Below are positions 1 to 64,000 of a stretch of 64,000 nucleotides of DNA, piece after piece. Every line of letters begins with the position of its first letter. Within the stretch, counting starts at the first letter, position 1. Source of the stretch: an uncultured Gammaproteobacteria bacterium (GTDB taxonomy: Bacteria; Pseudomonadota; Gammaproteobacteria; GCA-002705445; GCA-002716945); contig CACEHM010000002.1 of the NCBI GenBank assembly GCA_902559355.1, positions 1 through 64,000 of the forward strand. Reading direction: 5' to 3'. The notes under the pieces are model-generated. The model had not been told where the DNA came from and searched no databases. It saw nothing but the letters and a program-made list of their open reading frames with translations. The position numbers were made by a program, and so were the translations under genes.

Positions 1-1
1 T

Positions 2-829
2 TCTTTTAAAATTACTGGAGATAATGAAAATGTTGCCAGTACATCTAATTTTATTGAAAGAATGTATGACCTGTCTGGAAATGAAGAAATCACGCCAAAA
101 CAATTACATTTGTATCTTAATAACTCGGGAGAATTATTATCTCATGATTATGAAAATGAAACGAGACATAACATTAAACTAAAGAAAATAATTATTAAAC
201 CAAAATCAATTAATCAAAAGAAATTCATCGATACTATAAATAAAAATACAATCACATTTGGAATTGGAGCAGCCGGAACTGGGAAGACATTTCTTGCTGT
301 AGCATCTGCTGTTTATGCTCTTGAAAATGGTCATGTAAAAAAGATAATTTTAGTGAGACCAGCTATAGAGGCAGGTGAGAAACTTGGATTTCTTCCCGGG
401 GACTTAGCAGAAAAAATTGATCCTTATTTGCAGCCTCTATATGATTCTCTATATGAATGTTTAGGTTTTGATAATGTAAATAAACTTTTAGAGAAAAATA
501 TAATTGAGATTGCCCCACTGGCTTATATGAGAGGTAGAACTCTTAATGATGCATTCATCATTTTAGATGAGGCACAAAATACTACTATTTCACAAATGCA
601 GATGTTTCTTACAAGGATAGGTTATGGTTCGTCCACAGTTGTTACTGGAGACGTAAGTCAAATTGATCTTCCAAGGGAATCATTATCAGGACTTATAGAT
701 TGTTTAGAATTTATCTTAAAAATTAAAGGCATAGATGCGGTCAACTTCATACCAAAAGATGTAATGAGGCATAAAATAGTAACATCTATTATTACTGAAT
801 ATGGAAAAAGAAAAAAAAATAAAGATTAA
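2..829 (+). CDS. phoH: PhoH-like ATPase (YbeZ/PhoL), 5' end outside window
   Basis: This is a P-loop ATPase of the PhoH/YbeZ family, thought to work with YbeY in RNA or ribosome metabolism. Counting from the ATG at 62, Walker A (GAAGTGKT) lies at about residues 69-76 and Walker B (FIILDEAQN) at about 165-173. The frame stays open upstream of that ATG to base 2 and encodes family-like N-terminal sequence ([10 protein letters not shown]), so the real start is left of the window and the ATG at 62 is internal. It overlaps ybeY by 29 bp and heads the classical phoH-ybeY-ybeX-lnt operon. The family assignment is secure; the cellular role of the family is still vague. Confidence 0.93.
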
Positions 830-1253
830 TTACATAACCTATATTAAGAAGCATTATATTCCATCTTCACGAATTATAAAAAAGTGGATACTAATAAGCT
901 TAATGAAAGATGTTCTGTCCCATGTAAACATAATATTTGTTGGACACCAGAGAATCAGAACACTTAATAAAAACTATCTAAATAATGATCATGCTACTAA
1001 CGTTTTAACATTCCCAAATAATGATAAAAATACTTCTTCTGGTGATATTGTTTTATGTCCGAAAATTATCAATCAAGAAGCTAAAGAATTCGGACTTCCA
1101 TCGAAGCTTAGATGGGCACATATGATTATTCACTCTATGTTACACCTTCAAGGATACACACATAATGTAACCAGAAATCGGTTAAAAATGGAAAAATTGG
1201 AGATGAAATTGTTAGCAGATATGAATTATGGAAACCCATATGTCAGAAGCTAA
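801..1253 (+). CDS. ybeY: Endoribonuclease YbeY (16S rRNA maturation)
   Basis: This is a zinc-dependent single-strand endoribonuclease needed for 16S rRNA 3'-end processing and ribosome quality control. The 150-aa length is normal. The metal site is visible as H111, H115 and H121 in the segment [11 protein letters not shown]; the usual Asp before the last His is Thr here, a mild deviation. The start lies inside phoH (29 bp overlap) and the end overlaps ybeX by 26 bp, so translational coupling is likely. The position between phoH and ybeX is diagnostic. Confidence 0.93.
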
Positions 1254-2076
1254 AGATAATTCTTGGTTTGAAAAGATTAAAGATCTTTTAGGGGATAGCC
1301 CAAAAGATAAGAAAGATTTAATCTCGCTTCTAACTACTGCCGCTAACGATAACCTTATAAGCCAAGACTCGTATCAGATGATATTAGGAGTATTCAGTGT
1401 CTCTGAAATTCCAGTTAGGGAAATTATGATACCAAGACCCCATGTAATTGCTATTGATGTTAATGAAGAACTTAATACCGTGATAACTAAGGTCATTGAA
1501 TCAGGACACTCAAGATTTCCGGTAATTAATGGGAAGCTTGACGAAATTATAGGTATACTGCATGCAAAAGATTTACTGAAAAATCAGATTAATACAAATA
1601 ATGATTTTGATCTCCATGACTATATGAGACCAGCAACATTTATTCCTGAGAGTAAAAGGCTGAATATCCTGTTAAATGATTTCAAAGCTAGTCGTAATCA
1701 TATAGCTATCGTTATTGATGAACATAGTAACGTGTCCGGACTTGTTACTCTTGAGGATCTAATTGAAGAAATAATAGGTGAAATTGATGATGAGCATGAT
1801 GTATCATCTAGAGAGTTCATAATTCAGCAAGCACACAATAAATATATAATTGATGCCCTCCTTGCCTTGGATGATTTTAATGAGAGATTTAATACGTCAT
1901 TTGTAGATGAAGATATAGAAACTTTAGGTGGTTTCCTAATTAATAAATTTGAAAAAGTTCCGACAAAACAAGAAATTATTGAAATAAATAATTTTATTTT
2001 TACAGTTTTGTCAGCAGATTCAAAAAAAATCAACCGCATACAACTAATCATTAAAAAAGATAATAATAGCTCTTGA
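1228..2076 (+). CDS. ybeX: CorC/YbeX-type CBS-domain protein
   Basis: This soluble CBS-pair protein of the CorC/HlyC family is linked in the literature to magnesium/cobalt efflux and, as YbeX, to ribosome metabolism. The 282-aa protein shows the entry motif REIMIPRPHVIAID at about residue 65, a second CBS repeat ending near GLVTLEDLIEEIIGEI (about 170-185), and a C-terminal transporter-associated domain. No membrane segments are seen, as expected for the short form. It is the third gene of the phoH operon and its stop overlaps the TTG start of lnt by 4 bp. The precise role is inferred from synteny. Confidence 0.9.
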   Translation: METHMSEAKDNSWFEKIKDLLGDSPKDKKDLISLLTTAANDNLISQDSYQMILGVFSVSEIPVREIMIPRPHVIAIDVNEELNTVITKVIESGHSRFPVINGKLDEIIGILHAKDLLKNQINTNNDFDLHDYMRPATFIPESKRLNILLNDFKASRNHIAIVIDEHSNVSGLVTLEDLIEEIIGEIDDEHDVSSREFIIQQAHNKYIIDALLALDDFNERFNTSFVDEDIETLGGFLINKFEKVPTKQEIIEINNFIFTVLSADSKKINRIQLIIKKDNNSS

Positions 2077-3515
2077 AGTTATTTTCCTTATTATTTTCTG
2101 CAGCATTATATGTTTTATCATATTCTCCGTTTAACTATAAGATTCTGATTTTTGTTTCTCTGGTTATTTTCTTTAAAGTGATTGAGGATGTTTCACTCAA
2201 AAATAAAATAAGATATACGTTCTTTTATGCATTTCTCATTCATGCGTTCGGCGTCTCTTGGGTAAGCGAGAGCTTGATGACATATGGCCTTATGAGCATA
2301 GTCGGGAGCATCCTGGTTACGACATTATTTATAATATTAATAAGTCTACCTTATATATCAATTGCATTATTACATAATCCAATTAAAGAAAATGGTATTT
2401 ATAATATTAATTTACTTGCAGTTATATTTTTAGTAGCCGAGTATATTAAATCTCTTTTTTTTGGAGGATTTCCATGGCTTCTGATTGGAAACTCCCAAAA
2501 CGGAACTATTTTTAATTTTATATATCCAGTATTTGGAACATTTATGGTTAGTTATATAGTCGTATTAATGTCATCTTTATTCTATAAGTCATTTCAAGTT
2601 AAACATAAGCAATATATCTTGCTATCAATAATATTGGGATCAACATATCTATCAACATATTTCATTAGTAACAATGAAGAAGTAAAGTATGATGAATATA
2701 TTAGTTATACAATATATCAACCGAACATATATCCAGATAAAATATACGACACTGATGAATATCAAGATATTATAAATCAGTATATTAAATTTCTTGATGA
2801 AAAAATTTCTACTGACTTAATTATTCTTCCTGAAACTATAACGCCATATGCTTTAAATAATAATAATAAACTATTAGACAAGATAATGACGGTGTCTAAT
2901 AAGAGTAATATTATCATTGCTGGATTTTTTACAAAATCTGAGAGCAACTATTTTAATAGCATGGTTTTTTTCTCTGAGAAAGTTGATTATTACCATAAGA
3001 GAAAACTTGTTCCATTTGGAGAATATACTCCTTGGTATGATACAGTTATTAAATTATCAGATACACTTGATATACCACTATCGAACTTGTCTCATGGACC
3101 TGATTCTCAAAAAGAAATTTTCTTTAATAATACTAAACTTTTACCTTTGATTTGTTTTGAAAGTACATTTCCAACCTTGCTGAAGTCTGATATTGAAAAC
3201 GAAATTGTAATAAACATCAGCAATGATGGCTGGTTTGGTAATAGCTTAGGGCCATACCAACACCTGCAGATTACTCAAATTAGAGCACTTGAATTCAATA
3301 GGTATATATTGAGAGCAGCAAACACTGGGTTGAGCGCTGTCATAAATAATTATGGAGAAATCGTTGAATATATTCCTATCAATAAACAGGGCAGATTATC
3401 AGGTTCCGCACCAATAAATTTAGACAGATCATTCTATTCTCGATATGGAGATATATTTGTTTTGATGTTACTATTTTTGACACTGCTTTCTAAGGGATTA
3501 ATTAGACATAAATAA
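2073..3515 (+). CDS. lnt: Apolipoprotein N-acyltransferase
   Basis: This inner-membrane enzyme adds the third acyl chain to the N-terminal Cys of lipoproteins, as needed for Lol export. The N-terminal 200 residues are strongly hydrophobic with several membrane segments; the C-terminal half is a nitrilase-fold domain. The catalytic triad is visible as Glu (IILPET, about 254), Lys (KRKLVPFGEY, about 311) and Cys (LPLICFES, about 361). The start is a TTG that overlaps the ybeX TGA stop (TTGA); no ATG lies upstream of the first membrane segment. The 480-aa length is slightly shorter than in E. coli. The next gene begins directly after its stop codon. Confidence 0.93.
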   Translation: MKLFSLLFSAALYVLSYSPFNYKILIFVSLVIFFKVIEDVSLKNKIRYTFFYAFLIHAFGVSWVSESLMTYGLMSIVGSILVTTLFIILISLPYISIALLHNPIKENGIYNINLLAVIFLVAEYIKSLFFGGFPWLLIGNSQNGTIFNFIYPVFGTFMVSYIVVLMSSLFYKSFQVKHKQYILLSIILGSTYLSTYFISNNEEVKYDEYISYTIYQPNIYPDKIYDTDEYQDIINQYIKFLDEKISTDLIILPETITPYALNNNNKLLDKIMTVSNKSNIIIAGFFTKSESNYFNSMVFFSEKVDYYHKRKLVPFGEYTPWYDTVIKLSDTLDIPLSNLSHGPDSQKEIFFNNTKLLPLICFESTFPTLLKSDIENEIVINISNDGWFGNSLGPYQHLQITQIRALEFNRYILRAANTGLSAVINNYGEIVEYIPINKQGRLSGSAPINLDRSFYSRYGDIFVLMLLFLTLLSKGLIRHK

Positions 3516-5936
3516 ATGAATAAAGACTATCAACCTGCTGATATTGAAAAAATAGCGCAAACTGCTTGGAATGATAATACATCTTCTAAAGTAAATTTTT
3601 CTGATAGCACCAACAAATATTATGTACTAAGCATGTTTCCATATCCAAGTGGCAAGCTACACATAGGCCATGTTAGAAATTATACAATAGGTGATGTTAT
3701 TACAAGGTCACATAAGATGATTGGAAAAAATGTATTTCAACCAATGGGGTGGGATGCATTTGGGCTTCCAGCAGAAAATGCCGCTATTAAGAATAATGTT
3801 CATCCAGAAGAGTGGACAAGAAAGAATATTGCACATATGAAAGAACAGCTTAAAAATATTGGCATTTTATATGACTGGGAAAATGAAATATCTACCGCTG
3901 ATCCGAATTATTTTCGATGGGAGCAATGGTTTTTTATTCAACTACTTAAAAAAGGACTTGTTTATCGAAAATTATCAGAGGTTAATTGGGACCCAGTCGA
4001 TAAGACTGTACTTGCAAATGAGCAAGTTATTGATGGTAGAGGTTGGAGGTCAGGAGCTTTAGTTGAGCGCAAAGAAATTCCACAGTGGTTTCTTAAAATC
4101 ACTGATTATTCAGATGTTCTATTGAAAGACCTTGATAAACTTCCAAATTGGCCAGAACCCGTCAAACTCATGCAAAAAAACTGGATAGGTAAATCAAAAG
4201 GATTAAATATAAACTTTAAACTAGCAGAAAGGGATCAAATATTAACTGCCTTTACCACTAGACCAGACACACTATTTGGTGTTACTTTTATTGCAATTAG
4301 TATCAACCACTCGTTAGCAAAAGAGTTGCTAGAACATAATAAAAATATTAAGGAATTCATTGAAGAGTATCAAAAACTAACGCTTTCTGAAGAAGCGTCT
4401 TCTAAATTAGAAAAAGACGGAATATTTACTGAACTTTACTGTATTCATCCACTTACAAATAAAAAAATTCCATTGTGGATAACAAATTATGTTCTCGATA
4501 ATTATGGTACTGGTGTGGTGATGGGTGTTCCAGCTCATGATACTAGAGATTTTGAATTCGCGAATAAATTTAAATTAGATATTATCCAGGTTATAGAAAA
4601 CATAAATAAAGAGAATGATTTACCATTCATTGACTCTGGACTACTAATTAATTCAGATAAATTTAATGGACTGGAGTCGCAAGATGCCAAGGGTAAAATA
4701 TCAAAATATTGTAATGATAATCATATAGGAGAAGAAGTCACATCTTATCGTTTGAGAGACTGGGGAATATCAAGACAGAGATACTGGGGATGTCCTATAC
4801 CTGTTTTCTATCATGAAGACGGTAGTGTTTACCCTGTTCCAGAAAAAGACCTACCCGTAGAACTTCCTGAAGATGTAGATCTAAGCGGAGATGGAAACCC
4901 ACTTGATAAAAATAATAAATGGAAGAATATGATATGTCCGTACACTGGGAAAAAAGCTACGAGGGAAACAGATACTTTTGATACTTTTTTTGAATCATCC
5001 TGGTATTATTTACGATTCTTAGATCCTGCAAATAATAAAGAAATGTGTGATAACAAGTTCAAATCATGGCTTCCTGTAGATCAATATATAGGCGGAATTG
5101 AACATGCAATATTGCACCTTTTATATGCAAGATTTTTTTTCAAGCTCCTCAAGGATGAAAACATTGTAGATAATGATGAGCCATTTGAATCACTACTATC
5201 TCAGGGAATGGTACTTAAAGATGGATCCAAAATGTCAAAATCAAAAGGTAATACCGTTGACCCTGATAAAATTATAAAAAAATATGGAGCTGACACAATT
5301 AGGTTCTTTATTTTATTTGCGGCACCGCCTGAACAAAATTTAGAGTGGTCAGATTCAGCTATAGAAGGTGGTTATAGATTTCTTAAAAGATTTTGGAAAT
5401 TATCTTATTCGATTAAATTATCAAAACAACACACTAATGATTTAAATGATAATAAATTATTAAATAAATTAAATAATACTATAGATAAAGTCTCTGCTGA
5501 TATTTTTGAGAGGAAGTCATTCAATACTGCAATTGCTGCAATAATGGAATTTTATAATTTACTATCGAAATACTTCCAAGAAAATACAATAAGCAATGAT
5601 ATTGCATCCCAATGTATTCAGGTTTTAACAAAGCTTCTGTATCCAATTACTCCTCATATATGTTATGCAGTTTTGTCTGAATTTGATAACAAGCATGCAT
5701 CAAACCCAAATTGGCCTAATAAGTTTGATGTTACTAATCATGATGAGGAAATTCAGATAATTATACAGATTAATGGTAAGCTTAGGAGCAAGATAAATGT
5801 TAGCCTTGGTTCAAACGAAAAGGAAGTTATAAAGCTTGCTGAGGAAGATAAAAAAGTATTAGAGTTGGTTAAAGATAAGAATATTATTAAAACAATTTAT
5901 ATATCAAACAAATTAGTTAATTTTGTAATCAAATGA
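3516..5936 (+). CDS. leuS: Leucyl-tRNA synthetase
   Basis: Class I aminoacyl-tRNA synthetase charging tRNA-Leu. The HIGH signature is in GKLHIGHVRN (about residues 49-52) and KMSKS is at about 571-575 (KMSKSKGN). The CP1 editing domain shows TTRPDTLFG near residue 246. The 806-aa length is normal for bacterial LeuS. It follows the lnt stop with no spacer, so it is probably co-transcribed, and it overlaps lptE by 4 bp (ATGA). leuS-lptE is a standard gammaproteobacterial pairing. Confidence 0.97.
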   Translation: MNKDYQPADIEKIAQTAWNDNTSSKVNFSDSTNKYYVLSMFPYPSGKLHIGHVRNYTIGDVITRSHKMIGKNVFQPMGWDAFGLPAENAAIKNNVHPEEWTRKNIAHMKEQLKNIGILYDWENEISTADPNYFRWEQWFFIQLLKKGLVYRKLSEVNWDPVDKTVLANEQVIDGRGWRSGALVERKEIPQWFLKITDYSDVLLKDLDKLPNWPEPVKLMQKNWIGKSKGLNINFKLAERDQILTAFTTRPDTLFGVTFIAISINHSLAKELLEHNKNIKEFIEEYQKLTLSEEASSKLEKDGIFTELYCIHPLTNKKIPLWITNYVLDNYGTGVVMGVPAHDTRDFEFANKFKLDIIQVIENINKENDLPFIDSGLLINSDKFNGLESQDAKGKISKYCNDNHIGEEVTSYRLRDWGISRQRYWGCPIPVFYHEDGSVYPVPEKDLPVELPEDVDLSGDGNPLDKNNKWKNMICPYTGKKATRETDTFDTFFESSWYYLRFLDPANNKEMCDNKFKSWLPVDQYIGGIEHAILHLLYARFFFKLLKDENIVDNDEPFESLLSQGMVLKDGSKMSKSKGNTVDPDKIIKKYGADTIRFFILFAAPPEQNLEWSDSAIEGGYRFLKRFWKLSYSIKLSKQHTNDLNDNKLLNKLNNTIDKVSADIFERKSFNTAIAAIMEFYNLLSKYFQENTISNDIASQCIQVLTKLLYPITPHICYAVLSEFDNKHASNPNWPNKFDVTNHDEEIQIIIQINGKLRSKINVSLGSNEKEVIKLAEEDKKVLELVKDKNIIKTIYISNKLVNFVIK

Positions 5937-6415
5937 AACAACTAAAATCATTATTATTAACAACTATTATAATTGCATCTATTTCGTCATGTGGTTATCA
6001 ATTAAGAGGATCTGTGAACATTGAAGGGCTAGAAAACGTAAAAATCATAGCTGACAACAAAAATAGTTTAACAAGAATATTAGAACAGAAATTATTAGCA
6101 TATAGAAAAGATTCTCTTAATGAATCTATGTATCCTGCCATTAAACTACTAAGCATTGAAAGTAAAAAAAGACAATTATCAGTCAATTCGTCTGGAAGAG
6201 TAGATGAGTATGAGATCAATAAAATCATCAAATATCAATTTATTTATTCTAAAGAAAATATTATTTCTGGAACATTGAAAGCAAGCGCATCATATGACTT
6301 TAATGAATCTCAAATGCAAGGGACAAGAGAAAGAGAAAATACAGCAATTGAGTCGATAAATCGAAATTTAGTAAGAAAACTGTTATTAAAATTTAAAGCT
6401 GGTTTCCAAAGCTAA
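5933..6415 (+). CDS. lptE: LPS-assembly lipoprotein LptE
   Basis: This is the outer-membrane lipoprotein that plugs the LptD barrel during lipopolysaccharide delivery. The 160-aa protein has a hydrophobic signal ending in a lipobox-like SISSC, followed by the LptE-typical CGYQLRG. Sequence conservation in this family is low, so the call rests on the lipobox, the length and the position after leuS. Its TAA stop is interleaved with the TAG stop of the convergent metallo-hydrolase gene (shared bases CTAA), leaving no room for a terminator. holA, which often follows lptE, is 5.9 kb away here. Confidence 0.87.
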   Translation: MKQLKSLLLTTIIIASISSCGYQLRGSVNIEGLENVKIIADNKNSLTRILEQKLLAYRKDSLNESMYPAIKLLSIESKKRQLSVNSSGRVDEYEINKIIKYQFIYSKENIISGTLKASASYDFNESQMQGTRERENTAIESINRNLVRKLLLKFKAGFQS

Positions 6416-7107
6416 CACGATTTGATCGGCGCATATGGTTCCTCTCTGGTTTTGTCATGATCGTGCATACGATACTTAACAAACTCTTTTAGGTTATTAA
6501 AATTAAAAAAAGGATTACCACTAATTTCTTCTTCAAGAGTCGATTGTCTACTTATAGAATAATTATGACCAGGCATAATAATCGTATTTTTATGAAGATT
6601 ATTTTTTAAGTTCTTGAGTGATTCAAACATTTGTTCAGGATTGCCTCCATGAAGGTCGCATCGACCGCAACCAAATACAAATAGCGTATCACCAGCTATA
6701 AGATTGTTATCAAAAGAGTAACAACATGACCCTGGTGTATGTCCTGGAGTATGAATTGATGTTAACTTAGATTTTCCTAAATAAATATTTTCTTCTGAAT
6801 CTAAACCTGTCAAGTTATCGTACTTCTTCCCCCAGAAACTAGCCTCTATTTTATTTATATAAATAGGAACATCATAAAGATTTAGTAATTTATCAACCGA
6901 GTTTACATGATCATGATGACTATGCGTCAAAAGTATTTTTTTGATGTTAATATTATTTTTTTTGATAAAATCAAGCACCTGACTAAGATCCCATGCAGGA
7001 TCAACTAAAGCAGCTTCTTTAGTTTTCTTATCCCAGATAAGATAAATCATATTTAACATTGGACCAACATCAAATGTCTTAACTGATAATGTAGAATTAA
7101 CTTGCAT
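6412..7107 (-). CDS. Metallo-beta-lactamase-fold hydrolase (glyoxalase II-like)
   Basis: The 231-aa binuclear metal hydrolase fold has HxHxDH at residues 62-67 (THSHHDH), a later metal His in HTPGHTPGS, the bridging Asp in IAGDTLFVFGCGRCDL, and a final metal His in MPGHNYS. This pattern fits the hydroxyacylglutathione hydrolase/YcbL group, so a glutathione thioester is the likely substrate. A persulfide dioxygenase is less likely given the GCGRCDLHGG segment. It is divergent from the next small gene with a 33-bp intergenic region. A TATAAT -10 lies 9 nt before its ATG, so the mRNA leader would be only a few bases. Confidence 0.8.
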   Translation of the reverse strand: MQVNSTLSVKTFDVGPMLNMIYLIWDKKTKEAALVDPAWDLSQVLDFIKKNNINIKKILLTHSHHDHVNSVDKLLNLYDVPIYINKIEASFWGKKYDNLTGLDSEENIYLGKSKLTSIHTPGHTPGSCCYSFDNNLIAGDTLFVFGCGRCDLHGGNPEQMFESLKNLKNNLHKNTIIMPGHNYSISRQSTLEEEISGNPFFNFNNLKEFVKYRMHDHDKTREEPYAPIKSC

Positions 7108-7116
7108 ATAAATATC

Positions 7117-7124
7117 ATTATAAT
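7117..7124. promoter_or_regulatory. Symmetric -10 element (ATTATAAT), likely bidirectional promoter
   Basis: The 8-bp palindrome ATTATAAT reads TATAAT on both strands: 7119-7124 for the rightward gene and 7117-7122 for the leftward hydrolase. It sits in a 33-bp gap between divergent starts. Shared symmetric -10 boxes are a known form of bacterial bidirectional promoter. The assignment here is by sequence only, and no convincing -35 was found for either direction. Confidence 0.5.
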
Positions 7125-7140
7125 ATAGTTTCTTAACATT

Positions 7141-7434
7141 ATGACCGAAATTATATTAAAACCTGAATTACTTAAGGGATTACAGAAGGTACTTGTCGAG
7201 TATGAGCCTAAAAATGAAGATCCTATTCTTGCATCCCAGTATTTGTCTGCAGTTGTAGGCTCAATAGTAGCAACAGCAGATATTCCAAAAAAAGATAGAG
7301 ACGATATACTAAAACAACTTATTGAATTTACTCAATATGTTTATGACCAGCAGTCAAACGCTCCGCAACAGGACAATGCTCAGTCGACTAGTCAACCTGG
7401 TGAAGATGCATATGGGAAATGGAAACCAGAATAA
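7141..7434 (+). CDS. Uncharacterised 97-aa acidic protein
   Basis: Not recognised. The predicted 97-aa protein is soluble and acidic, mostly helical for about 70 residues, followed by a Gln/Asn/Ser-rich low-complexity tail and the end GEDAYGKWKPE. There are no Cys residues, metal motifs or membrane segments. A consensus TATAAT lies 16 nt upstream of the ATG and no clear Shine-Dalgarno is present. It is a lone gene between a divergent hydrolase and the convergent pyrD, whose stop lies 1 bp away. Codon use resembles its neighbours, so I consider it a real gene. Confidence 0.65.
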   Translation: MTEIILKPELLKGLQKVLVEYEPKNEDPILASQYLSAVVGSIVATADIPKKDRDDILKQLIEFTQYVYDQQSNAPQQDNAQSTSQPGEDAYGKWKPE

Positions 7435-7435
7435 C

Positions 7436-8446
7436 TTAATTTAAAATATTTTTTATTAGATCAGGTCCTTTATAGACTAGACCAGTATAAAGCTGAACGA
7501 GATTTGCCCCCAATTTAAACTTTTCATTTGCGGATGAAGCAGAATCTATACCACCTACACCTATAATGGTAATATCATCATTCAAATGTTTTTTTACATT
7601 ATTAAGAACAATGTTTGATTTTTCATACAAAGGCTTGCCACTTAATCCTCCCTGAATATTTTTGAATTTATGATCTAAGTTAGTTTTATCTATAGTTGTA
7701 TTGGTACAAATTATTCCATCAATATCATAACTATTAACAAGATTTAACAAGTCCTTAAGCGGTCCTTCTTCAATATCTGGAGCTATTTTTACAACCAAAG
7801 GGGTGTGTTTCTTATAAACTTTTTTTAAATTATTATGTAATATTTTTATTGAGTCAAGAAAGCTTTCCATATTATTTACTGATTGTAAATCCCTCAAATT
7901 TTTTGTATTTGGGGATGAAATATTCAATGTAATATAATCTGCCACAGAATACGATTTTCTAAGGCAATATTCATAGTCACGAAAAGCATCTTTGATATCA
8001 GTTTTTGCATTTTTACCAATGTTGACACCTATAGGAATATTTTTATTAAACTTCTTAATTTGATTAATTGCGTAATCTATCCCTTTATTATTAAAGCCAA
8101 GATGATTGATGATAGCTTGTTCATTTATTACTCTAAAGACTCTGGGCTTTGGATTACCTGGCTGTGGTTTTGGCGTTAATGTCCCAACTTCTATAAATCC
8201 AAATCCTATATTGGACAGAAAATTCAAATAATCAGCATTTTTATCAAATCCTGCGGCTAGACCAACAGGGTTGTCAAATGAAATATCAAATTGTTTTGTT
8301 TTTTTACTGATGATTTTCTTATGAAAGACTTTCCCAAAATAACTTTTATATATAAATTCAAGAATGGGCAGAGAAATATTGTGTACTTTCTCTGCATCCC
8401 CAAGAAAAGCAATTTTTTGATAAAGTTTAAATAATATATTGTTCAA
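7436..8446 (-). CDS. pyrD: Dihydroorotate dehydrogenase, class 2 (quinone-linked)
   Basis: Membrane-associated FMN enzyme oxidising dihydroorotate to orotate in pyrimidine synthesis, passing electrons to quinone. Class 2 features are the N-terminal helical extension, NPVGLAAGFDKNA, the substrate-binding NHLGFNNKG and the catalytic-loop segment NISSPNTKNLRDLQ, followed by the FMN motif IIGVGGI. The 336-aa length is typical. The start codon is TTG (8446). It is a single gene, convergent with the 97-aa protein and divergent from rubrerythrin. Confidence 0.95.
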   Translation of the reverse strand: MNNILFKLYQKIAFLGDAEKVHNISLPILEFIYKSYFGKVFHKKIISKKTKQFDISFDNPVGLAAGFDKNADYLNFLSNIGFGFIEVGTLTPKPQPGNPKPRVFRVINEQAIINHLGFNNKGIDYAINQIKKFNKNIPIGVNIGKNAKTDIKDAFRDYEYCLRKSYSVADYITLNISSPNTKNLRDLQSVNNMESFLDSIKILHNNLKKVYKKHTPLVVKIAPDIEEGPLKDLLNLVNSYDIDGIICTNTTIDKTNLDHKFKNIQGGLSGKPLYEKSNIVLNNVKKHLNDDITIIGVGGIDSASSANEKFKLGANLVQLYTGLVYKGPDLIKNILN

Positions 8447-8461
8447 AATATTTTCTCAAAA

Positions 8462-8480
8462 GATAACAAGAATCATTATC
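8462..8480 (+). promoter_or_regulatory. Fur-box-like 19-mer upstream of rubrerythrin
   Basis: GATAACAAGAATCATTATC matches the classical 19-bp Fur consensus GATAATGATAATCATTATC at 16 of 19 positions. It lies 27 bp upstream of the rubrerythrin -35 and 16 bp upstream of the pyrD start. A Fur or other iron-responsive protein could bind here. It is a site prediction only. Confidence 0.45.
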
Positions 8481-8506
8481 ATCTTTTGTATTTTACCAGA
8501 ATTTGA

Positions 8507-8535
8507 TTGACATATATATCGTATAAATTTAGAAT
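8507..8535 (+). promoter_or_regulatory. Sigma70 promoter of the rubrerythrin operon
   Basis: A perfect -35 (TTGACA, 8507-8512) is followed after 17 bp by TAGAAT (8530-8535, 5 of 6 to consensus). This is the best promoter in the window. The -10 lies inside the Irr-type palindrome, so a bound regulator would block RNA polymerase. Confidence 0.75.
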
Positions 8536-8545
8536 GATTCTAAAT
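8527..8545. promoter_or_regulatory. Irr-type iron control element (perfect 19-bp palindrome)
   Basis: ATTTAGAATGATTCTAAAT is a perfect inverted repeat (9+1+9). It matches the iron-control-element consensus known for Irr regulators of alphaproteobacteria (TTTAGAA...TTCTAAA type). It covers the -10 of the rubrerythrin promoter, the expected position for a repressor. An Irr-like regulator gene is encoded 2.4 kb downstream. That this protein binds this site is an inference. Confidence 0.7.
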
Positions 8546-8564
8546 AATAATCTAGGAGAACATT

Positions 8565-8984
8565 ATGAGTTTAAAAGGTTCAAAAACTGAACAAAATTTA
8601 AAAGATGCATTTGCTGGCGAATCTCAAGCAAATAGAAGATATCTGTATTTTGCTGCAAAAGCTGATGTTGAAGGTCAAAATGATATAGCTACTGTTTTTC
8701 GTTCTACAGCTGAAGGTGAGACAGGACATGCTCATGGGCATTTAGAATACTTAGAAAAAGAATGTGGAGACCCTGCTACAGGTGAACCAATCGGAGATAG
8801 CGTTCTTAATCTTAAAGCTGCAATAGCAGGTGAAACACATGAATACACAGACATGTATCCTGGTATGGCTAAAACAGCAAGAGACGAGGGTCATGATGAA
8901 ATTGCTGATTGGTTTGAGACACTAGCTAAAGCAGAAAGATCACATGCTAATCGTTTTACAAAAGCATTAGAATCAATATCTTAA
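8565..8984 (+). CDS. Rubrerythrin without rubredoxin domain
   Basis: This ferritin-like di-iron protein is probably a peroxide reductase in the cytoplasm. The 139-aa protein carries the paired iron ligands typical of rubrerythrin: AGESQANRRY near residue 18, EGETGHAHGH near 50, AGETHEYTDMY near 88 and AKAERSHANRF near 122. The C-terminal rubredoxin domain of classical rubrerythrin (CxxC pairs) is absent, so electrons must come from another protein; the downstream Fe-S protein is a candidate. A strong Shine-Dalgarno (TAGGAG) precedes the ATG. Expression is probably iron- or heme-responsive through the Irr box. A hairpin follows the stop. Confidence 0.9.
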   Translation: MSLKGSKTEQNLKDAFAGESQANRRYLYFAAKADVEGQNDIATVFRSTAEGETGHAHGHLEYLEKECGDPATGEPIGDSVLNLKAAIAGETHEYTDMYPGMAKTARDEGHDEIADWFETLAKAERSHANRFTKALESIS

Positions 8985-8993
8985 TCATTTGAA

Positions 8994-9018
8994 TGTGGGC
9001 GATGTATCATCGCCCACA
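8994..9018 (+). terminator. Hairpin after rubrerythrin (terminator or attenuator)
   Basis: A perfect 11-bp stem (TGTGGGCGATG / CATCGCCCACA) with a 3-nt loop is followed by TAAAAATTAAT rather than a run of T. It lies between rubrerythrin and the Fe-S gene, whose start is 27 bp further on. Without a U-tract it may be a partial terminator or a 3' stabiliser giving more rubrerythrin than downstream product. Confidence 0.6.
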
Positions 9019-9045
9019 TAAAAATTAATAATACAGGGAAGATGA

Positions 9046-10377
9046 ATGATAGATAGTATTGCGAAAGCTTCGTCAGAAGGCGGTCTTGAGAAACCAACTA
9101 GGCACATAATAGATTGGAAGAACCCAGATTTCTTAGATGAAGATAAGTATGAAGAGGAGCTAAGAAGAGTCGCAGATGCATGTCATGGGTGTAGAAGATG
9201 TGTAAGTCTATGTAACTCATTTCCAACTCTTTTTGATCTTATAGATGAATCAGAAACTTTTGAAGTAGATGGTGTTCAATATAATCAATTTGAATCAGTA
9301 ATAGATGATTGTTACTTGTGTGATTTATGTTTCATGACAAAATGCCCTTATGTACCTCCACATGAATGGGAAATAGATTTTCCACATTTAATGTTAAGGG
9401 GCAAAGTAATTAAAAACTCAAAAAATAAAATATCTTTTAGAGATAAAGTCCTCACCTCAACGGATAAATTAGGACAAATATTCTCGAGAAAAGTTATCTC
9501 ATCTTTAGTAAATATTTTTAACAAGGTTAAATTATTTAGAAAAGTTCTAAGTAAATTATTTGGTATTCATGAAAATGCTAAACTACCACAGTTTGTCTCA
9601 AAGACGGCGAAACAACTTGGGTTATCAAATCAAGTTAGCGACTCTAAATACAAGATAGCTATATTTACGACTTGTTATCATAATTATAATGAGCCCGGTG
9701 TTATCAAAGATTTTTACGATATTTTAAAACATAACAATATTACTGTTGAAATAATAAAAGATGATAACTGCTGCGGTATGCCTAAACTTGAACTTGGTGA
9801 TATAGAACTAGTAGAAAAAATGATGAATAAAAATCTATCCAAATTTAAGAAATATGTTGATGATGGATATCTTCTAGTTGCACCGATTCCTTCATGCGTT
9901 CTCATGTATAAACAAGAACTACCCCTACTTTTTCCAGAAAATAAAGAATTATCGCTTGTATCCAAAGCCTTCAGAGACCCTTTTGAGTTTTTAAATCTTC
10001 TCAATAACGAAGGCACCCTCAATAAAGATTTTGACACAGAATTGGGTGATGTATCGTATCAAGTTGCCTGTCATCAGAGAGTACAAAATATTGGAATGCT
10101 GACCAAAAAAATCTTAGAATTAGTTCCTGGAACCACTGTAAATGCAATTGAAAGATGCTCGGGACATGATGGTACATACGGAGTTAAAGCTGAAACTCAT
10201 GAAATAGCAATTAAAATAGCTAAACCAATAACTAAGGTATTTAAGGAATCTAAGTTTGATAGCTTCACGAGCGACTGTTCCTTAGCTGCACATCATATTG
10301 AAAACTCTCTCGGGAATATGCAAGCACCAGAACACCCAATCAGTTTAATTAAAAAAGCTTATGGAATAAAAAAATGA
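9046..10377 (+). CDS. Two-[4Fe-4S], CCG-domain oxidoreductase (GlpC/HdrD-like)
   Basis: The 443-aa protein has two N-terminal ferredoxin-type clusters: C46, C49, C52, C56 (CHGCRRCVSLC) and C89, C92, C95, C100 (CYLCDLCFMTKC). These are followed by two CCG-type domains, one with DDNCCGMPKLELGD (about residues 241-254) and one with AIERCSGHDGTYG (about 364-376). This layout is that of GlpC and heterodisulfide-reductase D relatives, which pass electrons between quinones or flavoproteins and soluble partners. No membrane segment is evident. It starts with ATG after a GGGAAG ribosome site and overlaps the DUF3501 gene by 4 bp. The inferred role is electron supply to the rubrerythrin. Confidence 0.85.
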   Translation: MIDSIAKASSEGGLEKPTRHIIDWKNPDFLDEDKYEEELRRVADACHGCRRCVSLCNSFPTLFDLIDESETFEVDGVQYNQFESVIDDCYLCDLCFMTKCPYVPPHEWEIDFPHLMLRGKVIKNSKNKISFRDKVLTSTDKLGQIFSRKVISSLVNIFNKVKLFRKVLSKLFGIHENAKLPQFVSKTAKQLGLSNQVSDSKYKIAIFTTCYHNYNEPGVIKDFYDILKHNNITVEIIKDDNCCGMPKLELGDIELVEKMMNKNLSKFKKYVDDGYLLVAPIPSCVLMYKQELPLLFPENKELSLVSKAFRDPFEFLNLLNNEGTLNKDFDTELGDVSYQVACHQRVQNIGMLTKKILELVPGTTVNAIERCSGHDGTYGVKAETHEIAIKIAKPITKVFKESKFDSFTSDCSLAAHHIENSLGNMQAPEHPISLIKKAYGIKK

Positions 10378-10955
10378 AACTAAAAATTGAAGATTTACTT
10401 TCTTTGGAAGATTATGATGATCAAAGAGAAGTAATTAAAAAAGATCTAATCAATCATAAAAAAAATAGAACTGTCTCTATAGGGGAACATGTTATTTTAT
10501 TATTTGAAGACTACTCAACTATTAAATATCAAGTTCAAGAGATGCTTAGAATAGAAAAAATATTTAATAAAAAAGAAATACAAGAAGAGATTGATGCATA
10601 TAATCCTTTGATCCCTGACGGAGATAACTTAAAAGCAACAATGCTTATTATGTACCCTGATGTTGATGAGAGGAAAGTTATGCTATCTAAATTACATGGC
10701 ATTGAAAATAACATTTGGTTATCTTGCGGCTCTAAAAAGATTACCGCATTTGCTGATGAAGATCTTGAAAGAAGCACAGATAATAAAACATCTGCTGTTC
10801 ATTTTTTAAGATTTCAACTTGACCAAGATGAAATAACTGAATTTTTATCGAACGAAAAAATCAGTTTAGGGGTGAACCACAGTGAGTATAATCAGGAAAT
10901 TGAATTAGCATCAAGTAGTAGAGCTAGCTTAGTAAAGGATTTAAATAATAACTAG
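10374..10955 (+). CDS. DUF3501 family protein
   Basis: The 193-aa soluble protein resembles the DUF3501 family, which recurs beside rubrerythrin and CCG Fe-S genes in proteobacteria. The biochemical function is unknown. The N-terminal KIEDLLSLEDYDDQREVIKKD and the central segment FEDYSTIKYQVQEMLRIEKI are the parts I recognise. It contains a single Cys and no cofactor motif. It is translationally coupled to the preceding Fe-S gene (ATGA overlap) and ends 2 bp from the convergent regulator gene. A role in assembling or serving the Fe-S/di-iron pair is a guess from context only. Confidence 0.75.
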   Translation: MKLKIEDLLSLEDYDDQREVIKKDLINHKKNRTVSIGEHVILLFEDYSTIKYQVQEMLRIEKIFNKKEIQEEIDAYNPLIPDGDNLKATMLIMYPDVDERKVMLSKLHGIENNIWLSCGSKKITAFADEDLERSTDNKTSAVHFLRFQLDQDEITEFLSNEKISLGVNHSEYNQEIELASSSRASLVKDLNNN

Positions 10956-10957
10956 AG

Positions 10958-11356
10958 TTATTTATTTTTAACTTTTATCAAGAGCTCTGTGCTCTCTATT
11001 TCTAAAGTTTTTGGCAATTCAGGTAGTTCAGCGAATGTAACTCTGTTATGAGCTATATCAGTAAGTGTGCTCATTGTAGTGTTGTAGAGATGATGATGAT
11101 CTTCTAGATTCGTGTCATAAAACTTAAGTTCGTTGTCTATATTAATTGTTTTTAGCATTCCTTTGTCCTCCAATAGAGATAGCGTATTGTATACTGTAGC
11201 CATGGAGATATTCAACTTATTTTTATCAGCTAAATTTATTAAGTCTGCTGCAGTGAAATGTTGCTTTTTAGCAAAAATGAGATGAGCTAAATCGACCCTT
11301 TGTTTAGTAGGGGTTACATTGAGATCTCTATAAATTTTCTCGTATTTGGCTTCCAT
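10958..11356 (-). CDS. irr: Irr-like Fur-family transcriptional regulator
   Basis: The 132-aa winged-helix protein has the Fur-family core TPTKQRVDLAHLIF, a recognition-helix region SMATVYNTLSLLEDKGML and a dimer segment. Two features favour Irr over Fur: the histidine cluster EDHHHLYN (about residues 90-97), which in Irr binds heme or metal, and the lack of the CxxC zinc pairs of Fur, Zur and PerR. Irr normally represses iron-using genes when heme or iron is scarce. Its location beside an Irr-boxed rubrerythrin operon supports this. A TATAAT lies 6 nt upstream of the ATG, so the mRNA may be leaderless. The gene symbol is given by family resemblance. Confidence 0.75.
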   Translation of the reverse strand: MEAKYEKIYRDLNVTPTKQRVDLAHLIFAKKQHFTAADLINLADKNKLNISMATVYNTLSLLEDKGMLKTINIDNELKFYDTNLEDHHHLYNTTMSTLTDIAHNRVTFAELPELPKTLEIESTELLIKVKNK

Positions 11357-11362
11357 AGCTGC

Positions 11363-11368
11363 ATTATA
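11363..11368 (-). promoter_or_regulatory. -10 box of the Irr-like gene, leaderless position
   Basis: On the minus strand TATAAT ends 6 nt before the ATG at 11356. With normal initiation 6-8 nt after the box, transcription would begin at or beside the start codon. No Shine-Dalgarno fits in the gap. Confidence 0.5.
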
Positions 11369-11394
11369 ATATATTATTTATAAAAGCTTAATAA

Positions 11395-12282
11395 TTATTT
11401 ATAAGTTTTTTCTAATATACGATGTATGACCGATGAATCTGATTCGGAAAAACCTGTATTTTCAGCTTCATCCATTATTTTTTTTACCTCATTAAGACCT
11501 TTAAAATTTAGTCCTAAAGATCTCGTAAATGATTTAGCAATATTTAGGTCTTTGTTATGAAGTGACAATTTAAACCCAGGCTTGTAATCAGACTTTATCA
11601 TCCTTTCACCATGTATCTCTAGTATCTTACTATTAGCATAACCGCCTAGTAAAGCTTTCCTAATTACGTTGGGTTTAATTTTAGCCTTCACTGCTATACC
11701 TATAATTTGACTTATTGAGTTAATAGTTTGTGCTACTAATATTTGGTTACATAACTTGCATATTTGTCCTGAACCACTTCCTCCAATATATGTAATTTTT
11801 TTACCAAGCACCGAAAGTATAGGTTTAACTTTAATGAAGGCTTTCTTTTCACCCCCAGCCATTATGGATAGCTCACCAGAGATGGCACCAGCTTCACCAC
11901 CAGATACAGGAGCATCAATGAAAAAAGCTCCTTTTCTTTTCAAAGTAGCGCTTATATCTTTTGTTCCTTCAGGTGAAATAGTACTCATATCTACAACACA
12001 TGAATTTATCTTTAACTTATGCAATAATCCATTTTTTCCAATTACAACTTCTTTTACATCTTTTGTATTAGGTAAATTTGTAATTATTGTGTCTGCGTGT
12101 AATGGTAAGTCTTTAATTAATGGTACAAATATCCCCCCAATCTTACAAATCTCATTGATGATCTTTTTCTTTCGAGCAAAGAAGCTAACTTTATATCCGT
12201 CTCTGATTAGATTGACAACCATGGGCTTGCCCATAATACCTAAACCAATAAAACCAATCTTATTTTTTTTAGCTCTCTTCAT
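11395..12282 (-). CDS. NAD(P)-dependent beta-hydroxyacid dehydrogenase (HIBADH/GarR family)
   Basis: The 295-aa protein has the Rossmann motif GFIGLGIMGKPM at its N-terminus, the substrate-binding signature APVSGGEAGAISGELSIMAGG (split: APVSGGEAGA near residue 120) and the catalytic Lys in GSGQICKLCNQ. Family members reduce tartronate semialdehyde, succinic semialdehyde or oxidise 3-hydroxyisobutyrate; sequence alone does not decide. I place the start at ATG 12282 (MKRAKKNKIGFIG). An ATG at 12306 adds eight residues but would leave only 3 bp to divergent holA, and a TATATT box lies 7 nt before 12282. The Irr-like gene follows 38 bp downstream on the same strand. Confidence 0.8.
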   Translation of the reverse strand: MKRAKKNKIGFIGLGIMGKPMVVNLIRDGYKVSFFARKKKIINEICKIGGIFVPLIKDLPLHADTIITNLPNTKDVKEVVIGKNGLLHKLKINSCVVDMSTISPEGTKDISATLKRKGAFFIDAPVSGGEAGAISGELSIMAGGEKKAFIKVKPILSVLGKKITYIGGSGSGQICKLCNQILVAQTINSISQIIGIAVKAKIKPNVIRKALLGGYANSKILEIHGERMIKSDYKPGFKLSLHNKDLNIAKSFTRSLGLNFKGLNEVKKIMDEAENTGFSESDSSVIHRILEKTYK

Positions 12283-12296
12283 AGTGTCTAATATAG

Positions 12297-12302
12297 TATA
12301 AT
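12297..12302 (+). promoter_or_regulatory. -10 box of holA, leaderless position
   Basis: TATAAT ends 7 nt before the holA ATG at 12310, so the predicted transcription start coincides with the start codon. The -35 region is poor. The same short gap also has to serve the divergent dehydrogenase gene. Confidence 0.5.
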
Positions 12303-12309
12303 TCAACTT

Positions 12310-13275
12310 ATGATAGTTGATTATATTAAATTTAAAAAACTACCTTTATCATCGGAGATAGTATTGTTTTTCATACATGGCAATCCAAGGAACATCAGTA
12401 ATGAATTAGAGCATGATATTTTAAACTTTTATAAGAAACTTGACTACAAGCAGCAGAGTTATGTAATAGATGACGACTCTCAAACAGATGTTATAAATAA
12501 TAGCTATTTTGAACAGTCATTATTCGATGATAAAAAAATAATAACATTGAATATCGTATCAAATTCAATACCAAAAAATCTCAAGGTATTTATTGAAACT
12601 GTTATTACCAATAAAAATCAAAATAGAATTATTATTAAATTAGATAGGCAATCATCATCATTTAAAAATACAAAGTTTTATAAACATGTCGGCTCAAATT
12701 CGTGTTTGATTGAGATATATGAATTAAAGGGTAAGCTTCTTGAGCAGTGGGTTATTAATAAATGCAAAATAAATAAGATAAGTTACGATGATCAATTTAT
12801 AAGCAATTTAATTGAATTAAATTTCAATAATAGTCTGTCGATATCACAAACTATTTATCAAAAAAGCCTGATGGGTGTTATTGATGAGAGAGACACTGTA
12901 GAAAATTCTAAGTATGGAGAGTATGATTTAGTTGATACTTTATTAAATAAAGATTACCTTAGGTTTCTAAAAATCAGTAATTATCTTCAAAGCATAAATA
13001 CTCCGCTGACATATATTATTTTTTTGCTAAATTCTGAATTAGAAAAATTATACTTGATTCAACAATCAAAAAATAATAAACCATTTATCCCTCAATTCTT
13101 GCAAACAAAATATAGCGCAGCATCTACTAGGTATGGTCCTGACACCTTGCTGAATGCACTTAAAAATATCGTAAAATTAGATATAAATAGTAAATATAAT
13201 TCAAAAAATTCCAACTCATGGACAAGTTTTAATGATTTATTCTCAATTATAATGAATAATAATACGCAAGCATGA
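12310..13275 (+). CDS. holA: DNA polymerase III delta subunit
   Basis: This clamp-loader subunit opens the beta clamp at the replication fork. The 321-aa protein shows a divergent AAA+ fold: an N-terminal segment IVLFFIHGNPRNISNELEHD in place of a good P-loop, as in HolA, then IYELKGKLLEQWVINKCK and a helical C-terminal collar domain. It is slightly shorter than E. coli HolA (343 aa). Sequence similarity is weak, as usual for AT-rich members, and the call is supported by the location just before proA-nadD-rsfS, since holA and nadD are normally neighbours. It overlaps proA by 4 bp. Confidence 0.82.
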   Translation: MIVDYIKFKKLPLSSEIVLFFIHGNPRNISNELEHDILNFYKKLDYKQQSYVIDDDSQTDVINNSYFEQSLFDDKKIITLNIVSNSIPKNLKVFIETVITNKNQNRIIIKLDRQSSSFKNTKFYKHVGSNSCLIEIYELKGKLLEQWVINKCKINKISYDDQFISNLIELNFNNSLSISQTIYQKSLMGVIDERDTVENSKYGEYDLVDTLLNKDYLRFLKISNYLQSINTPLTYIIFLLNSELEKLYLIQQSKNNKPFIPQFLQTKYSAASTRYGPDTLLNALKNIVKLDINSKYNSKNSNSWTSFNDLFSIIMNNNTQA

Positions 13276-14537
13276 ATAAAGCTGACATAAAAAAATATAT
13301 AAAAGGTATTTGTGAGGCATCTCAGCGCGCAGCCATGGCAGCTAGATCACTTTCTAATATTCAACGTGTAATGATTATTAAAAAAGTTATTAATAATTTA
13401 AAAACTAATAATCAAACAATTATTAAGAAAAATTCAATCGATATTAAACTAGCAAAGCAAAATAACCTTTCAGATGCACTTATAGATAGACTTGTTATAA
13501 ACAGCAGTAGAGTTAAATCTATGATAAATGGACTCGAAGAAATAAATACAATACCAGATACACTCTATAAAAAAATCAATAAATCAAGACAATCTAGCGG
13601 AATAACTGTTGAGCAAATGAGAGTGCCTCTGGGAGTTATTGCTATGATTTACGAATCACGACCAAATGTCACGATTGATGCTGCAGGTTTATCTCTAAAA
13701 TCTGGCAATAGTATTATTCTAAGAGGAGGCAGTGAAGCTATAAATAGTAATTTGATATTAGCTAGTCTTATCAAAAAAGCTCTTCTTGAGAGCAAGGCAT
13801 CAACTGATATGGTTCAAATTGTTAAGACGATAGATAGGGTTGCTGTTAGTGAGCTTTTGAAAATGGACTCCTATATTGATGTTATAATACCTCGTGGAGG
13901 GAAAGGCTTAATTAAAAAAGTGGCAGAAGAATCTAAGATTCCAGTAATTAAGCATCTTGATGGCAATTGTCATGTATACATTGATAAAGATGCTGATTTT
14001 AAAACAGCAATGTCATGCACAATAAACTCTAAGACTCAAAGGTATGGTGTGTGTAATGCAGCAGAATCATTGTTAATTCATAAGAGTTTTCCAAAATCTT
14101 ATATCAAAGAAATTCTCTATACATTAGAAGAACATGAGGTTGAAATTAGAGGATGCAGTCAAACAAAGAAATTACATTCTAAGATTAAAAGCGCAAAGGA
14201 GTCTGATTGGTATGAAGAATATTTGAAACCAATAATATCTGTGAAAATTGTTTCGAGTATTGATGATGCGATATCACACATTGAAAAGTATGGAAGTAAA
14301 CATACTGAGGCTATAATAACAAAAAACAAAAATACTCAAGACAAGTTTCTTAGAGAGGTTGATTCTAGTTCTGTGATGGTAAATACTTCAACTCGATTTG
14401 CAGATGGATATGAATATGGATTAGGTGCTGAAATTGGAATTAGCACAGATAAAATACATGCTCGCGGACCAGTTGGACTAGAGGGATTAACAAATCTCAA
14501 GTATATTGTTAATAGCAAAGGAGTCATAAGAAATTAA
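13272..14537 (+). CDS. proA: Gamma-glutamyl phosphate reductase
   Basis: This enzyme reduces gamma-glutamyl phosphate to glutamate semialdehyde with NADPH, the second step of proline synthesis. The 421-aa length is typical. The catalytic Cys is in KTQRYGVCNAAES and the C-terminal signature VNTSTRFADGYEYGLGAEIG is present. It overlaps holA by 4 bp, and its stop codon overlaps the presumed ATT start of nadD. No proB is visible in the window. Confidence 0.96.
   Translation: MNKADIKKYIKGICEASQRAAMAARSLSNIQRVMIIKKVINNLKTNNQTIIKKNSIDIKLAKQNNLSDALIDRLVINSSRVKSMINGLEEINTIPDTLYKKINKSRQSSGITVEQMRVPLGVIAMIYESRPNVTIDAAGLSLKSGNSIILRGGSEAINSNLILASLIKKALLESKASTDMVQIVKTIDRVAVSELLKMDSYIDVIIPRGGKGLIKKVAEESKIPVIKHLDGNCHVYIDKDADFKTAMSCTINSKTQRYGVCNAAESLLIHKSFPKSYIKEILYTLEEHEVEIRGCSQTKKLHSKIKSAKESDWYEEYLKPIISVKIVSSIDDAISHIEKYGSKHTEAIITKNKNTQDKFLREVDSSSVMVNTSTRFADGYEYGLGAEIGISTDKIHARGPVGLEGLTNLKYIVNSKGVIRN
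14519..14535 (+). promoter_or_regulatory. Ribosome site and ATT start codon of nadD
   Basis: AGGAG at 14519-14523 (within AAAGGAG) sits 9 nt upstream of ATT at 14533-14535. In that frame a TAA stop lies at 14527-14529, and no ATG, GTG or TTG occurs before the essential motif GLYLGSFDPVHNAH. ATT is therefore the best start; ATC (14545) and ATA (14548) are the only other near-cognate options and are too far from the ribosome site. Confidence 0.7.
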
Positions 14538-15162
14538 ACAGCCTATCATAGGTTTATACTTAGGATCATTCGATCCTGTGCATAATGCTCATATAGACAT
14601 ACCATTGAAAATTAAGAGTCATTTCAAACTAGATAAAATTATCTATGTTCCGACAGGAACATCACCTGTAGGTAAAGCTTTTAAAGCTAATAAATCTGAT
14701 AGACTTAAAATGTTAGAAAATGTAATAGCCCAAGATAAGTCCCTAAGTATTGATGACTATGAATTGAAATCATCAGATATTTCATATTCCTTTAATACAT
14801 TGAAATACTTCAAAGAATTATATTCGCCAAACAAATTACGACTTATTATTGGTGAAGATAATTTTATGTCATTTACTAAGTGGTATAAATATAATGAAAT
14901 TATGAAGATAGTGAATATTGTAGTGTTGGTTAGGGATAATATTTTAAGATGTGATAACATGGGAGAGATAAAAATTTTACTTGAAGAGAATATTAATTTA
15001 TTTAATAAAGCTAAATGTGGGAAGATATATTTTTCTGAAAAACATAAATCAATTATCTCTTCGACAATGATCAGGGAACATGTCAGTAGGAATGAATCTA
15101 TTATGAATTACGTTTCTAATGAAAATAATAAATATATACTTGATAAAGGTTTGTATAAATGA
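14533..15162 (+). CDS. nadD: Nicotinate-nucleotide adenylyltransferase
   Basis: This enzyme adenylates nicotinate mononucleotide to deamido-NAD. The nucleotidyltransferase motif GLYLGSFDPVHNAH is encoded from 14551 on, so the first GTG (14578) cannot be the start because it would delete it. The second family motif appears as ISSTMIREHVS near the C-terminus. From the ATT at 14533 the protein has 209 residues, a normal length. The ATT overlaps the proA stop (ATTAA), and rsfS overlaps its end by 4 bp. AUU initiation in bacteria is known mainly for infC and pcnB, where it limits expression. Confidence 0.9.
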   Translation: MKQPIIGLYLGSFDPVHNAHIDIPLKIKSHFKLDKIIYVPTGTSPVGKAFKANKSDRLKMLENVIAQDKSLSIDDYELKSSDISYSFNTLKYFKELYSPNKLRLIIGEDNFMSFTKWYKYNEIMKIVNIVVLVRDNILRCDNMGEIKILLEENINLFNKAKCGKIYFSEKHKSIISSTMIREHVSRNESIMNYVSNENNKYILDKGLYK

Positions 15163-15494
15163 TGTTAAATGATGAGATAAATTCAATTTTAGAGGAACTT
15201 AAAGCTGAGGATATTATATCTTTAAATGTAAAAAATAAATCATCTGTGACTGATACTATGATTATAGCATCAGGAAGATCTACAAGGCATGTTAAGTCAA
15301 TATCAGATAATATAATAAAGAAACTAAAAAAAACAAAGGTTAAGCCTATAGGCATAGAAGGGTACTCAAAGTCAGAATGGATACTTATTGATTTTGGTGA
15401 CGTACTAGTTCATGTCATGCATCCTGAAACAAGAGAATTTTATTCTCTTGAAAAGCTATGGGACGAAAGCTTAAATAATGAAAATATGATTTAA
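15159..15494 (+). CDS. rsfS: Ribosomal silencing factor RsfS
   Basis: This small factor binds uL14 and blocks subunit joining in stationary phase or starvation. The 111-aa protein has the DUF143 pattern: VTDTMIIASGRSTRHVKSISDNI, then GIEGYSKSEWILIDFGDVLVHVM and HPETREFYSLEKLW (each quoted piece is a conserved block). The nadD-rsfS order is standard. rlmH, the usual next gene, is missing here; an AsmA/YhdP-like gene follows after 2 bp. Confidence 0.94.
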   Translation: MMLNDEINSILEELKAEDIISLNVKNKSSVTDTMIIASGRSTRHVKSISDNIIKKLKKTKVKPIGIEGYSKSEWILIDFGDVLVHVMHPETREFYSLEKLWDESLNNENMI

Positions 15495-15496
15495 AT

Positions 15497-18481
15497 ATGC
15501 AGAATATTATTAAAATATTCTTTAATATCATAATTATCTTATTGTTATCATTTTCTGCATTAGTATTTATCTCAGAGAACACATCTACTTTTAATAAAAA
15601 TCTGTCGAGTACTATAAAGAGAGAGTTTCTGGAAAATTATAATCTTACTTCCAAAATTGATTCAGTCAAAATTAAATGGGAGGGAATTAATCCAAATATT
15701 CATATATCAAAATTAAAACTCAGTGATAAAAACAATAATATTATTCTCGATACACCTGTAAGTGTATTTCGAATTGATTTGTTAGAGAGCTTATTTCAAA
15801 TGTCGATGAATGTCAGTGAAATTATTGTAAATAATACATCTGTAGTTCTTACACGGGATAATTCAAAGATCTCTATTAATAACTTAAGTTTTATGGATGA
15901 GGCTAATCAAACTAATAATACAGTTTTCCCTAAAATAGTTCTTAAAAACTCAACAATCAAGCTGAAAGATAAAAGTATAACTAACACTATAAACTTTAAA
16001 ATTAATACTTTAATAGTCAGTAGTATTAAGGATGTACTGACTATTAATGCAAAATTTTTCCATAAATCAAGTCTAGATCCTATCACGCTTATATATCACG
16101 CAAAAAAAGCAGAGGGTAATAATATAAGTAAGGCGTTTATAAGCGGAAACTCTGTGAACTTACCATATGACTTGTTACCTCCATCTTTAAAACAAATAAA
16201 ATCTGATCGCATTTCTTTTAGAATATGGATGGACTTAAACAATATGAAAATTGAGAAATTAGCAGGTAATATCGCAGCTGATAAACTTGATGTAAAACTC
16301 CCTCTCATGAATCTTAAAATAAAAAACGTCAATAGCGATATTCTTTATGTTAAAAATAAAACATTAGAGACACTAAGTCTTATGAGACTTAATTATCATT
16401 TAAATGATAAAAAAGTAAATGATAATAAAATTGTATTTAGTAAGAGTAAATCTAAGCAGATAAAGGTATTTATTAAGAATGGTAGTTATCAGATTATGGA
16501 TGTTTTATCAAAAAAGACTAACTTATTTAATTATGATTATCTTTCTAAGTTGAAAAATCCTAGTATAAGAAATCTTCAAATACACATATCTAGTAAAGAC
16601 ATTTTAAATTATTTTTCTCTTACAGTTGATAGCCCACTGTTGGAACTCAATGAACAATATCAGTTGAATGATATATCTTTTGATATTTATGGAGATTTAA
16701 AGAAGGGACGAATTAATATAAATAATGTTTCCATGGATAATAATGATGCTAACTCAATAGAGAAAATGAATGGATTCATTAATTATAATATAAGAGGTAA
16801 ATCAATATACTTTAGTAGCAACAATCTTAAGGATAAAAATGGCCATCTGATGTCAATTAGTGGCAAGAGAATATCAAAGTATCCATCATTGAAAATCAAG
16901 CTTTCCACTAATATTAAAGAAATTGCACGAACTATTTATCCAGGGATAGAAAAAGATATATTGGAAATCTCGGGAAGCCTTAATAGTAGTATTTACTATC
17001 ATAATAATAAGATTTTCGCTAAAACTAATATAAGCAACTTTTATCTAAATAATTCTGATTCTGTTTATTTATCTTCAGATAAAATAGATTTCTTTTATTC
17101 ATCTAATATGATTAAATCAAATAGATTCACGTTAAGCTTAAATAATCAGAATCAAATATCCAGCATAGATACTAATATCAAACCAAAGACTTATGAATAT
17201 ATCATGTCGTCATTGGGAGAAATTGATACTGTTCTTCTGTCTAAACTATCAATAATTGATAATAAAATTATAAAAGGAAAATCTTTGGTTAAATCCAAAG
17301 TATCCTATAATAAAAAAAGTGGAGAGATAAATTTATATGCCTCCAGTGATTTAGAGGGAGTATCTATTGATTTTTATGGATCATCTATAAAAAAACCTAA
17401 AGAAAAAATCAGTACTACATTAAATTATCAATACTCTTCATCAGTTTCATATCCAATAAAATTATCAGTAGATAAGCACAATTTAGAAATTAAAAATAAA
17501 TCAAAATATCTGTATTTAAAGATTAAATCACCTGCAGCACGAGGATTTATAAAATATCCTAAAATCTTAGATAATGATGAGGTTGTGAATGGATCATTTG
17601 AGTTTATTGATACAAGTTTTTTTGCTGGAGGCAGCTTTCTTGCTTCATTACCAAAAATAAATATTAAAGCTAAATATTTAAAATCAAATAATTTAGTCTT
17701 CGATAATTTTCATCTTATCATGACACCAATGAATGAATATATAGAAATAACCAAACTTAATTTTAAAAATATACATTTAGAAATGACATCATCAGGTAAA
17801 TGGTTCATCACAGATAAAATCAGAACAGAGTTATTTGCAGACATTAAAAGTGATGATTTTGGTCTTGCTCTAAAAACACTTGGCTATCCTGACACAATTA
17901 AAGGTGGAAAACTACAAGCTGAATTATCTGGGATATGGGAAGGCTCTATCCAGGATTTTGGTTTCTCAAAAACAATAGGTACTCTGAACTTCAATATTGA
18001 AAAGGGACAAATAAGTGAATTAGACAAGGGAACTCAAGCCCTCGGTCAAGTCTTAGGGTTGTTTAGCATATCATCAATACCAAAAAGACTATCTTTAGAT
18101 TTTTCAGATTTTTTTTCTACAGGACTTAGTTTTGATAATCTTAATACAGAGATGGATTTAAATTCAGGAATAGCAGACACGAAAAAAATGACGATAACTG
18201 GAAGTTTTGGTGAAATGAGATTGTCTGGCAAATCAGATCTTATCAAACAAACGCATGACCAAGTCCTTATCTTTATACCTGATCTATCTTCTACAAGTCT
18301 TGTTACAGGCGCAGTTATAGGTGGACCAATAGGTGCCGCCGCTTCAATATTTTATGACAAACTTCTCAAGGAGTTTGGACTTGATACAAATAAACTTGCA
18401 GGAATTGAATACTCTATCAAAGGTCCTTGGAGTAACCCTGAAATTAAAGTAACCCAATCGTTTAAACCTATCATCAATTAA
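15497..18481 (+). CDS. YhdP-like AsmA-family envelope protein
   Basis: The 994-aa protein has one N-terminal membrane anchor (about residues 7-27) and a long periplasmic body rich in beta structure, typical of AsmA-like proteins that may form hydrophobic grooves for phospholipid transport between membranes. The C-terminal part carries the recognisable block from GKLQAELSGIWEG through GTLNFNIEKGQISELDKGTQ to the motif VTGAVIGGPIGAAASIFYDK. The protein is shorter than E. coli YhdP (about 1266 aa). The order yhdP-nitrilase-tldD supports the call. The transport role is known for YhdP in E. coli and inferred here. Confidence 0.82.
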   Translation: MQNIIKIFFNIIIILLLSFSALVFISENTSTFNKNLSSTIKREFLENYNLTSKIDSVKIKWEGINPNIHISKLKLSDKNNNIILDTPVSVFRIDLLESLFQMSMNVSEIIVNNTSVVLTRDNSKISINNLSFMDEANQTNNTVFPKIVLKNSTIKLKDKSITNTINFKINTLIVSSIKDVLTINAKFFHKSSLDPITLIYHAKKAEGNNISKAFISGNSVNLPYDLLPPSLKQIKSDRISFRIWMDLNNMKIEKLAGNIAADKLDVKLPLMNLKIKNVNSDILYVKNKTLETLSLMRLNYHLNDKKVNDNKIVFSKSKSKQIKVFIKNGSYQIMDVLSKKTNLFNYDYLSKLKNPSIRNLQIHISSKDILNYFSLTVDSPLLELNEQYQLNDISFDIYGDLKKGRININNVSMDNNDANSIEKMNGFINYNIRGKSIYFSSNNLKDKNGHLMSISGKRISKYPSLKIKLSTNIKEIARTIYPGIEKDILEISGSLNSSIYYHNNKIFAKTNISNFYLNNSDSVYLSSDKIDFFYSSNMIKSNRFTLSLNNQNQISSIDTNIKPKTYEYIMSSLGEIDTVLLSKLSIIDNKIIKGKSLVKSKVSYNKKSGEINLYASSDLEGVSIDFYGSSIKKPKEKISTTLNYQYSSSVSYPIKLSVDKHNLEIKNKSKYLYLKIKSPAARGFIKYPKILDNDEVVNGSFEFIDTSFFAGGSFLASLPKINIKAKYLKSNNLVFDNFHLIMTPMNEYIEITKLNFKNIHLEMTSSGKWFITDKIRTELFADIKSDDFGLALKTLGYPDTIKGGKLQAELSGIWEGSIQDFGFSKTIGTLNFNIEKGQISELDKGTQALGQVLGLFSISSIPKRLSLDFSDFFSTGLSFDNLNTEMDLNSGIADTKKMTITGSFGEMRLSGKSDLIKQTHDQVLIFIPDLSSTSLVTGAVIGGPIGAAASIFYDKLLKEFGLDTNKLAGIEYSIKGPWSNPEIKVTQSFKPIIN

Positions 18482-18495
18482 TATATCCTAGACAG

Positions 18496-19317
18496 ATGTC
18501 TAAGGTATCTACAATACAGCTTAATTCTGGACCTAATATTAAGGTCAATCTATATGATGTGAAAACATTTATAGAACAGATAGCTGATCTTGGATCAAAG
18601 ATGGTTGTCCTTCCAGAGAATTTTGCTCTAATGCCTGAAAATGATGCTGACTATATTAAACATGCTGAAGAGTTAGGGGACGGACAGATACAAAATTACT
18701 TATCTGACCTTGCAAGTTCTTATAAAATTTGGATTGTTGGTGGAACAATACCTATTAAATCAAAAGATAAAGATCGTGTCATGGCCAGTACTATTACCTA
18801 TAATGAAAAAGGAGAACAAGTATCTTTATATAACAAAATTCATCTTTTTGATGTAACTCTCCCAAAATCAAAAGAATCCTATAACGAGTCTAAATATTTT
18901 ATGCCTGGAGATAAAATTGAAGTTATTGATACTCCAATCGGTCGAGCAGGGATAGCCTGTTGCTATGATTTAAGATTTCCAGAACTATTTAGATTACAAC
19001 AAGAACAAAAAGTTGATGTTATTATTTTGCCAGCATCATTTACCGAACAAACTGGGAAGGTACATTGGGAAACACTTATTAAAGCTAGGGCTATAGAAAA
19101 TCTCTCTTTTGTTGTATCTTCATGCCAAGGCGGTTACCATATTAATGGCAAGAAAACGTTTGGCCACACTATGATAGTTAATCCATGGGGTCAAACTTTA
19201 GATATACTTGAAAAGGGAAAAGGCTTTATAAGTAGTGATATAGATTTGTCACAACTGAAATCAATAAGAGAAAATTTTCCAGTTTTAGAACACATGAAAC
19301 TGATTAATAAAAAATGA
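18496..19317 (+). CDS. Nit-type carbon-nitrogen hydrolase (probable deaminated-glutathione amidase)
   Basis: The nitrilase-superfamily triad is visible: Glu in VVLPENFAL, Lys in NKIHLFDV, and Cys in AGIACCYDLRFPELFR. The 273-aa length and the FPELFR context match the Nit1/YbeM/YafV branch, whose bacterial members repair deaminated glutathione. It lies between the yhdP-like gene and tldD as in many gammaproteobacteria, and overlaps tldD by 4 bp. A broader omega-amidase activity cannot be excluded. Confidence 0.87.
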   Translation: MSKVSTIQLNSGPNIKVNLYDVKTFIEQIADLGSKMVVLPENFALMPENDADYIKHAEELGDGQIQNYLSDLASSYKIWIVGGTIPIKSKDKDRVMASTITYNEKGEQVSLYNKIHLFDVTLPKSKESYNESKYFMPGDKIEVIDTPIGRAGIACCYDLRFPELFRLQQEQKVDVIILPASFTEQTGKVHWETLIKARAIENLSFVVSSCQGGYHINGKKTFGHTMIVNPWGQTLDILEKGKGFISSDIDLSQLKSIRENFPVLEHMKLINKK

Positions 19318-20744
19318 ATATAATTAAAGATTACATATTTGAAGAAAACAAACTTAACTTCAATAAGATTGAAGATATAATCGCAGAGTCTTCAGGTCCA
19401 TCAATTGATTTATCTGATTTATATATGCAGTACACCACGGTTGAGAGTTGGACATGTGAAGACGGTATAGTCAAAAGTGGTTCTCAACATATAGATAGTG
19501 GATATGGTATAAGATCTATAAGTAATGAGAAAACAGGTTTTTCATACGGAAATAATTTCAATTTTAATGAAATTATGAAAGCGGCTAAATTATCAAAATC
19601 AATTATCAAATCAAATTCATCACAATCATTAAATTTAAAAGAATATTCAGATTTTGAAAAACTTTACATTTCAGAATCCCCACTTGCATCTGTAACCGAT
19701 GATCAGAAAGTAAACTTTCTTAGAGAAATTAATAAATATATTAAAGGTAAAGACAAGAGGGTTGAGCAGGTAATAATTAACCTCAGCTCCAGCTTTGATT
19801 CAATTTTTGTTGCAAATTCTCTTGGGACATATAGTTTTGATGATAGACCATTGGTTAGGTTTAATGTAATGGTAATATTGAAATCTGGAGACAGAGTTGA
19901 GCGTGGAAGCGCAGGTGGCGGTGGAAGATACACTTATCCAATGTTACTAGATACAAAAAGACCCTATGAGCTGGCTGACGAAGCTATAAGAATTGCGAAT
20001 GTGAATCTAACTTCTAAGCCATGCAAGGCAGGAAATACTACGGTTGTTCTAGGATCAGGATGGCCAGGTGTATTATTGCACGAAGCTGTTGGACATGGTC
20101 TTGAAGGCGATTTTAATAGAAAAAAAACATCAAACTTTTCTGATTTGATTGGACAAAAGGTTGCATCAGATCTGTGTACTGTTATTGACGATGGAACCAT
20201 TAAAGATAGACGAGGATCTTTGTCTATAGATGACGAAGGTACACCAACCGCAAAAAATACCTTGATTGAAAATGGTATCTTAAAAGGATATATGCAAGAT
20301 TTAATGAATGCAAAATTAATGGATGTTAAACCTACTGGAAATGGTAGAAGAGAAAGCTATGCACATCTTCCAATGCCACGTATGACAAATACATATATGC
20401 TTGGCGGAACATCAGAAGCCGATGAAATTATTGAAAGCGTTAAGGATGGTATCTATGCAGTAAACTTTTCTGGCGGGCAAGTAGATATTACTAGCGGTCA
20501 ATTTGTATTTACCGCATCGGAGGCTTATAAGATTGAATCTGGAAAAGTTACAAATGCGATTAAAGGGATGACTTTGATTGGTAATGGTCCCGATGTTCTA
20601 AAAAAAGTTTCTATGGTTGCTAATGATATGAAACTAGATGACGGTGTTGGAACATGTGGTAAAGAAGGACAAAGCGTTCCTGTCGGTGTTGGTCAGCCGA
20701 CACTTAAAATTGATGATATTACTGTTGGCGGAACGGAAGTATAA
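19314..20744 (+). CDS. tldD: Metalloprotease TldD
   Basis: TldD pairs with TldE/PmbA to form a zinc-dependent heteromeric protease acting on unfolded peptides and on modified peptide precursors. The metal motif is HEAVGHGLEGD (about residues 256-266), the active signature of the TldD partner. The 476-aa length is typical. pmbA follows after 2 bp, so the two subunits should be made together. Confidence 0.95.
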   Translation: MNIIKDYIFEENKLNFNKIEDIIAESSGPSIDLSDLYMQYTTVESWTCEDGIVKSGSQHIDSGYGIRSISNEKTGFSYGNNFNFNEIMKAAKLSKSIIKSNSSQSLNLKEYSDFEKLYISESPLASVTDDQKVNFLREINKYIKGKDKRVEQVIINLSSSFDSIFVANSLGTYSFDDRPLVRFNVMVILKSGDRVERGSAGGGGRYTYPMLLDTKRPYELADEAIRIANVNLTSKPCKAGNTTVVLGSGWPGVLLHEAVGHGLEGDFNRKKTSNFSDLIGQKVASDLCTVIDDGTIKDRRGSLSIDDEGTPTAKNTLIENGILKGYMQDLMNAKLMDVKPTGNGRRESYAHLPMPRMTNTYMLGGTSEADEIIESVKDGIYAVNFSGGQVDITSGQFVFTASEAYKIESGKVTNAIKGMTLIGNGPDVLKKVSMVANDMKLDDGVGTCGKEGQSVPVGVGQPTLKIDDITVGGTEV

Positions 20745-20746
20745 AG

Positions 20747-22063
20747 ATGTCTGCTACTTTTCATGAAACTACCGACAAGCTAAAAAGTATAATCGATGGT
20801 TTAGATAATAAAAGAGAATATGAGTTCCACTTTAACTCTGCAGATGGTGCAGATGTAACTTCAAGGTTTGGTGATGTTGAAAATATTCAATATCATAACG
20901 ATGAATCACTCACAGTTACATGTATTGATGGTAAAAGAAAAGGTGTTGCAAGCACAAATAATCTATCTGATGAGAGCATAAAACTAACAATAGATAAAAG
21001 CAAAACGATAGCCTCATATCTCGAGACAGATGAGCACCAAGGTTTAGCAAAGGATAATTTAATTAATCAATTAAATATAGATTGTGATATAAATTTCCCA
21101 AAGACATTTAGTTCAGATCAATTAATAGACATGACCGTTGAGTGTGAAAAAGCTGCACTTGATTATGATAAGAGAATTAATAATAGTGAAGGCTCAGAGT
21201 ATGGATACTCACAATCAAATAATTTGATTTTAAATTCTCATGGAGCAGTAGGGTCTTATTCTTCAACTAGCTATACACTTTCTTGTGTTGTCATAGCCGA
21301 AGAGAATGGTTTAAAAGAAAGAGATTATGCGTATACAACTCGAAGAAACTTCGAGCAGACGGAAAGTGCTCAAGCAATAGGCAAGCTCAGTGCAAAAAAA
21401 GTAATCTCGAGACTAGGCGCGAAATCTATATCTACTAGAAAATGTCCTGTAATTTTAACTCCTGAATTATCAGTTGGTCTATTTTCATCATTTTTATCTG
21501 CAATTAATGGAAACAATATATATAAAAAAAATAGTTTCTTAGCTGAATATTTAAATAAGCAAGTTTTTGCTAGTCATATCAACATTACAGAAAAACCAGA
21601 TATCAAAGAAGGACTCGGTACGAAACCTTTTGACAGCGAGGGGGTTAAAACCTCTGAAAAGCATATAATCGAAGGAGGTGTTCTAAATACCTTTTTACTA
21701 GATACCTATTCTGCAAGTCAGCTTAAGTTAAAATCTACAGGTAATTCTGGGTATACAAACATATTAATAGAATCTTCAAAAAAAATGCTGAATGATCTGA
21801 TTGAATCTGTAGATGAGGGAATACTGGTTACTGAGATGATGGGTTCTGGTGCAAACATGTTGACCGGTGACTACTCAAGAGGCGCGTTTGGATACCTAAT
21901 TGAAAAAGGCAAGATATCATATCCGGTAACAAATTTTACGATTGCATCTAACATGATAGATATGTTCAAAAATATCGAGGAAATTGGTAATGATTACTAT
22001 ATGAACTCGAAGATAAAATGTGGCTCTGTAATGATTAAAGATATGACCATTGGTGGTAGTTAA
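20747..22063 (+). CDS. pmbA: Metalloprotease subunit TldE/PmbA
   Basis: The 438-aa partner of TldD lacks the HExxxH motif, as expected. The C-terminal signature is visible from SARGAFGYLIEKGKISYPV-like sequence (here YSRGAFGYLIEKGKISYPV) to a family-typical end MIKDMTIGGS. It is the last gene of the yhdP-nit-tldD-pmbA run; a 42-bp gap precedes a small secreted protein gene. Confidence 0.94.
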   Translation: MSATFHETTDKLKSIIDGLDNKREYEFHFNSADGADVTSRFGDVENIQYHNDESLTVTCIDGKRKGVASTNNLSDESIKLTIDKSKTIASYLETDEHQGLAKDNLINQLNIDCDINFPKTFSSDQLIDMTVECEKAALDYDKRINNSEGSEYGYSQSNNLILNSHGAVGSYSSTSYTLSCVVIAEENGLKERDYAYTTRRNFEQTESAQAIGKLSAKKVISRLGAKSISTRKCPVILTPELSVGLFSSFLSAINGNNIYKKNSFLAEYLNKQVFASHINITEKPDIKEGLGTKPFDSEGVKTSEKHIIEGGVLNTFLLDTYSASQLKLKSTGNSGYTNILIESSKKMLNDLIESVDEGILVTEMMGSGANMLTGDYSRGAFGYLIEKGKISYPVTNFTIASNMIDMFKNIEEIGNDYYMNSKIKCGSVMIKDMTIGGS

Positions 22064-22105
22064 TTAATGTATTGTCTACTCAGATAATACATGTAATAGT
22101 TAATA

Positions 22106-22423
22106 ATGCTTCACTTAAGGGAAACATTACTCTCACTCATAATTATAATACCCTCTATAGCAGCAGATGCAGCAGATGGTCGAACCATGATCGATAAACT
22201 TACTTGCTATAATTACGAAGAACGCATTGTATTTATTCTTGATCTAAAAAAAGATAATGAAAAATTAAATAGAATGAACCTAGCTGTAGTAAAAAGAACA
22301 GAAGATTCTATAGAGCTTACTGCGCCAGATTTACTTGTAAAATTTGATTCCATTAACTTTGTACTAGATGTGATCCCTACCAAAGCATCCGAAGCTCTCA
22401 CCATGGAATGCACACCATATTAG
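22106..22423 (+). CDS. Small putative periplasmic protein
   Basis: Not recognised. The 105-aa product starts with a signal-peptide-like segment (positive MLHLRE, hydrophobic LLSLIIIIPSIA, then ADA), leaving a mature part of about 80 residues with two Cys (LTCYNYEE and the C-terminal MECTPY), which could form a disulfide in the periplasm. The fold looks beta-rich. A TGTAAT box lies 8 nt upstream of the ATG with no Shine-Dalgarno. It ends 2 bp from the convergent nhaA stop. Confidence 0.6.
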   Translation: MLHLRETLLSLIIIIPSIAADAADGRTMIDKLTCYNYEERIVFILDLKKDNEKLNRMNLAVVKRTEDSIELTAPDLLVKFDSINFVLDVIPTKASEALTMECTPY

Positions 22424-22425
22424 TC

Positions 22426-23604
22426 TTAAGTTTTGTATTTAGATTTTAAAATTAAATAACCAGCTACTGCTGACACAATTGATCCTATAAATATACCTAG
22501 TTTACTACTATCAACGAGTATTTGATCAGTAAATGCTAACCCATTAATAAATAAGCTCATAGTAAAACCAATTCCACATAGCAGTGACAATCCAAATATA
22601 TCTTTTAAAGACACATTATCAGGAAGTTTAAAAATGTTTGTTTTCATTCCAATATAAGTAAACAGTGTAATGCCTATAGGTTTACCAACTAACAACCCAA
22701 GGATGATACCTAAAGATAGAGGGCTGTAAACACTATTTAAAGTTACATCACTAAAATTAATATCACTATTAAAGAAAGCAAAAATAGGCAAAACTAGTAT
22801 ACCTACAAAATTATGTAGTTTATGTTCAAGCTGTTTAAGCATTGAATGTTCTAAATCGTTATTTTCATTATTTGGAATCGTTGTTGCTAAAAGAACGCCT
22901 GCAATTGTTGCATGAATTCCTGATTTCAAAACGAAATACCATAAGAATATACCTAATAGAATAAAGATGTACATCTTCTGAGACCCTGACATGTTCAATA
23001 ATATTAAAAGTGAAAATACAACGGCTGAATATAATAAATAATGCGTACTGATTTCAGATGTATAAAAGAAAGCAATAATTAATACAGCTCCTAAATCATC
23101 AATTATCGCCAACGATAAAAGAAAAACTTTTAAACTTAAAGGAACACTTTTTCCTATAATAAGGAGTACAGCTAGTGAAAAAGCAATATCGGTTGCTGTA
23201 GGGATTGCCCAACCTGACATATTTTCAGGACTTGTATAATTTATTAATACATAGATTAATGCTGGCGCTACCATACCTCCGACTGCTGCGATTGCGGGGA
23301 GTACCATTCTGTCAAAACTGGATAGTTCACCTTCTAATATTTCTCTTTTAAGTTCTAATCCTATAACAAAGAAAAATATTGCCATCAATCCATCATTAAC
23401 CCAGTGGGAAACACTTTTTGTAAAACTAAAGTCTCCTATATTTATAGGAATCGAAGCATACTTAATATCAAAATAAAAAGATTGAAGGGGACTGTTAACT
23501 ACAATTAGCGCAAGGGTAGCGAAGATTAATAATAATATTCCTGATTTTTCTTCTCTTGAGAAGAAATTTTTTATAGCTTGTGTGATGTCAAAGGTATTAT
23601 TCAT
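22426..23604 (-). CDS. nhaA: Na+/H+ antiporter NhaA
   Basis: Inner-membrane antiporter expelling sodium in exchange for protons, useful in seawater. The 392-aa protein has about 12 membrane segments. The paired ion-binding aspartates appear in LLSLAIIDDLGAVLIIAFFY, and the second signature ATDIAFSLAVLLIIG is present. It stands 39 bp downstream of nadC on the same strand, but a TATAAT 9 nt before its ATG suggests its own promoter. Confidence 0.96.
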   Translation of the reverse strand: MNNTFDITQAIKNFFSREEKSGILLLIFATLALIVVNSPLQSFYFDIKYASIPINIGDFSFTKSVSHWVNDGLMAIFFFVIGLELKREILEGELSSFDRMVLPAIAAVGGMVAPALIYVLINYTSPENMSGWAIPTATDIAFSLAVLLIIGKSVPLSLKVFLLSLAIIDDLGAVLIIAFFYTSEISTHYLLYSAVVFSLLILLNMSGSQKMYIFILLGIFLWYFVLKSGIHATIAGVLLATTIPNNENNDLEHSMLKQLEHKLHNFVGILVLPIFAFFNSDINFSDVTLNSVYSPLSLGIILGLLVGKPIGITLFTYIGMKTNIFKLPDNVSLKDIFGLSLLCGIGFTMSLFINGLAFTDQILVDSSKLGIFIGSIVSAVAGYLILKSKYKT

Positions 23605-23613
23605 TCGAAACTT

Positions 23614-23619
23614 ATTATA
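23614..23619 (-). promoter_or_regulatory. -10 box of nhaA close to the start codon
   Basis: Minus-strand TATAAT ends 9 nt before the nhaA ATG at 23604, giving a predicted leader of about 2 nt. No Shine-Dalgarno is present in the gap. Confidence 0.4.
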
Positions 23620-23643
23620 TCAGCTTGTATGACAAGCGTATAC

Positions 23644-24450
23644 TTACACTATCAACATAGAGAAATCTTTCGATTCTATATTTTTTGTTAGCGCACCTAT
23701 AGAGATATAGCGGACACCCTTGATAGCAAATTTTTGTATATTCTTTAGATTGATCGAACCAGATACCTCTATTTTTAAGTTTAAGTTACATTGAATAAAC
23801 TTTTTCAACATTAATGGTGTAAAATTATCCAGTAACACTCTATCTATCTTTAATTGATCTAAACTTTTAGCAAACTTGAGTGTTTTTGCCTCAACTACTA
23901 CTTTTTTGTTATTTGCAATAGCTTTCTTAATTAACTCAATTGGGTTGGTTGTAAACTGCAAATGATTTTCCTTAATAAGAACAGCTGTGGATAAGTCTTC
24001 TCTATGAGGCATACATCCAGCTGCAATACATGCTTCTTTCAATGGAGCCCTAAATAAAGGAAGAGTTTTTCTTGTATGAAGCAGTTTAATTTTCGTAGGC
24101 TTAATTTTTTTTTGAAATCTCTTACAGAGATCATAAGTTCCAGACATAGCCTGTAGATAATTTAGAGCTACACGTTCTGCTTTAAGAAGTGAGTGATTTG
24201 AACCAATAATTTCAGCTATGATTGTATTTTTCTTAGTATACTGACCGTCTTTTATATAGAATTTAATTTTTACTTTTTTATCTATTTGTTTGAATACTTG
24301 TTCAAGCCATCTTATTCCATAGACATGAGATGTTTCTTTAATTTTAATTATGGCTTTGCACTTTTTTTGTATGGGAAGAAGTTTTGTTGTTACATCTTGT
24401 CTACAACGATCCTCATCCAGTGCTAGTTTAATATGCTTATCTCTATTCAT
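23644..24450 (-). CDS. nadC: Quinolinate phosphoribosyltransferase
   Basis: This enzyme converts quinolinate and PRPP to nicotinate mononucleotide, feeding NadD elsewhere in the window. The core motif HTRKTLPLFRAPLKEA includes the substrate-binding HTRKT; the later blocks HREDLSTAVLIKENHL, VVVEAKTL and LLDNFTP are all conserved. The 268-aa length is slightly short because the N-terminal helix is trimmed. It is 4 bp downstream of the symporter gene, so co-transcription is likely. Confidence 0.95.
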   Translation of the reverse strand: MNRDKHIKLALDEDRCRQDVTTKLLPIQKKCKAIIKIKETSHVYGIRWLEQVFKQIDKKVKIKFYIKDGQYTKKNTIIAEIIGSNHSLLKAERVALNYLQAMSGTYDLCKRFQKKIKPTKIKLLHTRKTLPLFRAPLKEACIAAGCMPHREDLSTAVLIKENHLQFTTNPIELIKKAIANNKKVVVEAKTLKFAKSLDQLKIDRVLLDNFTPLMLKKFIQCNLNLKIEVSGSINLKNIQKFAIKGVRYISIGALTKNIESKDFSMLIV

Positions 24451-24454
24451 CAGG

Positions 24455-25786
24455 TCAGGCTTTGAAAGTATCTTTCAACTCTTTTGTTTTTATAAATATC
24501 ATTGGACCTAATAAAATTAATGCAATTAAATTAGGTAATGCCATTAGCCCGTTCATAATATCTGCAATCAGCCACATTAGATTCAATTCTATAATAGCTG
24601 CTACAGGTATAATTATTACCCATAATATTCTGTAGTAGATTATTATTTGTGATCCGAATAAAAATTCAGCACATTTTTCACCATAATAACTCCAACCGAT
24701 AATGGTACTAAATGAAAATAAAATTAATCCAAAAATAACAATGTATTTGCCATTACTTAATAATTGTTCAAAAGATGCAACCGTTAAGACAGCTCCATTA
24801 ATTTCTCCTATCCATAAATTACTCATTAAAATGACAAAAGCGGTGATTGTACAAACTATTAGGGTATCAATTAGTGGCTCAAGCATTGAAATCATCCCTT
24901 GTTTAGCAGGATTATTGGTATTAGCAGCAGCATGAGCAATTGGCGAGCTTCCTAAACCGGCCTCATTTGAAAATACACCTCTTGCAACTCCATACCGCAA
25001 TGCCATCCAAACTGTTGCACCTGCAAAGCCACCGGTTGCTGCAGTGGATGTAAATGCAGATGTAGTAATTAGATTAAATATATATATAACTTCAGTATAG
25101 TTAAGAACGATAATCCATAGACCGCCGAGTATATATATAGCTGACATAAGAGGTACTAATTTGGATGTGATTTTACCAATGGATTTGATGCCTCCAAGAA
25201 TTACAAGTGCAACCAATAAAGCTATAAAAATTCCAACGGTAAAAGCTGAGATACCAAATTCACTTTCAATCACTTGTGATACAGAATTGACTTGTACTCC
25301 ATTACCAATTCCTAAAGCTGCAATCATACCTGCAAGAGCAAATAGATAGGCAAAAATTATATAGTTTTTTGATAATCCATTTTTAATATAATACATTGGC
25401 CCACCAACAGTTTCACCATTTGCATTTTTCTCTCTGTACTTAATAGCAAGGAATGCTTCAGCATACTTTGTCGCCATACCAAATAAAGCAGACACCCACA
25501 TCCAAAATACTGCACCTGGTCCTCCAATATAAATTGCCGTAGCAACTCCAGCAATATTTCCTGTTCCAACTGTTGCAGATAAAGCAGTTGTTAAGGATTG
25601 GAAAGATGTGATTTCTCCATCAGTAGCTTTTTCATCTTTTTTAAAGATTTGTTTGAAAGCTACGAGGATATACGTAAAAGTAAATCCTTTAAGGCCAAGA
25701 CTTAGAAAGATTCCTGTACCTAAAATCAATATAAGTGTAATAGGGCCCCATATCAAACCACTTAAAGTATTTAGAAAATCATACAT
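24455..25786 (-). CDS. Sodium:alanine/glycine symporter (AGCS family)
   Basis: Inner-membrane Na+-coupled amino acid importer with about 11 membrane segments in 443 residues. Family signatures are GTGNIAGVATAIYIGGPGAVFW (in pieces GTGNIAGV and GGPGAVFWMW), NGETVGGPMYYI and FSNEAGLGSSPIAHAAA. Substrate is probably alanine, glycine or glutamine; this cannot be settled by sequence. Its start overlaps the end of the preceding 371-aa gene by 8 bp, so both form one operon with nadC. Confidence 0.92.
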   Translation of the reverse strand: MYDFLNTLSGLIWGPITLILILGTGIFLSLGLKGFTFTYILVAFKQIFKKDEKATDGEITSFQSLTTALSATVGTGNIAGVATAIYIGGPGAVFWMWVSALFGMATKYAEAFLAIKYREKNANGETVGGPMYYIKNGLSKNYIIFAYLFALAGMIAALGIGNGVQVNSVSQVIESEFGISAFTVGIFIALLVALVILGGIKSIGKITSKLVPLMSAIYILGGLWIIVLNYTEVIYIFNLITTSAFTSTAATGGFAGATVWMALRYGVARGVFSNEAGLGSSPIAHAAANTNNPAKQGMISMLEPLIDTLIVCTITAFVILMSNLWIGEINGAVLTVASFEQLLSNGKYIVIFGLILFSFSTIIGWSYYGEKCAEFLFGSQIIIYYRILWVIIIPVAAIIELNLMWLIADIMNGLMALPNLIALILLGPMIFIKTKELKDTFKA

Positions 25787-26894
25787 TGTCTTTTTTATGT
25801 ATTACTTGAACTGCTGACTCTCTATTTTCATTTTCAGCTTTAAGTTCATCAAAAATAAGATCTGAGTAGTGCGGTATATCATAGCCAGTTTTTAGTCTAG
25901 TACCTACGGTATGAGAATAATCCGATGATTTATAATTATTTTGTATATGTCTATTCACTATAATAATGAATCCATCATTTTGAAGACTATCAAGAGCTTT
26001 ACTTATTATATGTTTACTTAAATCTTCATTACAAAATTTTTCATCTATCAAAAATACATTATGTTCACTATCAAAGTCACATTCATTTAAATTTCCAATT
26101 AAACGATTGAAATTTGATGCCGTATCTTTCGGGAGATACTCAGAATAAGCATCAATATTATCTTCATTAGAGGAATAGACTTTTGTTTTTTTGATATTCA
26201 TATAATCACTGCATGCTAATTCCATGCCAAGTAAGTTACTATTACTGACAACTCCAAGGTTGATTTTTTTATTTCTTCCGTGGTTATCAAGAATTATTTT
26301 CTCAACGACTGCACTGAGACGTAAATTTTCATTTTGATTATCTATTTCATTTTGTAATTCATTTAATTTATTTTCTTGATAAAGTTTAGGCAATGTCTTA
26401 TCAATAAAATAAGTAAAAGTACTATTACGAACCTTAGGCTCTTTCTTGCCAATACGCATTGACATTACGCCATCATTCTCCGCCCATATATTACTCATAC
26501 CCCACCATTTCTGCCTGCTTTGGAAAGCAACTTCTAGAATACTTCTCGACCAATAGTTTTTCTCAACACCTTGTCTTTCAGCGTAAACTGGAAAAATTAC
26601 CGCTCCATCTTTTTTAATTACGTACATTAGATATCTTAAAAATTCTGCGCCCCAATTATTAGCATAAAGCGGAAAACTAATCCCTAGATAAACTCTATCT
26701 ATAGAATGTTTTTGAAACGGATAGTATAAAGATGGAAGTTCAGCGTTATTATCAAAACTATCTGAATCCAATGTATAGCTTTTGATATTCTTACTTGGTT
26801 TTACAGCACCGTGTTTATCACGAGTGTCTGATGCATAATAGTCTATGTCATCTTCGATGTATTTACTTGATTTGTGGAATATTATATCTGTCAT
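25779..26894 (-). CDS. Uncharacterised 371-aa protein with a Rossmann-like C-terminal half
   Basis: Not recognised. There is no signal peptide or membrane segment. The N-terminal 180 residues are Trp/Tyr-rich (for example FPLYANNWGAEFLRYL, then SRQKWWGMSNIW). The C-terminal part (from about 210) alternates strands and helices: INLGVVSNSNLLGMELACS, KTKVYSS, HNVFLIDEK, GFIIIVNRHIQ, like a methyltransferase-type Rossmann fold but without a clear glycine-rich SAM loop. A charged coil-like stretch (ENKLNELQNEIDNQNENLRL) joins the halves. It leads the operon with the amino acid symporter and nadC and is divergent from phoR. A degenerate methyltransferase is one possibility; I would not assign a function. 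Confidence 0.6.
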   Translation of the reverse strand: MTDIIFHKSSKYIEDDIDYYASDTRDKHGAVKPSKNIKSYTLDSDSFDNNAELPSLYYPFQKHSIDRVYLGISFPLYANNWGAEFLRYLMYVIKKDGAVIFPVYAERQGVEKNYWSRSILEVAFQSRQKWWGMSNIWAENDGVMSMRIGKKEPKVRNSTFTYFIDKTLPKLYQENKLNELQNEIDNQNENLRLSAVVEKIILDNHGRNKKINLGVVSNSNLLGMELACSDYMNIKKTKVYSSNEDNIDAYSEYLPKDTASNFNRLIGNLNECDFDSEHNVFLIDEKFCNEDLSKHIISKALDSLQNDGFIIIVNRHIQNNYKSSDYSHTVGTRLKTGYDIPHYSDLIFDELKAENENRESAVQVIHKKDNV

Positions 26895-26965
26895 ATATCT
26901 GATATTATGGTTTTAAATATTATCATGAACTCGTTATATTCAATAGTAAAAATCAGCTAGCTATT

Positions 26966-28180
26966 ATGATTGCAGGCATTATATCGATAATACTTATTAC
27001 CTTATCACTTGCTTTAATTAATGATGTCTCTTTAGTCTTTGTTTTTGTTGTATCATTTTTTTATATCTTAATATATTCCCTAGCATTAAAAAAAGAAGAC
27101 AAAAATAAAAAATTTGTTGTAAGAGTCGATAATAAAAATATAAAGAAGGATTTCTTTTTATCCGAAAAAGATAAAAGCGTATTTAATCAAAATACATTTC
27201 CAATGATAATTATTGATAGTTCATATACTATAACTCAATCAAATGTTGCATTTAACTCATACATTGGTAAGGATGCTAATGGTATGAATTTATCGTTATG
27301 TTTGAGATCAAATGAACTTAATACTGCACTTAGCGATGCTCTCGTTAATAACAAAAAAGGTGATATTGATTTCATAATTTATGATCAAGTACATAAATAT
27401 ATGCAAGCTCAAGTATTTCCTCTGTCAATTAAAAAAGATAAATATGCTCTAGTATTGATGATAGATAATACGTCTCAAAAGATGGCAGAAAAAGTAAAAT
27501 CAGATTTTGTTTCGAATGTGAGCCATGAGCTTAAAACACCTCTGACTGCCATAATGGGATTCATTGAAACTATCAATGGACCTGCTAAAAATGATGAACC
27601 AAAAAAAGAAAAATTCTTGAATATTATTCAGACAGAAGCAGAGAGAATGCAGAGACTAGTAAATGATACGCTTTCACTTTCTCGTATAGAAGAGTCAGAG
27701 TATCAAATACCAAATGAAAGAGTTGACTTGTGGCTATGCTGCAGCTCAGCATGCGATTCTATTCAATCTATGGCAGATAAGAAAAACATCAGTATTTTAT
27801 TTGATAGAGACTACAATCAAGAATATTTTTATGTAAAGGGCAATCAAGATCAAATTACAGAAATTTTTGAAAATTTATTAGATAATGCCATCACCTACAG
27901 TGATGCTAATACTGAGATTAAGATATCCCTATCAGATAAAGATAAAAACATAGAATTTAAAATTACCGATCAAGGACATGGAATACCCAAAGATGACATA
28001 ATGAGAGTTTCTGAGAGATTCTTCAGATCCAAAACAGCAAATAAATACAAAAAAAACAGTTCGGGCCTTGGTTTATCTATAGTAAAACATATAGTAAACA
28101 GGCATGCTGGTAATCTATCTATCTCTAGCGAAGAAGGTGTCGGGTCAACTTTCACAGTAGATTTACCCAAGTTTAGCTAA
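26966..28180 (+). CDS. phoR: Phosphate-regulon sensor histidine kinase PhoR
   Basis: Inner-membrane kinase that phosphorylates PhoB when phosphate is scarce, with PstSCAB-PhoU as the actual sensor. The 404-aa protein has two membrane segments in the first 40 residues with almost no periplasmic loop, a PAS domain (about 65-165), the HisKA motif NVSHELKTPL and the ATPase boxes ENLLDNAITYS, ITDQGHGIP and SSGLGLSIVKHIV. The short periplasmic loop is PhoR-like. The gene stands directly upstream of pstS, while its partner phoB is 6 kb downstream after phoU, an unusual split of the usual phoBR pair. Confidence 0.92.
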   Translation: MIAGIISIILITLSLALINDVSLVFVFVVSFFYILIYSLALKKEDKNKKFVVRVDNKNIKKDFFLSEKDKSVFNQNTFPMIIIDSSYTITQSNVAFNSYIGKDANGMNLSLCLRSNELNTALSDALVNNKKGDIDFIIYDQVHKYMQAQVFPLSIKKDKYALVLMIDNTSQKMAEKVKSDFVSNVSHELKTPLTAIMGFIETINGPAKNDEPKKEKFLNIIQTEAERMQRLVNDTLSLSRIEESEYQIPNERVDLWLCCSSACDSIQSMADKKNISILFDRDYNQEYFYVKGNQDQITEIFENLLDNAITYSDANTEIKISLSDKDKNIEFKITDQGHGIPKDDIMRVSERFFRSKTANKYKKNSSGLGLSIVKHIVNRHAGNLSISSEEGVGSTFTVDLPKFS

Positions 28181-28224
28181 GATTCATAAATCTGTCATAA
28201 ATATTTAATTTCTACTTCATGCGC
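28181..28224 (+). promoter_or_regulatory. Pho box of pstS
   Basis: Four 11-bp units in phase: GATTCATAAAT, CTGTCATAAAT, ATTTAATTTCT, ACTTCATGCGC. Units 1, 2 and 4 carry TCAT at the same position, so CAT recurs at 28185, 28196 and 28218. CTGTCATAAAT is the core of the PhoB consensus. A TGTAAT -10 candidate follows at 28231-28236. The first 22 bp differ at only three positions from the site before the porin gene. Confidence 0.85.
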
Positions 28225-28266
28225 ATCTTGTGTAATCAGACTACTTAATTTATATATGGAGACAAC

Positions 28267-29304
28267 ATGAGAAATTTATCAATAGCACTGACATTTTTGT
28301 TTGCACTAGGTGTATCAAGTGTCGAAGCAAGAGATACAATCAAGATCGTTGGATCCTCTACCGTTTATCCTTTTGCGACTGTTGTAGCTGAAGAATTCGG
28401 AAGAGCTGACAATGGTTTTAAGGCGCCGATCATTGAATCTACAGGTTCTGGTGGTGGGCTTAAATTATTCTGTGCAGGTAAGGGCCCATCAACACCGGAC
28501 ATTACTAATGCATCCAGAAGAATTAAGATGAAAGAAGTAAAGCTCTGTGCAAAAAATGGCATTACAGATATTACTGAGATGAAAATTGGTTTTGATGGCA
28601 TCGTTGTAGCGAATGCAAAAAGCGGTCCAACAGTGCAGCTTACAAGAAAAGATTTATATTTAGCACTAGCTAAAGAAGTTCCCATTGGTATCATGGACGG
28701 AGTCACTGGCCCAAATCCATACAAAACATGGGATCAAGTTAGAGCTGGACTTCCTAATATACCTATAGTGGTTTATGGACCTCCGCCTACATCCGGAACA
28801 AGAGATGCGTTTGCTGAAATTGCTCTAAGCGGCGGATGCAGTGAGATTGCTTGGATCAAGAAATTAAAGAAAAAAGACAAAAAAGCATGGAAAAAACTTT
28901 GCCGTACAGTTCGTGAAGATGGACCATACGTTGAAGCAGGTGAGAATGATAATTTAATTATCCAAAAACTTACTTCAAATAAAGACTCATTCGGTGTATT
29001 TGGATTCAGTTTCTTAGATCAAAATAAAGATAAGGTAAAAGGAGCGATTATCGATGGAGTAGCTCCAACATTTGATGCTATAGCATCTGGTGACTATAAA
29101 GTATCACGTTCACTATTCTTTTATGTGAAAAAAGATCACGTGGGCGTTATTCCTGGCGTTCAAGAATACATGGAATTTTTCATGAAAGACGATGCTGTAG
29201 GAAATGATGGCTACTTAGTAGATAAAGGCTTAATACCTTTACCAGCTAGTACGCGAGCTAAGTTTCAAAGTGATGCAAAATCACTTGCAAAACTAGTTCG
29301 TTAA
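28267..29304 (+). CDS. pstS: Periplasmic phosphate-binding protein PstS
   Basis: Substrate-binding protein of the high-affinity PstSCAB importer. The 345-aa protein has a signal peptide (about residues 1-22, cut near SVEA-RD) and the phosphate-loop motifs IVGSSTVYPFA, STGSGGGLKLFCAGKG and PPTSGTRDAF. A clear GGAG ribosome site precedes the ATG. Transcription is expected from the Pho box just upstream. A 12-bp hairpin after the stop probably limits read-through to the rest of the operon, matching the usual excess of PstS. Confidence 0.95.
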   Translation: MRNLSIALTFLFALGVSSVEARDTIKIVGSSTVYPFATVVAEEFGRADNGFKAPIIESTGSGGGLKLFCAGKGPSTPDITNASRRIKMKEVKLCAKNGITDITEMKIGFDGIVVANAKSGPTVQLTRKDLYLALAKEVPIGIMDGVTGPNPYKTWDQVRAGLPNIPIVVYGPPPTSGTRDAFAEIALSGGCSEIAWIKKLKKKDKKAWKKLCRTVREDGPYVEAGENDNLIIQKLTSNKDSFGVFGFSFLDQNKDKVKGAIIDGVAPTFDAIASGDYKVSRSLFFYVKKDHVGVIPGVQEYMEFFMKDDAVGNDGYLVDKGLIPLPASTRAKFQSDAKSLAKLVR

Positions 29305-29323
29305 TTAACTCCATATAATTTAA

Positions 29324-29354
29324 AAGTATCGCCTGGTTAAATCAGGCGATACTT
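29324..29354 (+). terminator. Hairpin after pstS (partial terminator or mRNA stabiliser)
   Basis: A perfect 12-bp inverted repeat (AAGTATCGCCTG / CAGGCGATACTT) with a 7-nt loop ends 10 bp before the aquaporin gene. There is no U-run after it, so it probably acts as an attenuator or protects the pstS 3' end. Confidence 0.65.
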
Positions 29355-29364
29355 AATAACATTC

Positions 29365-30006
29365 ATGAAAAAAATAATATCAGAGTTTCTTGGCATGATG
29401 ATTCTTACTATGGGTGTCGTAGGAAGTGGCATTATGGCTCAAAACATAAGCGAAGGCATTGAGGGCATCACTTTATTAATAAACTCAGTTTCAACAGTAG
29501 CCATCCTTATTGTGATCATAATGACTTTTAGAGAAATTTCCGGAGCTCATTTTAATCCCGCAGTATCCTTTAGTTTTTATATGCAAGGCAAGTTAGAAAA
29601 AATAGATTTTTTTAGATATGTTCTTAGTCATGTGTTGGGAGGTGTAGTAGGCGTAGTTTTTGTTCATATTATGTTTGATATGAGCATTCTTGATTTTAGT
29701 ACGAAAGACAGGAGCGGAGTAAATATTATCTTTTCAGAGATCATCGCTTCATTTTTATTGGTTTTTATCATTTGCATGTCCCAGAAAAGAAATGATTTAT
29801 CAGTGGGTGTTATTGTAGGTGTTTATATAGGGGCGGGATACTTTTTTACTTCTTCAACCTCATTTGCTAATCCAGCAATTACAATTGCACGTTCGTTTAC
29901 TGACACCTATACAGGGATAGATCCTACCAATATAATTGGATTCATCTTCGCTCAGCTCATTGGAGCTTATCTAGCAACCAAGACATATAATTACATCAGA
30001 AGTTAA
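29365..30006 (+). CDS. Aquaporin-family channel, AqpS-like (probable arsenite channel)
   Basis: The 213-aa major intrinsic protein has six membrane segments and two NPA boxes (residues 64-66 in GAHFNPAVS and 169-171 in SFANPAITIAR). The second box is NPAI with Arg four positions later, unlike the NPAR of water-specific AqpZ. The block TSSTSFANPAITIARSFTDT resembles the class found in arsenic operons of rhizobia, where AqpS lets arsenite leave the cell. It sits between pstS and pstC, and an arsenate reductase gene ends the same gene run. No ArsB or Acr3 pump is seen. Water or glycerol transport remains possible. Confidence 0.8.
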   Translation: MKKIISEFLGMMILTMGVVGSGIMAQNISEGIEGITLLINSVSTVAILIVIIMTFREISGAHFNPAVSFSFYMQGKLEKIDFFRYVLSHVLGGVVGVVFVHIMFDMSILDFSTKDRSGVNIIFSEIIASFLLVFIICMSQKRNDLSVGVIVGVYIGAGYFFTSSTSFANPAITIARSFTDTYTGIDPTNIIGFIFAQLIGAYLATKTYNYIRS

Positions 30007-30013
30007 GGCATAT

Positions 30014-30035
30014 TTAACATAACTGTAACATTGAA
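30014..30035 (+). promoter_or_regulatory. Weak Pho-box-like site before pstC
   Basis: TTTAACATAAC followed by TGTAACATTGA repeats ACAT with 11-bp spacing, and CTGTAACAT resembles the PhoB core with two extra bases. It is much poorer than the sites at pstS and the porin and may be a secondary promoter element. Confidence 0.3.
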
Positions 30036-30061
30036 GACTTAACATCAGTTAACTGAAAGAT

Positions 30062-31429
30062 ATGACTGAATTCCTACTCATCTTAATTATTGCTCTTGCT
30101 GTATATGGCTTTGTACTCAATAAGAGCAAGGCCAACGCATTATCTGAGGTTAACATAATGCATTCTCAACCACATTATCATGGTCTATATTCAGCTTTCA
30201 TGACTCTAGTTCCTGCAATTATATTATTAATCTCCTGGTCATTTATTGTGAATATGATAACTAATATTACTCTCAGAGAATTCTTTTCAGATGTAACTGA
30301 CAGTGGGCTAGTAAGATTTTATACAGATGGGGTTATAGCTTATGTAGAAGGAACATCAGATAGAATAATTGATCATATAGGCTTTTTGCCAGCGGTAGAA
30401 CATTATCAATCATTGCAATACAACAATAAGATATTGCAGTTCATTGTTGTCTTGACGCTAACCCTAATGTTTTTTAGATACTCATTAAAATTTGTTGAGG
30501 TTCAATTTAAAGCTAGAGATTATATAGAAAAAGTAGTCGTTTATGTCATGCGAGCCTCTGCAGTTTTTGCAATATTTGTAACCATTGGTATTGTTTTGTC
30601 ATTATTATTTGAAACTCTTAGATTTTTTGACTCTGTTAATGTATTTGATTTTTTATTCGGATTACATTGGAGTCCTCAAATGGCAATAAGAGCTGACCAA
30701 GTTGGATCTTCAGGTAGCTTTGGTGCTGTACCAGTTTTTACAGGAACACTTCTTATTGCCTTTATAGCAATGTCAGTTGCAGCACCTGTAGGTATGTTTT
30801 CTGCAATTTACTTGTCTCAATATGCCTCTGACAGAGTAAGAAGTTATGCAAAACCAATTATTGAGATACTTGCAGGTATTCCAACAGTAGTCTATGGGTT
30901 CTTTGCTGTGATAACTGTCGCCCCATTTTTTAGAGACATGGGAGCATTCTTATCTTTTACGAATATGAGTTCAGAAAGTGCATTGATTGCTGGTTCTGTT
31001 CTTGGAATTATGATTATACCTTTTGTGGCATCATTAACTGATGACGCATTAACAGCTGTGCCTCGTTCCCTTAAAGAGGGTTCACTTGCAATGGGAGCAA
31101 CACTATCAGAGACCACAAAACAAGTAATTATTCCAGCTTCATTTCATGGCATTGTAGGAAGCTTCTTGTTAGCTTTTTCTCGTGCAATAGGTGAGACTAT
31201 GATAGTTGTGATGGCTGCAGGTTTTGCTGCAAATCTCACCTTCAATCCCTTTGATAGCGTAAGTACTGTTACAGTGCAAATAGTCGGATTACTTACTGGT
31301 GACCAAGAGTTTGATAGCCCAAAAACATTATCTGCTTTTGCGTTAGCCTTCGTACTATTTTTCATCACTTTAATCTTGAATGTTATATCACTAACAATAG
31401 TTAAAAAATATAGAGAAGAATATGAATAA
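30062..31429 (+). CDS. pstC: Phosphate ABC transporter permease PstC
   Basis: Inner-membrane permease of the Pst importer. The 455-aa protein is longer than E. coli PstC (319 aa) because of an N-terminal extension with two additional membrane segments and a periplasmic stretch, a form common in marine bacteria. The permease core carries GIPTVVYGFFAV and the EAA-type loop SLKEGSLAMGATLSETTKQVIIPA (as ALGATxxET-like AMGATLSET). Its end overlaps pstA by 8 bp. Confidence 0.93.
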   Translation: MTEFLLILIIALAVYGFVLNKSKANALSEVNIMHSQPHYHGLYSAFMTLVPAIILLISWSFIVNMITNITLREFFSDVTDSGLVRFYTDGVIAYVEGTSDRIIDHIGFLPAVEHYQSLQYNNKILQFIVVLTLTLMFFRYSLKFVEVQFKARDYIEKVVVYVMRASAVFAIFVTIGIVLSLLFETLRFFDSVNVFDFLFGLHWSPQMAIRADQVGSSGSFGAVPVFTGTLLIAFIAMSVAAPVGMFSAIYLSQYASDRVRSYAKPIIEILAGIPTVVYGFFAVITVAPFFRDMGAFLSFTNMSSESALIAGSVLGIMIIPFVASLTDDALTAVPRSLKEGSLAMGATLSETTKQVIIPASFHGIVGSFLLAFSRAIGETMIVVMAAGFAANLTFNPFDSVSTVTVQIVGLLTGDQEFDSPKTLSAFALAFVLFFITLILNVISLTIVKKYREEYE

Positions 31430-32639
31430 CATCTCTCTAAGAAATAAAAAAGAAAAAAGATTTCAATTATATGGAAAGACCGCCGTTTTGGTTGCAATAA
31501 GTTTTTTAGGCATTCTTCTTTTTAATATATTCTCAACGGGTATTTCTGCTTTTAAACAAACTTATGTTGCAGTCAATTTAAATATTCCTCTTGATGTAAA
31601 CAAAAGTGAAATTAATCCTCGAGCTGAATTAAATAAGAGTTTTTTAAAAATGTTTCCTGAAATACAATCGCGTACTGAGAGAAGAGCTGCATTATCACTT
31701 CTTAGTAAGGGTGCAAAATATGAATTTGAAGAACTTTTAGATGAAAATGAGGGTAAAAGTATAGAAGGATACCATTGGTTTTTAGCTTCTGCAGATTTAG
31801 ATATGTACATAAAAGGTACCGTCAAAAGGCAAGGGGATACCGCAGGAAGAATTGATGAAAATCAAATGAAATTTGTTGATCAGCTCGAATCAAAAAATTT
31901 GATAGAACTACAGTCCAATAAATATCTACTATCATCAGCTGATAGCCGAGAGCCGGAAATGGCAGGTATTAAAGGTGCTATCATAGGCTCTTTATATTCT
32001 ATATTAATCGCATTTCTGGTCTCGTTTCCTATAGCTGTCATGGCAGCCGTTTATCTAGAAAAAATAGCAACGAAGAATAAATTTTCTGATTTGATAGAGA
32101 CAAATATAAATAATTTAGCCGCGGTTCCATCTATAGTATTTGGTTTGCTCGGGCTCGCAATCTTTTTAAATTTTTTTGAATTACCCAGATCGGCTCCTTT
32201 AGTTGGAGGATTAACTCTTGCATTAATGACCTTGCCAACAATAGTCATTGCATCAAGAGCCGCTATTAAATCTGTTCCTCCTTCTATAGAAGAAGCTGCT
32301 ATAGGAATGGGAGCCAGCAAAGTGCAAACAATATTTGGCTTTACGCTTCCCTTGGCGATGCCTGGTATATTGACAGGAACGATTATTGGTATAGCACAAG
32401 CGATAGGTGAGACCGCTCCTTTATTAATGATAGGCATGGTTGCCTTTGTAGTAGATGTTCCCGGTGGTCCTATGGATGCATCAACTGCGTTGCCTGTTCA
32501 AATTTATTTATGGGCCGATAGTCCTGAGCGAGCGTTCACTGAGCGAACCTCTGCTGCTATTATGGTGTTGCTTGCTTTTCTAATTTTGCTTAATCTTACT
32601 GCGATTTATTTACGCAAAAAACTTGAAAAAAAATGGTAA
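31422..32639 (+). CDS. pstA: Phosphate ABC transporter permease PstA
   Basis: Partner permease of PstC. The 405-aa protein has an N-terminal membrane segment, then a long hydrophilic insertion (about residues 45-175) that is probably periplasmic, and the permease core with AAVPSIVFGLLGLA, PPSIEEAAIGMGASKVQ and AIGETAPLLMIG. The insertion explains the extra length compared with the 296 aa of E. coli. It is followed 6 bp later by pstB. Confidence 0.93.
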   Translation: MNNISLRNKKEKRFQLYGKTAVLVAISFLGILLFNIFSTGISAFKQTYVAVNLNIPLDVNKSEINPRAELNKSFLKMFPEIQSRTERRAALSLLSKGAKYEFEELLDENEGKSIEGYHWFLASADLDMYIKGTVKRQGDTAGRIDENQMKFVDQLESKNLIELQSNKYLLSSADSREPEMAGIKGAIIGSLYSILIAFLVSFPIAVMAAVYLEKIATKNKFSDLIETNINNLAAVPSIVFGLLGLAIFLNFFELPRSAPLVGGLTLALMTLPTIVIASRAAIKSVPPSIEEAAIGMGASKVQTIFGFTLPLAMPGILTGTIIGIAQAIGETAPLLMIGMVAFVVDVPGGPMDASTALPVQIYLWADSPERAFTERTSAAIMVLLAFLILLNLTAIYLRKKLEKKW

Positions 32640-32645
32640 AAATAT

Positions 32646-33410
32646 ATGACTGAAAAATTAAAAGTATCAATCAAAAATTTAGACGTTCACTATGGTGACA
32701 AGCAGGCTTTATATAATGTTAATCTAAATATAATGGAAAAAGAGGTTACTTCACTCATTGGTCCATCGGGTTGCGGGAAGTCTACATTATTAAAATGTAT
32801 TAATAGAATGAATGATCTAGTTGAGATTTGTAAAATACGCGGACAGATTCTATTAGACTCACAAGATATAAATGAAGCTTCACAAGATCCTGTGCTGTTA
32901 AGAATGAAAGTAGGTATGGTTTTTCAAAAACCTAATCCATTCCCTAAATCAATATATGACAACGTCGCATTCGGCCCAAAATTACATGGTATGACAAAAT
33001 CAAAAGAAGAATTGGATAATGTTGTCATTCAAAGTTTATCTAAATCGGGATTGTACGAGGAAGTTAAAGATAGATTATTTGAGCCCGGGACAAGTCTATC
33101 AGGTGGTCAACAGCAAAGATTATGCATTGCTCGTGCGTTATCCATTAATCCAGAGATACTTTTGATGGATGAGCCTTGTTCTGCATTGGATCCAATTGCT
33201 ACTGCTAAAATAGAAGACCTAATAGCAGAGCTAAAACAGCAATACACAATAGTGATTGTTACCCACTCTATGCAACAAGCAGCAAGAGTTTCAGATAGGA
33301 CTGCTTATATGCATATGGGCGAATTAGTAGAAACAGGATTAACTAAAACTATTTTTTCAAATCCTCAGCATGAAAAAACTCAGGATTATATTACAGGTAG
33401 AATTGGGTAA
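32646..33410 (+). CDS. pstB: Phosphate ABC transporter ATPase PstB
   Basis: ATPase that powers phosphate import. The 254-aa protein shows Walker [10 protein letters not shown], the Q-loop [20 protein letters not shown] typical of PstB (in pieces VFQKPNPFP), signature [15 protein letters not shown], Walker [14 protein letters not shown] and the His switch VTHSMQQA. It forms the cassette with PstC and PstA. Confidence 0.97.
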
Positions 33411-33429
33411 TATGATAAAAAATTTAATA

Positions 33430-33435
33430 TATAAT
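33430..33435 (+). promoter_or_regulatory. -10 box before phoU, leaderless position
   Basis: TATAAT ends 7 nt before the phoU ATG at 33443, in the only appreciable gap (32 bp) inside the pstC-phoB run. It could give a basal, PhoB-independent transcript of phoU-phoB that starts at the start codon. Confidence 0.4.
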
Positions 33436-33442
33436 CAATATT

Positions 33443-34171
33443 ATGACTGATTATAGAGAACACATAGTTAAATCATTTGACGAGGAGATATCTAACGTTA
33501 TCCATCTAACTACACAGATGGCAACATTGGTTGAAGAGCAATATAAATTGCTCTATCACGTTGTCGATACAGGTTCTCCATCAACGACTGAGGACATACT
33601 AGAAAATGAGCCTAAGCTAGATAATTATGACGCAGAGATTAGAGATGCTGTTATCACACTAATTACTCTAAGGTCACCTGTTGCTGTTGATCTGCGAGAT
33701 ATCCTGACCTCTTTGAGAATCTCTACTGATTTAGAAAGACTCGGTGATTATGCAAAAAACATAGCCATGAGGGTTGCGTCACTCGAGGAAATTCCAGAGA
33801 CTAATATAAAAAATGATATTTTAAGACTTCTCAATCTAGTTCAAGTCCAACTTAAAAAAGTAATAGACGCTTATGTCTCGAAAGACATTAAAAAAGCAGA
33901 AGAAGTTTTGAAAAATGATCTTGAGATAGACAATAACTACAATGTAATCTATGAGGAGATTGTTGACGTTATAAAAGGTAAAGTCTCTAAACTTAGATTG
34001 CTTACTTATACAAAGTTATTGTTTGCAATAAAAACACTGGAAAGAGCGGGAGATCACATAGGTAATATTGCTGAGGAAATTCATTTCATAGTCACTGGTG
34101 AACATATAGACCTTAAACCTGACAGTAAAGAGAATAATCTAGAAGATGCACTCGAGGATTCTAATAAATGA
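33443..34171 (+). CDS. phoU: Phosphate-signalling protein PhoU
   Basis: Cytoplasmic helical protein that links Pst transport state to PhoR and suppresses signalling when phosphate is ample. The 242-aa product has the tandem three-helix PhoU repeats with the metal-binding patterns DLERLGDYAKNIA (about residues 95-107) and LERAGDHIGNIAEEI (about 198-212). It overlaps phoB by 4 bp. Confidence 0.95.
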   Translation: MTDYREHIVKSFDEEISNVIHLTTQMATLVEEQYKLLYHVVDTGSPSTTEDILENEPKLDNYDAEIRDAVITLITLRSPVAVDLRDILTSLRISTDLERLGDYAKNIAMRVASLEEIPETNIKNDILRLLNLVQVQLKKVIDAYVSKDIKKAEEVLKNDLEIDNNYNVIYEEIVDVIKGKVSKLRLLTYTKLLFAIKTLERAGDHIGNIAEEIHFIVTGEHIDLKPDSKENNLEDALEDSNK

Positions 34172-34854
34172 CAACTATATTTTCTATTGAAGATGAAGAA
34201 GCGTTGGTATCACTTTTAGAATACAATATTCAATCGGCAGGTTATAAATTTCAACATTCTCCAAATGGATATGATGGGATGATGAAACTTCAAAAATCAA
34301 AACCAGACTTAATACTACTTGATTGGATGCTACCAGATATATCTGGCACAGAAGTATGTAAGTTTGTTAGGAGTCATAAAGATTTAAAAAGTACACCTAT
34401 AATAATGCTTACAGCCAAAGGAGAAGAGCAAGATTTGTTATCTGGGTTTGATATGGGTTGTGATGATTATTTAACCAAACCATTTAGTCCTGCAGAGTTA
34501 ATAGCTCGAATAAAAGCGCTTTTGAGAAGAAGTACAGACAGCTCTCAAGATGCAGTTCTATCATATGGTAACATAAAAATGGATACCGGAACTCATCGAG
34601 TTTACTGTTGCGAGGAAGAGGCAAAATTAGGACCGAGAGAATATCGTATATTAGAGTTTTTAATGAGGCATCCAGGAAGAGTTTATTCTCGTCAGCAAAT
34701 CTTAGATTCGGTATGGGGAACCAACGTTTATGTGACGGATAGAACTATTGATGTTCATATAAGGCGTCTTAGAAAGGCACTTAGTAATACCGAAGAATGC
34801 AAAGTAATAAGGACAATACGCTCATCCGGCTACAGTTTAGATTCTCAAACATAA
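34168..34854 (+). CDS. phoB: Phosphate-regulon response regulator PhoB
   Basis: OmpR-class transcription factor binding Pho boxes. The 228-aa protein has a receiver domain with the acidic cluster EDEE (8-11), phospho-acceptor D52 in LLDWMLPDISG, TAKGEEQD and the Lys in YLTKPFSPAEL, and a C-terminal winged helix with GPREYRILEFLMRHPGRVYSR-like sequence (LGPREYRILEFLM). It is coupled to phoU by an ATGA overlap. Its likely targets in the window are the pstS and porin promoters. Confidence 0.94.
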   Translation: MTTIFSIEDEEALVSLLEYNIQSAGYKFQHSPNGYDGMMKLQKSKPDLILLDWMLPDISGTEVCKFVRSHKDLKSTPIIMLTAKGEEQDLLSGFDMGCDDYLTKPFSPAELIARIKALLRRSTDSSQDAVLSYGNIKMDTGTHRVYCCEEEAKLGPREYRILEFLMRHPGRVYSRQQILDSVWGTNVYVTDRTIDVHIRRLRKALSNTEECKVIRTIRSSGYSLDSQT

Positions 34855-34866
34855 TCAATCTTCACT

Positions 34867-36954
34867 ATGTCAGATAATAATTTCTTCATAAGAGAACTCA
34901 GTCTATTAGAGTTCAACAAGAGAGTAATATTACAAGCATCTGATAAATCAGTACCTATTCTCGAAAGACTGAAATATTTGTGTATTGCAGATAGTAATTT
35001 AGATGAATTCTTTGAGATTAAAGTTGCATACTATAGAACCAGATTGAAATTTACAAAAGGAAGTTATGATTCTGTAGATTATAATAATCTTCAACTATTA
35101 AAAGATATAAGAAGAAAGGTTAATTCAATAATTAAACTTCAATATGATCTTCTTCAAAAAAGTGTATTTAGAGCACTAAGAACAAAGAATATCATTTTTT
35201 TAAGACGGAGAGAGCTCAACTCTAATCAAAGAGAGTGGACAAATAAATATTTTGATGAACATATTTTACCGATAATTAATCCAATGATTCTTGAGGGAGA
35301 TTCTCCAGGAATTGTTGGTAGTCATCCTTTTCCAAAAATACAAAATAAAAGTTTAAATTTTATGATCAAACTTAAAGGAACGGATGATTTTGGCAACAGT
35401 CCTAAACTTGCCGTTGTCCCAGCGCCAAGGATTTTATCAAGATACATACAGCTACCAAAAAAGATATCGAACAATAAAGATTGTTATATGTTTCTCTCAT
35501 CAATAATCCATGAAAACATAGATAAACTTTTCCCTGGCTTAAAAGTTAGAGGCTGCCATCAATTCAGAGTAACAATGAATAGTAACTTGGTTTTTGATGA
35601 TGAAGATTTAAATGATATTAAGAAGTCTCTTACTAGACTGTTGCCAGATAGAAAGTATAGTGAAGCTGTAAGACTTGAGGTGGTTAAAGATTGTCCTAAA
35701 GATGTTTTAAAATTTCTTAAAAATCAATATTCCCTAGGTGACTTAGATATTTATAAAATTAATGGACCTGTCAATTTAAGTAGGTTCTATTCTATCTATG
35801 AGGATATTGACAAAAAAAATCTTAAATTTCCGATTTATAAACCAAAGCCTATCTTATCCAGCCTCAAAAATAATAAAGATTATTTTAATATTATCAAGAA
35901 CCAAGATATCTTGTTACATCACCCTTACAATGACTTCGATCATATTAATGATCTTATGAAGGCAGCTGTTAAAGATAAAAATACCGTCGCTATAAAACAG
36001 ACATTATACAGAACGACTATTAAATCCAAGATTATTAATTCTCTTGTGAAAGCTGCAAAAAAAGATATTGCTGTCACTGTCGTTATAGAGTTAAGAGCTA
36101 AATTTGATGAGGAAAAAAATATTAAAATAACCAAAAAACTTGAAGATGCAGGCGTTCAAGTAACTTATGGACTTAAAAACTTTAAAACCCATGCTAAAGC
36201 ACTATTAATAGTTAGAAAGGAGAATGGGACTCTTGTTAACTACTTTCATTTAGGGACGGGCAATTATCATGAAAACACAGCTAAATTATATACTGACTTT
36301 AGTTTAATATCTGCCAATAAAGAAATTGCTTCTGATGTAAACAAATTTTTCCTTCAGTTGACGGGTTCAAACAAAGATGTCCAATATAATCATCTATTTT
36401 TATCCCCAATTGACAGTAGCAAGAAGGTTATAAATTTGATATCAAATGAAATAATAAATAAAAAAAATAAGCATGATGCTTACATAAATATAAAAATGAA
36501 TCAGCTCACGGAAAGACAAATTATTAATAAACTCTATGAGGCATCACAGGTAGGTGTAAAAATAGAACTCTTCATAAGAGGAGAATGTATATTAAAACCT
36601 GGCATTTCTGGTTTGTCTGAAAATATTAAAGTCTACTCAACTATCGGAAGATTTTTAGAGCATTCACGAGTGTTACATTTTTGTAATAAAAATAGACCCA
36701 AGCTTTATTTATCAAGCGCAGACTGGATGACAAGAAATATATCCAATAGGGTAGAGATATTTTTCCCAGTTTTAGAACAAGAATATAGGGATCGTATCAT
36801 TTTTGAGGCATTTGAACTTCAAAGAAATGATAATGTTAAGCTATGGAAGCTTGATTCATCTGGAAAATACATTAAAAAAACGCCATCAAAAGGAAATAAA
36901 AAGAAACACTCACAACATATGCTATGCAAAATACATGGAGAGTTAGTTGACTGA
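34867..36954 (+). CDS. ppk1: Polyphosphate kinase 1
   Basis: Reversible synthesis of polyphosphate from ATP. The 695-aa protein shows the N-terminal domain opening FFIRELSLLEFNKRVI and the phospholipase-D-like catalytic halves with the autophosphorylated His in FKTHAKALLIV (about residue 442) and HLGTGNYHENTAKLYTD; the second His motif is RVLHF in GRFLEHSRVLHF. Length and motifs are complete. It follows phoB by 12 bp and overlaps ppx by 8 bp, so storage is joined to the phosphate operon. Confidence 0.95.
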   Translation: MSDNNFFIRELSLLEFNKRVILQASDKSVPILERLKYLCIADSNLDEFFEIKVAYYRTRLKFTKGSYDSVDYNNLQLLKDIRRKVNSIIKLQYDLLQKSVFRALRTKNIIFLRRRELNSNQREWTNKYFDEHILPIINPMILEGDSPGIVGSHPFPKIQNKSLNFMIKLKGTDDFGNSPKLAVVPAPRILSRYIQLPKKISNNKDCYMFLSSIIHENIDKLFPGLKVRGCHQFRVTMNSNLVFDDEDLNDIKKSLTRLLPDRKYSEAVRLEVVKDCPKDVLKFLKNQYSLGDLDIYKINGPVNLSRFYSIYEDIDKKNLKFPIYKPKPILSSLKNNKDYFNIIKNQDILLHHPYNDFDHINDLMKAAVKDKNTVAIKQTLYRTTIKSKIINSLVKAAKKDIAVTVVIELRAKFDEEKNIKITKKLEDAGVQVTYGLKNFKTHAKALLIVRKENGTLVNYFHLGTGNYHENTAKLYTDFSLISANKEIASDVNKFFLQLTGSNKDVQYNHLFLSPIDSSKKVINLISNEIINKKNKHDAYINIKMNQLTERQIINKLYEASQVGVKIELFIRGECILKPGISGLSENIKVYSTIGRFLEHSRVLHFCNKNRPKLYLSSADWMTRNISNRVEIFFPVLEQEYRDRIIFEAFELQRNDNVKLWKLDSSGKYIKKTPSKGNKKKHSQHMLCKIHGELVD

Positions 36955-37858
36955 AGAATTAGAAAAGAAAGTAGGTGTACTTGATTTAGGTTCGAACACA
37001 TTTAATATTAAATTTGTTACATTTAAAAAAAATGAAGTCAAAAGTATATTCAAATATAAGGAATATACAGATATTATCGCCTCAACTACCCTCAAAGGAC
37101 ATATTAACAAATACAAAGAAAAAAAATTCTTTCAACTTTTTAGTGAATTTAAGGAAATCATCGATAATCAGAAACCGGATAATTTTAGAATTATTGCCAC
37201 TAATTCTTTTAGAAACATAAAGGATCAATCTTTTATAAAAAATGTTGAGAATATTTTAGGACATCAAATTAATGTCATCAGTCCTGATGAAGAGGGATAT
37301 CTTGCATTTAGAGGCGTTTCATCCACAAATAACTTGAAAGAAAAAAAATATTTTATTTTAGATATTGGAGGATCAAGTACAGAAATTATAAAAGTCAATG
37401 AAAATAAAATATCCAAAATTATTAGTCTCCAAATTGGAAGTGCATCATTGACAAAGATGTATTCAGGCTATAATACTTTTCCATATAATGAAGCGAATGA
37501 TTACATTAAGAGTCATTTGGCTAATGAAAATGTCTCTGACCTTTCATTTAAAAATAATAAAGCGGTCTATGGAACATCAGGATCATTTAAAACAGCCTAT
37601 CGCGCTTGTCAAATATTACAAAAACCAAAAGGCGCTGTAATTAAAGAAAACTTTCTAGATCTAATGAATAATCCAAAAAAAATACAATCAAAAAATAGTG
37701 AGTTAAAAAATTATATTGATTCCTATCGAATGAGTGTTCTACCAGCTAGCTTAGTTATTCTCAATTGTATAATTAACACAATCAATATATCGGATATTTA
37801 TAAATCTAATGGCGGGATAAGAGAAGGTGTAATAGATGAGCTATCCCAAACAACATAG
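36947..37858 (+). CDS. ppx: Exopolyphosphatase (short Ppx/GppA form)
   Basis: Actin-fold phosphatase that shortens polyphosphate or hydrolyses pppGpp. The phosphate-1 motif is GVLDLGSNTFNIK (about residues 9-21) and phosphate-2 is FILDIGGSSTEII (about 140-152). At 303 aa it is the short two-domain type without the C-terminal HD-like domains of E. coli Ppx. The start is TTG inside the ppk1 end, and its 3' end overlaps the arsenate reductase gene by 23 bp. Confidence 0.9.
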   Translation: MTEELEKKVGVLDLGSNTFNIKFVTFKKNEVKSIFKYKEYTDIIASTTLKGHINKYKEKKFFQLFSEFKEIIDNQKPDNFRIIATNSFRNIKDQSFIKNVENILGHQINVISPDEEGYLAFRGVSSTNNLKEKKYFILDIGGSSTEIIKVNENKISKIISLQIGSASLTKMYSGYNTFPYNEANDYIKSHLANENVSDLSFKNNKAVYGTSGSFKTAYRACQILQKPKGAVIKENFLDLMNNPKKIQSKNSELKNYIDSYRMSVLPASLVILNCIINTINISDIYKSNGGIREGVIDELSQTT

Positions 37859-38276
37859 TGTTTTATTTATCTGCACTGGTAACTCAGCACGCTCTATTAT
37901 GGGAGAAATGGCTGCTAATCTTCTGACCAATGAATATTTCATAGGTTTTTCTGCAGGCTCCAGCCCCACAGGTATAATTAATCCTGCTGCTTTAGAAATT
38001 GCAAAAGAGTTGGGGTATCCAATAAATAAGCTTGAATCAAAAAGTATTAATATTTTTAGTGAGAGCAGTAACAATAAATTTGATTACGCAATTACAGTTT
38101 GTGATAACGCTAAAGATGCATGCCCTGTTTATACAAACTGTTCAAACAATCTTCACTGGAGTTATTCAGACCCTGCAGATATCCTAGACTTTAATCAGAG
38201 AAAACAAAAATTACTCGAGATTTATCAAGATATAGGCAAAAGGTTAAACGCTTTATTAAAAAAAAATGTAACCTAA
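37836..38276 (+). CDS. arsC: Thioredoxin-type arsenate reductase
   Basis: Reduces arsenate to arsenite by a cysteine relay. The 146-aa protein has the low-molecular-weight phosphatase loop CTGNSARS with C13, and the two relay cysteines C89 and C96 (VCDNAKDACPVY) spaced exactly as in the staphylococcal enzyme (Cys82, Cys89), followed by HWSYSDPAD like the family HWxxxDPA. The second Cys of the usual CTGNSCRS is Ala here. A plain tyrosine phosphatase would lack the C89/C96 pair. As the last gene of the Pho run it would reduce arsenate taken in by the phosphate system; the arsenite may leave through the aquaporin. Confidence 0.85.
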   Translation: MSYPKQHSVLFICTGNSARSIMGEMAANLLTNEYFIGFSAGSSPTGIINPAALEIAKELGYPINKLESKSINIFSESSNNKFDYAITVCDNAKDACPVYTNCSNNLHWSYSDPADILDFNQRKQKLLEIYQDIGKRLNALLKKNVT

Positions 38277-38279
38277 TAT

Positions 38280-38323
38280 GATTCATAATTCTGTCATATT
38301 TCATAAATAAATCTTTCATATAC
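38280..38323 (+). promoter_or_regulatory. Pho box of the porin gene
   Basis: Units GATTCATAATT, CTGTCATATTT, CATAAATAAAT and CTTTCATATAC carry TCAT in phase at units 1, 2 and 4, exactly the arrangement seen before pstS (19 of 22 bases identical in the first two units). This marks the porin as a probable PhoB target. Confidence 0.82.
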
Positions 38324-38386
38324 ATTTATTAAAACTTTTCACTTTAGTTTTATATCCTTTATTTATCCTTACATAGGGAAAAATTA

Positions 38387-38413
38387 ATGTTATTAAACAA
38401 AGAGGAAATATGA
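38387..38413 (+). CDS. Possible 8-codon leader peptide before the porin
   Basis: An ATG with an AGGGA ribosome site 7 nt upstream opens an 8-codon frame (MLLNKEEI) whose TGA overlaps the porin ATG (ATGA). The porin ribosome site AGAGGAAA lies inside it. It could couple translation to the porin, or be chance in AT-rich sequence. Confidence 0.3.
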   Translation: MLLNKEEI

Positions 38414-39522
38414 AACAGTTACAAAAATATCTTGTACTTGCTTTAGTTGCAGTTCCTTTAGTCGGTTTCACGGGTGGTGCTATGACAAATTCTGTCATCA
38501 AACCAAACGAAGCAGTCGCGTCTCCTGCCCTTAAAAAAGGCTCTAGTGCGAAACTTTATGGTCGACTTTGGTCTCAATACAGTAATACAAAATCAGAAGG
38601 CTCAGAGTCTAATACCACAATCTTTGATGATGAAGGTATGGGTCGTATAGGATTTAAAGGTAAAAGCGCTATCGGTAATGGCTATTCTGTCAACTATAAA
38701 GTTGAATGGGCGATAGACATAGGTGATGGTGATTCATCTGGTCTTGATAAAGAAGACATGGGCAGCAATGACAAAGGACATGCATTTACCAACAAGCAGT
38801 CTTGGTTAGGTGTATTAACTCCTTATGGTCAATTTAAGTTTGGTTCTATGGAATCACCATACAAATACCTAGCTAAACACGATATCTTACATGATACATT
38901 AGCGCAAATGAGAGACACACGTGGTATCTCACAAGGTACTATGTCTCATTCAGGCTATTGGAAGACTGCTGGTTTCTACGAGCTTAAAGCTGGTAACTTC
39001 AGATTTGCAGCTATTAGAGGATTCAGTAACCATGACGAAGCTGCAGCTTCTTCAAACAACAAGAAAGATTATGGTTTCGGTGCTGAGTATAAAAACTTAG
39101 GTATTAAAGGCTTAAGTCTTGTGTATGCAATGAACCACGATCATAGTGCTGATAAAGAAAACGAAAAATATACTATTACATATGATATGAAACTTGCTGA
39201 TAAGCAAAAAATCAAAGTATGGTATATGCATGAAGATGTTGAGATTGACAGCAAAATGTTCAACAACTCAGCAGGTGAAGTAGATTGGTATGGTATTCAC
39301 TACTCATCAGGTCCAATGAAGCTTCAGTATTCAATTGCTAATACTGAATCTGATGAAGGATCTGCTACAGAAGGTGATGGAACTGCTTACAACGTAGGTA
39401 TGCAATATAAGCTATCTAAGACAAGTAGATTCTACGCTGGTTATTCTGATCATGATGGTGATGCAAATAATAAAACCACAGACTTCAGAACTTATATCTT
39501 TGGTCTAAGACATGACTTCTAA
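38410..39522 (+). CDS. Outer-membrane porin, probably phosphate-starvation induced
   Basis: The 370-aa protein has a signal peptide (cut near AVA-SPAL, about residue 37), an N-terminal first strand KLYGRLWSQYS, many alternating amphipathic strands and the C-terminal strand TYIFGLRHDF ending in Phe, the mark of outer-membrane barrels. It resembles the 16-strand general porin family (Porin_4/Gram-negative porin). The Pho box upstream suggests a role like PhoE or OprP in passing phosphate or other anions; the selectivity is not visible. It ends the phosphate island and is followed by a structured 3' region. Confidence 0.88.
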   Translation: MKQLQKYLVLALVAVPLVGFTGGAMTNSVIKPNEAVASPALKKGSSAKLYGRLWSQYSNTKSEGSESNTTIFDDEGMGRIGFKGKSAIGNGYSVNYKVEWAIDIGDGDSSGLDKEDMGSNDKGHAFTNKQSWLGVLTPYGQFKFGSMESPYKYLAKHDILHDTLAQMRDTRGISQGTMSHSGYWKTAGFYELKAGNFRFAAIRGFSNHDEAAASSNNKKDYGFGAEYKNLGIKGLSLVYAMNHDHSADKENEKYTITYDMKLADKQKIKVWYMHEDVEIDSKMFNNSAGEVDWYGIHYSSGPMKLQYSIANTESDEGSATEGDGTAYNVGMQYKLSKTSRFYAGYSDHDGDANNKTTDFRTYIFGLRHDF

Positions 39523-39543
39523 TCCTCTTTGGATCTAGATGAG

Positions 39544-39605
39544 AGGCTAGCTGCCCCCATTAGTTTGACGTTAACAACCAATCTAATTTCATAGACAGCT
39601 AGCCT
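39544..39605 (+). other. Long-range inverted repeat in the porin 3' region
   Basis: AGGCTAGCTG (39544-39553) pairs perfectly with CAGCTAGCCT (39596-39605). The 42-nt interior has a smaller ATTAG / CTAAT repeat. It begins 21 bp after the porin stop and precedes a true terminator by about 30 bp. It may be a 3'UTR fold or a 3'-derived small RNA; no family was recognised. Confidence 0.5.
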
Positions 39606-39636
39606 TCTTAAGATAGAGATTTCATTTATATATAGG

Positions 39637-39668
39637 GGGCCTACTTACTTAAGTAGGCCCTTTGTGTT
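39637..39668 (+). terminator. Rho-independent terminator after the porin
   Basis: A GC-rich 10-bp stem (GGGCCTACTT / AAGTAGGCCC) with a 4-nt loop is followed by TTTGTGTT. It is the best intrinsic terminator in the window and closes the porin transcript before mgtE. Confidence 0.85.
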
Positions 39669-39722
39669 ATCTTTACCTTAGGAATATGTAAAAACTAAAT
39701 AAAATCAAGAGAGGTCAGACCA

Positions 39723-41090
39723 ATGCCTGCAGAAAGCATTAATAAAGATAATACTGTCACTCTTGACCAACTCTCAGAAGTTCTTGATAGCGGTGCAGTT
39801 ATCAAAGCAAAAAATCTACTCAATTCTCTATATCCATCTGAGATTGCTGATGTCATAGAAAGTACACCTCGTAACAGAAGGGATCTTTTGTGGACATTAG
39901 TTACCGATGAAAATAAAGGTGAGACACTCGCTGAGCTACATGATGAAGTTCGAGAAAATTTAATTGATGAACTTATTGATAAAGACGGAACTGAAGGTCT
40001 AGTAAAGATTGCAGAGAAGCTTGATTCTGATGACCTTGCAGATATTATCCAATCTCTTCCAAAAGGCTTAACTAGAAAAGCCATTAAGAGTCTTACCAAA
40101 CAAAATCAGGAAAGACTTGAAAAAGTATTGTCGTTTGAAGATGGTACAGCAGGCGGGCTCATGAATACGGATACGATTACTATAAGAAGTAATGTTACTG
40201 TTGATGTTCTTTTAAAATATTTAAGACGAATGAAAAGTTTGCCTGATCAAACAGATAAAATATTTGTAACTGATAGAATTAATATGTATCACGGGTTCGT
40301 CTCATTAAAAGATGTCTTAGTTGCAGAACCTTCAAAATACGTTTTCCAAATCATGAAAAAAGATGAGGACCCTATTGACCCAGATTTAGGAGAACACGAA
40401 GTCTCAAGACGATTTGAAAACGCTGATTTAGTATCCGCTGCTGTGGTGGACAATCAAGGATTCTTATTAGGTAGGATTACAGTCGATGATGTAGTCGATG
40501 TCATCAGAGAAGAGGTTGATGAAAGTGTATTAAACATGGCGGGTCTTAAAAAAGACGATGATATCTTTGCGCCTGTTATACAAAGTACAAAAAGAAGAAC
40601 ATTATGGCTTGGAGCAAACTTCCTCACAGCACTTTTAGCTGCTGCTGCCATTGGAATATTTGAAGCCACAATAGAAAAAGTTGTAGCTTTAGCTATTTTA
40701 ATGCCAATTGTTGCAAGTATGGGCGGCATTGCGGGCAGTCAAAGTCTAGCACTAGTCATCAGAGCGCAAGCACTTGATCAAATTGGATCCTCAAACTCAA
40801 AACTTCTTATATATAAAGAGTCTGCTATTGGATTATTAAATGGAATCATTTGGTCTGGCGTTGTAGCAGGAATTGTTTATCTATGGTTTGATAGCATGTT
40901 CCTCGGAGGAGTGATTGCTGCAGCATTGATGATCAATTTAATTGTAGGTGCTATAAGTGGCGTGAGCTTACCTCTTATTTTAGAGAAGCTTGATATCGAT
41001 CCGGCTCTAGCAGGTGGTGTGATTCTGACCACTATCACAGATGTTGTTGGCTTCGTCTCACTTTTGGGAATCGCAACTTTTCTGATGTAA
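39723..41090 (+). CDS. mgtE: Magnesium transporter MgtE
   Basis: Dimeric Mg2+ channel of the inner membrane. The 455-aa protein has the N-terminal helical superhelix (about 1-130), paired CBS domains (about 135-260, with GGLMNTDTITI and LLGRITVDDVVDVI) and five membrane segments from about 290 to the end, including MPIVASMGGIAGSQSLALVIRA. A modest GAGAGG ribosome site precedes the ATG. It follows a strong terminator, so it is its own unit, but its location beside polyphosphate genes is suggestive since Mg2+ balances polyphosphate charge. Confidence 0.93.
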   Translation: MPAESINKDNTVTLDQLSEVLDSGAVIKAKNLLNSLYPSEIADVIESTPRNRRDLLWTLVTDENKGETLAELHDEVRENLIDELIDKDGTEGLVKIAEKLDSDDLADIIQSLPKGLTRKAIKSLTKQNQERLEKVLSFEDGTAGGLMNTDTITIRSNVTVDVLLKYLRRMKSLPDQTDKIFVTDRINMYHGFVSLKDVLVAEPSKYVFQIMKKDEDPIDPDLGEHEVSRRFENADLVSAAVVDNQGFLLGRITVDDVVDVIREEVDESVLNMAGLKKDDDIFAPVIQSTKRRTLWLGANFLTALLAAAAIGIFEATIEKVVALAILMPIVASMGGIAGSQSLALVIRAQALDQIGSSNSKLLIYKESAIGLLNGIIWSGVVAGIVYLWFDSMFLGGVIAAALMINLIVGAISGVSLPLILEKLDIDPALAGGVILTTITDVVGFVSLLGIATFLM

Positions 41091-41144
41091 AAATCAGTAT
41101 ATTGGGATTATCTTATATACAAGTAAATACAACGATTTCACAAC

Positions 41145-41153
41145 TTATCCACA
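41145..41153 (+). promoter_or_regulatory. DnaA box upstream of nrdA
   Basis: TTATCCACA is a perfect strong DnaA box, 19 bp upstream of the first NrdR box. DnaA regulation of nrdAB is known in E. coli and would link deoxynucleotide supply to replication start. Confidence 0.65.
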
Positions 41154-41171
41154 ACTAAATCACAAACTTAA

Positions 41172-41220
41172 ACACAATATATAGTGTTTTTAGTAATTAC
41201 ATACCACAATATTTAGTGGT
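41172..41220 (+). promoter_or_regulatory. Tandem NrdR boxes upstream of nrdA
   Basis: Box 1 ACACAATATATAGTGT (41172-41187) is nearly the textbook NrdR consensus. Box 2 ACCACAATATTTAGTGGT (41203-41220) has the same CACAATAT-TAGTG core. The cores are 32 bp apart, about three helical turns, as expected for cooperative NrdR binding. NrdR would repress the operon when dATP is high. No nrdR gene is in the window. Confidence 0.88.
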
Positions 41221-41258
41221 ACAATTAATCTCATAACATCTCAAACCAGAGAGAGAAT

Positions 41259-44105
41259 ATGTCAGAAGAAAGAGAAAAAATAAGTATAGATTCGCCTATC
41301 AATAAGCCTGTTGCTGAAGCTCCTCAGTTAGAGCCCATTCCTGGTCTCTATCGTGTAATGAGAAGAAATGGAAAGGTGACTGCTTATGACTCGCACAAGA
41401 TTGTTGTTGCAATGACGAAAGCATTTTTAAGTGTTGAAGGAAGTAGTGCAGCTGCATCATCTAGAATACATAACGAAGTAGAAAATTTAACTGACAAAGT
41501 AGACCACACTATTAAAAGAAGATTTCCTAATGGTGGCGTTATTCATATAGAGGATATTCAAGACCAAGTTGAGCTAGCAATAATGAGAGCTGGTTATCAA
41601 GACGTAGCAAGAGCGTACGTCATCTATAGAGAAGATAGATCAAAAGCAAGAAAACTTGGCGTTGAGCAAACAGAAGATATGCCAATATCTAAAAACATGG
41701 TCTTAGACGATGGATCTACAGTTCCTATAGATTATAAAAAATTAAAAAACATGATTGCAGAGAGTTGTTTAGATATTGATGATGTTTCAACTGACTTAAT
41801 ATTCAACACTATTGATAAGAATATCTATGATGGTATAAAAAAATCAGATTTATCCGATTCGATACTTATATCTGTAAGACCACTCATTGAGAAAGACCCT
41901 AATTACTCTTTTGTATTAGCAAGATTGTTATCAAATAGTATGTCAGAAGAGGCGTACTCCTTTCTTGAAATAGACGCATCGGATTTAAGCATAAGCGCTA
42001 TGGAAAAATCTTATCCAAACTATTTTAAAAGTTATATTAAAAAAGGTGTTGAACTAAAGCACCTTGATCCAGAATTACTAAACTATGATTTAGAATTTCT
42101 AACAAAAAATATTGATCTTTCAAGAGACATGCAATTTACATACTTAGGTTTACAAACTTTGTATGATAGATATTTCATTCATCACAATGAAGTAAGATTT
42201 GAATTGCCTCAAGCATTCTTTATGAGAGTTGCAATGGGACTTGCCATTAATGAAGAGGATAGAGAAGCTAAATCAATTGAGTTTTACAAACTATTATCAT
42301 CATTTGATTTTATGTCTAGTACACCAACACTATTTAATTCTGCAACATTAAAACCTCAACTATCATCTTGCTACTTATCAACATTGCCAGATGATTTAAG
42401 GGGAATATTTGAAGGCATAAGCGATGATGCAATGCTCTCTAAATTTGCTGGTGGTTTAGGAAATGATTGGTCACAAGTCAGAGCCCTAGGCTCATACATC
42501 AAAGGTACTAACGGCAAAAGCCAAGGAGTCATCCCTTTTCTTAAAGTAGCAAACGATACTGCAGTAGCTGTTAATCAAGGCGGTAAAAGAAAAGGTGCAA
42601 TGTGTGCTTATTTAGAAACTTGGCATTTAGATATTGAACAGTTTCTCGAGCTCAGAAAAAACACAGGCGACGAGAGAAGAAGAACACATGATATGAATAC
42701 AGCCAACTGGATTCCTGATCTATTTATGAAAAGAGTCCATGGCAATGAAGAGTGGACACTTTTCTCCCCTTCAGATACACCTGATCTCCATGATTTATAC
42801 GGCTTAGATTTTGAAGAAAAGTATATGGAATATGAAGATCTTGCAAAATCTGGTGGGATTAACAATTTTAAGACTGTAAATGCAGTAGATATCTGGAGAA
42901 AAATTCTAAGCATGCTCTTTGAAACTGGGCATCCATGGATTACATTTAAAGATCCATGTAATGTTAGATCACCACAACAACATAAAGGTGTTGTTCACTC
43001 ATCAAACTTATGTACAGAGATCACATTGAATACTTCAAAAGATGAAATTGCAGTATGTAATCTTGGATCTGTCAACTTGGCTGCTCATATTACTGAAGCT
43101 GGAAAAATTGATACAAAGAAACTTAAAAAAACAATTATGACAGCTATGAGAATGCTTGATAATGTTATTGAATATAATTATTACAGTGTAGATAAAGCAA
43201 AAAACTCTAACTTAAAACATCGTCCTGTTGGATTAGGGATTATGGGCTTTCAAGATGCTTTATACAAAATTCGTGTTCCTTATGAGTCAGAGGAAGCTGT
43301 TGCTTTTGCTGATAAGAGCATGGAGTATGTCAGCTACTTTGCGATTGAAGCGTCTATGGAACTTGCAAAAGAAAGAGGTGCTTATGAAAGCTTCGAAGGC
43401 TCATTATGGAGCCAAGGAATTCTTCCTATAGATAGTTTAAGAAATCTAAAAGAGATACGTGGAAAATATTTAGATGTAAACCTCGATGAAAGCTTAAAGT
43501 GGGATGACTTAAGAGATAAAATCAAAAAACATGGAATGCGTAATTCAAATACGCTTGCTATTGCACCAACTGCAACCATATCTAATATATGTGGAGTTTC
43601 TCAATCAATAGAGCCCACATACCAAAACCTATATGTGAAATCTAATCTTTCTGGTGAATTTACGGTAATAAATCCATATCTAATAAAAGATTTAAAAGAA
43701 AGAGACTTATGGGATGAAGTAATGATCAAAGATTTAAAATATTTTGATGGTCAATTACAACCTATTAATAGAGTACCTGATGATTTGAAGTCTATTTATT
43801 CAACATGTTTTGAAATTGATACAAGGTGGCTTGTAGAAGCTGCGGCAAGAAGACAAAAATGGATTGACCAGTCACAATCATTAAATTTATATATTCCTGA
43901 TTCAGATGGTAAAAAACTTGATAGCGCTTATAAACTAGCATGGATAAGAGGCTTGAAAACCACTTATTATTTACGATCATTAGGTGCAACTCATGTAGAG
44001 AAAAGTACATCAGATAATTCAGGTTCTAATTTAAATGCGGTTAAATCAGATGAAGAAGTTAAACAATGCTTAATTGATGATCCAGAATGCGAGGCTTGCC
44101 AATGA
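41259..44105 (+). CDS. nrdA: Ribonucleotide reductase class I, large subunit
   Basis: Catalytic subunit reducing ribonucleoside diphosphates. The 948-aa protein has an N-terminal ATP-cone (about residues 30-120, VMRRNGKVTAYDSHKIVVAM) for dATP/ATP control of activity, the active-site segments SSCYLST and NLCTEITLNTSKDEIAVCNLGSVNL (in pieces SNLCTEI and CNLGSVNL), and a C-terminal ECEACQ for thioredoxin-type reduction. It starts after a GAGAGAG ribosome site. Downstream are an overlapping small membrane protein gene and nrdB. Confidence 0.96.
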   Translation: MSEEREKISIDSPINKPVAEAPQLEPIPGLYRVMRRNGKVTAYDSHKIVVAMTKAFLSVEGSSAAASSRIHNEVENLTDKVDHTIKRRFPNGGVIHIEDIQDQVELAIMRAGYQDVARAYVIYREDRSKARKLGVEQTEDMPISKNMVLDDGSTVPIDYKKLKNMIAESCLDIDDVSTDLIFNTIDKNIYDGIKKSDLSDSILISVRPLIEKDPNYSFVLARLLSNSMSEEAYSFLEIDASDLSISAMEKSYPNYFKSYIKKGVELKHLDPELLNYDLEFLTKNIDLSRDMQFTYLGLQTLYDRYFIHHNEVRFELPQAFFMRVAMGLAINEEDREAKSIEFYKLLSSFDFMSSTPTLFNSATLKPQLSSCYLSTLPDDLRGIFEGISDDAMLSKFAGGLGNDWSQVRALGSYIKGTNGKSQGVIPFLKVANDTAVAVNQGGKRKGAMCAYLETWHLDIEQFLELRKNTGDERRRTHDMNTANWIPDLFMKRVHGNEEWTLFSPSDTPDLHDLYGLDFEEKYMEYEDLAKSGGINNFKTVNAVDIWRKILSMLFETGHPWITFKDPCNVRSPQQHKGVVHSSNLCTEITLNTSKDEIAVCNLGSVNLAAHITEAGKIDTKKLKKTIMTAMRMLDNVIEYNYYSVDKAKNSNLKHRPVGLGIMGFQDALYKIRVPYESEEAVAFADKSMEYVSYFAIEASMELAKERGAYESFEGSLWSQGILPIDSLRNLKEIRGKYLDVNLDESLKWDDLRDKIKKHGMRNSNTLAIAPTATISNICGVSQSIEPTYQNLYVKSNLSGEFTVINPYLIKDLKERDLWDEVMIKDLKYFDGQLQPINRVPDDLKSIYSTCFEIDTRWLVEAAARRQKWIDQSQSLNLYIPDSDGKKLDSAYKLAWIRGLKTTYYLRSLGATHVEKSTSDNSGSNLNAVKSDEEVKQCLIDDPECEACQ

Positions 44106-44251
44106 TGAATTTTTACATACCCGATTTCATGATTTATGTCATTGCTATTGTTGCAATGGTATTTGTAATCATAAAACTAAACAAACTAGAAAAAGATAGG
44201 TTATTAGCGATGGATGCTGATAGACAAATAAAAGGAGATAAAAATGTATAA
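44102..44251 (+). CDS. 49-aa single-pass membrane protein between nrdA and nrdB
   Basis: A 49-codon frame begins [20 protein letters not shown] and continues with a hydrophobic helix (about residues 9-25) and a charged tail rich in Lys and Asp. Its ATG overlaps the nrdA stop (ATGA); a GAGG ribosome site lies 7 nt upstream. Its end overlaps nrdB by 8 bp and contains the nrdB ribosome site (AAAGGAG). This interlocked layout and the plausible membrane-anchor composition indicate a real gene. The family is unknown to me; a regulatory or anchoring role for the reductase is only a suggestion. Confidence 0.65.
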
Positions 44252-45443
44252 TTGGGACGATCCTATTAATGATGCACTGAGTAAACCAGATATAGTACCT
44301 GAGAAGAAAGTGTCATCAGAACTAAATAAAAACTTTACAGACTCAGCATCAGCAGACATTCAGGATTTTCCTGCGTCTGAAGATAGAGGAGTAGGCTCTA
44401 CTGGAATGGAAGATATTGAGCAAGGAGCTGCAAGAATACAAGTTGACGATAAAGCAATTATTAACTGTAGAGCAGACTTGAATCAGCTTGTTCCTTTCAA
44501 ATATGAATGGGCATGGCAAAAATATTTAGATGGTTCTGCAAACCATTGGATGCCGGAAGAAATTCCTATGCATGATGATATAAAATGTTGGAATGATCCT
44601 AGCGCGCTCAGACCTGAGGAAAGAGAAATGGTTGAGAGAAATCTTGGTTTCTTCTCAACCGCAGATTCTCTTGTTGCTAATAATTTAGTTCTAGCAGTTT
44701 ATAAGCACATAACAAATCCTGAATGTAGACAGTATCTTCTTCGTCAAGCATTTGAAGAAGCAATTCACACTCACGCTTATCAATATTGTGTACAATCACT
44801 TGGTCTGGATGAAGCAAGAATATTTAATATGTATAGGGAATTACCAGCTGTTGCAACAAAAGCAGAGTGGGCACTTCCATTTACACAAAGTCTTGGCGAT
44901 CCAACTTTCCAAACAGGTACACATAAAGATAATCAAAGATTGCTTAGAGATTTGATAGCATTCTATGTTGTCTTTGAGGGAATATTCTTCTACGTAGGGT
45001 TTACACAGATTCTATCATTAGGAAGAAGAAATCTGCTTACTGGTGTGTCACAACAATTTCAATACATATTAAGAGATGAATCTATGCATATGAACTTTGG
45101 GATGGATGTGATCAATCAAATAAAAAATGAAAATCCTGACCTTTGGACGGAATCATTTCAACAAGATATGATTGATTTAATTAAAACCGGAGTCGAACTA
45201 GAAATTCAATATGGAAGAGATACTATGCCAAAACCAATGCTTGGTATGGATGCTAATCAGTTTGAAGAGTATATAAAGTTTATTGCGAACAGAAGATTCC
45301 AACGCATTGGCTTACCTCATCAGTATCCAGGCGCAACAAATCCATTTGAATGGATGTCAGAGATGATGGACTTAAACAAAGAGAAGAATTTCTTTGAGAC
45401 ACGTGTCACTGAATATAAAACAGGTGGACAACTTAAGTTTTAA
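44244..45443 (+). CDS. nrdB: Ribonucleotide reductase class I, small subunit
   Basis: Metal-radical subunit. The 399-aa protein has a disordered N-terminal region (about 1-75) and the ferritin-like core with ligands in [27 protein letters not shown] (Glu and His ligands, with a Tyr four residues after the His, at the place of the E. coli radical Tyr122), [13 protein letters not shown] and [14 protein letters not shown]. The tyrosine suggests a normal Tyr-radical enzyme. The C-terminal tail needed to bind NrdA ends TGGQLKF. It is translationally coupled to the small membrane protein gene. Confidence 0.96.
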
Positions 45444-45449
45444 ATATCC

Positions 45450-45956
45450 TCACTTTAACCATGAACTTACTAGCTGTTTATTACTGATAGCTAGTAAGGC
45501 ATGATAAATAAAAATAAAAAATAATGTTGATAGCAATAAATTGATGCCAAATGGTATTCCTGCTTCATAACTTTCAAAAAATATTGGCAATGAATAATAT
45601 TCATTGAAAGAGATGAAATGACCAAAGTTACTTATAAAAAAGAATATAATATTTGCATATACAGCTTTAATAAGGCTATTCACTAAGCTGAAATTCTTTT
45701 CAGTTAAATATAAAATTGGAACTATACAAAAGTATGATATGTAAACAAAAATACTTGATATATGCATACCAAAGCTCATATCAGAGATAAACTGAGCTAT
45801 GCATATCATAATTAGTAAATGATATTTACTATTAATAAAATATGATCCTATAATAATAGTTGCAATAAAAGGCGATATATTTATAAAACTACTCGATAGC
45901 TTAGAGACAAGTAATAGAAGCAGAATTGATATATTCATATAATTAAAATTCTTCAT
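45450..45956 (-). CDS. DUF6580-like small membrane protein next to the B12 receptor
   Basis: The 168-aa protein has about five membrane segments. The pattern NISPFIATIIIGSYF near residue 27, AQFISDMSFGMH near 60 and the C-terminal YHALLAI match what I know of DUF6580, membrane proteins often linked to cobalamin receptors and resembling ECF-type substrate-binding components. It lies 14 bp downstream of the BtuB-like gene in the same riboswitch-controlled unit, so an inner-membrane step of cobalamin uptake is a reasonable inference. Convergent with nrdB (6-bp gap). Confidence 0.65.
   Translation of the reverse strand: MKNFNYMNISILLLLLVSKLSSSFINISPFIATIIIGSYFINSKYHLLIMICIAQFISDMSFGMHISSIFVYISYFCIVPILYLTEKNFSLVNSLIKAVYANIIFFFISNFGHFISFNEYYSLPIFFESYEAGIPFGINLLLSTLFFIFIYHALLAISNKQLVSSWLK
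45466..45498. repeat. 10-bp inverted repeat at the 3' end of the DUF6580-like gene
   Basis: CTTACTAGCT (45466-45475) and AGCTAGTAAG (45489-45498) form a perfect stem with a 13-nt loop. It lies inside the coding end of the minus-strand gene, 23 bp beyond the nrdB stop. It may act as a bidirectional terminator for the convergent pair, although no U-run follows on either strand. Confidence 0.35.
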
Positions 45957-45970
45957 AATATTTCATACTA

Positions 45971-47731
45971 TCAATAATCATAGGAATATGTAACAAAGAC
46001 GGATCGGTCAGGACTATTAAAATTATGTGCTGCTCTATATGGTCGATCAAATATATTTTTAAGACTTACTGTGATTGAGTTATGATCAAACTCAGTTTTA
46101 TAATTGAGATTAGCAATATAGTAAGAGCCTAAGTCGATATCGGCATATGCAGACCCTTTTCTCTTTCCTTCTGCCAAAATATTTACTCGTAAACTACTTT
46201 CTTGATCTATTGTGTATATCAAATCAGCATTAAGTTTATGCTTACTTCGTTTTGTTAATGGCTGATTATTTTTTGTATCTTCTGGAACCATATATGTATA
46301 GCCAATATCATATTTGAACGGACTCAACATTGTCTGAAACCTTAACTCGATTCCAGTTATTTTAGAATCTGCAATATATAATTCAGACATTGCATTTGCT
46401 TCAATCAGGTTTTTGATTTTTGTTTTAAATACAGTACCACGAAGGAAAGTATCTTCATTTACATATCTTTTGATTCCAAACTCATAAGAAAATGACTCTT
46501 CAGGCTCAAGTGTTGAAATACCACCATAGCCATAAAGATCTGTAGCATCTGCAGGTCTTAATGATCTGGTAACATTAAAAGAATAGACATCATTGGCTGA
46601 CAACACAGAGAGCCCAAAGTTACCGGTTGTGAAGTGACCGTATTGTGAGTGATCAATATGCCTTGCTCCATAGTTAACAAGATAAGATGGATAAGATAAT
46701 TCACTTTGATAAAAGTATTCTTTATAGTTTGTGAATGCAATGAAACGAGTACCATATGATAGTTCACTCATATGTTCTTTTGTATAAATAACTCCTACTT
46801 TTTGTATCATATTATTACCCACATTTGTGTAAGAGAAATCATATATGTCTCTAAGAGTATCTGTAAAGTCAGTGGCACCTGTTGCACTTTGAATAATTCT
46901 ATTTTGAGAGCTTTTATAAACCATCTCTAAAATATCATCATCGATAAACTTTTTAATACCAAATGTATAGAAGTAGTCATCATGATCTTGATTAAGAACA
47001 GCTGAACTGTTGAAGTTATCATATTGAGCGTTTCCCGTAGAGCTATAAAGTCTAGATGTAAAAACATAATCATTAATTTCCTTACTTATGCCTAAAGCTA
47101 TGTTATTTGTGTTATGAGAATGCCTTTTCATTGAGGCAATTTTTGCTGGTATGGATTTTGACTCATATCTATTTGCATTAATATTTATATTAAGACCATT
47201 TGCATTAAATCCTTGTGTAAAAGATGTTGAATTACTTGACCATGAACCAGAGGAAATTGAGATGGAATTCGAATTCTCTTTTGTTTTAATATTAATAATT
47301 CCTCCAATAGTATTTGCACCGTGCAGGGCTGACGAAGATCCTTTTATAATTTCTACTTTATCAATAGAATGGATTGAAATATTATGTATAGGTGCAAGAC
47401 CAAGTGTTCCTGGATTAAGCTCAACCCCATCTAGTATAATTTTTGTATGATTGCTTTCCGTGCCTCTTGTAAATACAGAGGTTAATTGTCCGCTTCCACC
47501 GACAGCACTCACGTTGATAGAACTAATAGAATTTAATAAATCAGGGAGATCTATAAATCCTCTTTCTTTGATGTCTGATGCGGTGAAAACCTCCATGGAT
47601 GCGGGAGATGAATGAATATCAATAGGTGAGATAGAATTACTTACTACAATAGGATTCAATGTTTCACTTGCATAAGAATAAGTGAACAATGTAAGTAACG
47701 CATTTAGTAATAAAAATTTTCTTAAATTCAT
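45971..47731 (-). CDS. btuB: TonB-dependent vitamin B12 receptor, BtuB-like
   Basis: Outer-membrane active importer. The 586-aa protein has a signal peptide (cut after YSYA), a TonB box-like NPIVVSN, a plug domain (about 35-150, with STFTRGTES-like SVFTRGTES, ILDGVELN, IEIIKGSSSALHGANTIGGIINI in pieces) and a 22-strand barrel ending in an aromatic-rich strand RSVFVTYSYDY. Length matches BtuB (594 aa in E. coli). The cobalamin riboswitch in its leader is the main reason to choose B12 over siderophores. Confidence 0.9.
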   Translation of the reverse strand: MNLRKFLLLNALLTLFTYSYASETLNPIVVSNSISPIDIHSSPASMEVFTASDIKERGFIDLPDLLNSISSINVSAVGGSGQLTSVFTRGTESNHTKIILDGVELNPGTLGLAPIHNISIHSIDKVEIIKGSSSALHGANTIGGIINIKTKENSNSISISSGSWSSNSTSFTQGFNANGLNININANRYESKSIPAKIASMKRHSHNTNNIALGISKEINDYVFTSRLYSSTGNAQYDNFNSSAVLNQDHDDYFYTFGIKKFIDDDILEMVYKSSQNRIIQSATGATDFTDTLRDIYDFSYTNVGNNMIQKVGVIYTKEHMSELSYGTRFIAFTNYKEYFYQSELSYPSYLVNYGARHIDHSQYGHFTTGNFGLSVLSANDVYSFNVTRSLRPADATDLYGYGGISTLEPEESFSYEFGIKRYVNEDTFLRGTVFKTKIKNLIEANAMSELYIADSKITGIELRFQTMLSPFKYDIGYTYMVPEDTKNNQPLTKRSKHKLNADLIYTIDQESSLRVNILAEGKRKGSAYADIDLGSYYIANLNYKTEFDHNSITVSLKNIFDRPYRAAHNFNSPDRSVFVTYSYDY

Positions 47732-47988
47732 AATATTTTCTCTGTTAGTTAGATTAAAATTTTGATGAAAACTACTACTCTCTCAAAAGGACATAAGTGA
47801 GACCTATGTTGAATATATATACAGTGAAAAGGTTATTAATATTCACTGAATATCATATTCTTAAGTATGTTATTTAAGATTAAACAAGACACAATGATAC
47901 ATTTACTGCATTACAGTAACCTGTTAAGTAATAGCTGATATTTCTATATGATTAATATTTTTTTCATAGCACCACCGCTAATGTTGGT
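47732..47988 (-). other. Untranslated leader between the riboswitch and btuB
   Basis: No gene is seen in these 257 bp. On the minus strand the leader contains GGTCTCAC (47797-47804), which is complementary to the 3' side of riboswitch helix P1 (GTGAGACC, 47986-47993), a possible alternative pairing. Other small repeats are TTACTG / CAGTAA (47903-47919) and an ATATTC / GAATAT palindrome near 47840. No U-tailed terminator hairpin is obvious. The expression platform is therefore uncertain. Confidence 0.5.
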
Positions 47989-48074
47989 CTCACCTCGTTG
48001 GCATTCGGACTGTTGTTCACCGTTGCGGGGGCAGTGTCAGATTATGTATTCACTGACTTTCCCAACCTCGTGAG
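47989..48074 (-). promoter_or_regulatory. Cobalamin riboswitch
   Basis: On the minus strand the closing helix is CTCAC...GTGAG with inner TTGG...CCAA. Inside are the conserved core GGGAAAGTCAGTGAA, CTGCCCCCGCAACGGTGA and the B12 box AGTCCGAATGCC. These are the diagnostic blocks of the cobalamin aptamer, which represses downstream transport genes when B12 is plentiful. It starts just after the stop codon of the ABC-2 permease gene and controls btuB plus the DUF6580-like gene. Confidence 0.93.
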
Positions 48075-48076
48075 AG

Positions 48077-48847
48077 TTAATTTTTTACACCAATACCTTT
48101 ATTGAGTAAATATATAGCTAAAGAATACAGCATAAATATTAAAATGAACATCAATAATATTGCACCGTATGTGTTTAAGTCTTCTACACCAATGAATGCA
48201 TATCTGTATGCGCTTACCATGTATGCAATTGGATTGAACATAGAAACTGTTTGCCAAGCTTCTGGTAGGTTGTAAATTGAATAGAAGGTTCCGCCTAGAT
48301 AAGTAAGCGGTGTCAGAACGAATGTAGGGATTATATTAATATCATCAAAACTTTTTGCATAGACAGCATTGATAAAGCCCAAAATAGAAAATAAAAAACT
48401 TACTAACAGAGTAAGAAATATAGCTAAAAAAACATTATGAACAGGTATGCTTGTAAAACTAAGAGATACTATGTATACAACAAATCCAACTACAAAGGCT
48501 CTTGAGACACCGCCCATCACATATCCAATTAAAATTACATGACTTGAAAGGGGTGATACAAATAATTCCTCTATGCTTTTTTGGAACCTTCCGCTATAGA
48601 AAGATCCAACTACGTTCATATAGGAATTTGAAATAATCGGCATAATTATCAGGCCTGGTATTATGAAGTGTATATAGGCTAAACCATTGATTTCACCTAT
48701 ACGTTCACCTATGAAATTTCCAAAAATAGTGATGTATAAAAACATAGTTATTACTGAAGGCAGAATAGTTTGAATCCAAATTCTTGACCAGCGAGCAAAC
48801 TCTTTTTTAAATATAGTTGTTATTTGTATTAAATATAAATCTTTCAT
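48077..48847 (-). CDS. ABC-2 type transporter permease (YadH-like)
   Basis: The 256-aa inner-membrane permease has six membrane segments and the ABC-2 signature region GGTFYSIYNLPEAWQTVSMFNP and PIAYMVSAYRYAFIG (quoted in parts). It resembles E. coli YadH, partner of the ATPase YadG. Substrate unknown. Its start touches the stop of the ATPase gene (1-bp overlap). Confidence 0.88.
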   Translation of the reverse strand: MKDLYLIQITTIFKKEFARWSRIWIQTILPSVITMFLYITIFGNFIGERIGEINGLAYIHFIIPGLIIMPIISNSYMNVVGSFYSGRFQKSIEELFVSPLSSHVILIGYVMGGVSRAFVVGFVVYIVSLSFTSIPVHNVFLAIFLTLLVSFLFSILGFINAVYAKSFDDINIIPTFVLTPLTYLGGTFYSIYNLPEAWQTVSMFNPIAYMVSAYRYAFIGVEDLNTYGAILLMFILIFMLYSLAIYLLNKGIGVKN

Positions 48848-49758
48848 TATTTTTGTGTTAGTTCTATGAATAGCTCTTCAAGCTTGTTTCGTTTACTTAG
48901 AATATCAATTACATTTATATTAGATTGATTAAATTTTGTGATGATTTCTGTAATTGACGTCTTATTATCAACAGTCAATTCACATGATTTATCATCAATA
49001 ATATTTATATTTTCTTCAAATATATTTTTATCAGTAATTTTAGAATCTGTTCTTACAATGTAGGTATGTTTTCTTGAGGAAGACATAATATCTACCATCG
49101 GAGAATTTTGAACTACTTCACCATGATGAATAATTGAAAGATTCTTACATAGCCTTTCTGCTTCTTCTAAATAATGCGTGGTAAGAATAATTGTAACGCC
49201 ATCATTATTAATTTTTTTAAAAAAATCCCACATAGTCAATCTTAATTCTGTATCTACTCCAGCTGTAGGTTCATCCAGTATCAATAGCTTTGGATTATGA
49301 ATAAGAGCTCTAGCTATCATTAATCTTCTTTTCATTCCACCGGATAATTCTCTTGGTGTAGATTCTCGTTTATGCCATATTCCCAAATCTTCAAATAATT
49401 CCTGTGTTTTACTTAAAGCTTGTTTTTTTGAAAGTCCAAAGTAGCCCCCTATATTAACCATGGTTTCTATAATTGGAATAAATTGATTAAGGTTATATTC
49501 CTGAGGTACAACACCAATCATTTGTTTAGTAATTTCTGGATGTTGCATGATATCTTTACCATAAACTTTTACTTCACCAGATGTGATGTTCACAAGGGTA
49601 GTTATAATACCTATGACAGTAGATTTTCCCGCACCATTAGGGCCAAGAAACGCAAATATATCACCATCTTCGACACTAAGATTTATATCTTTTAAAGCAA
49701 TTACACCATTTCTATATGTTTTATTAAGATGTTTAATTTCTAGTGCATATTTAGTCAT
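48847..49758 (-). CDS. ABC transporter ATPase (YadG-like)
   Basis: The 303-aa ATPase has Walker A GPNGAGKST, Q-loop VPQEYNLNQF, signature ELSGGMKRRLMIARAL, Walker B LLILDEPTAGVD and His switch TTHYLEEAERL. It belongs to the CcmA/YadG group working with ABC-2 permeases in export. Together with the downstream permease it forms a complete exporter of unknown cargo. Confidence 0.92.
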   Translation of the reverse strand: MTKYALEIKHLNKTYRNGVIALKDINLSVEDGDIFAFLGPNGAGKSTVIGIITTLVNITSGEVKVYGKDIMQHPEITKQMIGVVPQEYNLNQFIPIIETMVNIGGYFGLSKKQALSKTQELFEDLGIWHKRESTPRELSGGMKRRLMIARALIHNPKLLILDEPTAGVDTELRLTMWDFFKKINNDGVTIILTTHYLEEAERLCKNLSIIHHGEVVQNSPMVDIMSSSRKHTYIVRTDSKITDKNIFEENINIIDDKSCELTVDNKTSITEIITKFNQSNINVIDILSKRNKLEELFIELTQK

Positions 49759-49871
49759 ATATTAACCCTACTGATTTTGCATATTTTAAAATTATCATAT
49801 ATACTTCTCAAAACTTATCGAGTTATAGCGAATATACAGGGGTATATCAAGTCAAAATTTGAAATAGATTT

Positions 49872-50813
49872 ATGAGTCATACATCATACAAAAGCGCAAC
49901 AACCAGATTACAAAGAAGTGAATTAGCCGTACCCGGTTCATCTCCAAAAATGTTTGAAAAAGCACTCAATTCAAGTGCGGATTATATATTTTTAGATCTT
50001 GAAGATGCTGTATCACCAAATGATAAAGTATCAGCACGTGAAAATGTAATCAAGGCTCTAAAAGAGCTTGACTGGAAAGGACATGGTAAAACAATTTCAG
50101 TACGTATTAATGGTTTAGATACTCATTATATGTATAGAGATGTTGTTGAATTAATGATGCAGGCCGGTGAACATATCGACACACTGCTAATTCCAAAAGT
50201 TGGTGTAAGAGATGATGTTTACATGGTTGATTGCATGGTGACTCAGATTGAACAAGAAAGAGAATTAAAAAATAGAGTTGGACTTGAGTGTCTTATTGAA
50301 AGCGCATTAGGAATGGTAAATATAGATGAGATTGCAAGATCATCTGATAGATTAGAAGCACTTCATTTTGGAGTAGCTGATTTTGCTGCAAGCCTACGAG
50401 CTAGAACGGTAGTAATAGGAGGACTAAATCCTGACTACCCTGGCGATCAATGGCATCATGGTTTATCTAAGTTAGTAGCAACATGCAGAGCTTATGGTCT
50501 GAGACCAATAGATGGACCTTTTGGAGACTTTAATGATCCAGATGGTTATATTAAAGCTGCTAAACGTGGAGCTGCTATTGGAATGGAGGGCAAATGGGCA
50601 ATCCATCCATCACAAATTGAACATGCTAATGATGTTTATTCACCACCTGCAGCTGAGGTTGATAAAGCTAAAAGAATTATTGAAGAACTTGCTAAAGCAG
50701 CTGCTGAGGGAAGAGGAGCAGCACAGCTTGATGGAAGAATGATTGATGCTGCATCGGAACGTATGGCTGAAAATATTGTTAACATTGATAATTTAATACA
50801 ATCTAAAAAATAA
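49872..50813 (+). CDS. mcl: L-malyl-CoA / beta-methylmalyl-CoA lyase
   Basis: HpcH/HpaI-family TIM-barrel lyase that cleaves malyl-CoA to acetyl-CoA and glyoxylate, and can run backwards. The 313-aa protein has [17 protein letters not shown] (CoA-binding start), [14 protein letters not shown] (metal Asp/Glu), [16 protein letters not shown] (metal Glu) and [20 protein letters not shown]. The long form with [17 protein letters not shown] is that of Rhodobacter Mcl1 and Methylobacterium MclA, not of citrate lyase CitE. Its TAA overlaps the mtkA ATG (TAATG), tying it to malate-CoA ligase. Confidence 0.9.
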
Positions 50814-51982
50814 TGAATATCCACGAGTATCAAGCAAAAGAGATTTTAGCTAAGTTTGGAGTATCAATTCCAAAAGGCGGCATAGCATACAGCCCAGAGA
50901 ATGCAAAAGATAGAGCTACTGAACTAGGTGGTGATTTATGGGTAGTCAAAGCACAAATACATTCAGGGGCACGAGGTAAAGCAGGCGGTATTATTGTTTG
51001 CAAAAATGAACAAGAAGTATCAGAAGCTGCGAACAAATTACTTGGTAAAACTCTCGTTACTCATCAAACAGGTCCAGAAGGCAAGACAGTTCAGAGAGTC
51101 TACGTTGAAGAAGGAACAGACATCAAAAAAGAATTTTATCTTGGTCTCGTATTTGATAGAAGCACAGAAAGTATCATGGTTGTGGCTTCATCTGAGGGAG
51201 GAATGAGTGTAGAGGAAATTGCAGAAGAGAAACCAGAATCGCTGATTAAAACTAGAATTGAAGCAGCAGTAGGCATGCAGTCCTTTCAAGCAAGAGAAAT
51301 TGCCTTTGCTTTAGGTTTAGAAGCTAAAGCTATAAACCGTTGTGCCCAAGCTATATTAGGAGCTTATAAAGCATTCAGTACTTCAGATGCAACAATGGTA
51401 GAAATTAATCCATTAGTTTTAACAGGCGATGATCATGTTCTCGCGCTTGATTGTAAGATGTCATTTGATGATAATGCGCTTTTTAGAAACCCACAATTAT
51501 CAGAACTAAGAGATAAGTCACAAGAGGATCCAAAAGAAACATATGCCGCAGATCGCGGTTTGAATTATATCCCATTAGATGGAGATATAGGCAATATTAT
51601 TAATGGTGCTGGATTAGCAATGGCATCAATGGATATGATACAACTTGCCGGTGGTCAACCTGCAAACTTTTTAGATGTTGGCGGAGGAGCAACGCCAGAA
51701 AAATTTGTAAAAGCATTTAAATTAATTTCGGGTGACCCTAATGTAAAAGTTATACTGATTAATATTTTTGCAGGTATAAATAGATGCGATTGGGTGGCTC
51801 AAGGCATAGTTGATGCTCTTGCTCAAATACAAATTGAACAACCTCTTGTAATAAGACTTGCAGGTACAAATGTAGATGAGGGTATTAAAATTTTAAAGGA
51901 TAGTAAAATAGATTATATAGAAGCATTTACTTTAGAGGATGCTGCTAATAAAGCAGTAAAAGCTTTAAAAGAGTTAGGATAA
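50813..51982 (+). CDS. mtkA: Malate-CoA ligase beta subunit
   Basis: ATP-grasp subunit of an acyl-CoA ligase. The 389-aa protein begins [17 protein letters not shown] as in SucC/MtkA, has [14 protein letters not shown] for nucleotide binding, [19 protein letters not shown] for Mg2+ and GGGATPEKF near the CoA/phosphate site. Succinyl-CoA synthetase would look similar; the direct fusion of reading frames with mcl upstream and the matching alpha subunit downstream favour malate thiokinase. Confidence 0.87.
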
Positions 51983-51989
51983 AAATTAC

Positions 51990-52880
51990 ATGGCAATCTT
52001 AATAACCAAAGAATCTAAAATAATTGTTCAAGGCTTTACTGGGAAAATTGGTTCATTTCATGCAGAAGAAATGATGGAATATGGCACAAATGTAGTTGGT
52101 GGGGTAACTCCTGGAAAAGGTGGCCAGAAACATTTAGATAGGCCTGTGTTTAACACTGTTAAAGAAGCTGTAGAGGAGACTGGTGCCGATGCAAGTATTC
52201 TTTTTGTCCCACCTGCATTCGCTGCGGATTCAGCTATGGAAGCAGCCGATGCTGGTATTAAAACATTAGTGGCAATTACTGATGGTATTCCAGCACACGA
52301 TATGATTAAAGTTAAAAGATACATGAGAAGGTATAAAGCTGAAGATAGAATGACTATGGTTGGCCCAAACTGTGCTGGTGTGATAAGCCCAGGTAAGTGT
52401 ATGTTAGGAATTATGCCGGGACATATATATAAAGAGGGTAATGTTGGCGTGATAGGTCGTTCAGGGACATTAGGATACGAAGCTGCACAACAAATGAAAG
52501 ATTTAGATATTGGAATTTCTACAAGTGTTGGAATAGGTGGCGATCCTATCAATGGAAGCGCATTTAAAGATCATCTTGCTAAATTTGAGAAGGACGATGA
52601 TACAAAAGTTATCCTGATGATTGGAGAAATAGGCGGACCTCAAGAAGCTGAGGCGGCTGAATATGCTCAATCTAACTGCTCAAAACCAATAATTGCATAT
52701 ATAGCTGGTCTAACAGCACCTAAAGGCAAAAGAATGGGCCATGCTGGAGCCATAGTAAGCGCAGGTGGAGAATCAGCTGCTGAGAAAGTTGAAATTCTTA
52801 AAGAAGCCGGCATAACAATAGCAAAGAATCCATCTGTAATTGGTGAAACTGTTGCGTCTGTCTTAAAAAATCTTGGCTGA
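51990..52880 (+). CDS. mtkB: Malate-CoA ligase alpha subunit
   Basis: The 296-aa subunit binds CoA (IVQGFTGKIGSFHAEEM at the N-terminus, with the GFTGKxG loop) and carries the phospho-His in MGHAGAIVSAGG (about residue 250). Other landmarks are VGPNCAGVISPGKCMLGIMPG and GRSGTLGYEA. With MtkA and Mcl it makes glyoxylate and acetyl-CoA from malate at the cost of ATP, or supports the reverse direction. Its last 8 bp overlap the tatD-family gene. Confidence 0.88.
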   Translation: MAILITKESKIIVQGFTGKIGSFHAEEMMEYGTNVVGGVTPGKGGQKHLDRPVFNTVKEAVEETGADASILFVPPAFAADSAMEAADAGIKTLVAITDGIPAHDMIKVKRYMRRYKAEDRMTMVGPNCAGVISPGKCMLGIMPGHIYKEGNVGVIGRSGTLGYEAAQQMKDLDIGISTSVGIGGDPINGSAFKDHLAKFEKDDDTKVILMIGEIGGPQEAEAAEYAQSNCSKPIIAYIAGLTAPKGKRMGHAGAIVSAGGESAAEKVEILKEAGITIAKNPSVIGETVASVLKNLG

Positions 52881-53679
52881 TACACTTTCTCCACTAATTG
52901 ATATAGGCGCAAACCTATTAGATTCAAAACTCTACAAAAATTTCGACTCTATAATTCAAAAAAGTAAAGCCAATAATCTTAAAAAAATAATTATTACCTC
53001 ATCACATATAAACGACACATATGCTGCTAGAGAGTTAATAGAAAAAGAACCTGAATTGTTATGCACAACTGTAGGATTTCACCCTCATAATGCAAAAGAT
53101 TATAATGATAATTTTTACAACGAAATGCTAAAACTGTGCAATCAAAGTTATGTTAAAGCAATTGGTGAATGTGGACTAGACTATAAAAGAAACTACTCAA
53201 ATAAAATAGATCAGATGTTTTGCTTTAAAAGACACTTAGATCTCGCTTGTGAGATAAACATGCCCATGTTTTTGCATGAACGAGAAGCTCATAAGGATTT
53301 TCTGAAATTACTTAGAGAATACATACATAAAATAGAGGATGTGGTGGTACATTGCTTCACTGGAGATAAAACAGAACTAAAAAAATATCTTGATCTTGAT
53401 TGTTACATTGGAATTACAGGATGGATAACAGATCCTAAAAGAGGTTTACATTTACATGACATCCTTAAATACATTCCATCAGATAAACTTATGATTGAAA
53501 CAGATTCACCATACTTAATGCCTTACTATGACGAGATTGAAAATAAAAAATATAATGAACCAAGTAACTTGATATATGTAATAGATGCAATATCAAATAT
53601 TTTAAAAAAAGATAAATCTCTTTTATCTAAAGAATTGTATAATAATACATGTAAATTTTTTAATTTAGATGATGAATAA
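52873..53679 (+). CDS. TatD-family metal-dependent deoxyribonuclease
   Basis: The 268-aa TIM-barrel hydrolase has [12 protein letters not shown] at the start, [46 protein letters not shown] and [11 protein letters not shown], the full TatD metal pattern. Note that the first metal motif, usually DxHxH, is DIGANL, as in TatD itself rather than YcfH. The start is TTG, overlapping the mtkB end. 3'-5' DNA exonuclease activity in repair is known for TatD; here inferred. Confidence 0.87.
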
Positions 53680-54328
53680 ACTTGAATTGCCTAATGGCCA
53701 TAAAAATCTCTTATTACATAGCTGCTGCGCACCATGTTCGGGAGATATAATGTTAAGACTCAAAGAAGCTGGTATAGACTATACAATCTATTTTTATAAT
53801 CCTAATATTCATCCAAGGAAAGAGTATCTTATAAGAAAAGAAGAAAATTTAAAATTCGCAAGAAAACATAATATTCCTTTTATTGATGATGATTATGATA
53901 CACGTAATTGGTTTGATCTAGTAAAAGGAAAAGAATGGGAACCCGAAAGAGGAAAAAGATGTTCATCTTGTTTTGACATGAGATTTTATAAAACTGCACA
54001 ATATGCATCAAATAATAATTTTTCATTGATATCAAGTACCCTTGGTATTTCAAGATGGAAAGATATGAATCAGATAAATGAATCTGGATTAAAAGCTGTC
54101 TCATACTTTACAGATATTGATTATTGGACATTCAACTGGAGAAAAAACAGAGGATCTGAGGATATGATTAAGGTATCAAAAAATGAGAGATTCTACATGC
54201 AAGAGTACTGTGGTTGTATATATTCACTTAGGGATACAAACATATGGCGACACAAAAAAAACAAACCCAAAATTGAAATAGGTATTAAATACTATTCTTT
54301 CTCAGATAAAGATTCCAGTAACAGCTAA
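53669..54328 (+). CDS. queH: Epoxyqueuosine reductase QueH
   Basis: Last step of queuosine tRNA modification. The 219-aa protein has [10 protein letters not shown] (two Cys pairs, about residues 17-22), [34 protein letters not shown] and [10 protein letters not shown], plus YCGCIYS, matching the DUF208/QueH pattern of conserved cysteines. QueH does not need B12, unlike the more common gammaproteobacterial QueG. It overlaps the tatD gene by 11 bp, and its end overlaps the convergent ampE by 27 bp. Confidence 0.92.
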
Positions 54329-55156
54329 CAAGACAATAATACCAAGCCAAGCAATTAATGTCCTTGATAATATATTTTGTACCTGAACTATTTGGTCTGA
54401 CTCTTTTGCCGTTTCATCATAAACACTTTCACCAGTTTGATTTATAAACTCTATATTACTCAGATATTGATTATTAGATAGTTTAAGGTTATTTATTTTA
54501 TTTATAACTTGATCATAATTGCTTACTACTGAAAAAGTATAGGAAGTTAATCTTATAGGAACGTAGTCTAAGTAATAAAGATACTTCTTTAATTCTTGTT
54601 TGACCTTAGCTGTTGTTTTAAATTCGTCTGAGTATATCATGCAGTCTAATACCTTATATGCTATTGCAGCAGGCGCTCCCAATAGTATAAATAAAAATAA
54701 TATGCTAAATGTGTTTCTACTTGAGTTAAAAAAGAGGTTCTTTATAACAAGATTATTTAAATTGGTTTTTACACGTGTCTGTTTTAGGTTAGGACATATA
54801 TTAAATAACAAATTCTTATCAATATTATCTTTTTTAAATTCTAGTTTAATTTTAAGCTCTTCAATATCTTTATTATATTGATTTGTTCTCAAAGTATATG
54901 AAAGCATAATCAAAGATATTACAAAATAAAGTAATGAAGAAATATATGATGAAATTGTCAGTATTATCATGCCAATGAGTAAGACAGATGTCACAAATAT
55001 AAGGTGTATTTTATTAATTACATAATCACTTTTACCTGATAATTTTTGAAATGAATGATAAGATTTAAAAATTATTTCATTTTGTCTGAATTTCTTAATA
55101 TCATCATAGAAATATTCAAATATAAGTACGATTATTATTATTAACATAGTAGACAT
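54302..55156 (-). CDS. ampE: AmpE-like membrane protein
   Basis: The inner-membrane protein partner of AmpD, of unclear function, is related to CobD/CbiB. It has four to five membrane segments and the blocks [20 protein letters not shown] and [17 protein letters not shown] (compare E. coli AmpE), [32 protein letters not shown] in pieces. I take the start at ATG 55156 ([16 protein letters not shown]), which gives 284 residues, the length of E. coli AmpE, and a 1-bp gap to ampD; the frame is open further upstream inside ampD. Confidence 0.8.
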
Positions 55157-55157
55157 A

Positions 55158-55706
55158 TTATTTAATCCTATCCAAAGAAAAATGCTCACCAGGATCATTT
55201 TTTCGATCGGGTGCTATATCACTATGTCTGAGTATATTACTATCTTGTATTGATGGATATAATTCTTTTAATTCTTGAATCACAATCTTCAGTCTATCAT
55301 ATTGATTATCTGTATAAACATCATCAACAGAACCCTCAAGCTCAATACCTATTGAGAACTCGTTAAAGTTTTCTCTTTCTTTATATCTTGATTTACCCGC
55401 ATGCCATGCCTTTTTATTAAATGGAACAAATTGAATTACCTCACCTGATCGTCTGATAAATAAGTGGGATGATACTTTCAAATCTTCTAAATCTGTGAAG
55501 CTTTCATGGGCATTAAAATTAAGTTTATTAGTAAAAAATGATATTACATAGTCATTATCATATTCTTTTTCTGGAAGGCTTATGCAATGAATTATGATGG
55601 TATCTACAATAATGTCAGGTGATCGATCATCACAATTTTCTGATTCTATATAAGTTGACTTTTTTAGAATATATTTATTCATCATTAGAGTATCATTACA
55701 GAACAT
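55158..55706 (-). CDS. ampD: 1,6-anhydro-N-acetylmuramyl-L-alanine amidase
   Basis: Cytoplasmic zinc amidase of peptidoglycan recycling. The 182-aa protein shows the first zinc His in DTIIIHCISLP, AWHAGKSRYKERENFNEFSIGIELEG and the second His and Asp ligands in LRHSDIAPDRKNDPGEHF. The ampD-ampE order is standard in gammaproteobacteria. The start may be the ATG at 55706 or the MMNK pair about 7 codons further in. Confidence 0.93.
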   Translation of the reverse strand: MFCNDTLMMNKYILKKSTYIESENCDDRSPDIIVDTIIIHCISLPEKEYDNDYVISFFTNKLNFNAHESFTDLEDLKVSSHLFIRRSGEVIQFVPFNKKAWHAGKSRYKERENFNEFSIGIELEGSVDDVYTDNQYDRLKIVIQELKELYPSIQDSNILRHSDIAPDRKNDPGEHFSLDRIK

Positions 55707-55734
55707 ATGTTATTATCAAGTTCTCTTAAATATT

Positions 55735-56787
55735 ATGACAAACTTTCTAGTTGATTCAGATAAAAAACTGCTAAATCTTGCATCTAAATTGAAGGATGTT
55801 AATGAAATTGGTCTCGATACCGAATTCATAAGAGAATCTACCTATCGCCCAATATTGGCTTTGATACAAGTATCATTACCAAATGGAGAGATTTATTTAA
55901 TAGATCCAATTTCAATCCATCGAAGAGACTTGGTCAGTAATATTATTAGCAGCTCCAACCTAACTAAAATAATTCACTCCTCAAAACAAGATATAGAAGC
56001 CTTATACAGCTATACCAACACTTATCCAGTTAATATTTTTGACACACAGATAGCTTCAAATTTTATATCTGAAAATTCCAATGTTGGTTATTCAACACTA
56101 GTTAAAAACTTATGTGAATGTGATATTAAAGAAGGTTCTTGGAGAACTAATTGGCTAGAAAGACCATTGAGTCCTAAAAAAGTAGAGTATGCAGCTGATG
56201 ATGTAAGATACTTAATTGAAATAAAAAGTTTGCTTATAAAAAGATTGAAAGCGTTAGACAGATTTTCATGGTTTGAAGAGGAGCAATTAAATGAACTTAA
56301 AAAATCTAATATTATTATTGAGCCTAATGAAGCATGGAAAAAAATAAATTACCCGCTTCACTTCTCTACTCAAGAGCTTGCATTGTTAAAAAATATTGCA
56401 TGTTGGAGAGAGGAGCTAGCAATAAAGTATGATATCCCAAAAAGATGGATTTTTAGTGATTCCTCAGCAACTAAGCTTATGTTAAAAAATGATAAAAAAA
56501 CGATGGATGTCGTAAATAATATTAAGCAACAACTTACAGATAGTGAAATGAGTAAGCTCATGAAAATTTTATCCTTGAAAAAAGTAATAAAAAATAAAAA
56601 CTTATCTCCAAAAAAAGATATTGAGAAGAAATGTAATGAATTATTAGGTTATGTATCAGATGAATTTAATATTGATTCTACTATAATAGCGACTAAAAGA
56701 GATTTAGAAATTTTCACTAACACTAATAGCGAGGCTAGATTTATGAAGGGTTGGAGATATCAAATATTCGGTAAACTGGTACAATAA
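55735..56787 (+). CDS. rnd: Ribonuclease D
   Basis: 3'-5' exoribonuclease trimming tRNA precursors. The 350-aa protein has the DEDD motifs: GLDTEFIRE (about 29-37), HSSKQDIEAL, and YAADDVRYLIEI, followed by an HRDC domain (about 205-285). It is divergent from ampD with a 28-bp gap. ilvD follows after 3 bp. Confidence 0.92.
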   Translation: MTNFLVDSDKKLLNLASKLKDVNEIGLDTEFIRESTYRPILALIQVSLPNGEIYLIDPISIHRRDLVSNIISSSNLTKIIHSSKQDIEALYSYTNTYPVNIFDTQIASNFISENSNVGYSTLVKNLCECDIKEGSWRTNWLERPLSPKKVEYAADDVRYLIEIKSLLIKRLKALDRFSWFEEEQLNELKKSNIIIEPNEAWKKINYPLHFSTQELALLKNIACWREELAIKYDIPKRWIFSDSSATKLMLKNDKKTMDVVNNIKQQLTDSEMSKLMKILSLKKVIKNKNLSPKKDIEKKCNELLGYVSDEFNIDSTIIATKRDLEIFTNTNSEARFMKGWRYQIFGKLVQ

Positions 56788-56790
56788 AAT

Positions 56791-58455
56791 ATGAGAAAAT
56801 ACTCTTCAAAACTTGTTGATGGGAAAGACAGAGCTCCGAGTAGATCAATGCTTAGAGCGGTAGGTTTTAATGATAAAGATTTTTTAAAACCACAGGTCGG
56901 TATTGCCTCTACTTGGAGCATGGTTACTCCATGTAATATGCATATAAATGATCTAGCTAAGGTTGCAACCAAAGCGATTGATTCTAATGGCGGAAAAGCT
57001 GTAAACTTTAATACAATAACAATTTCAGATGGTATCTCAATGGGTTCAGATGGGATGAGATATTCACTTGTATCTAGGGAAATTATATCAGATTCCATCG
57101 AGGCTGTTGTGGCGGGTGAAGGCCTTGATGGCTTCATAAGTTTTGGAGGCTGCGACAAAAACATGCCAGCTTGTGTCATGGCCATGCTTAGATTAAATCG
57201 ACCATCAGTATTCGTCTATGGCGGCACAATACTTCCAGGTACATATCGCAATAAAAAAATTGATATCGTTTCTGTCTTCGAAGCTGTCGGTAAAAATGCA
57301 AATGGTGATATGGATGATAAAGAACTTATGCAAATAGAAAAAAAAGCTATTCCAGGCCCAGGGTCTTGTGGGGGCATGTATACTGCAAACACTATGGCAT
57401 GTGCTATAGAAGCTATGGGCCTTTCATTAACTAATAGTTCTGCACAAACAGCAATTTCAAGATCAAAATCTACAGATACTAAGAATGCTTCCATAGCTCT
57501 TATGAGCTGTATTAAAAAAGATCTAAAACCAAGAGATATAGTTACAAAGAAATCATTAGAGAATGCAATCACGATTGTTATGGCACTTGGCGGTTCTACT
57601 AATGCTGTTTTACACCTTCTTGCTATTGCAAAAGAAGCTAAATTAAATCTATCTCTAAGAGACTTTGAAAGAATTGGTAAAAAAACACCTGTTCTTGCAG
57701 ATCTAAAACCAAGTGGGAAATATTCTATGGCAGAATTAGTAAGCATAGGAGGCGTAGCTCCACTGATGAAAACTCTAGTGAATAAAAAACTGATGCATGG
57801 AGACTGTTTAACTGTTTCTGGAAAAACTCTTGCCCAGAATCTAAAAAATATTAAACCATATCCGTCCAAACAAAAGATAATTATGCCTTTGACTTCTCCA
57901 GTTAAAAAAGATGGACATTTAATAATTTTGAGAGGAAATATTGCTCCTGACGGTGCCGTAGCAAAAATATCAGGTAAAGAGGGCACATATTTCAAAGGCA
58001 AGGCGAAAGTATTTGAGTCTGAAGAGCAGTGTTTGAAAACAATTCTGAGTGGAAAAATATCCAAAGGCACTGTAATTGTTATTAGAAATGAGGGACCAGT
58101 TGGAGGCCCTGGGATGAGAGAAATGCTATCACCTACATCAGCTATAATGGGTCAAGGGCTCGGTGATCATGTGGCGTTAATCACTGATGGGAGGTTTTCT
58201 GGTGGTAGCCATGGTTTTGTGGTCGGGCATATTGCCCCGGAAGCTGCTATAGGCGGACGATTAGCTTTAATAAAAAATGGCGACGAAATTGAGATTTGCG
58301 CTGTAAAAAAAGAGATCAATCTATTGACATCTAAAACAGAAATTTCACTAAGGCTTAAAAAGTTAAAAAATAAAAATGTTAAACATACTAATGGTGCGCT
58401 TACAAAGTATGCTCGACTTGTAAGTCAAGCTAATACAGGTGCTACTACAACTTAA
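56791..58455 (+). CDS. ilvD: Dihydroxy-acid dehydratase
   Basis: Fe-S dehydratase in isoleucine, valine and pantothenate synthesis. The 554-aa protein has cluster cysteines in [24 protein letters not shown] and [17 protein letters not shown], and the C-terminal substrate loops [15 protein letters not shown]. The length is that of the shorter [2Fe-2S]-type IlvD rather than the 616-aa E. coli enzyme. Its TAA stop shares the bases TTAA with the stop of the convergent gene. Confidence 0.96.
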
Positions 58456-59054
58456 TCTAGAAGATTAAGCTCCTTAGGATAAATTCTTTTAACAATATGT
58501 AATATTTTTTCTAGCCTATCAAGTGGCTCATTAGTTGCAATTAAATCTGCTTTATCGCATATTTGTATAGGAAGACACTCTATCAACCTGAAACCTACCC
58601 AATTAGCATCATTATATTTTGATTGACTGTGAAATATATAAGCTTTGATTTCAGGATATATCTTTCTATAGAACCTAGATAAAATTTGATATTTAGCAGG
58701 TATTAGGTGGTCAATACTAGATTCAATTTCTTTTGCATGACCCATTAATAGGTTTCCCTCATTAAGTTCGCAATTACTTAACATTACTATTTTTTTCCCT
58801 TCAACAGTTATACCAAGCAATCCTCCATCTAATTGTGACCAATCAACTATTTCTACATAACATGCATAATCATGAACTGATGATATATAGTCTGCATCTT
58901 TTTTTGTTAATGCAATTACAAAACCAGAATTATTTTTCAGGGAGTTTTTTATCATATCTAAGTATCTTCTTTCAAATATTCTCAGTGGGAATTGACCACC
59001 CGGAAGTATTATGCTTTTTAGAGGGAAGATAGGAATATTTTTTAGATTATTCAT
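58452..59054 (-). CDS. Lon N-terminal (LAN) substrate-binding domain protein
   Basis: The 200-aa protein is a stand-alone Lon substrate-binding domain: it begins [29 protein letters not shown] and has later [22 protein letters not shown] (in parts). There is no AAA or protease domain. Such proteins are common in proteobacteria and of unknown function. It overlaps msrB by 8 bp and is the last gene of a minus-strand run from the Yip1-like gene. Confidence 0.85.
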
Positions 59055-59415
59055 TGATAAATTTCAAAGCAGCTGAGTTTATACAGTATCTTTTGTTTGT
59101 AGGAGCTGGTCCATCATCAAAAACATGCCCTAAGTGAGCATGGCAATTACTGCATACAACTTCGGTTCTTATCATTCCATGAGATTTATCGGTTACTAAC
59201 AATACGTTTTTATTATTACTTACGTCAAAAAAACTAGGCCAGCCTGAATGTGAATCATATTTATGTTCTGATGAAAAAAGTTCAGTTCCACAACAAATAC
59301 ATTTATACCTTCCAGCTTGCTTGTTATTTAAATATTTGCCTGTAAAAGGTGGCTCTGTACCTTTGTTTTGAGTGATATTAAATTGATCACTAGTCAACTT
59401 TTTTTGAAAGCTCAT
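59047..59415 (-). CDS. msrB: Peptide-methionine (R)-S-oxide reductase
   Basis: Repairs R-methionine sulfoxide. The 122-aa protein has the zinc pairs CICCG and CSNCH, the core YDSHSGWPSFF, GHVFDDGPAPTNKRYC with the catalytic Cys in RYCINSAAL. It lies between mpl and the Lon-domain gene in an operon. Confidence 0.95.
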   Translation of the reverse strand: MSFQKKLTSDQFNITQNKGTEPPFTGKYLNNKQAGRYKCICCGTELFSSEHKYDSHSGWPSFFDVSNNKNVLLVTDKSHGMIRTEVVCSNCHAHLGHVFDDGPAPTNKRYCINSAALKFINE

Positions 59416-59426
59416 TTTTATTTGTT

Positions 59427-60746
59427 TTATTCATTTCTTATGGATCTGATTATATCTTTTGTACTTTTATTAGATAGTATTAATATAGTATCGTATTCAT
59501 TATTGTTTTGAAGATAGTGGCCTATTTGTGACTGAGATTCAATAACACTTATTTTAATGTTATTTTCTAGAAGCTTTTTTAACCTCTTAGATTTAGTTAC
59601 AATTAATACATCTCTAGATTTATTCAACGAAGACAACAACTTAGTATCATGAGTGCCTAGATTCATCGAATTAGAGTTCGGTAAAAATATCGTCAATAAT
59701 TTTTGATTTCTATGCTTACTCATTATTCCTTCTATGGATGATTTTATCGCTGTGGGATGATGTGCAAAGTCATCGTATATTTTTGTTCCATTGACTTGTC
59801 CGATATATTCCATTCTTTTTTGAACACCTCGAAATGTTTCTAAACTATTAATTTGTTTATTAATATTAATTTTTAATTGACAACCTACTGCTATCGCCGC
59901 TATAGCATTTAAGTAATTATGCTGTCCAATCATATGATCAGGCAATTTGTATCTATTATTCTTTACTGAAAGAGTATAATTTTTACCTTTAATAAGATTT
60001 AAATCTCCATTCGTTTTTTTCTCATCTATTGTTATGATTTTAGACCAGCAACCAATTTTTATAAGATTTTTTATGTTGGGATTATTTTTATTTATAATAA
60101 TTTTACCGTCAGGTGGTATAAGCCTAATTAGATTATGAAATGTTTTAATGATATCTCCAATATCTCGAAAAATATCAGCATGATCAAATTCAATATTATT
60201 AATTAATAAAATATGAGGACTATAATGCATGAATTTAGACTGCTTATCAAAAAATGCCGTATCATATTCATCAGCTTCAATCACAAAGTATTCTGATTTG
60301 GTAAGTTTAACTGAAGGAGTATCACCTACAGGATCACCACCTATTAGATAACTTGGATTTAACTTATTTTTATTCATTATATGTACAATCATAGATGTAG
60401 TCGTCGTTTTACCATGTGTGCCACTCACTGCGATGACTTTTTTATCTTTTAAAATATTTTCATAAAGCCATTTAGGTCCAGATGTAAAACTAATTTTATT
60501 TTTTAAAATGTATTCAACAACAGGATTACCTCTCGACATTACATTACCTATGATTATTAAATCCTTATTTTTTACATCTTTGATTTTATGGCCAATAATC
60601 ACATTTATATTATTTTTTTCTAAAACTGATTTTATTGGATCATAATTAGCAAGATCAGATCCTGTAACATCATGACCTTTTTGTTTTGCCAAAATAGCTA
60701 TACCTGACATGAATGTTCCAGCGATACCTAGAATATGTATTTTCAT
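59427..60746 (-). CDS. mpl: UDP-MurNAc:tripeptide ligase Mpl (murein recycling)
   Basis: ATP-dependent ligase joining recycled tripeptide to UDP-MurNAc. The 439-aa Mur-ligase fold begins MKIHILGIAGTFMSGIA, with P-loop VSGTHGKTTTTSMI, FVIEADEYDTAFFDK and the C-terminal YDDFAHHPTAIKSS. The motif AGTFMSGIA and the DEYDTAFFDK block separate Mpl from MurC. It pairs functionally with AmpD. It overlaps the upstream gene by 4 bp. Confidence 0.94.
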   Translation of the reverse strand: MKIHILGIAGTFMSGIAILAKQKGHDVTGSDLANYDPIKSVLEKNNINVIIGHKIKDVKNKDLIIIGNVMSRGNPVVEYILKNKISFTSGPKWLYENILKDKKVIAVSGTHGKTTTTSMIVHIMNKNKLNPSYLIGGDPVGDTPSVKLTKSEYFVIEADEYDTAFFDKQSKFMHYSPHILLINNIEFDHADIFRDIGDIIKTFHNLIRLIPPDGKIIINKNNPNIKNLIKIGCWSKIITIDEKKTNGDLNLIKGKNYTLSVKNNRYKLPDHMIGQHNYLNAIAAIAVGCQLKININKQINSLETFRGVQKRMEYIGQVNGTKIYDDFAHHPTAIKSSIEGIMSKHRNQKLLTIFLPNSNSMNLGTHDTKLLSSLNKSRDVLIVTKSKRLKKLLENNIKISVIESQSQIGHYLQNNNEYDTILILSNKSTKDIIRSIRNE

Positions 60747-61258
60747 ATAAAAAAGGAAAGAACGATAATAAGCATGAACCCTATTATCATGCTATAGAGA
60801 AATGATATTGATAGGCCCATGAATGTCGTACAATCAAGGGCATTCTTAAATATATAACCATAGATCAGCCATGAATAGATCGTTGCTAAAAGTATAATAA
60901 AAATTACAGAGTCAGAATTACTGCTTAAGTAGAAAATTATGCTTGTTATAAAACCAATAATTGCATGAATTCCCAGTATAGATGTAGCTGATTGAATATA
61001 GCGCACCCTGTAACCAGTGCTGGAAGTCATGTTTTCTTTAATGCTTAATATTGTTTGGATAAAAAAGAGGCTAGCTCCTATATAAATAAGTGATGTGATA
61101 ACTGCTATGCCCATATTGTAGTTAACATCATTGGGTATAAAGCTAATAAGAATATTCGCTATTATAAATAAATTTAGGAGGCTTTGACTAGAAGGTAAGT
61201 CTTGAGGCCCTTTTTTAAAAAGCATTATATCTGTGAAAGTTTTGAATAATCCATTCAT
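60743..61258 (-). CDS. Small multi-pass membrane protein (Yip1-domain-like)
   Basis: The protein of about 171 residues has roughly five membrane segments and resembles bacterial Yip1-domain proteins (start MNGLFKTFTDIMLFKKGPQ, then QSLLNLFIIANILISFIP). The best start is ATG 61258; a TTG at 61270 would add four residues. Function unknown. It heads the operon with mpl, msrB and the Lon-domain gene and is divergent from the methyltransferase gene. Confidence 0.65.
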   Translation of the reverse strand: MNGLFKTFTDIMLFKKGPQDLPSSQSLLNLFIIANILISFIPNDVNYNMGIAVITSLIYIGASLFFIQTILSIKENMTSSTGYRVRYIQSATSILGIHAIIGFITSIIFYLSSNSDSVIFIILLATIYSWLIYGYIFKNALDCTTFMGLSISFLYSMIIGFMLIIVLSFFI

Positions 61259-61302
61259 AAAGTGGTACAATTGACGTTAAATATTTATTAAAGGATAGCA
61301 TA

Positions 61303-61932
61303 TTGGACGATAAGTCTATAATTAAATCATATAAAAGAGTGTCTAGTTTTTATGACTATACATTCGGTAAAGTTTTCAAACCTGGGCAGAAAAAACTTGT
61401 TAGCATGATGGAATGCACACCAACAGATAAAGTGCTAGAGATAGGAATTGGAACAGGAACATCGTATAGCTACTATCCCGATGAAACAGCTGTAATAGGT
61501 ATAGATATATCACCTGATATGTTAGATAAAGCTAGAAATCACATTGAATCAAATCGCCTTAAAAATAAAAGCGTAGTTATGATGAACGGTGAGCAACTTA
61601 AATTTGAAGATAATTCATTTGATAAAGTTGTAGGAATGTATGTCGTATCAGTTACGCAAAATCCTGATTTATTAATCAAAGAAATGAAAAGAGTATGCAA
61701 ACCCAACGGAGATATTTACCTAGTAAACCACTTTAGTTTTGATACTGATAATGCATTAATAAAAGTCCTAGAAAAAGGTTTAATGCCAATAAGTAAGTAC
61801 TTAGGTTGGAGGCCGTATTTTCCATTCTCAGAATTTAATGCTTACGCAAAATTAAACGTACAATCAATCTCCAAGATAAATCTTTTTGACTATTGGGGTA
61901 TTATACACGCAATAAACAGTCCAGTTGACTAG
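61303..61932 (+). CDS. pmtA: SAM-dependent methyltransferase, PmtA-like (phosphatidylethanolamine N-methyltransferase)
   Basis: The 209-aa class I methyltransferase has VLEIGIGTGTSYSYYP (SAM loop, about 47-62), GIDISPDMLDKAR and the N-terminal block RVSSFYDYTFGKVFKPGQKKLV like the soluble Rhodobacter-type PmtA, which makes mono-, di- or phosphatidylcholine from PE. Ubiquinone methyltransferase UbiE is less likely given the YDYTFGKVF region. The start is TTG with AAAGGA upstream. Its TAG stop shares the bases CTAG with the grxD stop. The symbol is tentative. Confidence 0.75.
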   Translation: MDDKSIIKSYKRVSSFYDYTFGKVFKPGQKKLVSMMECTPTDKVLEIGIGTGTSYSYYPDETAVIGIDISPDMLDKARNHIESNRLKNKSVVMMNGEQLKFEDNSFDKVVGMYVVSVTQNPDLLIKEMKRVCKPNGDIYLVNHFSFDTDNALIKVLEKGLMPISKYLGWRPYFPFSEFNAYAKLNVQSISKINLFDYWGIIHAINSPVD

Positions 61933-62243
61933 GCCACAGCCTCGTCAATCATCTTCTGTAGTTCACCTGATTTATGTAAATCTAAAGTTATATCACAACC
62001 ACCTATCAGTTCACCTTTAATATAAAGCTGAGGGAAAGTTGGCCAGTCAGCAAAGTTTGGAAGTTCTTGCATGATTTCTGAATCCAAAATTACATTAACA
62101 TACGAAAATTCTTTACCACAACTTTTCAGGGCTTCAACTGTCCTGGATGAAAATCCACACATTGGCATTTGAGGTGTACCTTTCATATAGATTATTACTG
62201 GACTCTCTTCTACTTGTTTTTTAATTCTTTCTAATGCTGACAT
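61929..62243 (-). CDS. grxD: Monothiol glutaredoxin GrxD
   Basis: The 104-aa CGFS glutaredoxin carries [2Fe-2S] clusters for Fe-S delivery. The motif MCGFSSRTVEALK is at about residues 28-40, with KGTPQMPMCGFS typical of Grx4. Other blocks are DWPTFPQLYIKGELIGGCDI. A promoter with TATAAT and an AAAGGAG ribosome site precede it. It lies downstream of asnB on the same strand. Confidence 0.96.
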   Translation of the reverse strand: MSALERIKKQVEESPVIIYMKGTPQMPMCGFSSRTVEALKSCGKEFSYVNVILDSEIMQELPNFADWPTFPQLYIKGELIGGCDITLDLHKSGELQKMIDEAVA

Positions 62244-62248
62244 ACTAT

Positions 62249-62266
62249 CTCCTTTATTGAATTATA
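62249..62266 (-). promoter_or_regulatory. -10 box and ribosome site of grxD
   Basis: On the minus strand TATAAT (62261-62266) lies 17 nt before the ATG and AAAGGAG (62249-62255) 5 nt before it, a conventional layout in contrast to the leaderless-type promoters elsewhere in the window. Confidence 0.55.
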
Positions 62267-62278
62267 TAACTAGAATGA

Positions 62279-64000
62279 TCATACATCAACGTTAAGTTGT
62301 AACCACCTTTCTAGTAGGGTAAAGTGCCAAAGCTCATTACCATTTAATTTTGTAAAATTATCATTAGGACTTGCGATTAATTTATCAATATATTTTCTAT
62401 TATAGATATTTCTTTCTAAAGCAGCATCACTACACAGAATATTCTTACAATAATCATAAAATCTGTTTTTAATTATCTTGAGTGGAGGTACTGGAAAATA
62501 GAACTTATCTCTATAAATTACTTCATTTTTAAGGTACTTCTCTGATAGTTTTTTTAAATAATATTTATTTATTTTATTTATTTTATTTTCGCTTTTTACA
62601 GATAACATAAATTTAATTAAATCTATATCTAGGAAAGGCACTCTTGCCTCTAATGCATGAGACATAGTCATATTATCAACCCTTTTAACAGGATCATCTA
62701 TTATGAGTGTAGACAGCTCTAATCTTAATACTTTATCAAGTACAGGTAAGTCTTGGTCCATTTCTTTAAATTTATTATTGATCTCATTGAATACATTATT
62801 AGTACTTATATATTTTTTATTTATTGCATTACAATAATTTTCAAATGTCCTATCGAAATAATACTTAGATAATATCTCTGTATCATTTCTGCCTTGATCT
62901 CTCATTATTTGTTCATACCAAAAATAACCTCCGAATACCTCATCTGCTCCTTGACCACTTAATACAACCTTGTTTGACAATGAAACATTCTTTGCTAACA
63001 AGAAAAAAGCTGATGAATCCTGACTGACCATAGGCTCACTCATATTAGATATAACTGTGTCTAGATTATGATATAAATCATCATTGGATATATTATATTT
63101 ATTATGTGACGTTTTAAAATCATCCGCTATTAAATCTGAATAATAAAATTCATTACCAATCTCATTATTTATCGTATTAAACCCAATTGAGTAAGTATTT
63201 AATTCTTCCTTATACTTTTTTGAAATTGCAGTAATTAGACTTGAGTCTAGTCCTCCTGATAACAATATTCCAACTGGAACATCTGCAATATTTAATCTTT
63301 TTTCTACAGCACTATTCAGAAGAACATCAATATTATTGATAATTTCATCATCAGTATATTTTTTTAGTTCGACATTATTGACATCAAAATATTTATGAAG
63401 GTGAGTCTCGCCTGATTTAGTTACATTAAGAGTATGTCCTGGTTCCAATTTTTTTATGCCGTCAATAATTGTATGTGGAGCAGGTACCATAGAATGAATC
63501 GTAAACTGATAGTTCAGGGCGATTGGATTTATTTCAATCTTACTTTTACTACTTAAAATACCTTTCATAGATGACGAGAATACTAACTCACTATTATTTA
63601 TAGAATAATAGAGAGGCTTTATACCTATTCTATCCCTCGCTAAAAAAATATTCTTCTTAGTTAAGTTGTATATGCAAAAGGAAAAAACACCATCATAATG
63701 GTCTACACATTTATCCCCATACTCAATATATGATCTAATTACAACTTCAGTATCACCTGTTGATTTAAAGATATGCCCCTTAGCAATTAGTTTCTCCCTG
63801 ATATCCTTATAGTTATAGATAATGCCATTGAACACGATCACATAATTTTCTACGACCATAGGCTGATTAGACTTATCTGAAGTATCAATAATCGATAATC
63901 TATGATGACCAAGAAATATATCTGTGTTTTTGAATGTTCCTTTTGAGTCTCTTCCTCTATTTGAGATTGAGCTCATTAGATTAGTCAACTTTACATCATT
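62279..64000 (-). CDS. asnB: Glutamine-hydrolysing asparagine synthetase, 5' end outside window
   Basis: Makes asparagine from aspartate, glutamine and ATP. The visible part has the end of the N-terminal glutaminase domain (NRGRDSKGTF, HRLSIIDTSDKSNQPMV, VIVFNGIIYNY) and the synthetase domain with the pyrophosphate loop VPVGILLSGGLDSSLITAI and SGQGADEVFGGY. The frame is open to the window edge at 64000; the catalytic Cys (MCGI) lies beyond it, so the TTG at 63988 is internal. Some homologues act on surface-polysaccharide amidation rather than free asparagine; the length and motifs do not exclude this. Confidence 0.9.
   Translation of the reverse strand, partial: NDVKLTNLMSSISNRGRDSKGTFKNTDIFLGHHRLSIIDTSDKSNQPMVVENYVIVFNGIIYNYKDIREKLIAKGHIFKSTGDTEVVIRSYIEYGDKCVDHYDGVFSFCIYNLTKKNIFLARDRIGIKPLYYSINNSELVFSSSMKGILSSKSKIEINPIALNYQFTIHSMVPAPHTIIDGIKKLEPGHTLNVTKSGETHLHKYFDVNNVELKKYTDDEIINNIDVLLNSAVEKRLNIADVPVGILLSGGLDSSLITAISKKYKEELNTYSIGFNTINNEIGNEFYYSDLIADDFKTSHNKYNISNDDLYHNLDTVISNMSEPMVSQDSSAFFLLAKNVSLSNKVVLSGQGADEVFGGYFWYEQIMRDQGRNDTEILSKYYFDRTFENYCNAINKKYISTNNVFNEINNKFKEMDQDLPVLDKVLRLELSTLIIDDPVKRVDNMTMSHALEARVPFLDIDLIKFMLSVKSENKINKINKYYLKKLSEKYLKNEVIYRDKFYFPVPPLKIIKNRFYDYCKNILCSDAALERNIYNRKYIDKLIASPNDNFTKLNGNELWHFTLLERWLQLNVDV

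What the first reader, a model, noticed from the sequence alone, without database searches (positions are those of the whole stretch)
14519..14580. nadD appears to start at ATT
The frame has a stop at 14527-14529 and no ATG, GTG or TTG before the essential GLYLGSFDPVHNAH motif. AGGAG lies 9 nt before an ATT that overlaps the proA stop. AUU starts in bacteria are known mainly for infC and pcnB and respond to IF3. This would place NAD synthesis under start-codon discrimination.
Basis: partly seen in the sequence, partly recalled or inferred. Interest (0 to 1): 0.55.

Follow-up and report, generated by a model that had tools for sequence, protein, structure and literature searches.

The report
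NAD-synthesis gene starting at AUU codon
In a group of small-genome bacteria the essential NAD-making gene nadD seems to begin with the very rare start signal AUU, overlapping the end of the gene before it, and relatives keep this; whether it serves to regulate NAD synthesis has not been tested.

Summary
The nadD frame opens after a TAA at 14527-14529 and has only GAA-ATT-AAA-CAG-CCT-ATC-ATA before GLYLGSFDPVH. The ATT (14533-14535) shares one base with the proA stop TAA (14535-14537) and follows AGGAG (14519-14523) by 9 nt. It is not a sequencing error: of 21 motif-bearing nadD loci from the order (25 genomes searched), 14 have no ATG before the motif, and all 14 have an in-frame ATT at the same place (two of them also have a TTG 15 or 17 codons upstream). 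The other 7 have an ATG; 5 of them lost the ATT, 2 keep both. In a class-wide sample 90 of 92 motif-bearing loci have ATG/GTG/TTG within 20 codons; the two exceptions are one distant genus, which also has a Shine-Dalgarno core and ATT. infC in this order appears to start at AUA (22 of 23) or AUU (1 of 23). Best reading: a conserved AUU start, overlapping and probably coupled to proA. IF3-dependent control of NadD is plausible by analogy (infC, Streptomyces sigR) but untested. Against: ProA's terminal Asn codon plus the stop creates ATT automatically, and only 2-3 phylogenetically independent contrasts exist.

The parts
12310..13275 (+). holA (DNA polymerase III delta); its TGA stop 13273-13275 overlaps the proA ATG 13272-13274 (ATGA)
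   Evidence: TIGR01128, 93.6 bits vs 80; sequence
13272..14537 (+). proA, glutamate-5-semialdehyde dehydrogenase, ending AGA AAT TAA
   Evidence: PRK00197.1, 547.9 bits
14519..14523 (+). AGGAG, Shine-Dalgarno core 9 nt before the ATT; present at this place in 7 of 7 genus members with nadD
   Evidence: a 5-base core precedes only 3 of 59 other window starts
14527..14529 (+). in-frame TAA that closes the nadD frame upstream
14533..14535 (+). ATT, the proposed nadD start codon; its last T is the first base of the proA stop
   Evidence: in frame, open to the motif and present in 14 of 14 order members that lack an ATG start
14535..14537 (+). proA stop TAA
14533..15162 (+). nadD, nicotinate-nucleotide adenylyltransferase; motif GLYLGSFDPVHNAH from 14551
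   Evidence: TIGR00482 over cut-off; dN 0.018, dS 0.070 against the nearest relative
15159..15494 (+). rsfS (ribosome silencing factor); its ATG 15159-15161 overlaps the nadD TGA 15160-15162 (ATGA)
   Evidence: TIGR00090, 129.2 bits vs 56.9; sequence

Best explanation
nadD starts at AUU 14533-14535, giving fMet-KQPIIGLYLGSFDPVH, an N-terminus close in length to other NadD proteins. The codon shares one base with the proA stop (AUUAA), so ribosomes ending proA, helped by AGGAG inside the end of proA, initiate nadD there at low efficiency. The neighbouring junctions holA-proA and nadD-rsfS are ordinary ATGA overlaps. In nadD's frame (+1 relative to proA) a start codon sharing that base must end in T, so none of ATG/GTG/TTG could occupy the place; AUU is the only AUG-like codon that can (together with nothing else among AUN codons). 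Shown: the sequence, the conservation, and the absence of another shared start. Inferred: initiation at AUU, coupling to proA, low NadD output. Not shown: sensitivity to IF3. The confidence given is for AUU being the start; control by IF3 I put at about 0.3.
For: All 7 genus members with nadD (9 searched) keep AGGAG-N9-ATT-AA, with NadD identity 48-96% to the window's for the other 6. In the order, of 21 motif-bearing loci 14 lack an ATG within 20 codons before the motif, and 14 of 14 have ATT two bases before the proA stop, in frame and open to the motif, 6, 8 or 9 codons before it. 5 of 5 loci without ATT there have an ATG; 2 have both; none has neither (Fisher p 0.001, ignoring kinship). 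In L013 and L019 this ATT is the only ATN or NTG codon between the in-frame stop and the motif. L011 ends ProA with CAT (His) instead of AAT (Asn) and still keeps ATT, so the ATT outlives the amino acid. The 12 outgroup ProA proteins in the tree end in T, S, V, Q or E, never N. The ATT lies on both sides of the deepest split of the order. Codons between ATT and the motif vary synonymously (AAA/AAG, GAA/GAG). infC of the same order has AGGAG and ATA (22 of 23) or ATT (1 of 23) at its apparent start, so AUN initiation is plausible in these cells.
Against: No protein or ribosome data. ProA's C-terminal xAT codon plus any stop yields ATT automatically, and AAT is 78.7% of Asn codons in the window, so ATT conservation alone is weak; the absence of any other start carries the argument. 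Kinship leaves only 2 to 3 independent contrasts and the sign test cannot reach significance. L003 and L020 have an in-frame TTG 15 or 17 codons before the motif. 7 of 21 order members have an ATG. The ATA directly before the motif is invariant in the genus. The 9-nt spacing is longer than at the three strong-SD ATG genes in the window (5-6 nt).
Confidence: 0.87

Rival explanations
1. AUU is the start and is a regulatory device: IF3 level sets NadD (and so NAD) output, as for infC and Streptomyces sigR. (An extension of the best explanation, not exclusive of it.)
For: IF3 represses non-canonical starts and controls sigR through its GTC start (PMC5472188, passages). infC in this order also appears to start at AUN. 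A distant genus (f17) has GGAGG plus ATT in nadD and, in the one genome displayed, ATT at infC.
Against: No expression data. 7 of 21 order members have an ATG, so any such control is dispensable. A frame-constrained overlap explains AUU without regulation.
Confidence: 0.3
2. The start is the ATA directly before the motif (14548-14550 here), giving fMet-GLYLGSFDPVH.
For: ATA is invariant in the 7 genus members; the nearest canonical codon is 1 codon before the motif in 2 of 92 class loci.
Against: In the ATG-less members outside the genus that codon is ATA, ATT, ATC, GTA or CTA; no Shine-Dalgarno core is correctly spaced to it.
Confidence: 0.06
3. NadD is made as a ProA-NadD fusion by a +1 ribosomal frameshift at AAT TAA.
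For: nadD is in the +1 frame of proA with a stop at the junction; an SD-like AGGAG lies upstream.
Against: AGGAG is far from the stop for a prfB-type shift and AAT offers no good +1 re-pairing (both recalled, not tested); the sequence after the stop varies; other lineages have separate ATG starts.
Confidence: 0.02
4. A sequencing or assembly error hides a normal start.
For: The genomes are in many contigs (18 for the window's own) and the two named order relatives are single-cell or metagenome records.
Against: The same ATT in 14 genomes, down to about 30% NadD identity.
Confidence: 0.01

Closest known systems
infC (IF3), AUU start in E. coli, ATC in Streptomyces (PMC5472188 passages)
   Same: essential gene, AUN start with a strong Shine-Dalgarno core
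   Different: nadD is a metabolic gene; autoregulation does not apply; IF3 dependence untested; the start overlaps an upstream stop
Streptomyces sigR, GTC start repressed by IF3 (PMC5472188)
   Same: a non-infC gene with a conserved non-canonical start
   Different: there shown by mutants and westerns; different codon, phylum and function
pcnB, AUU start in E. coli (recalled)
   Same: AUU start on a non-infC gene
   Different: no order member has a pcnB match over the family cut-off (0 of 25)
Stop-start overlapping gene pairs (ATGA, TGATG) with termination-reinitiation (PMC6728339 passages)
   Same: stop and start codons overlap at a co-directed junction
   Different: here ATTAA, the start's last base being the stop's first, a configuration that only a start ending in T can form

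Membership tests
NadD (nicotinate-nucleotide adenylyltransferase) | profile match over the curated cut-off and intact nucleotidyltransferase motif | tested here: met
   TIGR00482 146.2 vs 112.45 bits; GLYLGSFDPVHNAH
Genes with a non-canonical AUU start | no ATG/GTG/TTG that keeps the essential N-terminal motif | tested here: met
   for the window; in the order 12 of 21 loci have none within 20 codons and 14 of 21 have no ATG
Genes with a non-canonical AUU start | the AUU is conserved as the only shared candidate | tested here: met
   14 of 14 ATG-less loci
Genes with a non-canonical AUU start | initiation at AUU shown by N-terminal sequence or ribosome profiling | not testable with these tools
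   no expression data held
IF3-controlled start codons (infC, sigR) | output changes with IF3 level or in IF3 fidelity mutants | not testable with these tools
   needs experiment
Translationally coupled overlapping gene pairs | stop and start codons overlap in a co-directed pair | tested here: met
   ATTAA at 14533-14537; 16 of 21 order loci have ATT there
Translationally coupled overlapping gene pairs | downstream translation depends on upstream termination at the junction | not testable with these tools
   needs a reporter experiment

The most novel reading that the evidence does not exclude
An order-wide, ancient AUU start on an essential NAD-synthesis gene, used as an IF3-read gate: together with the AUN start of infC it ties NAD supply to the initiation-factor balance, and it arose at least twice (this order and genus g22 of family f17). 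It uses an AUUAA overlap that no canonical start can form.
Probability: 0.2. Interest if true: 0.75.

Novelty: new variant of a known kind. Interest (0 to 1): 0.5.

Why it matters
Genuine AUU starts outside infC are very few, and gene finders that allow only ATG/GTG/TTG would truncate or miss this NadD. A conserved AUU on an essential metabolic gene, at a stop-start overlap whose frame excludes canonical starts, gives a natural system for asking whether weak starts are selected for low output, for IF3 control, or are tolerated because coupled ribosomes are less selective. Natural swaps exist: relatives that replaced ATT with ATG.

Tried and rejected
Sequencing error: rejected, the same ATT is in 14 genomes. 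Upstream canonical start inside proA: none within 20 codons and before an in-frame stop in 12 of 14 ATG-less loci; only L003 and L020 have a TTG, 15 and 17 codons up. Start at the ATA before the motif, and a ProA-NadD frameshift fusion: weighed and set low as rivals. ProA-only constraint on ATT: not fully excluded; weakened by L011 (His codon, ATT kept) and by outgroup C-termini. A first codon print and first alignment mixed strands and are void; replace them. A first tree input missed 6 proA ends and was replaced. pcnB as a further AUU gene: 0 of 25 order genomes over cut-off, so uninformative. Independent-contrast test: 2 to 3 pairs only, not significant. Literature: 'AUU start codon' with nadD gave 0 papers; 'nicotinate-nucleotide adenylyltransferase' with 'start codon' and 'ATT' gave 5, none on this by title and start of abstract; some searches gave the background papers. 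No paper was read whole: passages only for PMC5472188, PMC10158994, PMC1805508, PMC11445065, PMC2268962, PMC6728339. PMC10666635 was seen in search listings only. AG-461-I20' and 'Gammaproteobacteria bacterium isolate BS301-5m-G69'.

Full report
Observation. The frame of nadD opens after TAA 14527-14529 and reads GAA ATT AAA CAG CCT ATC ATA GGT..., so no ATG, GTG or TTG precedes GLYLGSFDPVHNAH. The product is NadD (TIGR00482 over cut-off) and its neighbours are holA, proA and rsfS. The ATT at 14533-14535 ends on the first base of the proA stop TAA 14535-14537, 9 nt after AGGAG 14519-14523. The junctions on either side are ATGA overlaps: holA-proA at 13272-13275 and nadD-rsfS at 15159-15162.

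Is it chance? In a class-wide sample outside the order, 97 nadD loci were examined, 92 gave the motif, and 90 of the 92 have ATG, GTG or TTG within 20 codons before it. Thirty loci came with the search and 60 more were fetched from its list; both sets are the best-scoring matches, so the sample leans to typical NadD. Seven more came from hand-picked genomes, one of which (G196) was already among the 60 and another (G040) was picked because its sister G189 had shown no canonical start. Of 78 named loci from the wider search (L027-L104) 74 gave the motif and 6 lack such a codon within 20 codons: three (L040, L060, L086; Opitutia or Opitutales records) with one at 22-28 codons, and three Betaproteobacteria/Burkholderiales records (L070, L077, L100) with CTG overlapping the proA stop as CTGA. 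In the window nadD is the one of 63 ORFs scored as coding without a plausible canonical start near its 5' end (my reading of the table), and a 5-base Shine-Dalgarno core precedes 3 of 59 other starts.

Relatives. Nine genomes of the genus (the window's own included) were searched, 7 have nadD, and 7 of 7 show AGGAG, nine bases, ATT. The order consists of one family with 25 held genomes; 22 have a match and 21 loci carry the motif; G023, split over two contigs (L022, L023), and the weak second match in G016 (L024) were dropped. Of the 21: 14 have no ATG within 20 codons before the motif and all 14 have ATT two bases before the proA stop, in frame and open. Two of these 14 (L003, L020) also have a TTG 15 or 17 codons upstream. 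Seven have ATG: five of them (L009, L010, L014, L015, L018) do not have the ATT, two (L016, L021) have both. No locus has neither (Fisher p 0.001 without correction for kinship). On a ProA+NadD tree the order is one clade (support 100), the ATT occurs on both sides of its first split, and the fewest changes are 2 for ATT and 3 for lack of ATG. Contrasts corrected for kinship number only 2-3 and are not significant.

Why ATT and not ATG. Against the upstream gene, nadD is in the +1 frame. A start codon whose last base is the first base of the proA stop must end in T, so ATG, GTG and TTG are excluded and ATT is the only AUN codon available. The other overlap type (NTGA) is used at the two neighbouring junctions here and at proA-nadD in several outgroups (ATGA, GTGA, TTGA, perhaps CTGA). 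ATT may therefore have been kept to preserve an overlapping, coupled junction and not for regulation. A caution: any ProA ending in an xAT codon makes ATT automatically. AAT is 78.7% of Asn codons in the window, and the two loci with both ATT and ATG show that ATT can sit there perhaps unused. But L011 ends with His CAT and keeps ATT, the 12 outgroup ProA proteins in the tree never end in Asn, and the five loci with no ATT all have an ATG.

Initiation machinery. infC was found in 23 of 25 order genomes; AGGAG and the codon nine before the NxRI motif are conserved, that codon being ATA in 22 and ATT in 1. An in-frame ATG exists further down, without that core. This fits the known use of AUN starts at infC (ATT in E. 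coli, ATC in Streptomyces; PMC5472188 passages). In E. coli, overproduced IF3 also lowers reinitiation at a coupled gene without a Shine-Dalgarno sequence (PMC2268962 passages). An IF3-sensitive, coupled nadD is thus plausible, not shown.

Second case. Genus g22 of family f17 has two held genomes and both lack a canonical nadD start; GGAGG plus ATT at the same aligned place lies inside the end of the upstream gene, which looks like cinA (name recalled from its residues, not searched). infC of one of them (L254) has ATT at the apparent start; the other (L255) was not caught by my pattern.

Verdict. AUU start of nadD: likely (0.87). Coupling to proA: likely but inferred. Control by IF3: possible (0.3). 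The kind (rare AUN starts) is known; the gene, the AUUAA overlap and the order-wide conservation were not found in print in the searches, which cover open-licence papers only.

Noticed in passing
L105-L127; own genome G000:C2:248540-249040 (outside the window): infC in this order appears to start at AUA (22 of 23) or AUU (1 of 23) after AGGAG.
   Followed up: partly
L153 (G189) and L223 (G040): nadD of a distant genus also lacks a canonical start and has GGAGG plus ATT inside the end of the upstream gene: a possible independent AUU start.
   Followed up: partly
L070, L077, L100: nadD of three Betaproteobacteria-type records without a near canonical start; CTG overlaps the proA stop as CTGA, a possible CUG start.
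   Followed up: no
window 1-64000: Shine-Dalgarno cores of 5 bases precede only 3 of 59 scored starts; initiation in this genome seems largely SD-independent, yet nadD and infC have AGGAG.
   Followed up: partly
L224 (G047): nadD match read through one TGA and two TAA: a broken or frameshifted copy.
   Followed up: no
G032, G151, G173, G284, G088: nadD matches in open frames of about 450-650 codons, possibly fusions or merely long open frames.
   Followed up: no
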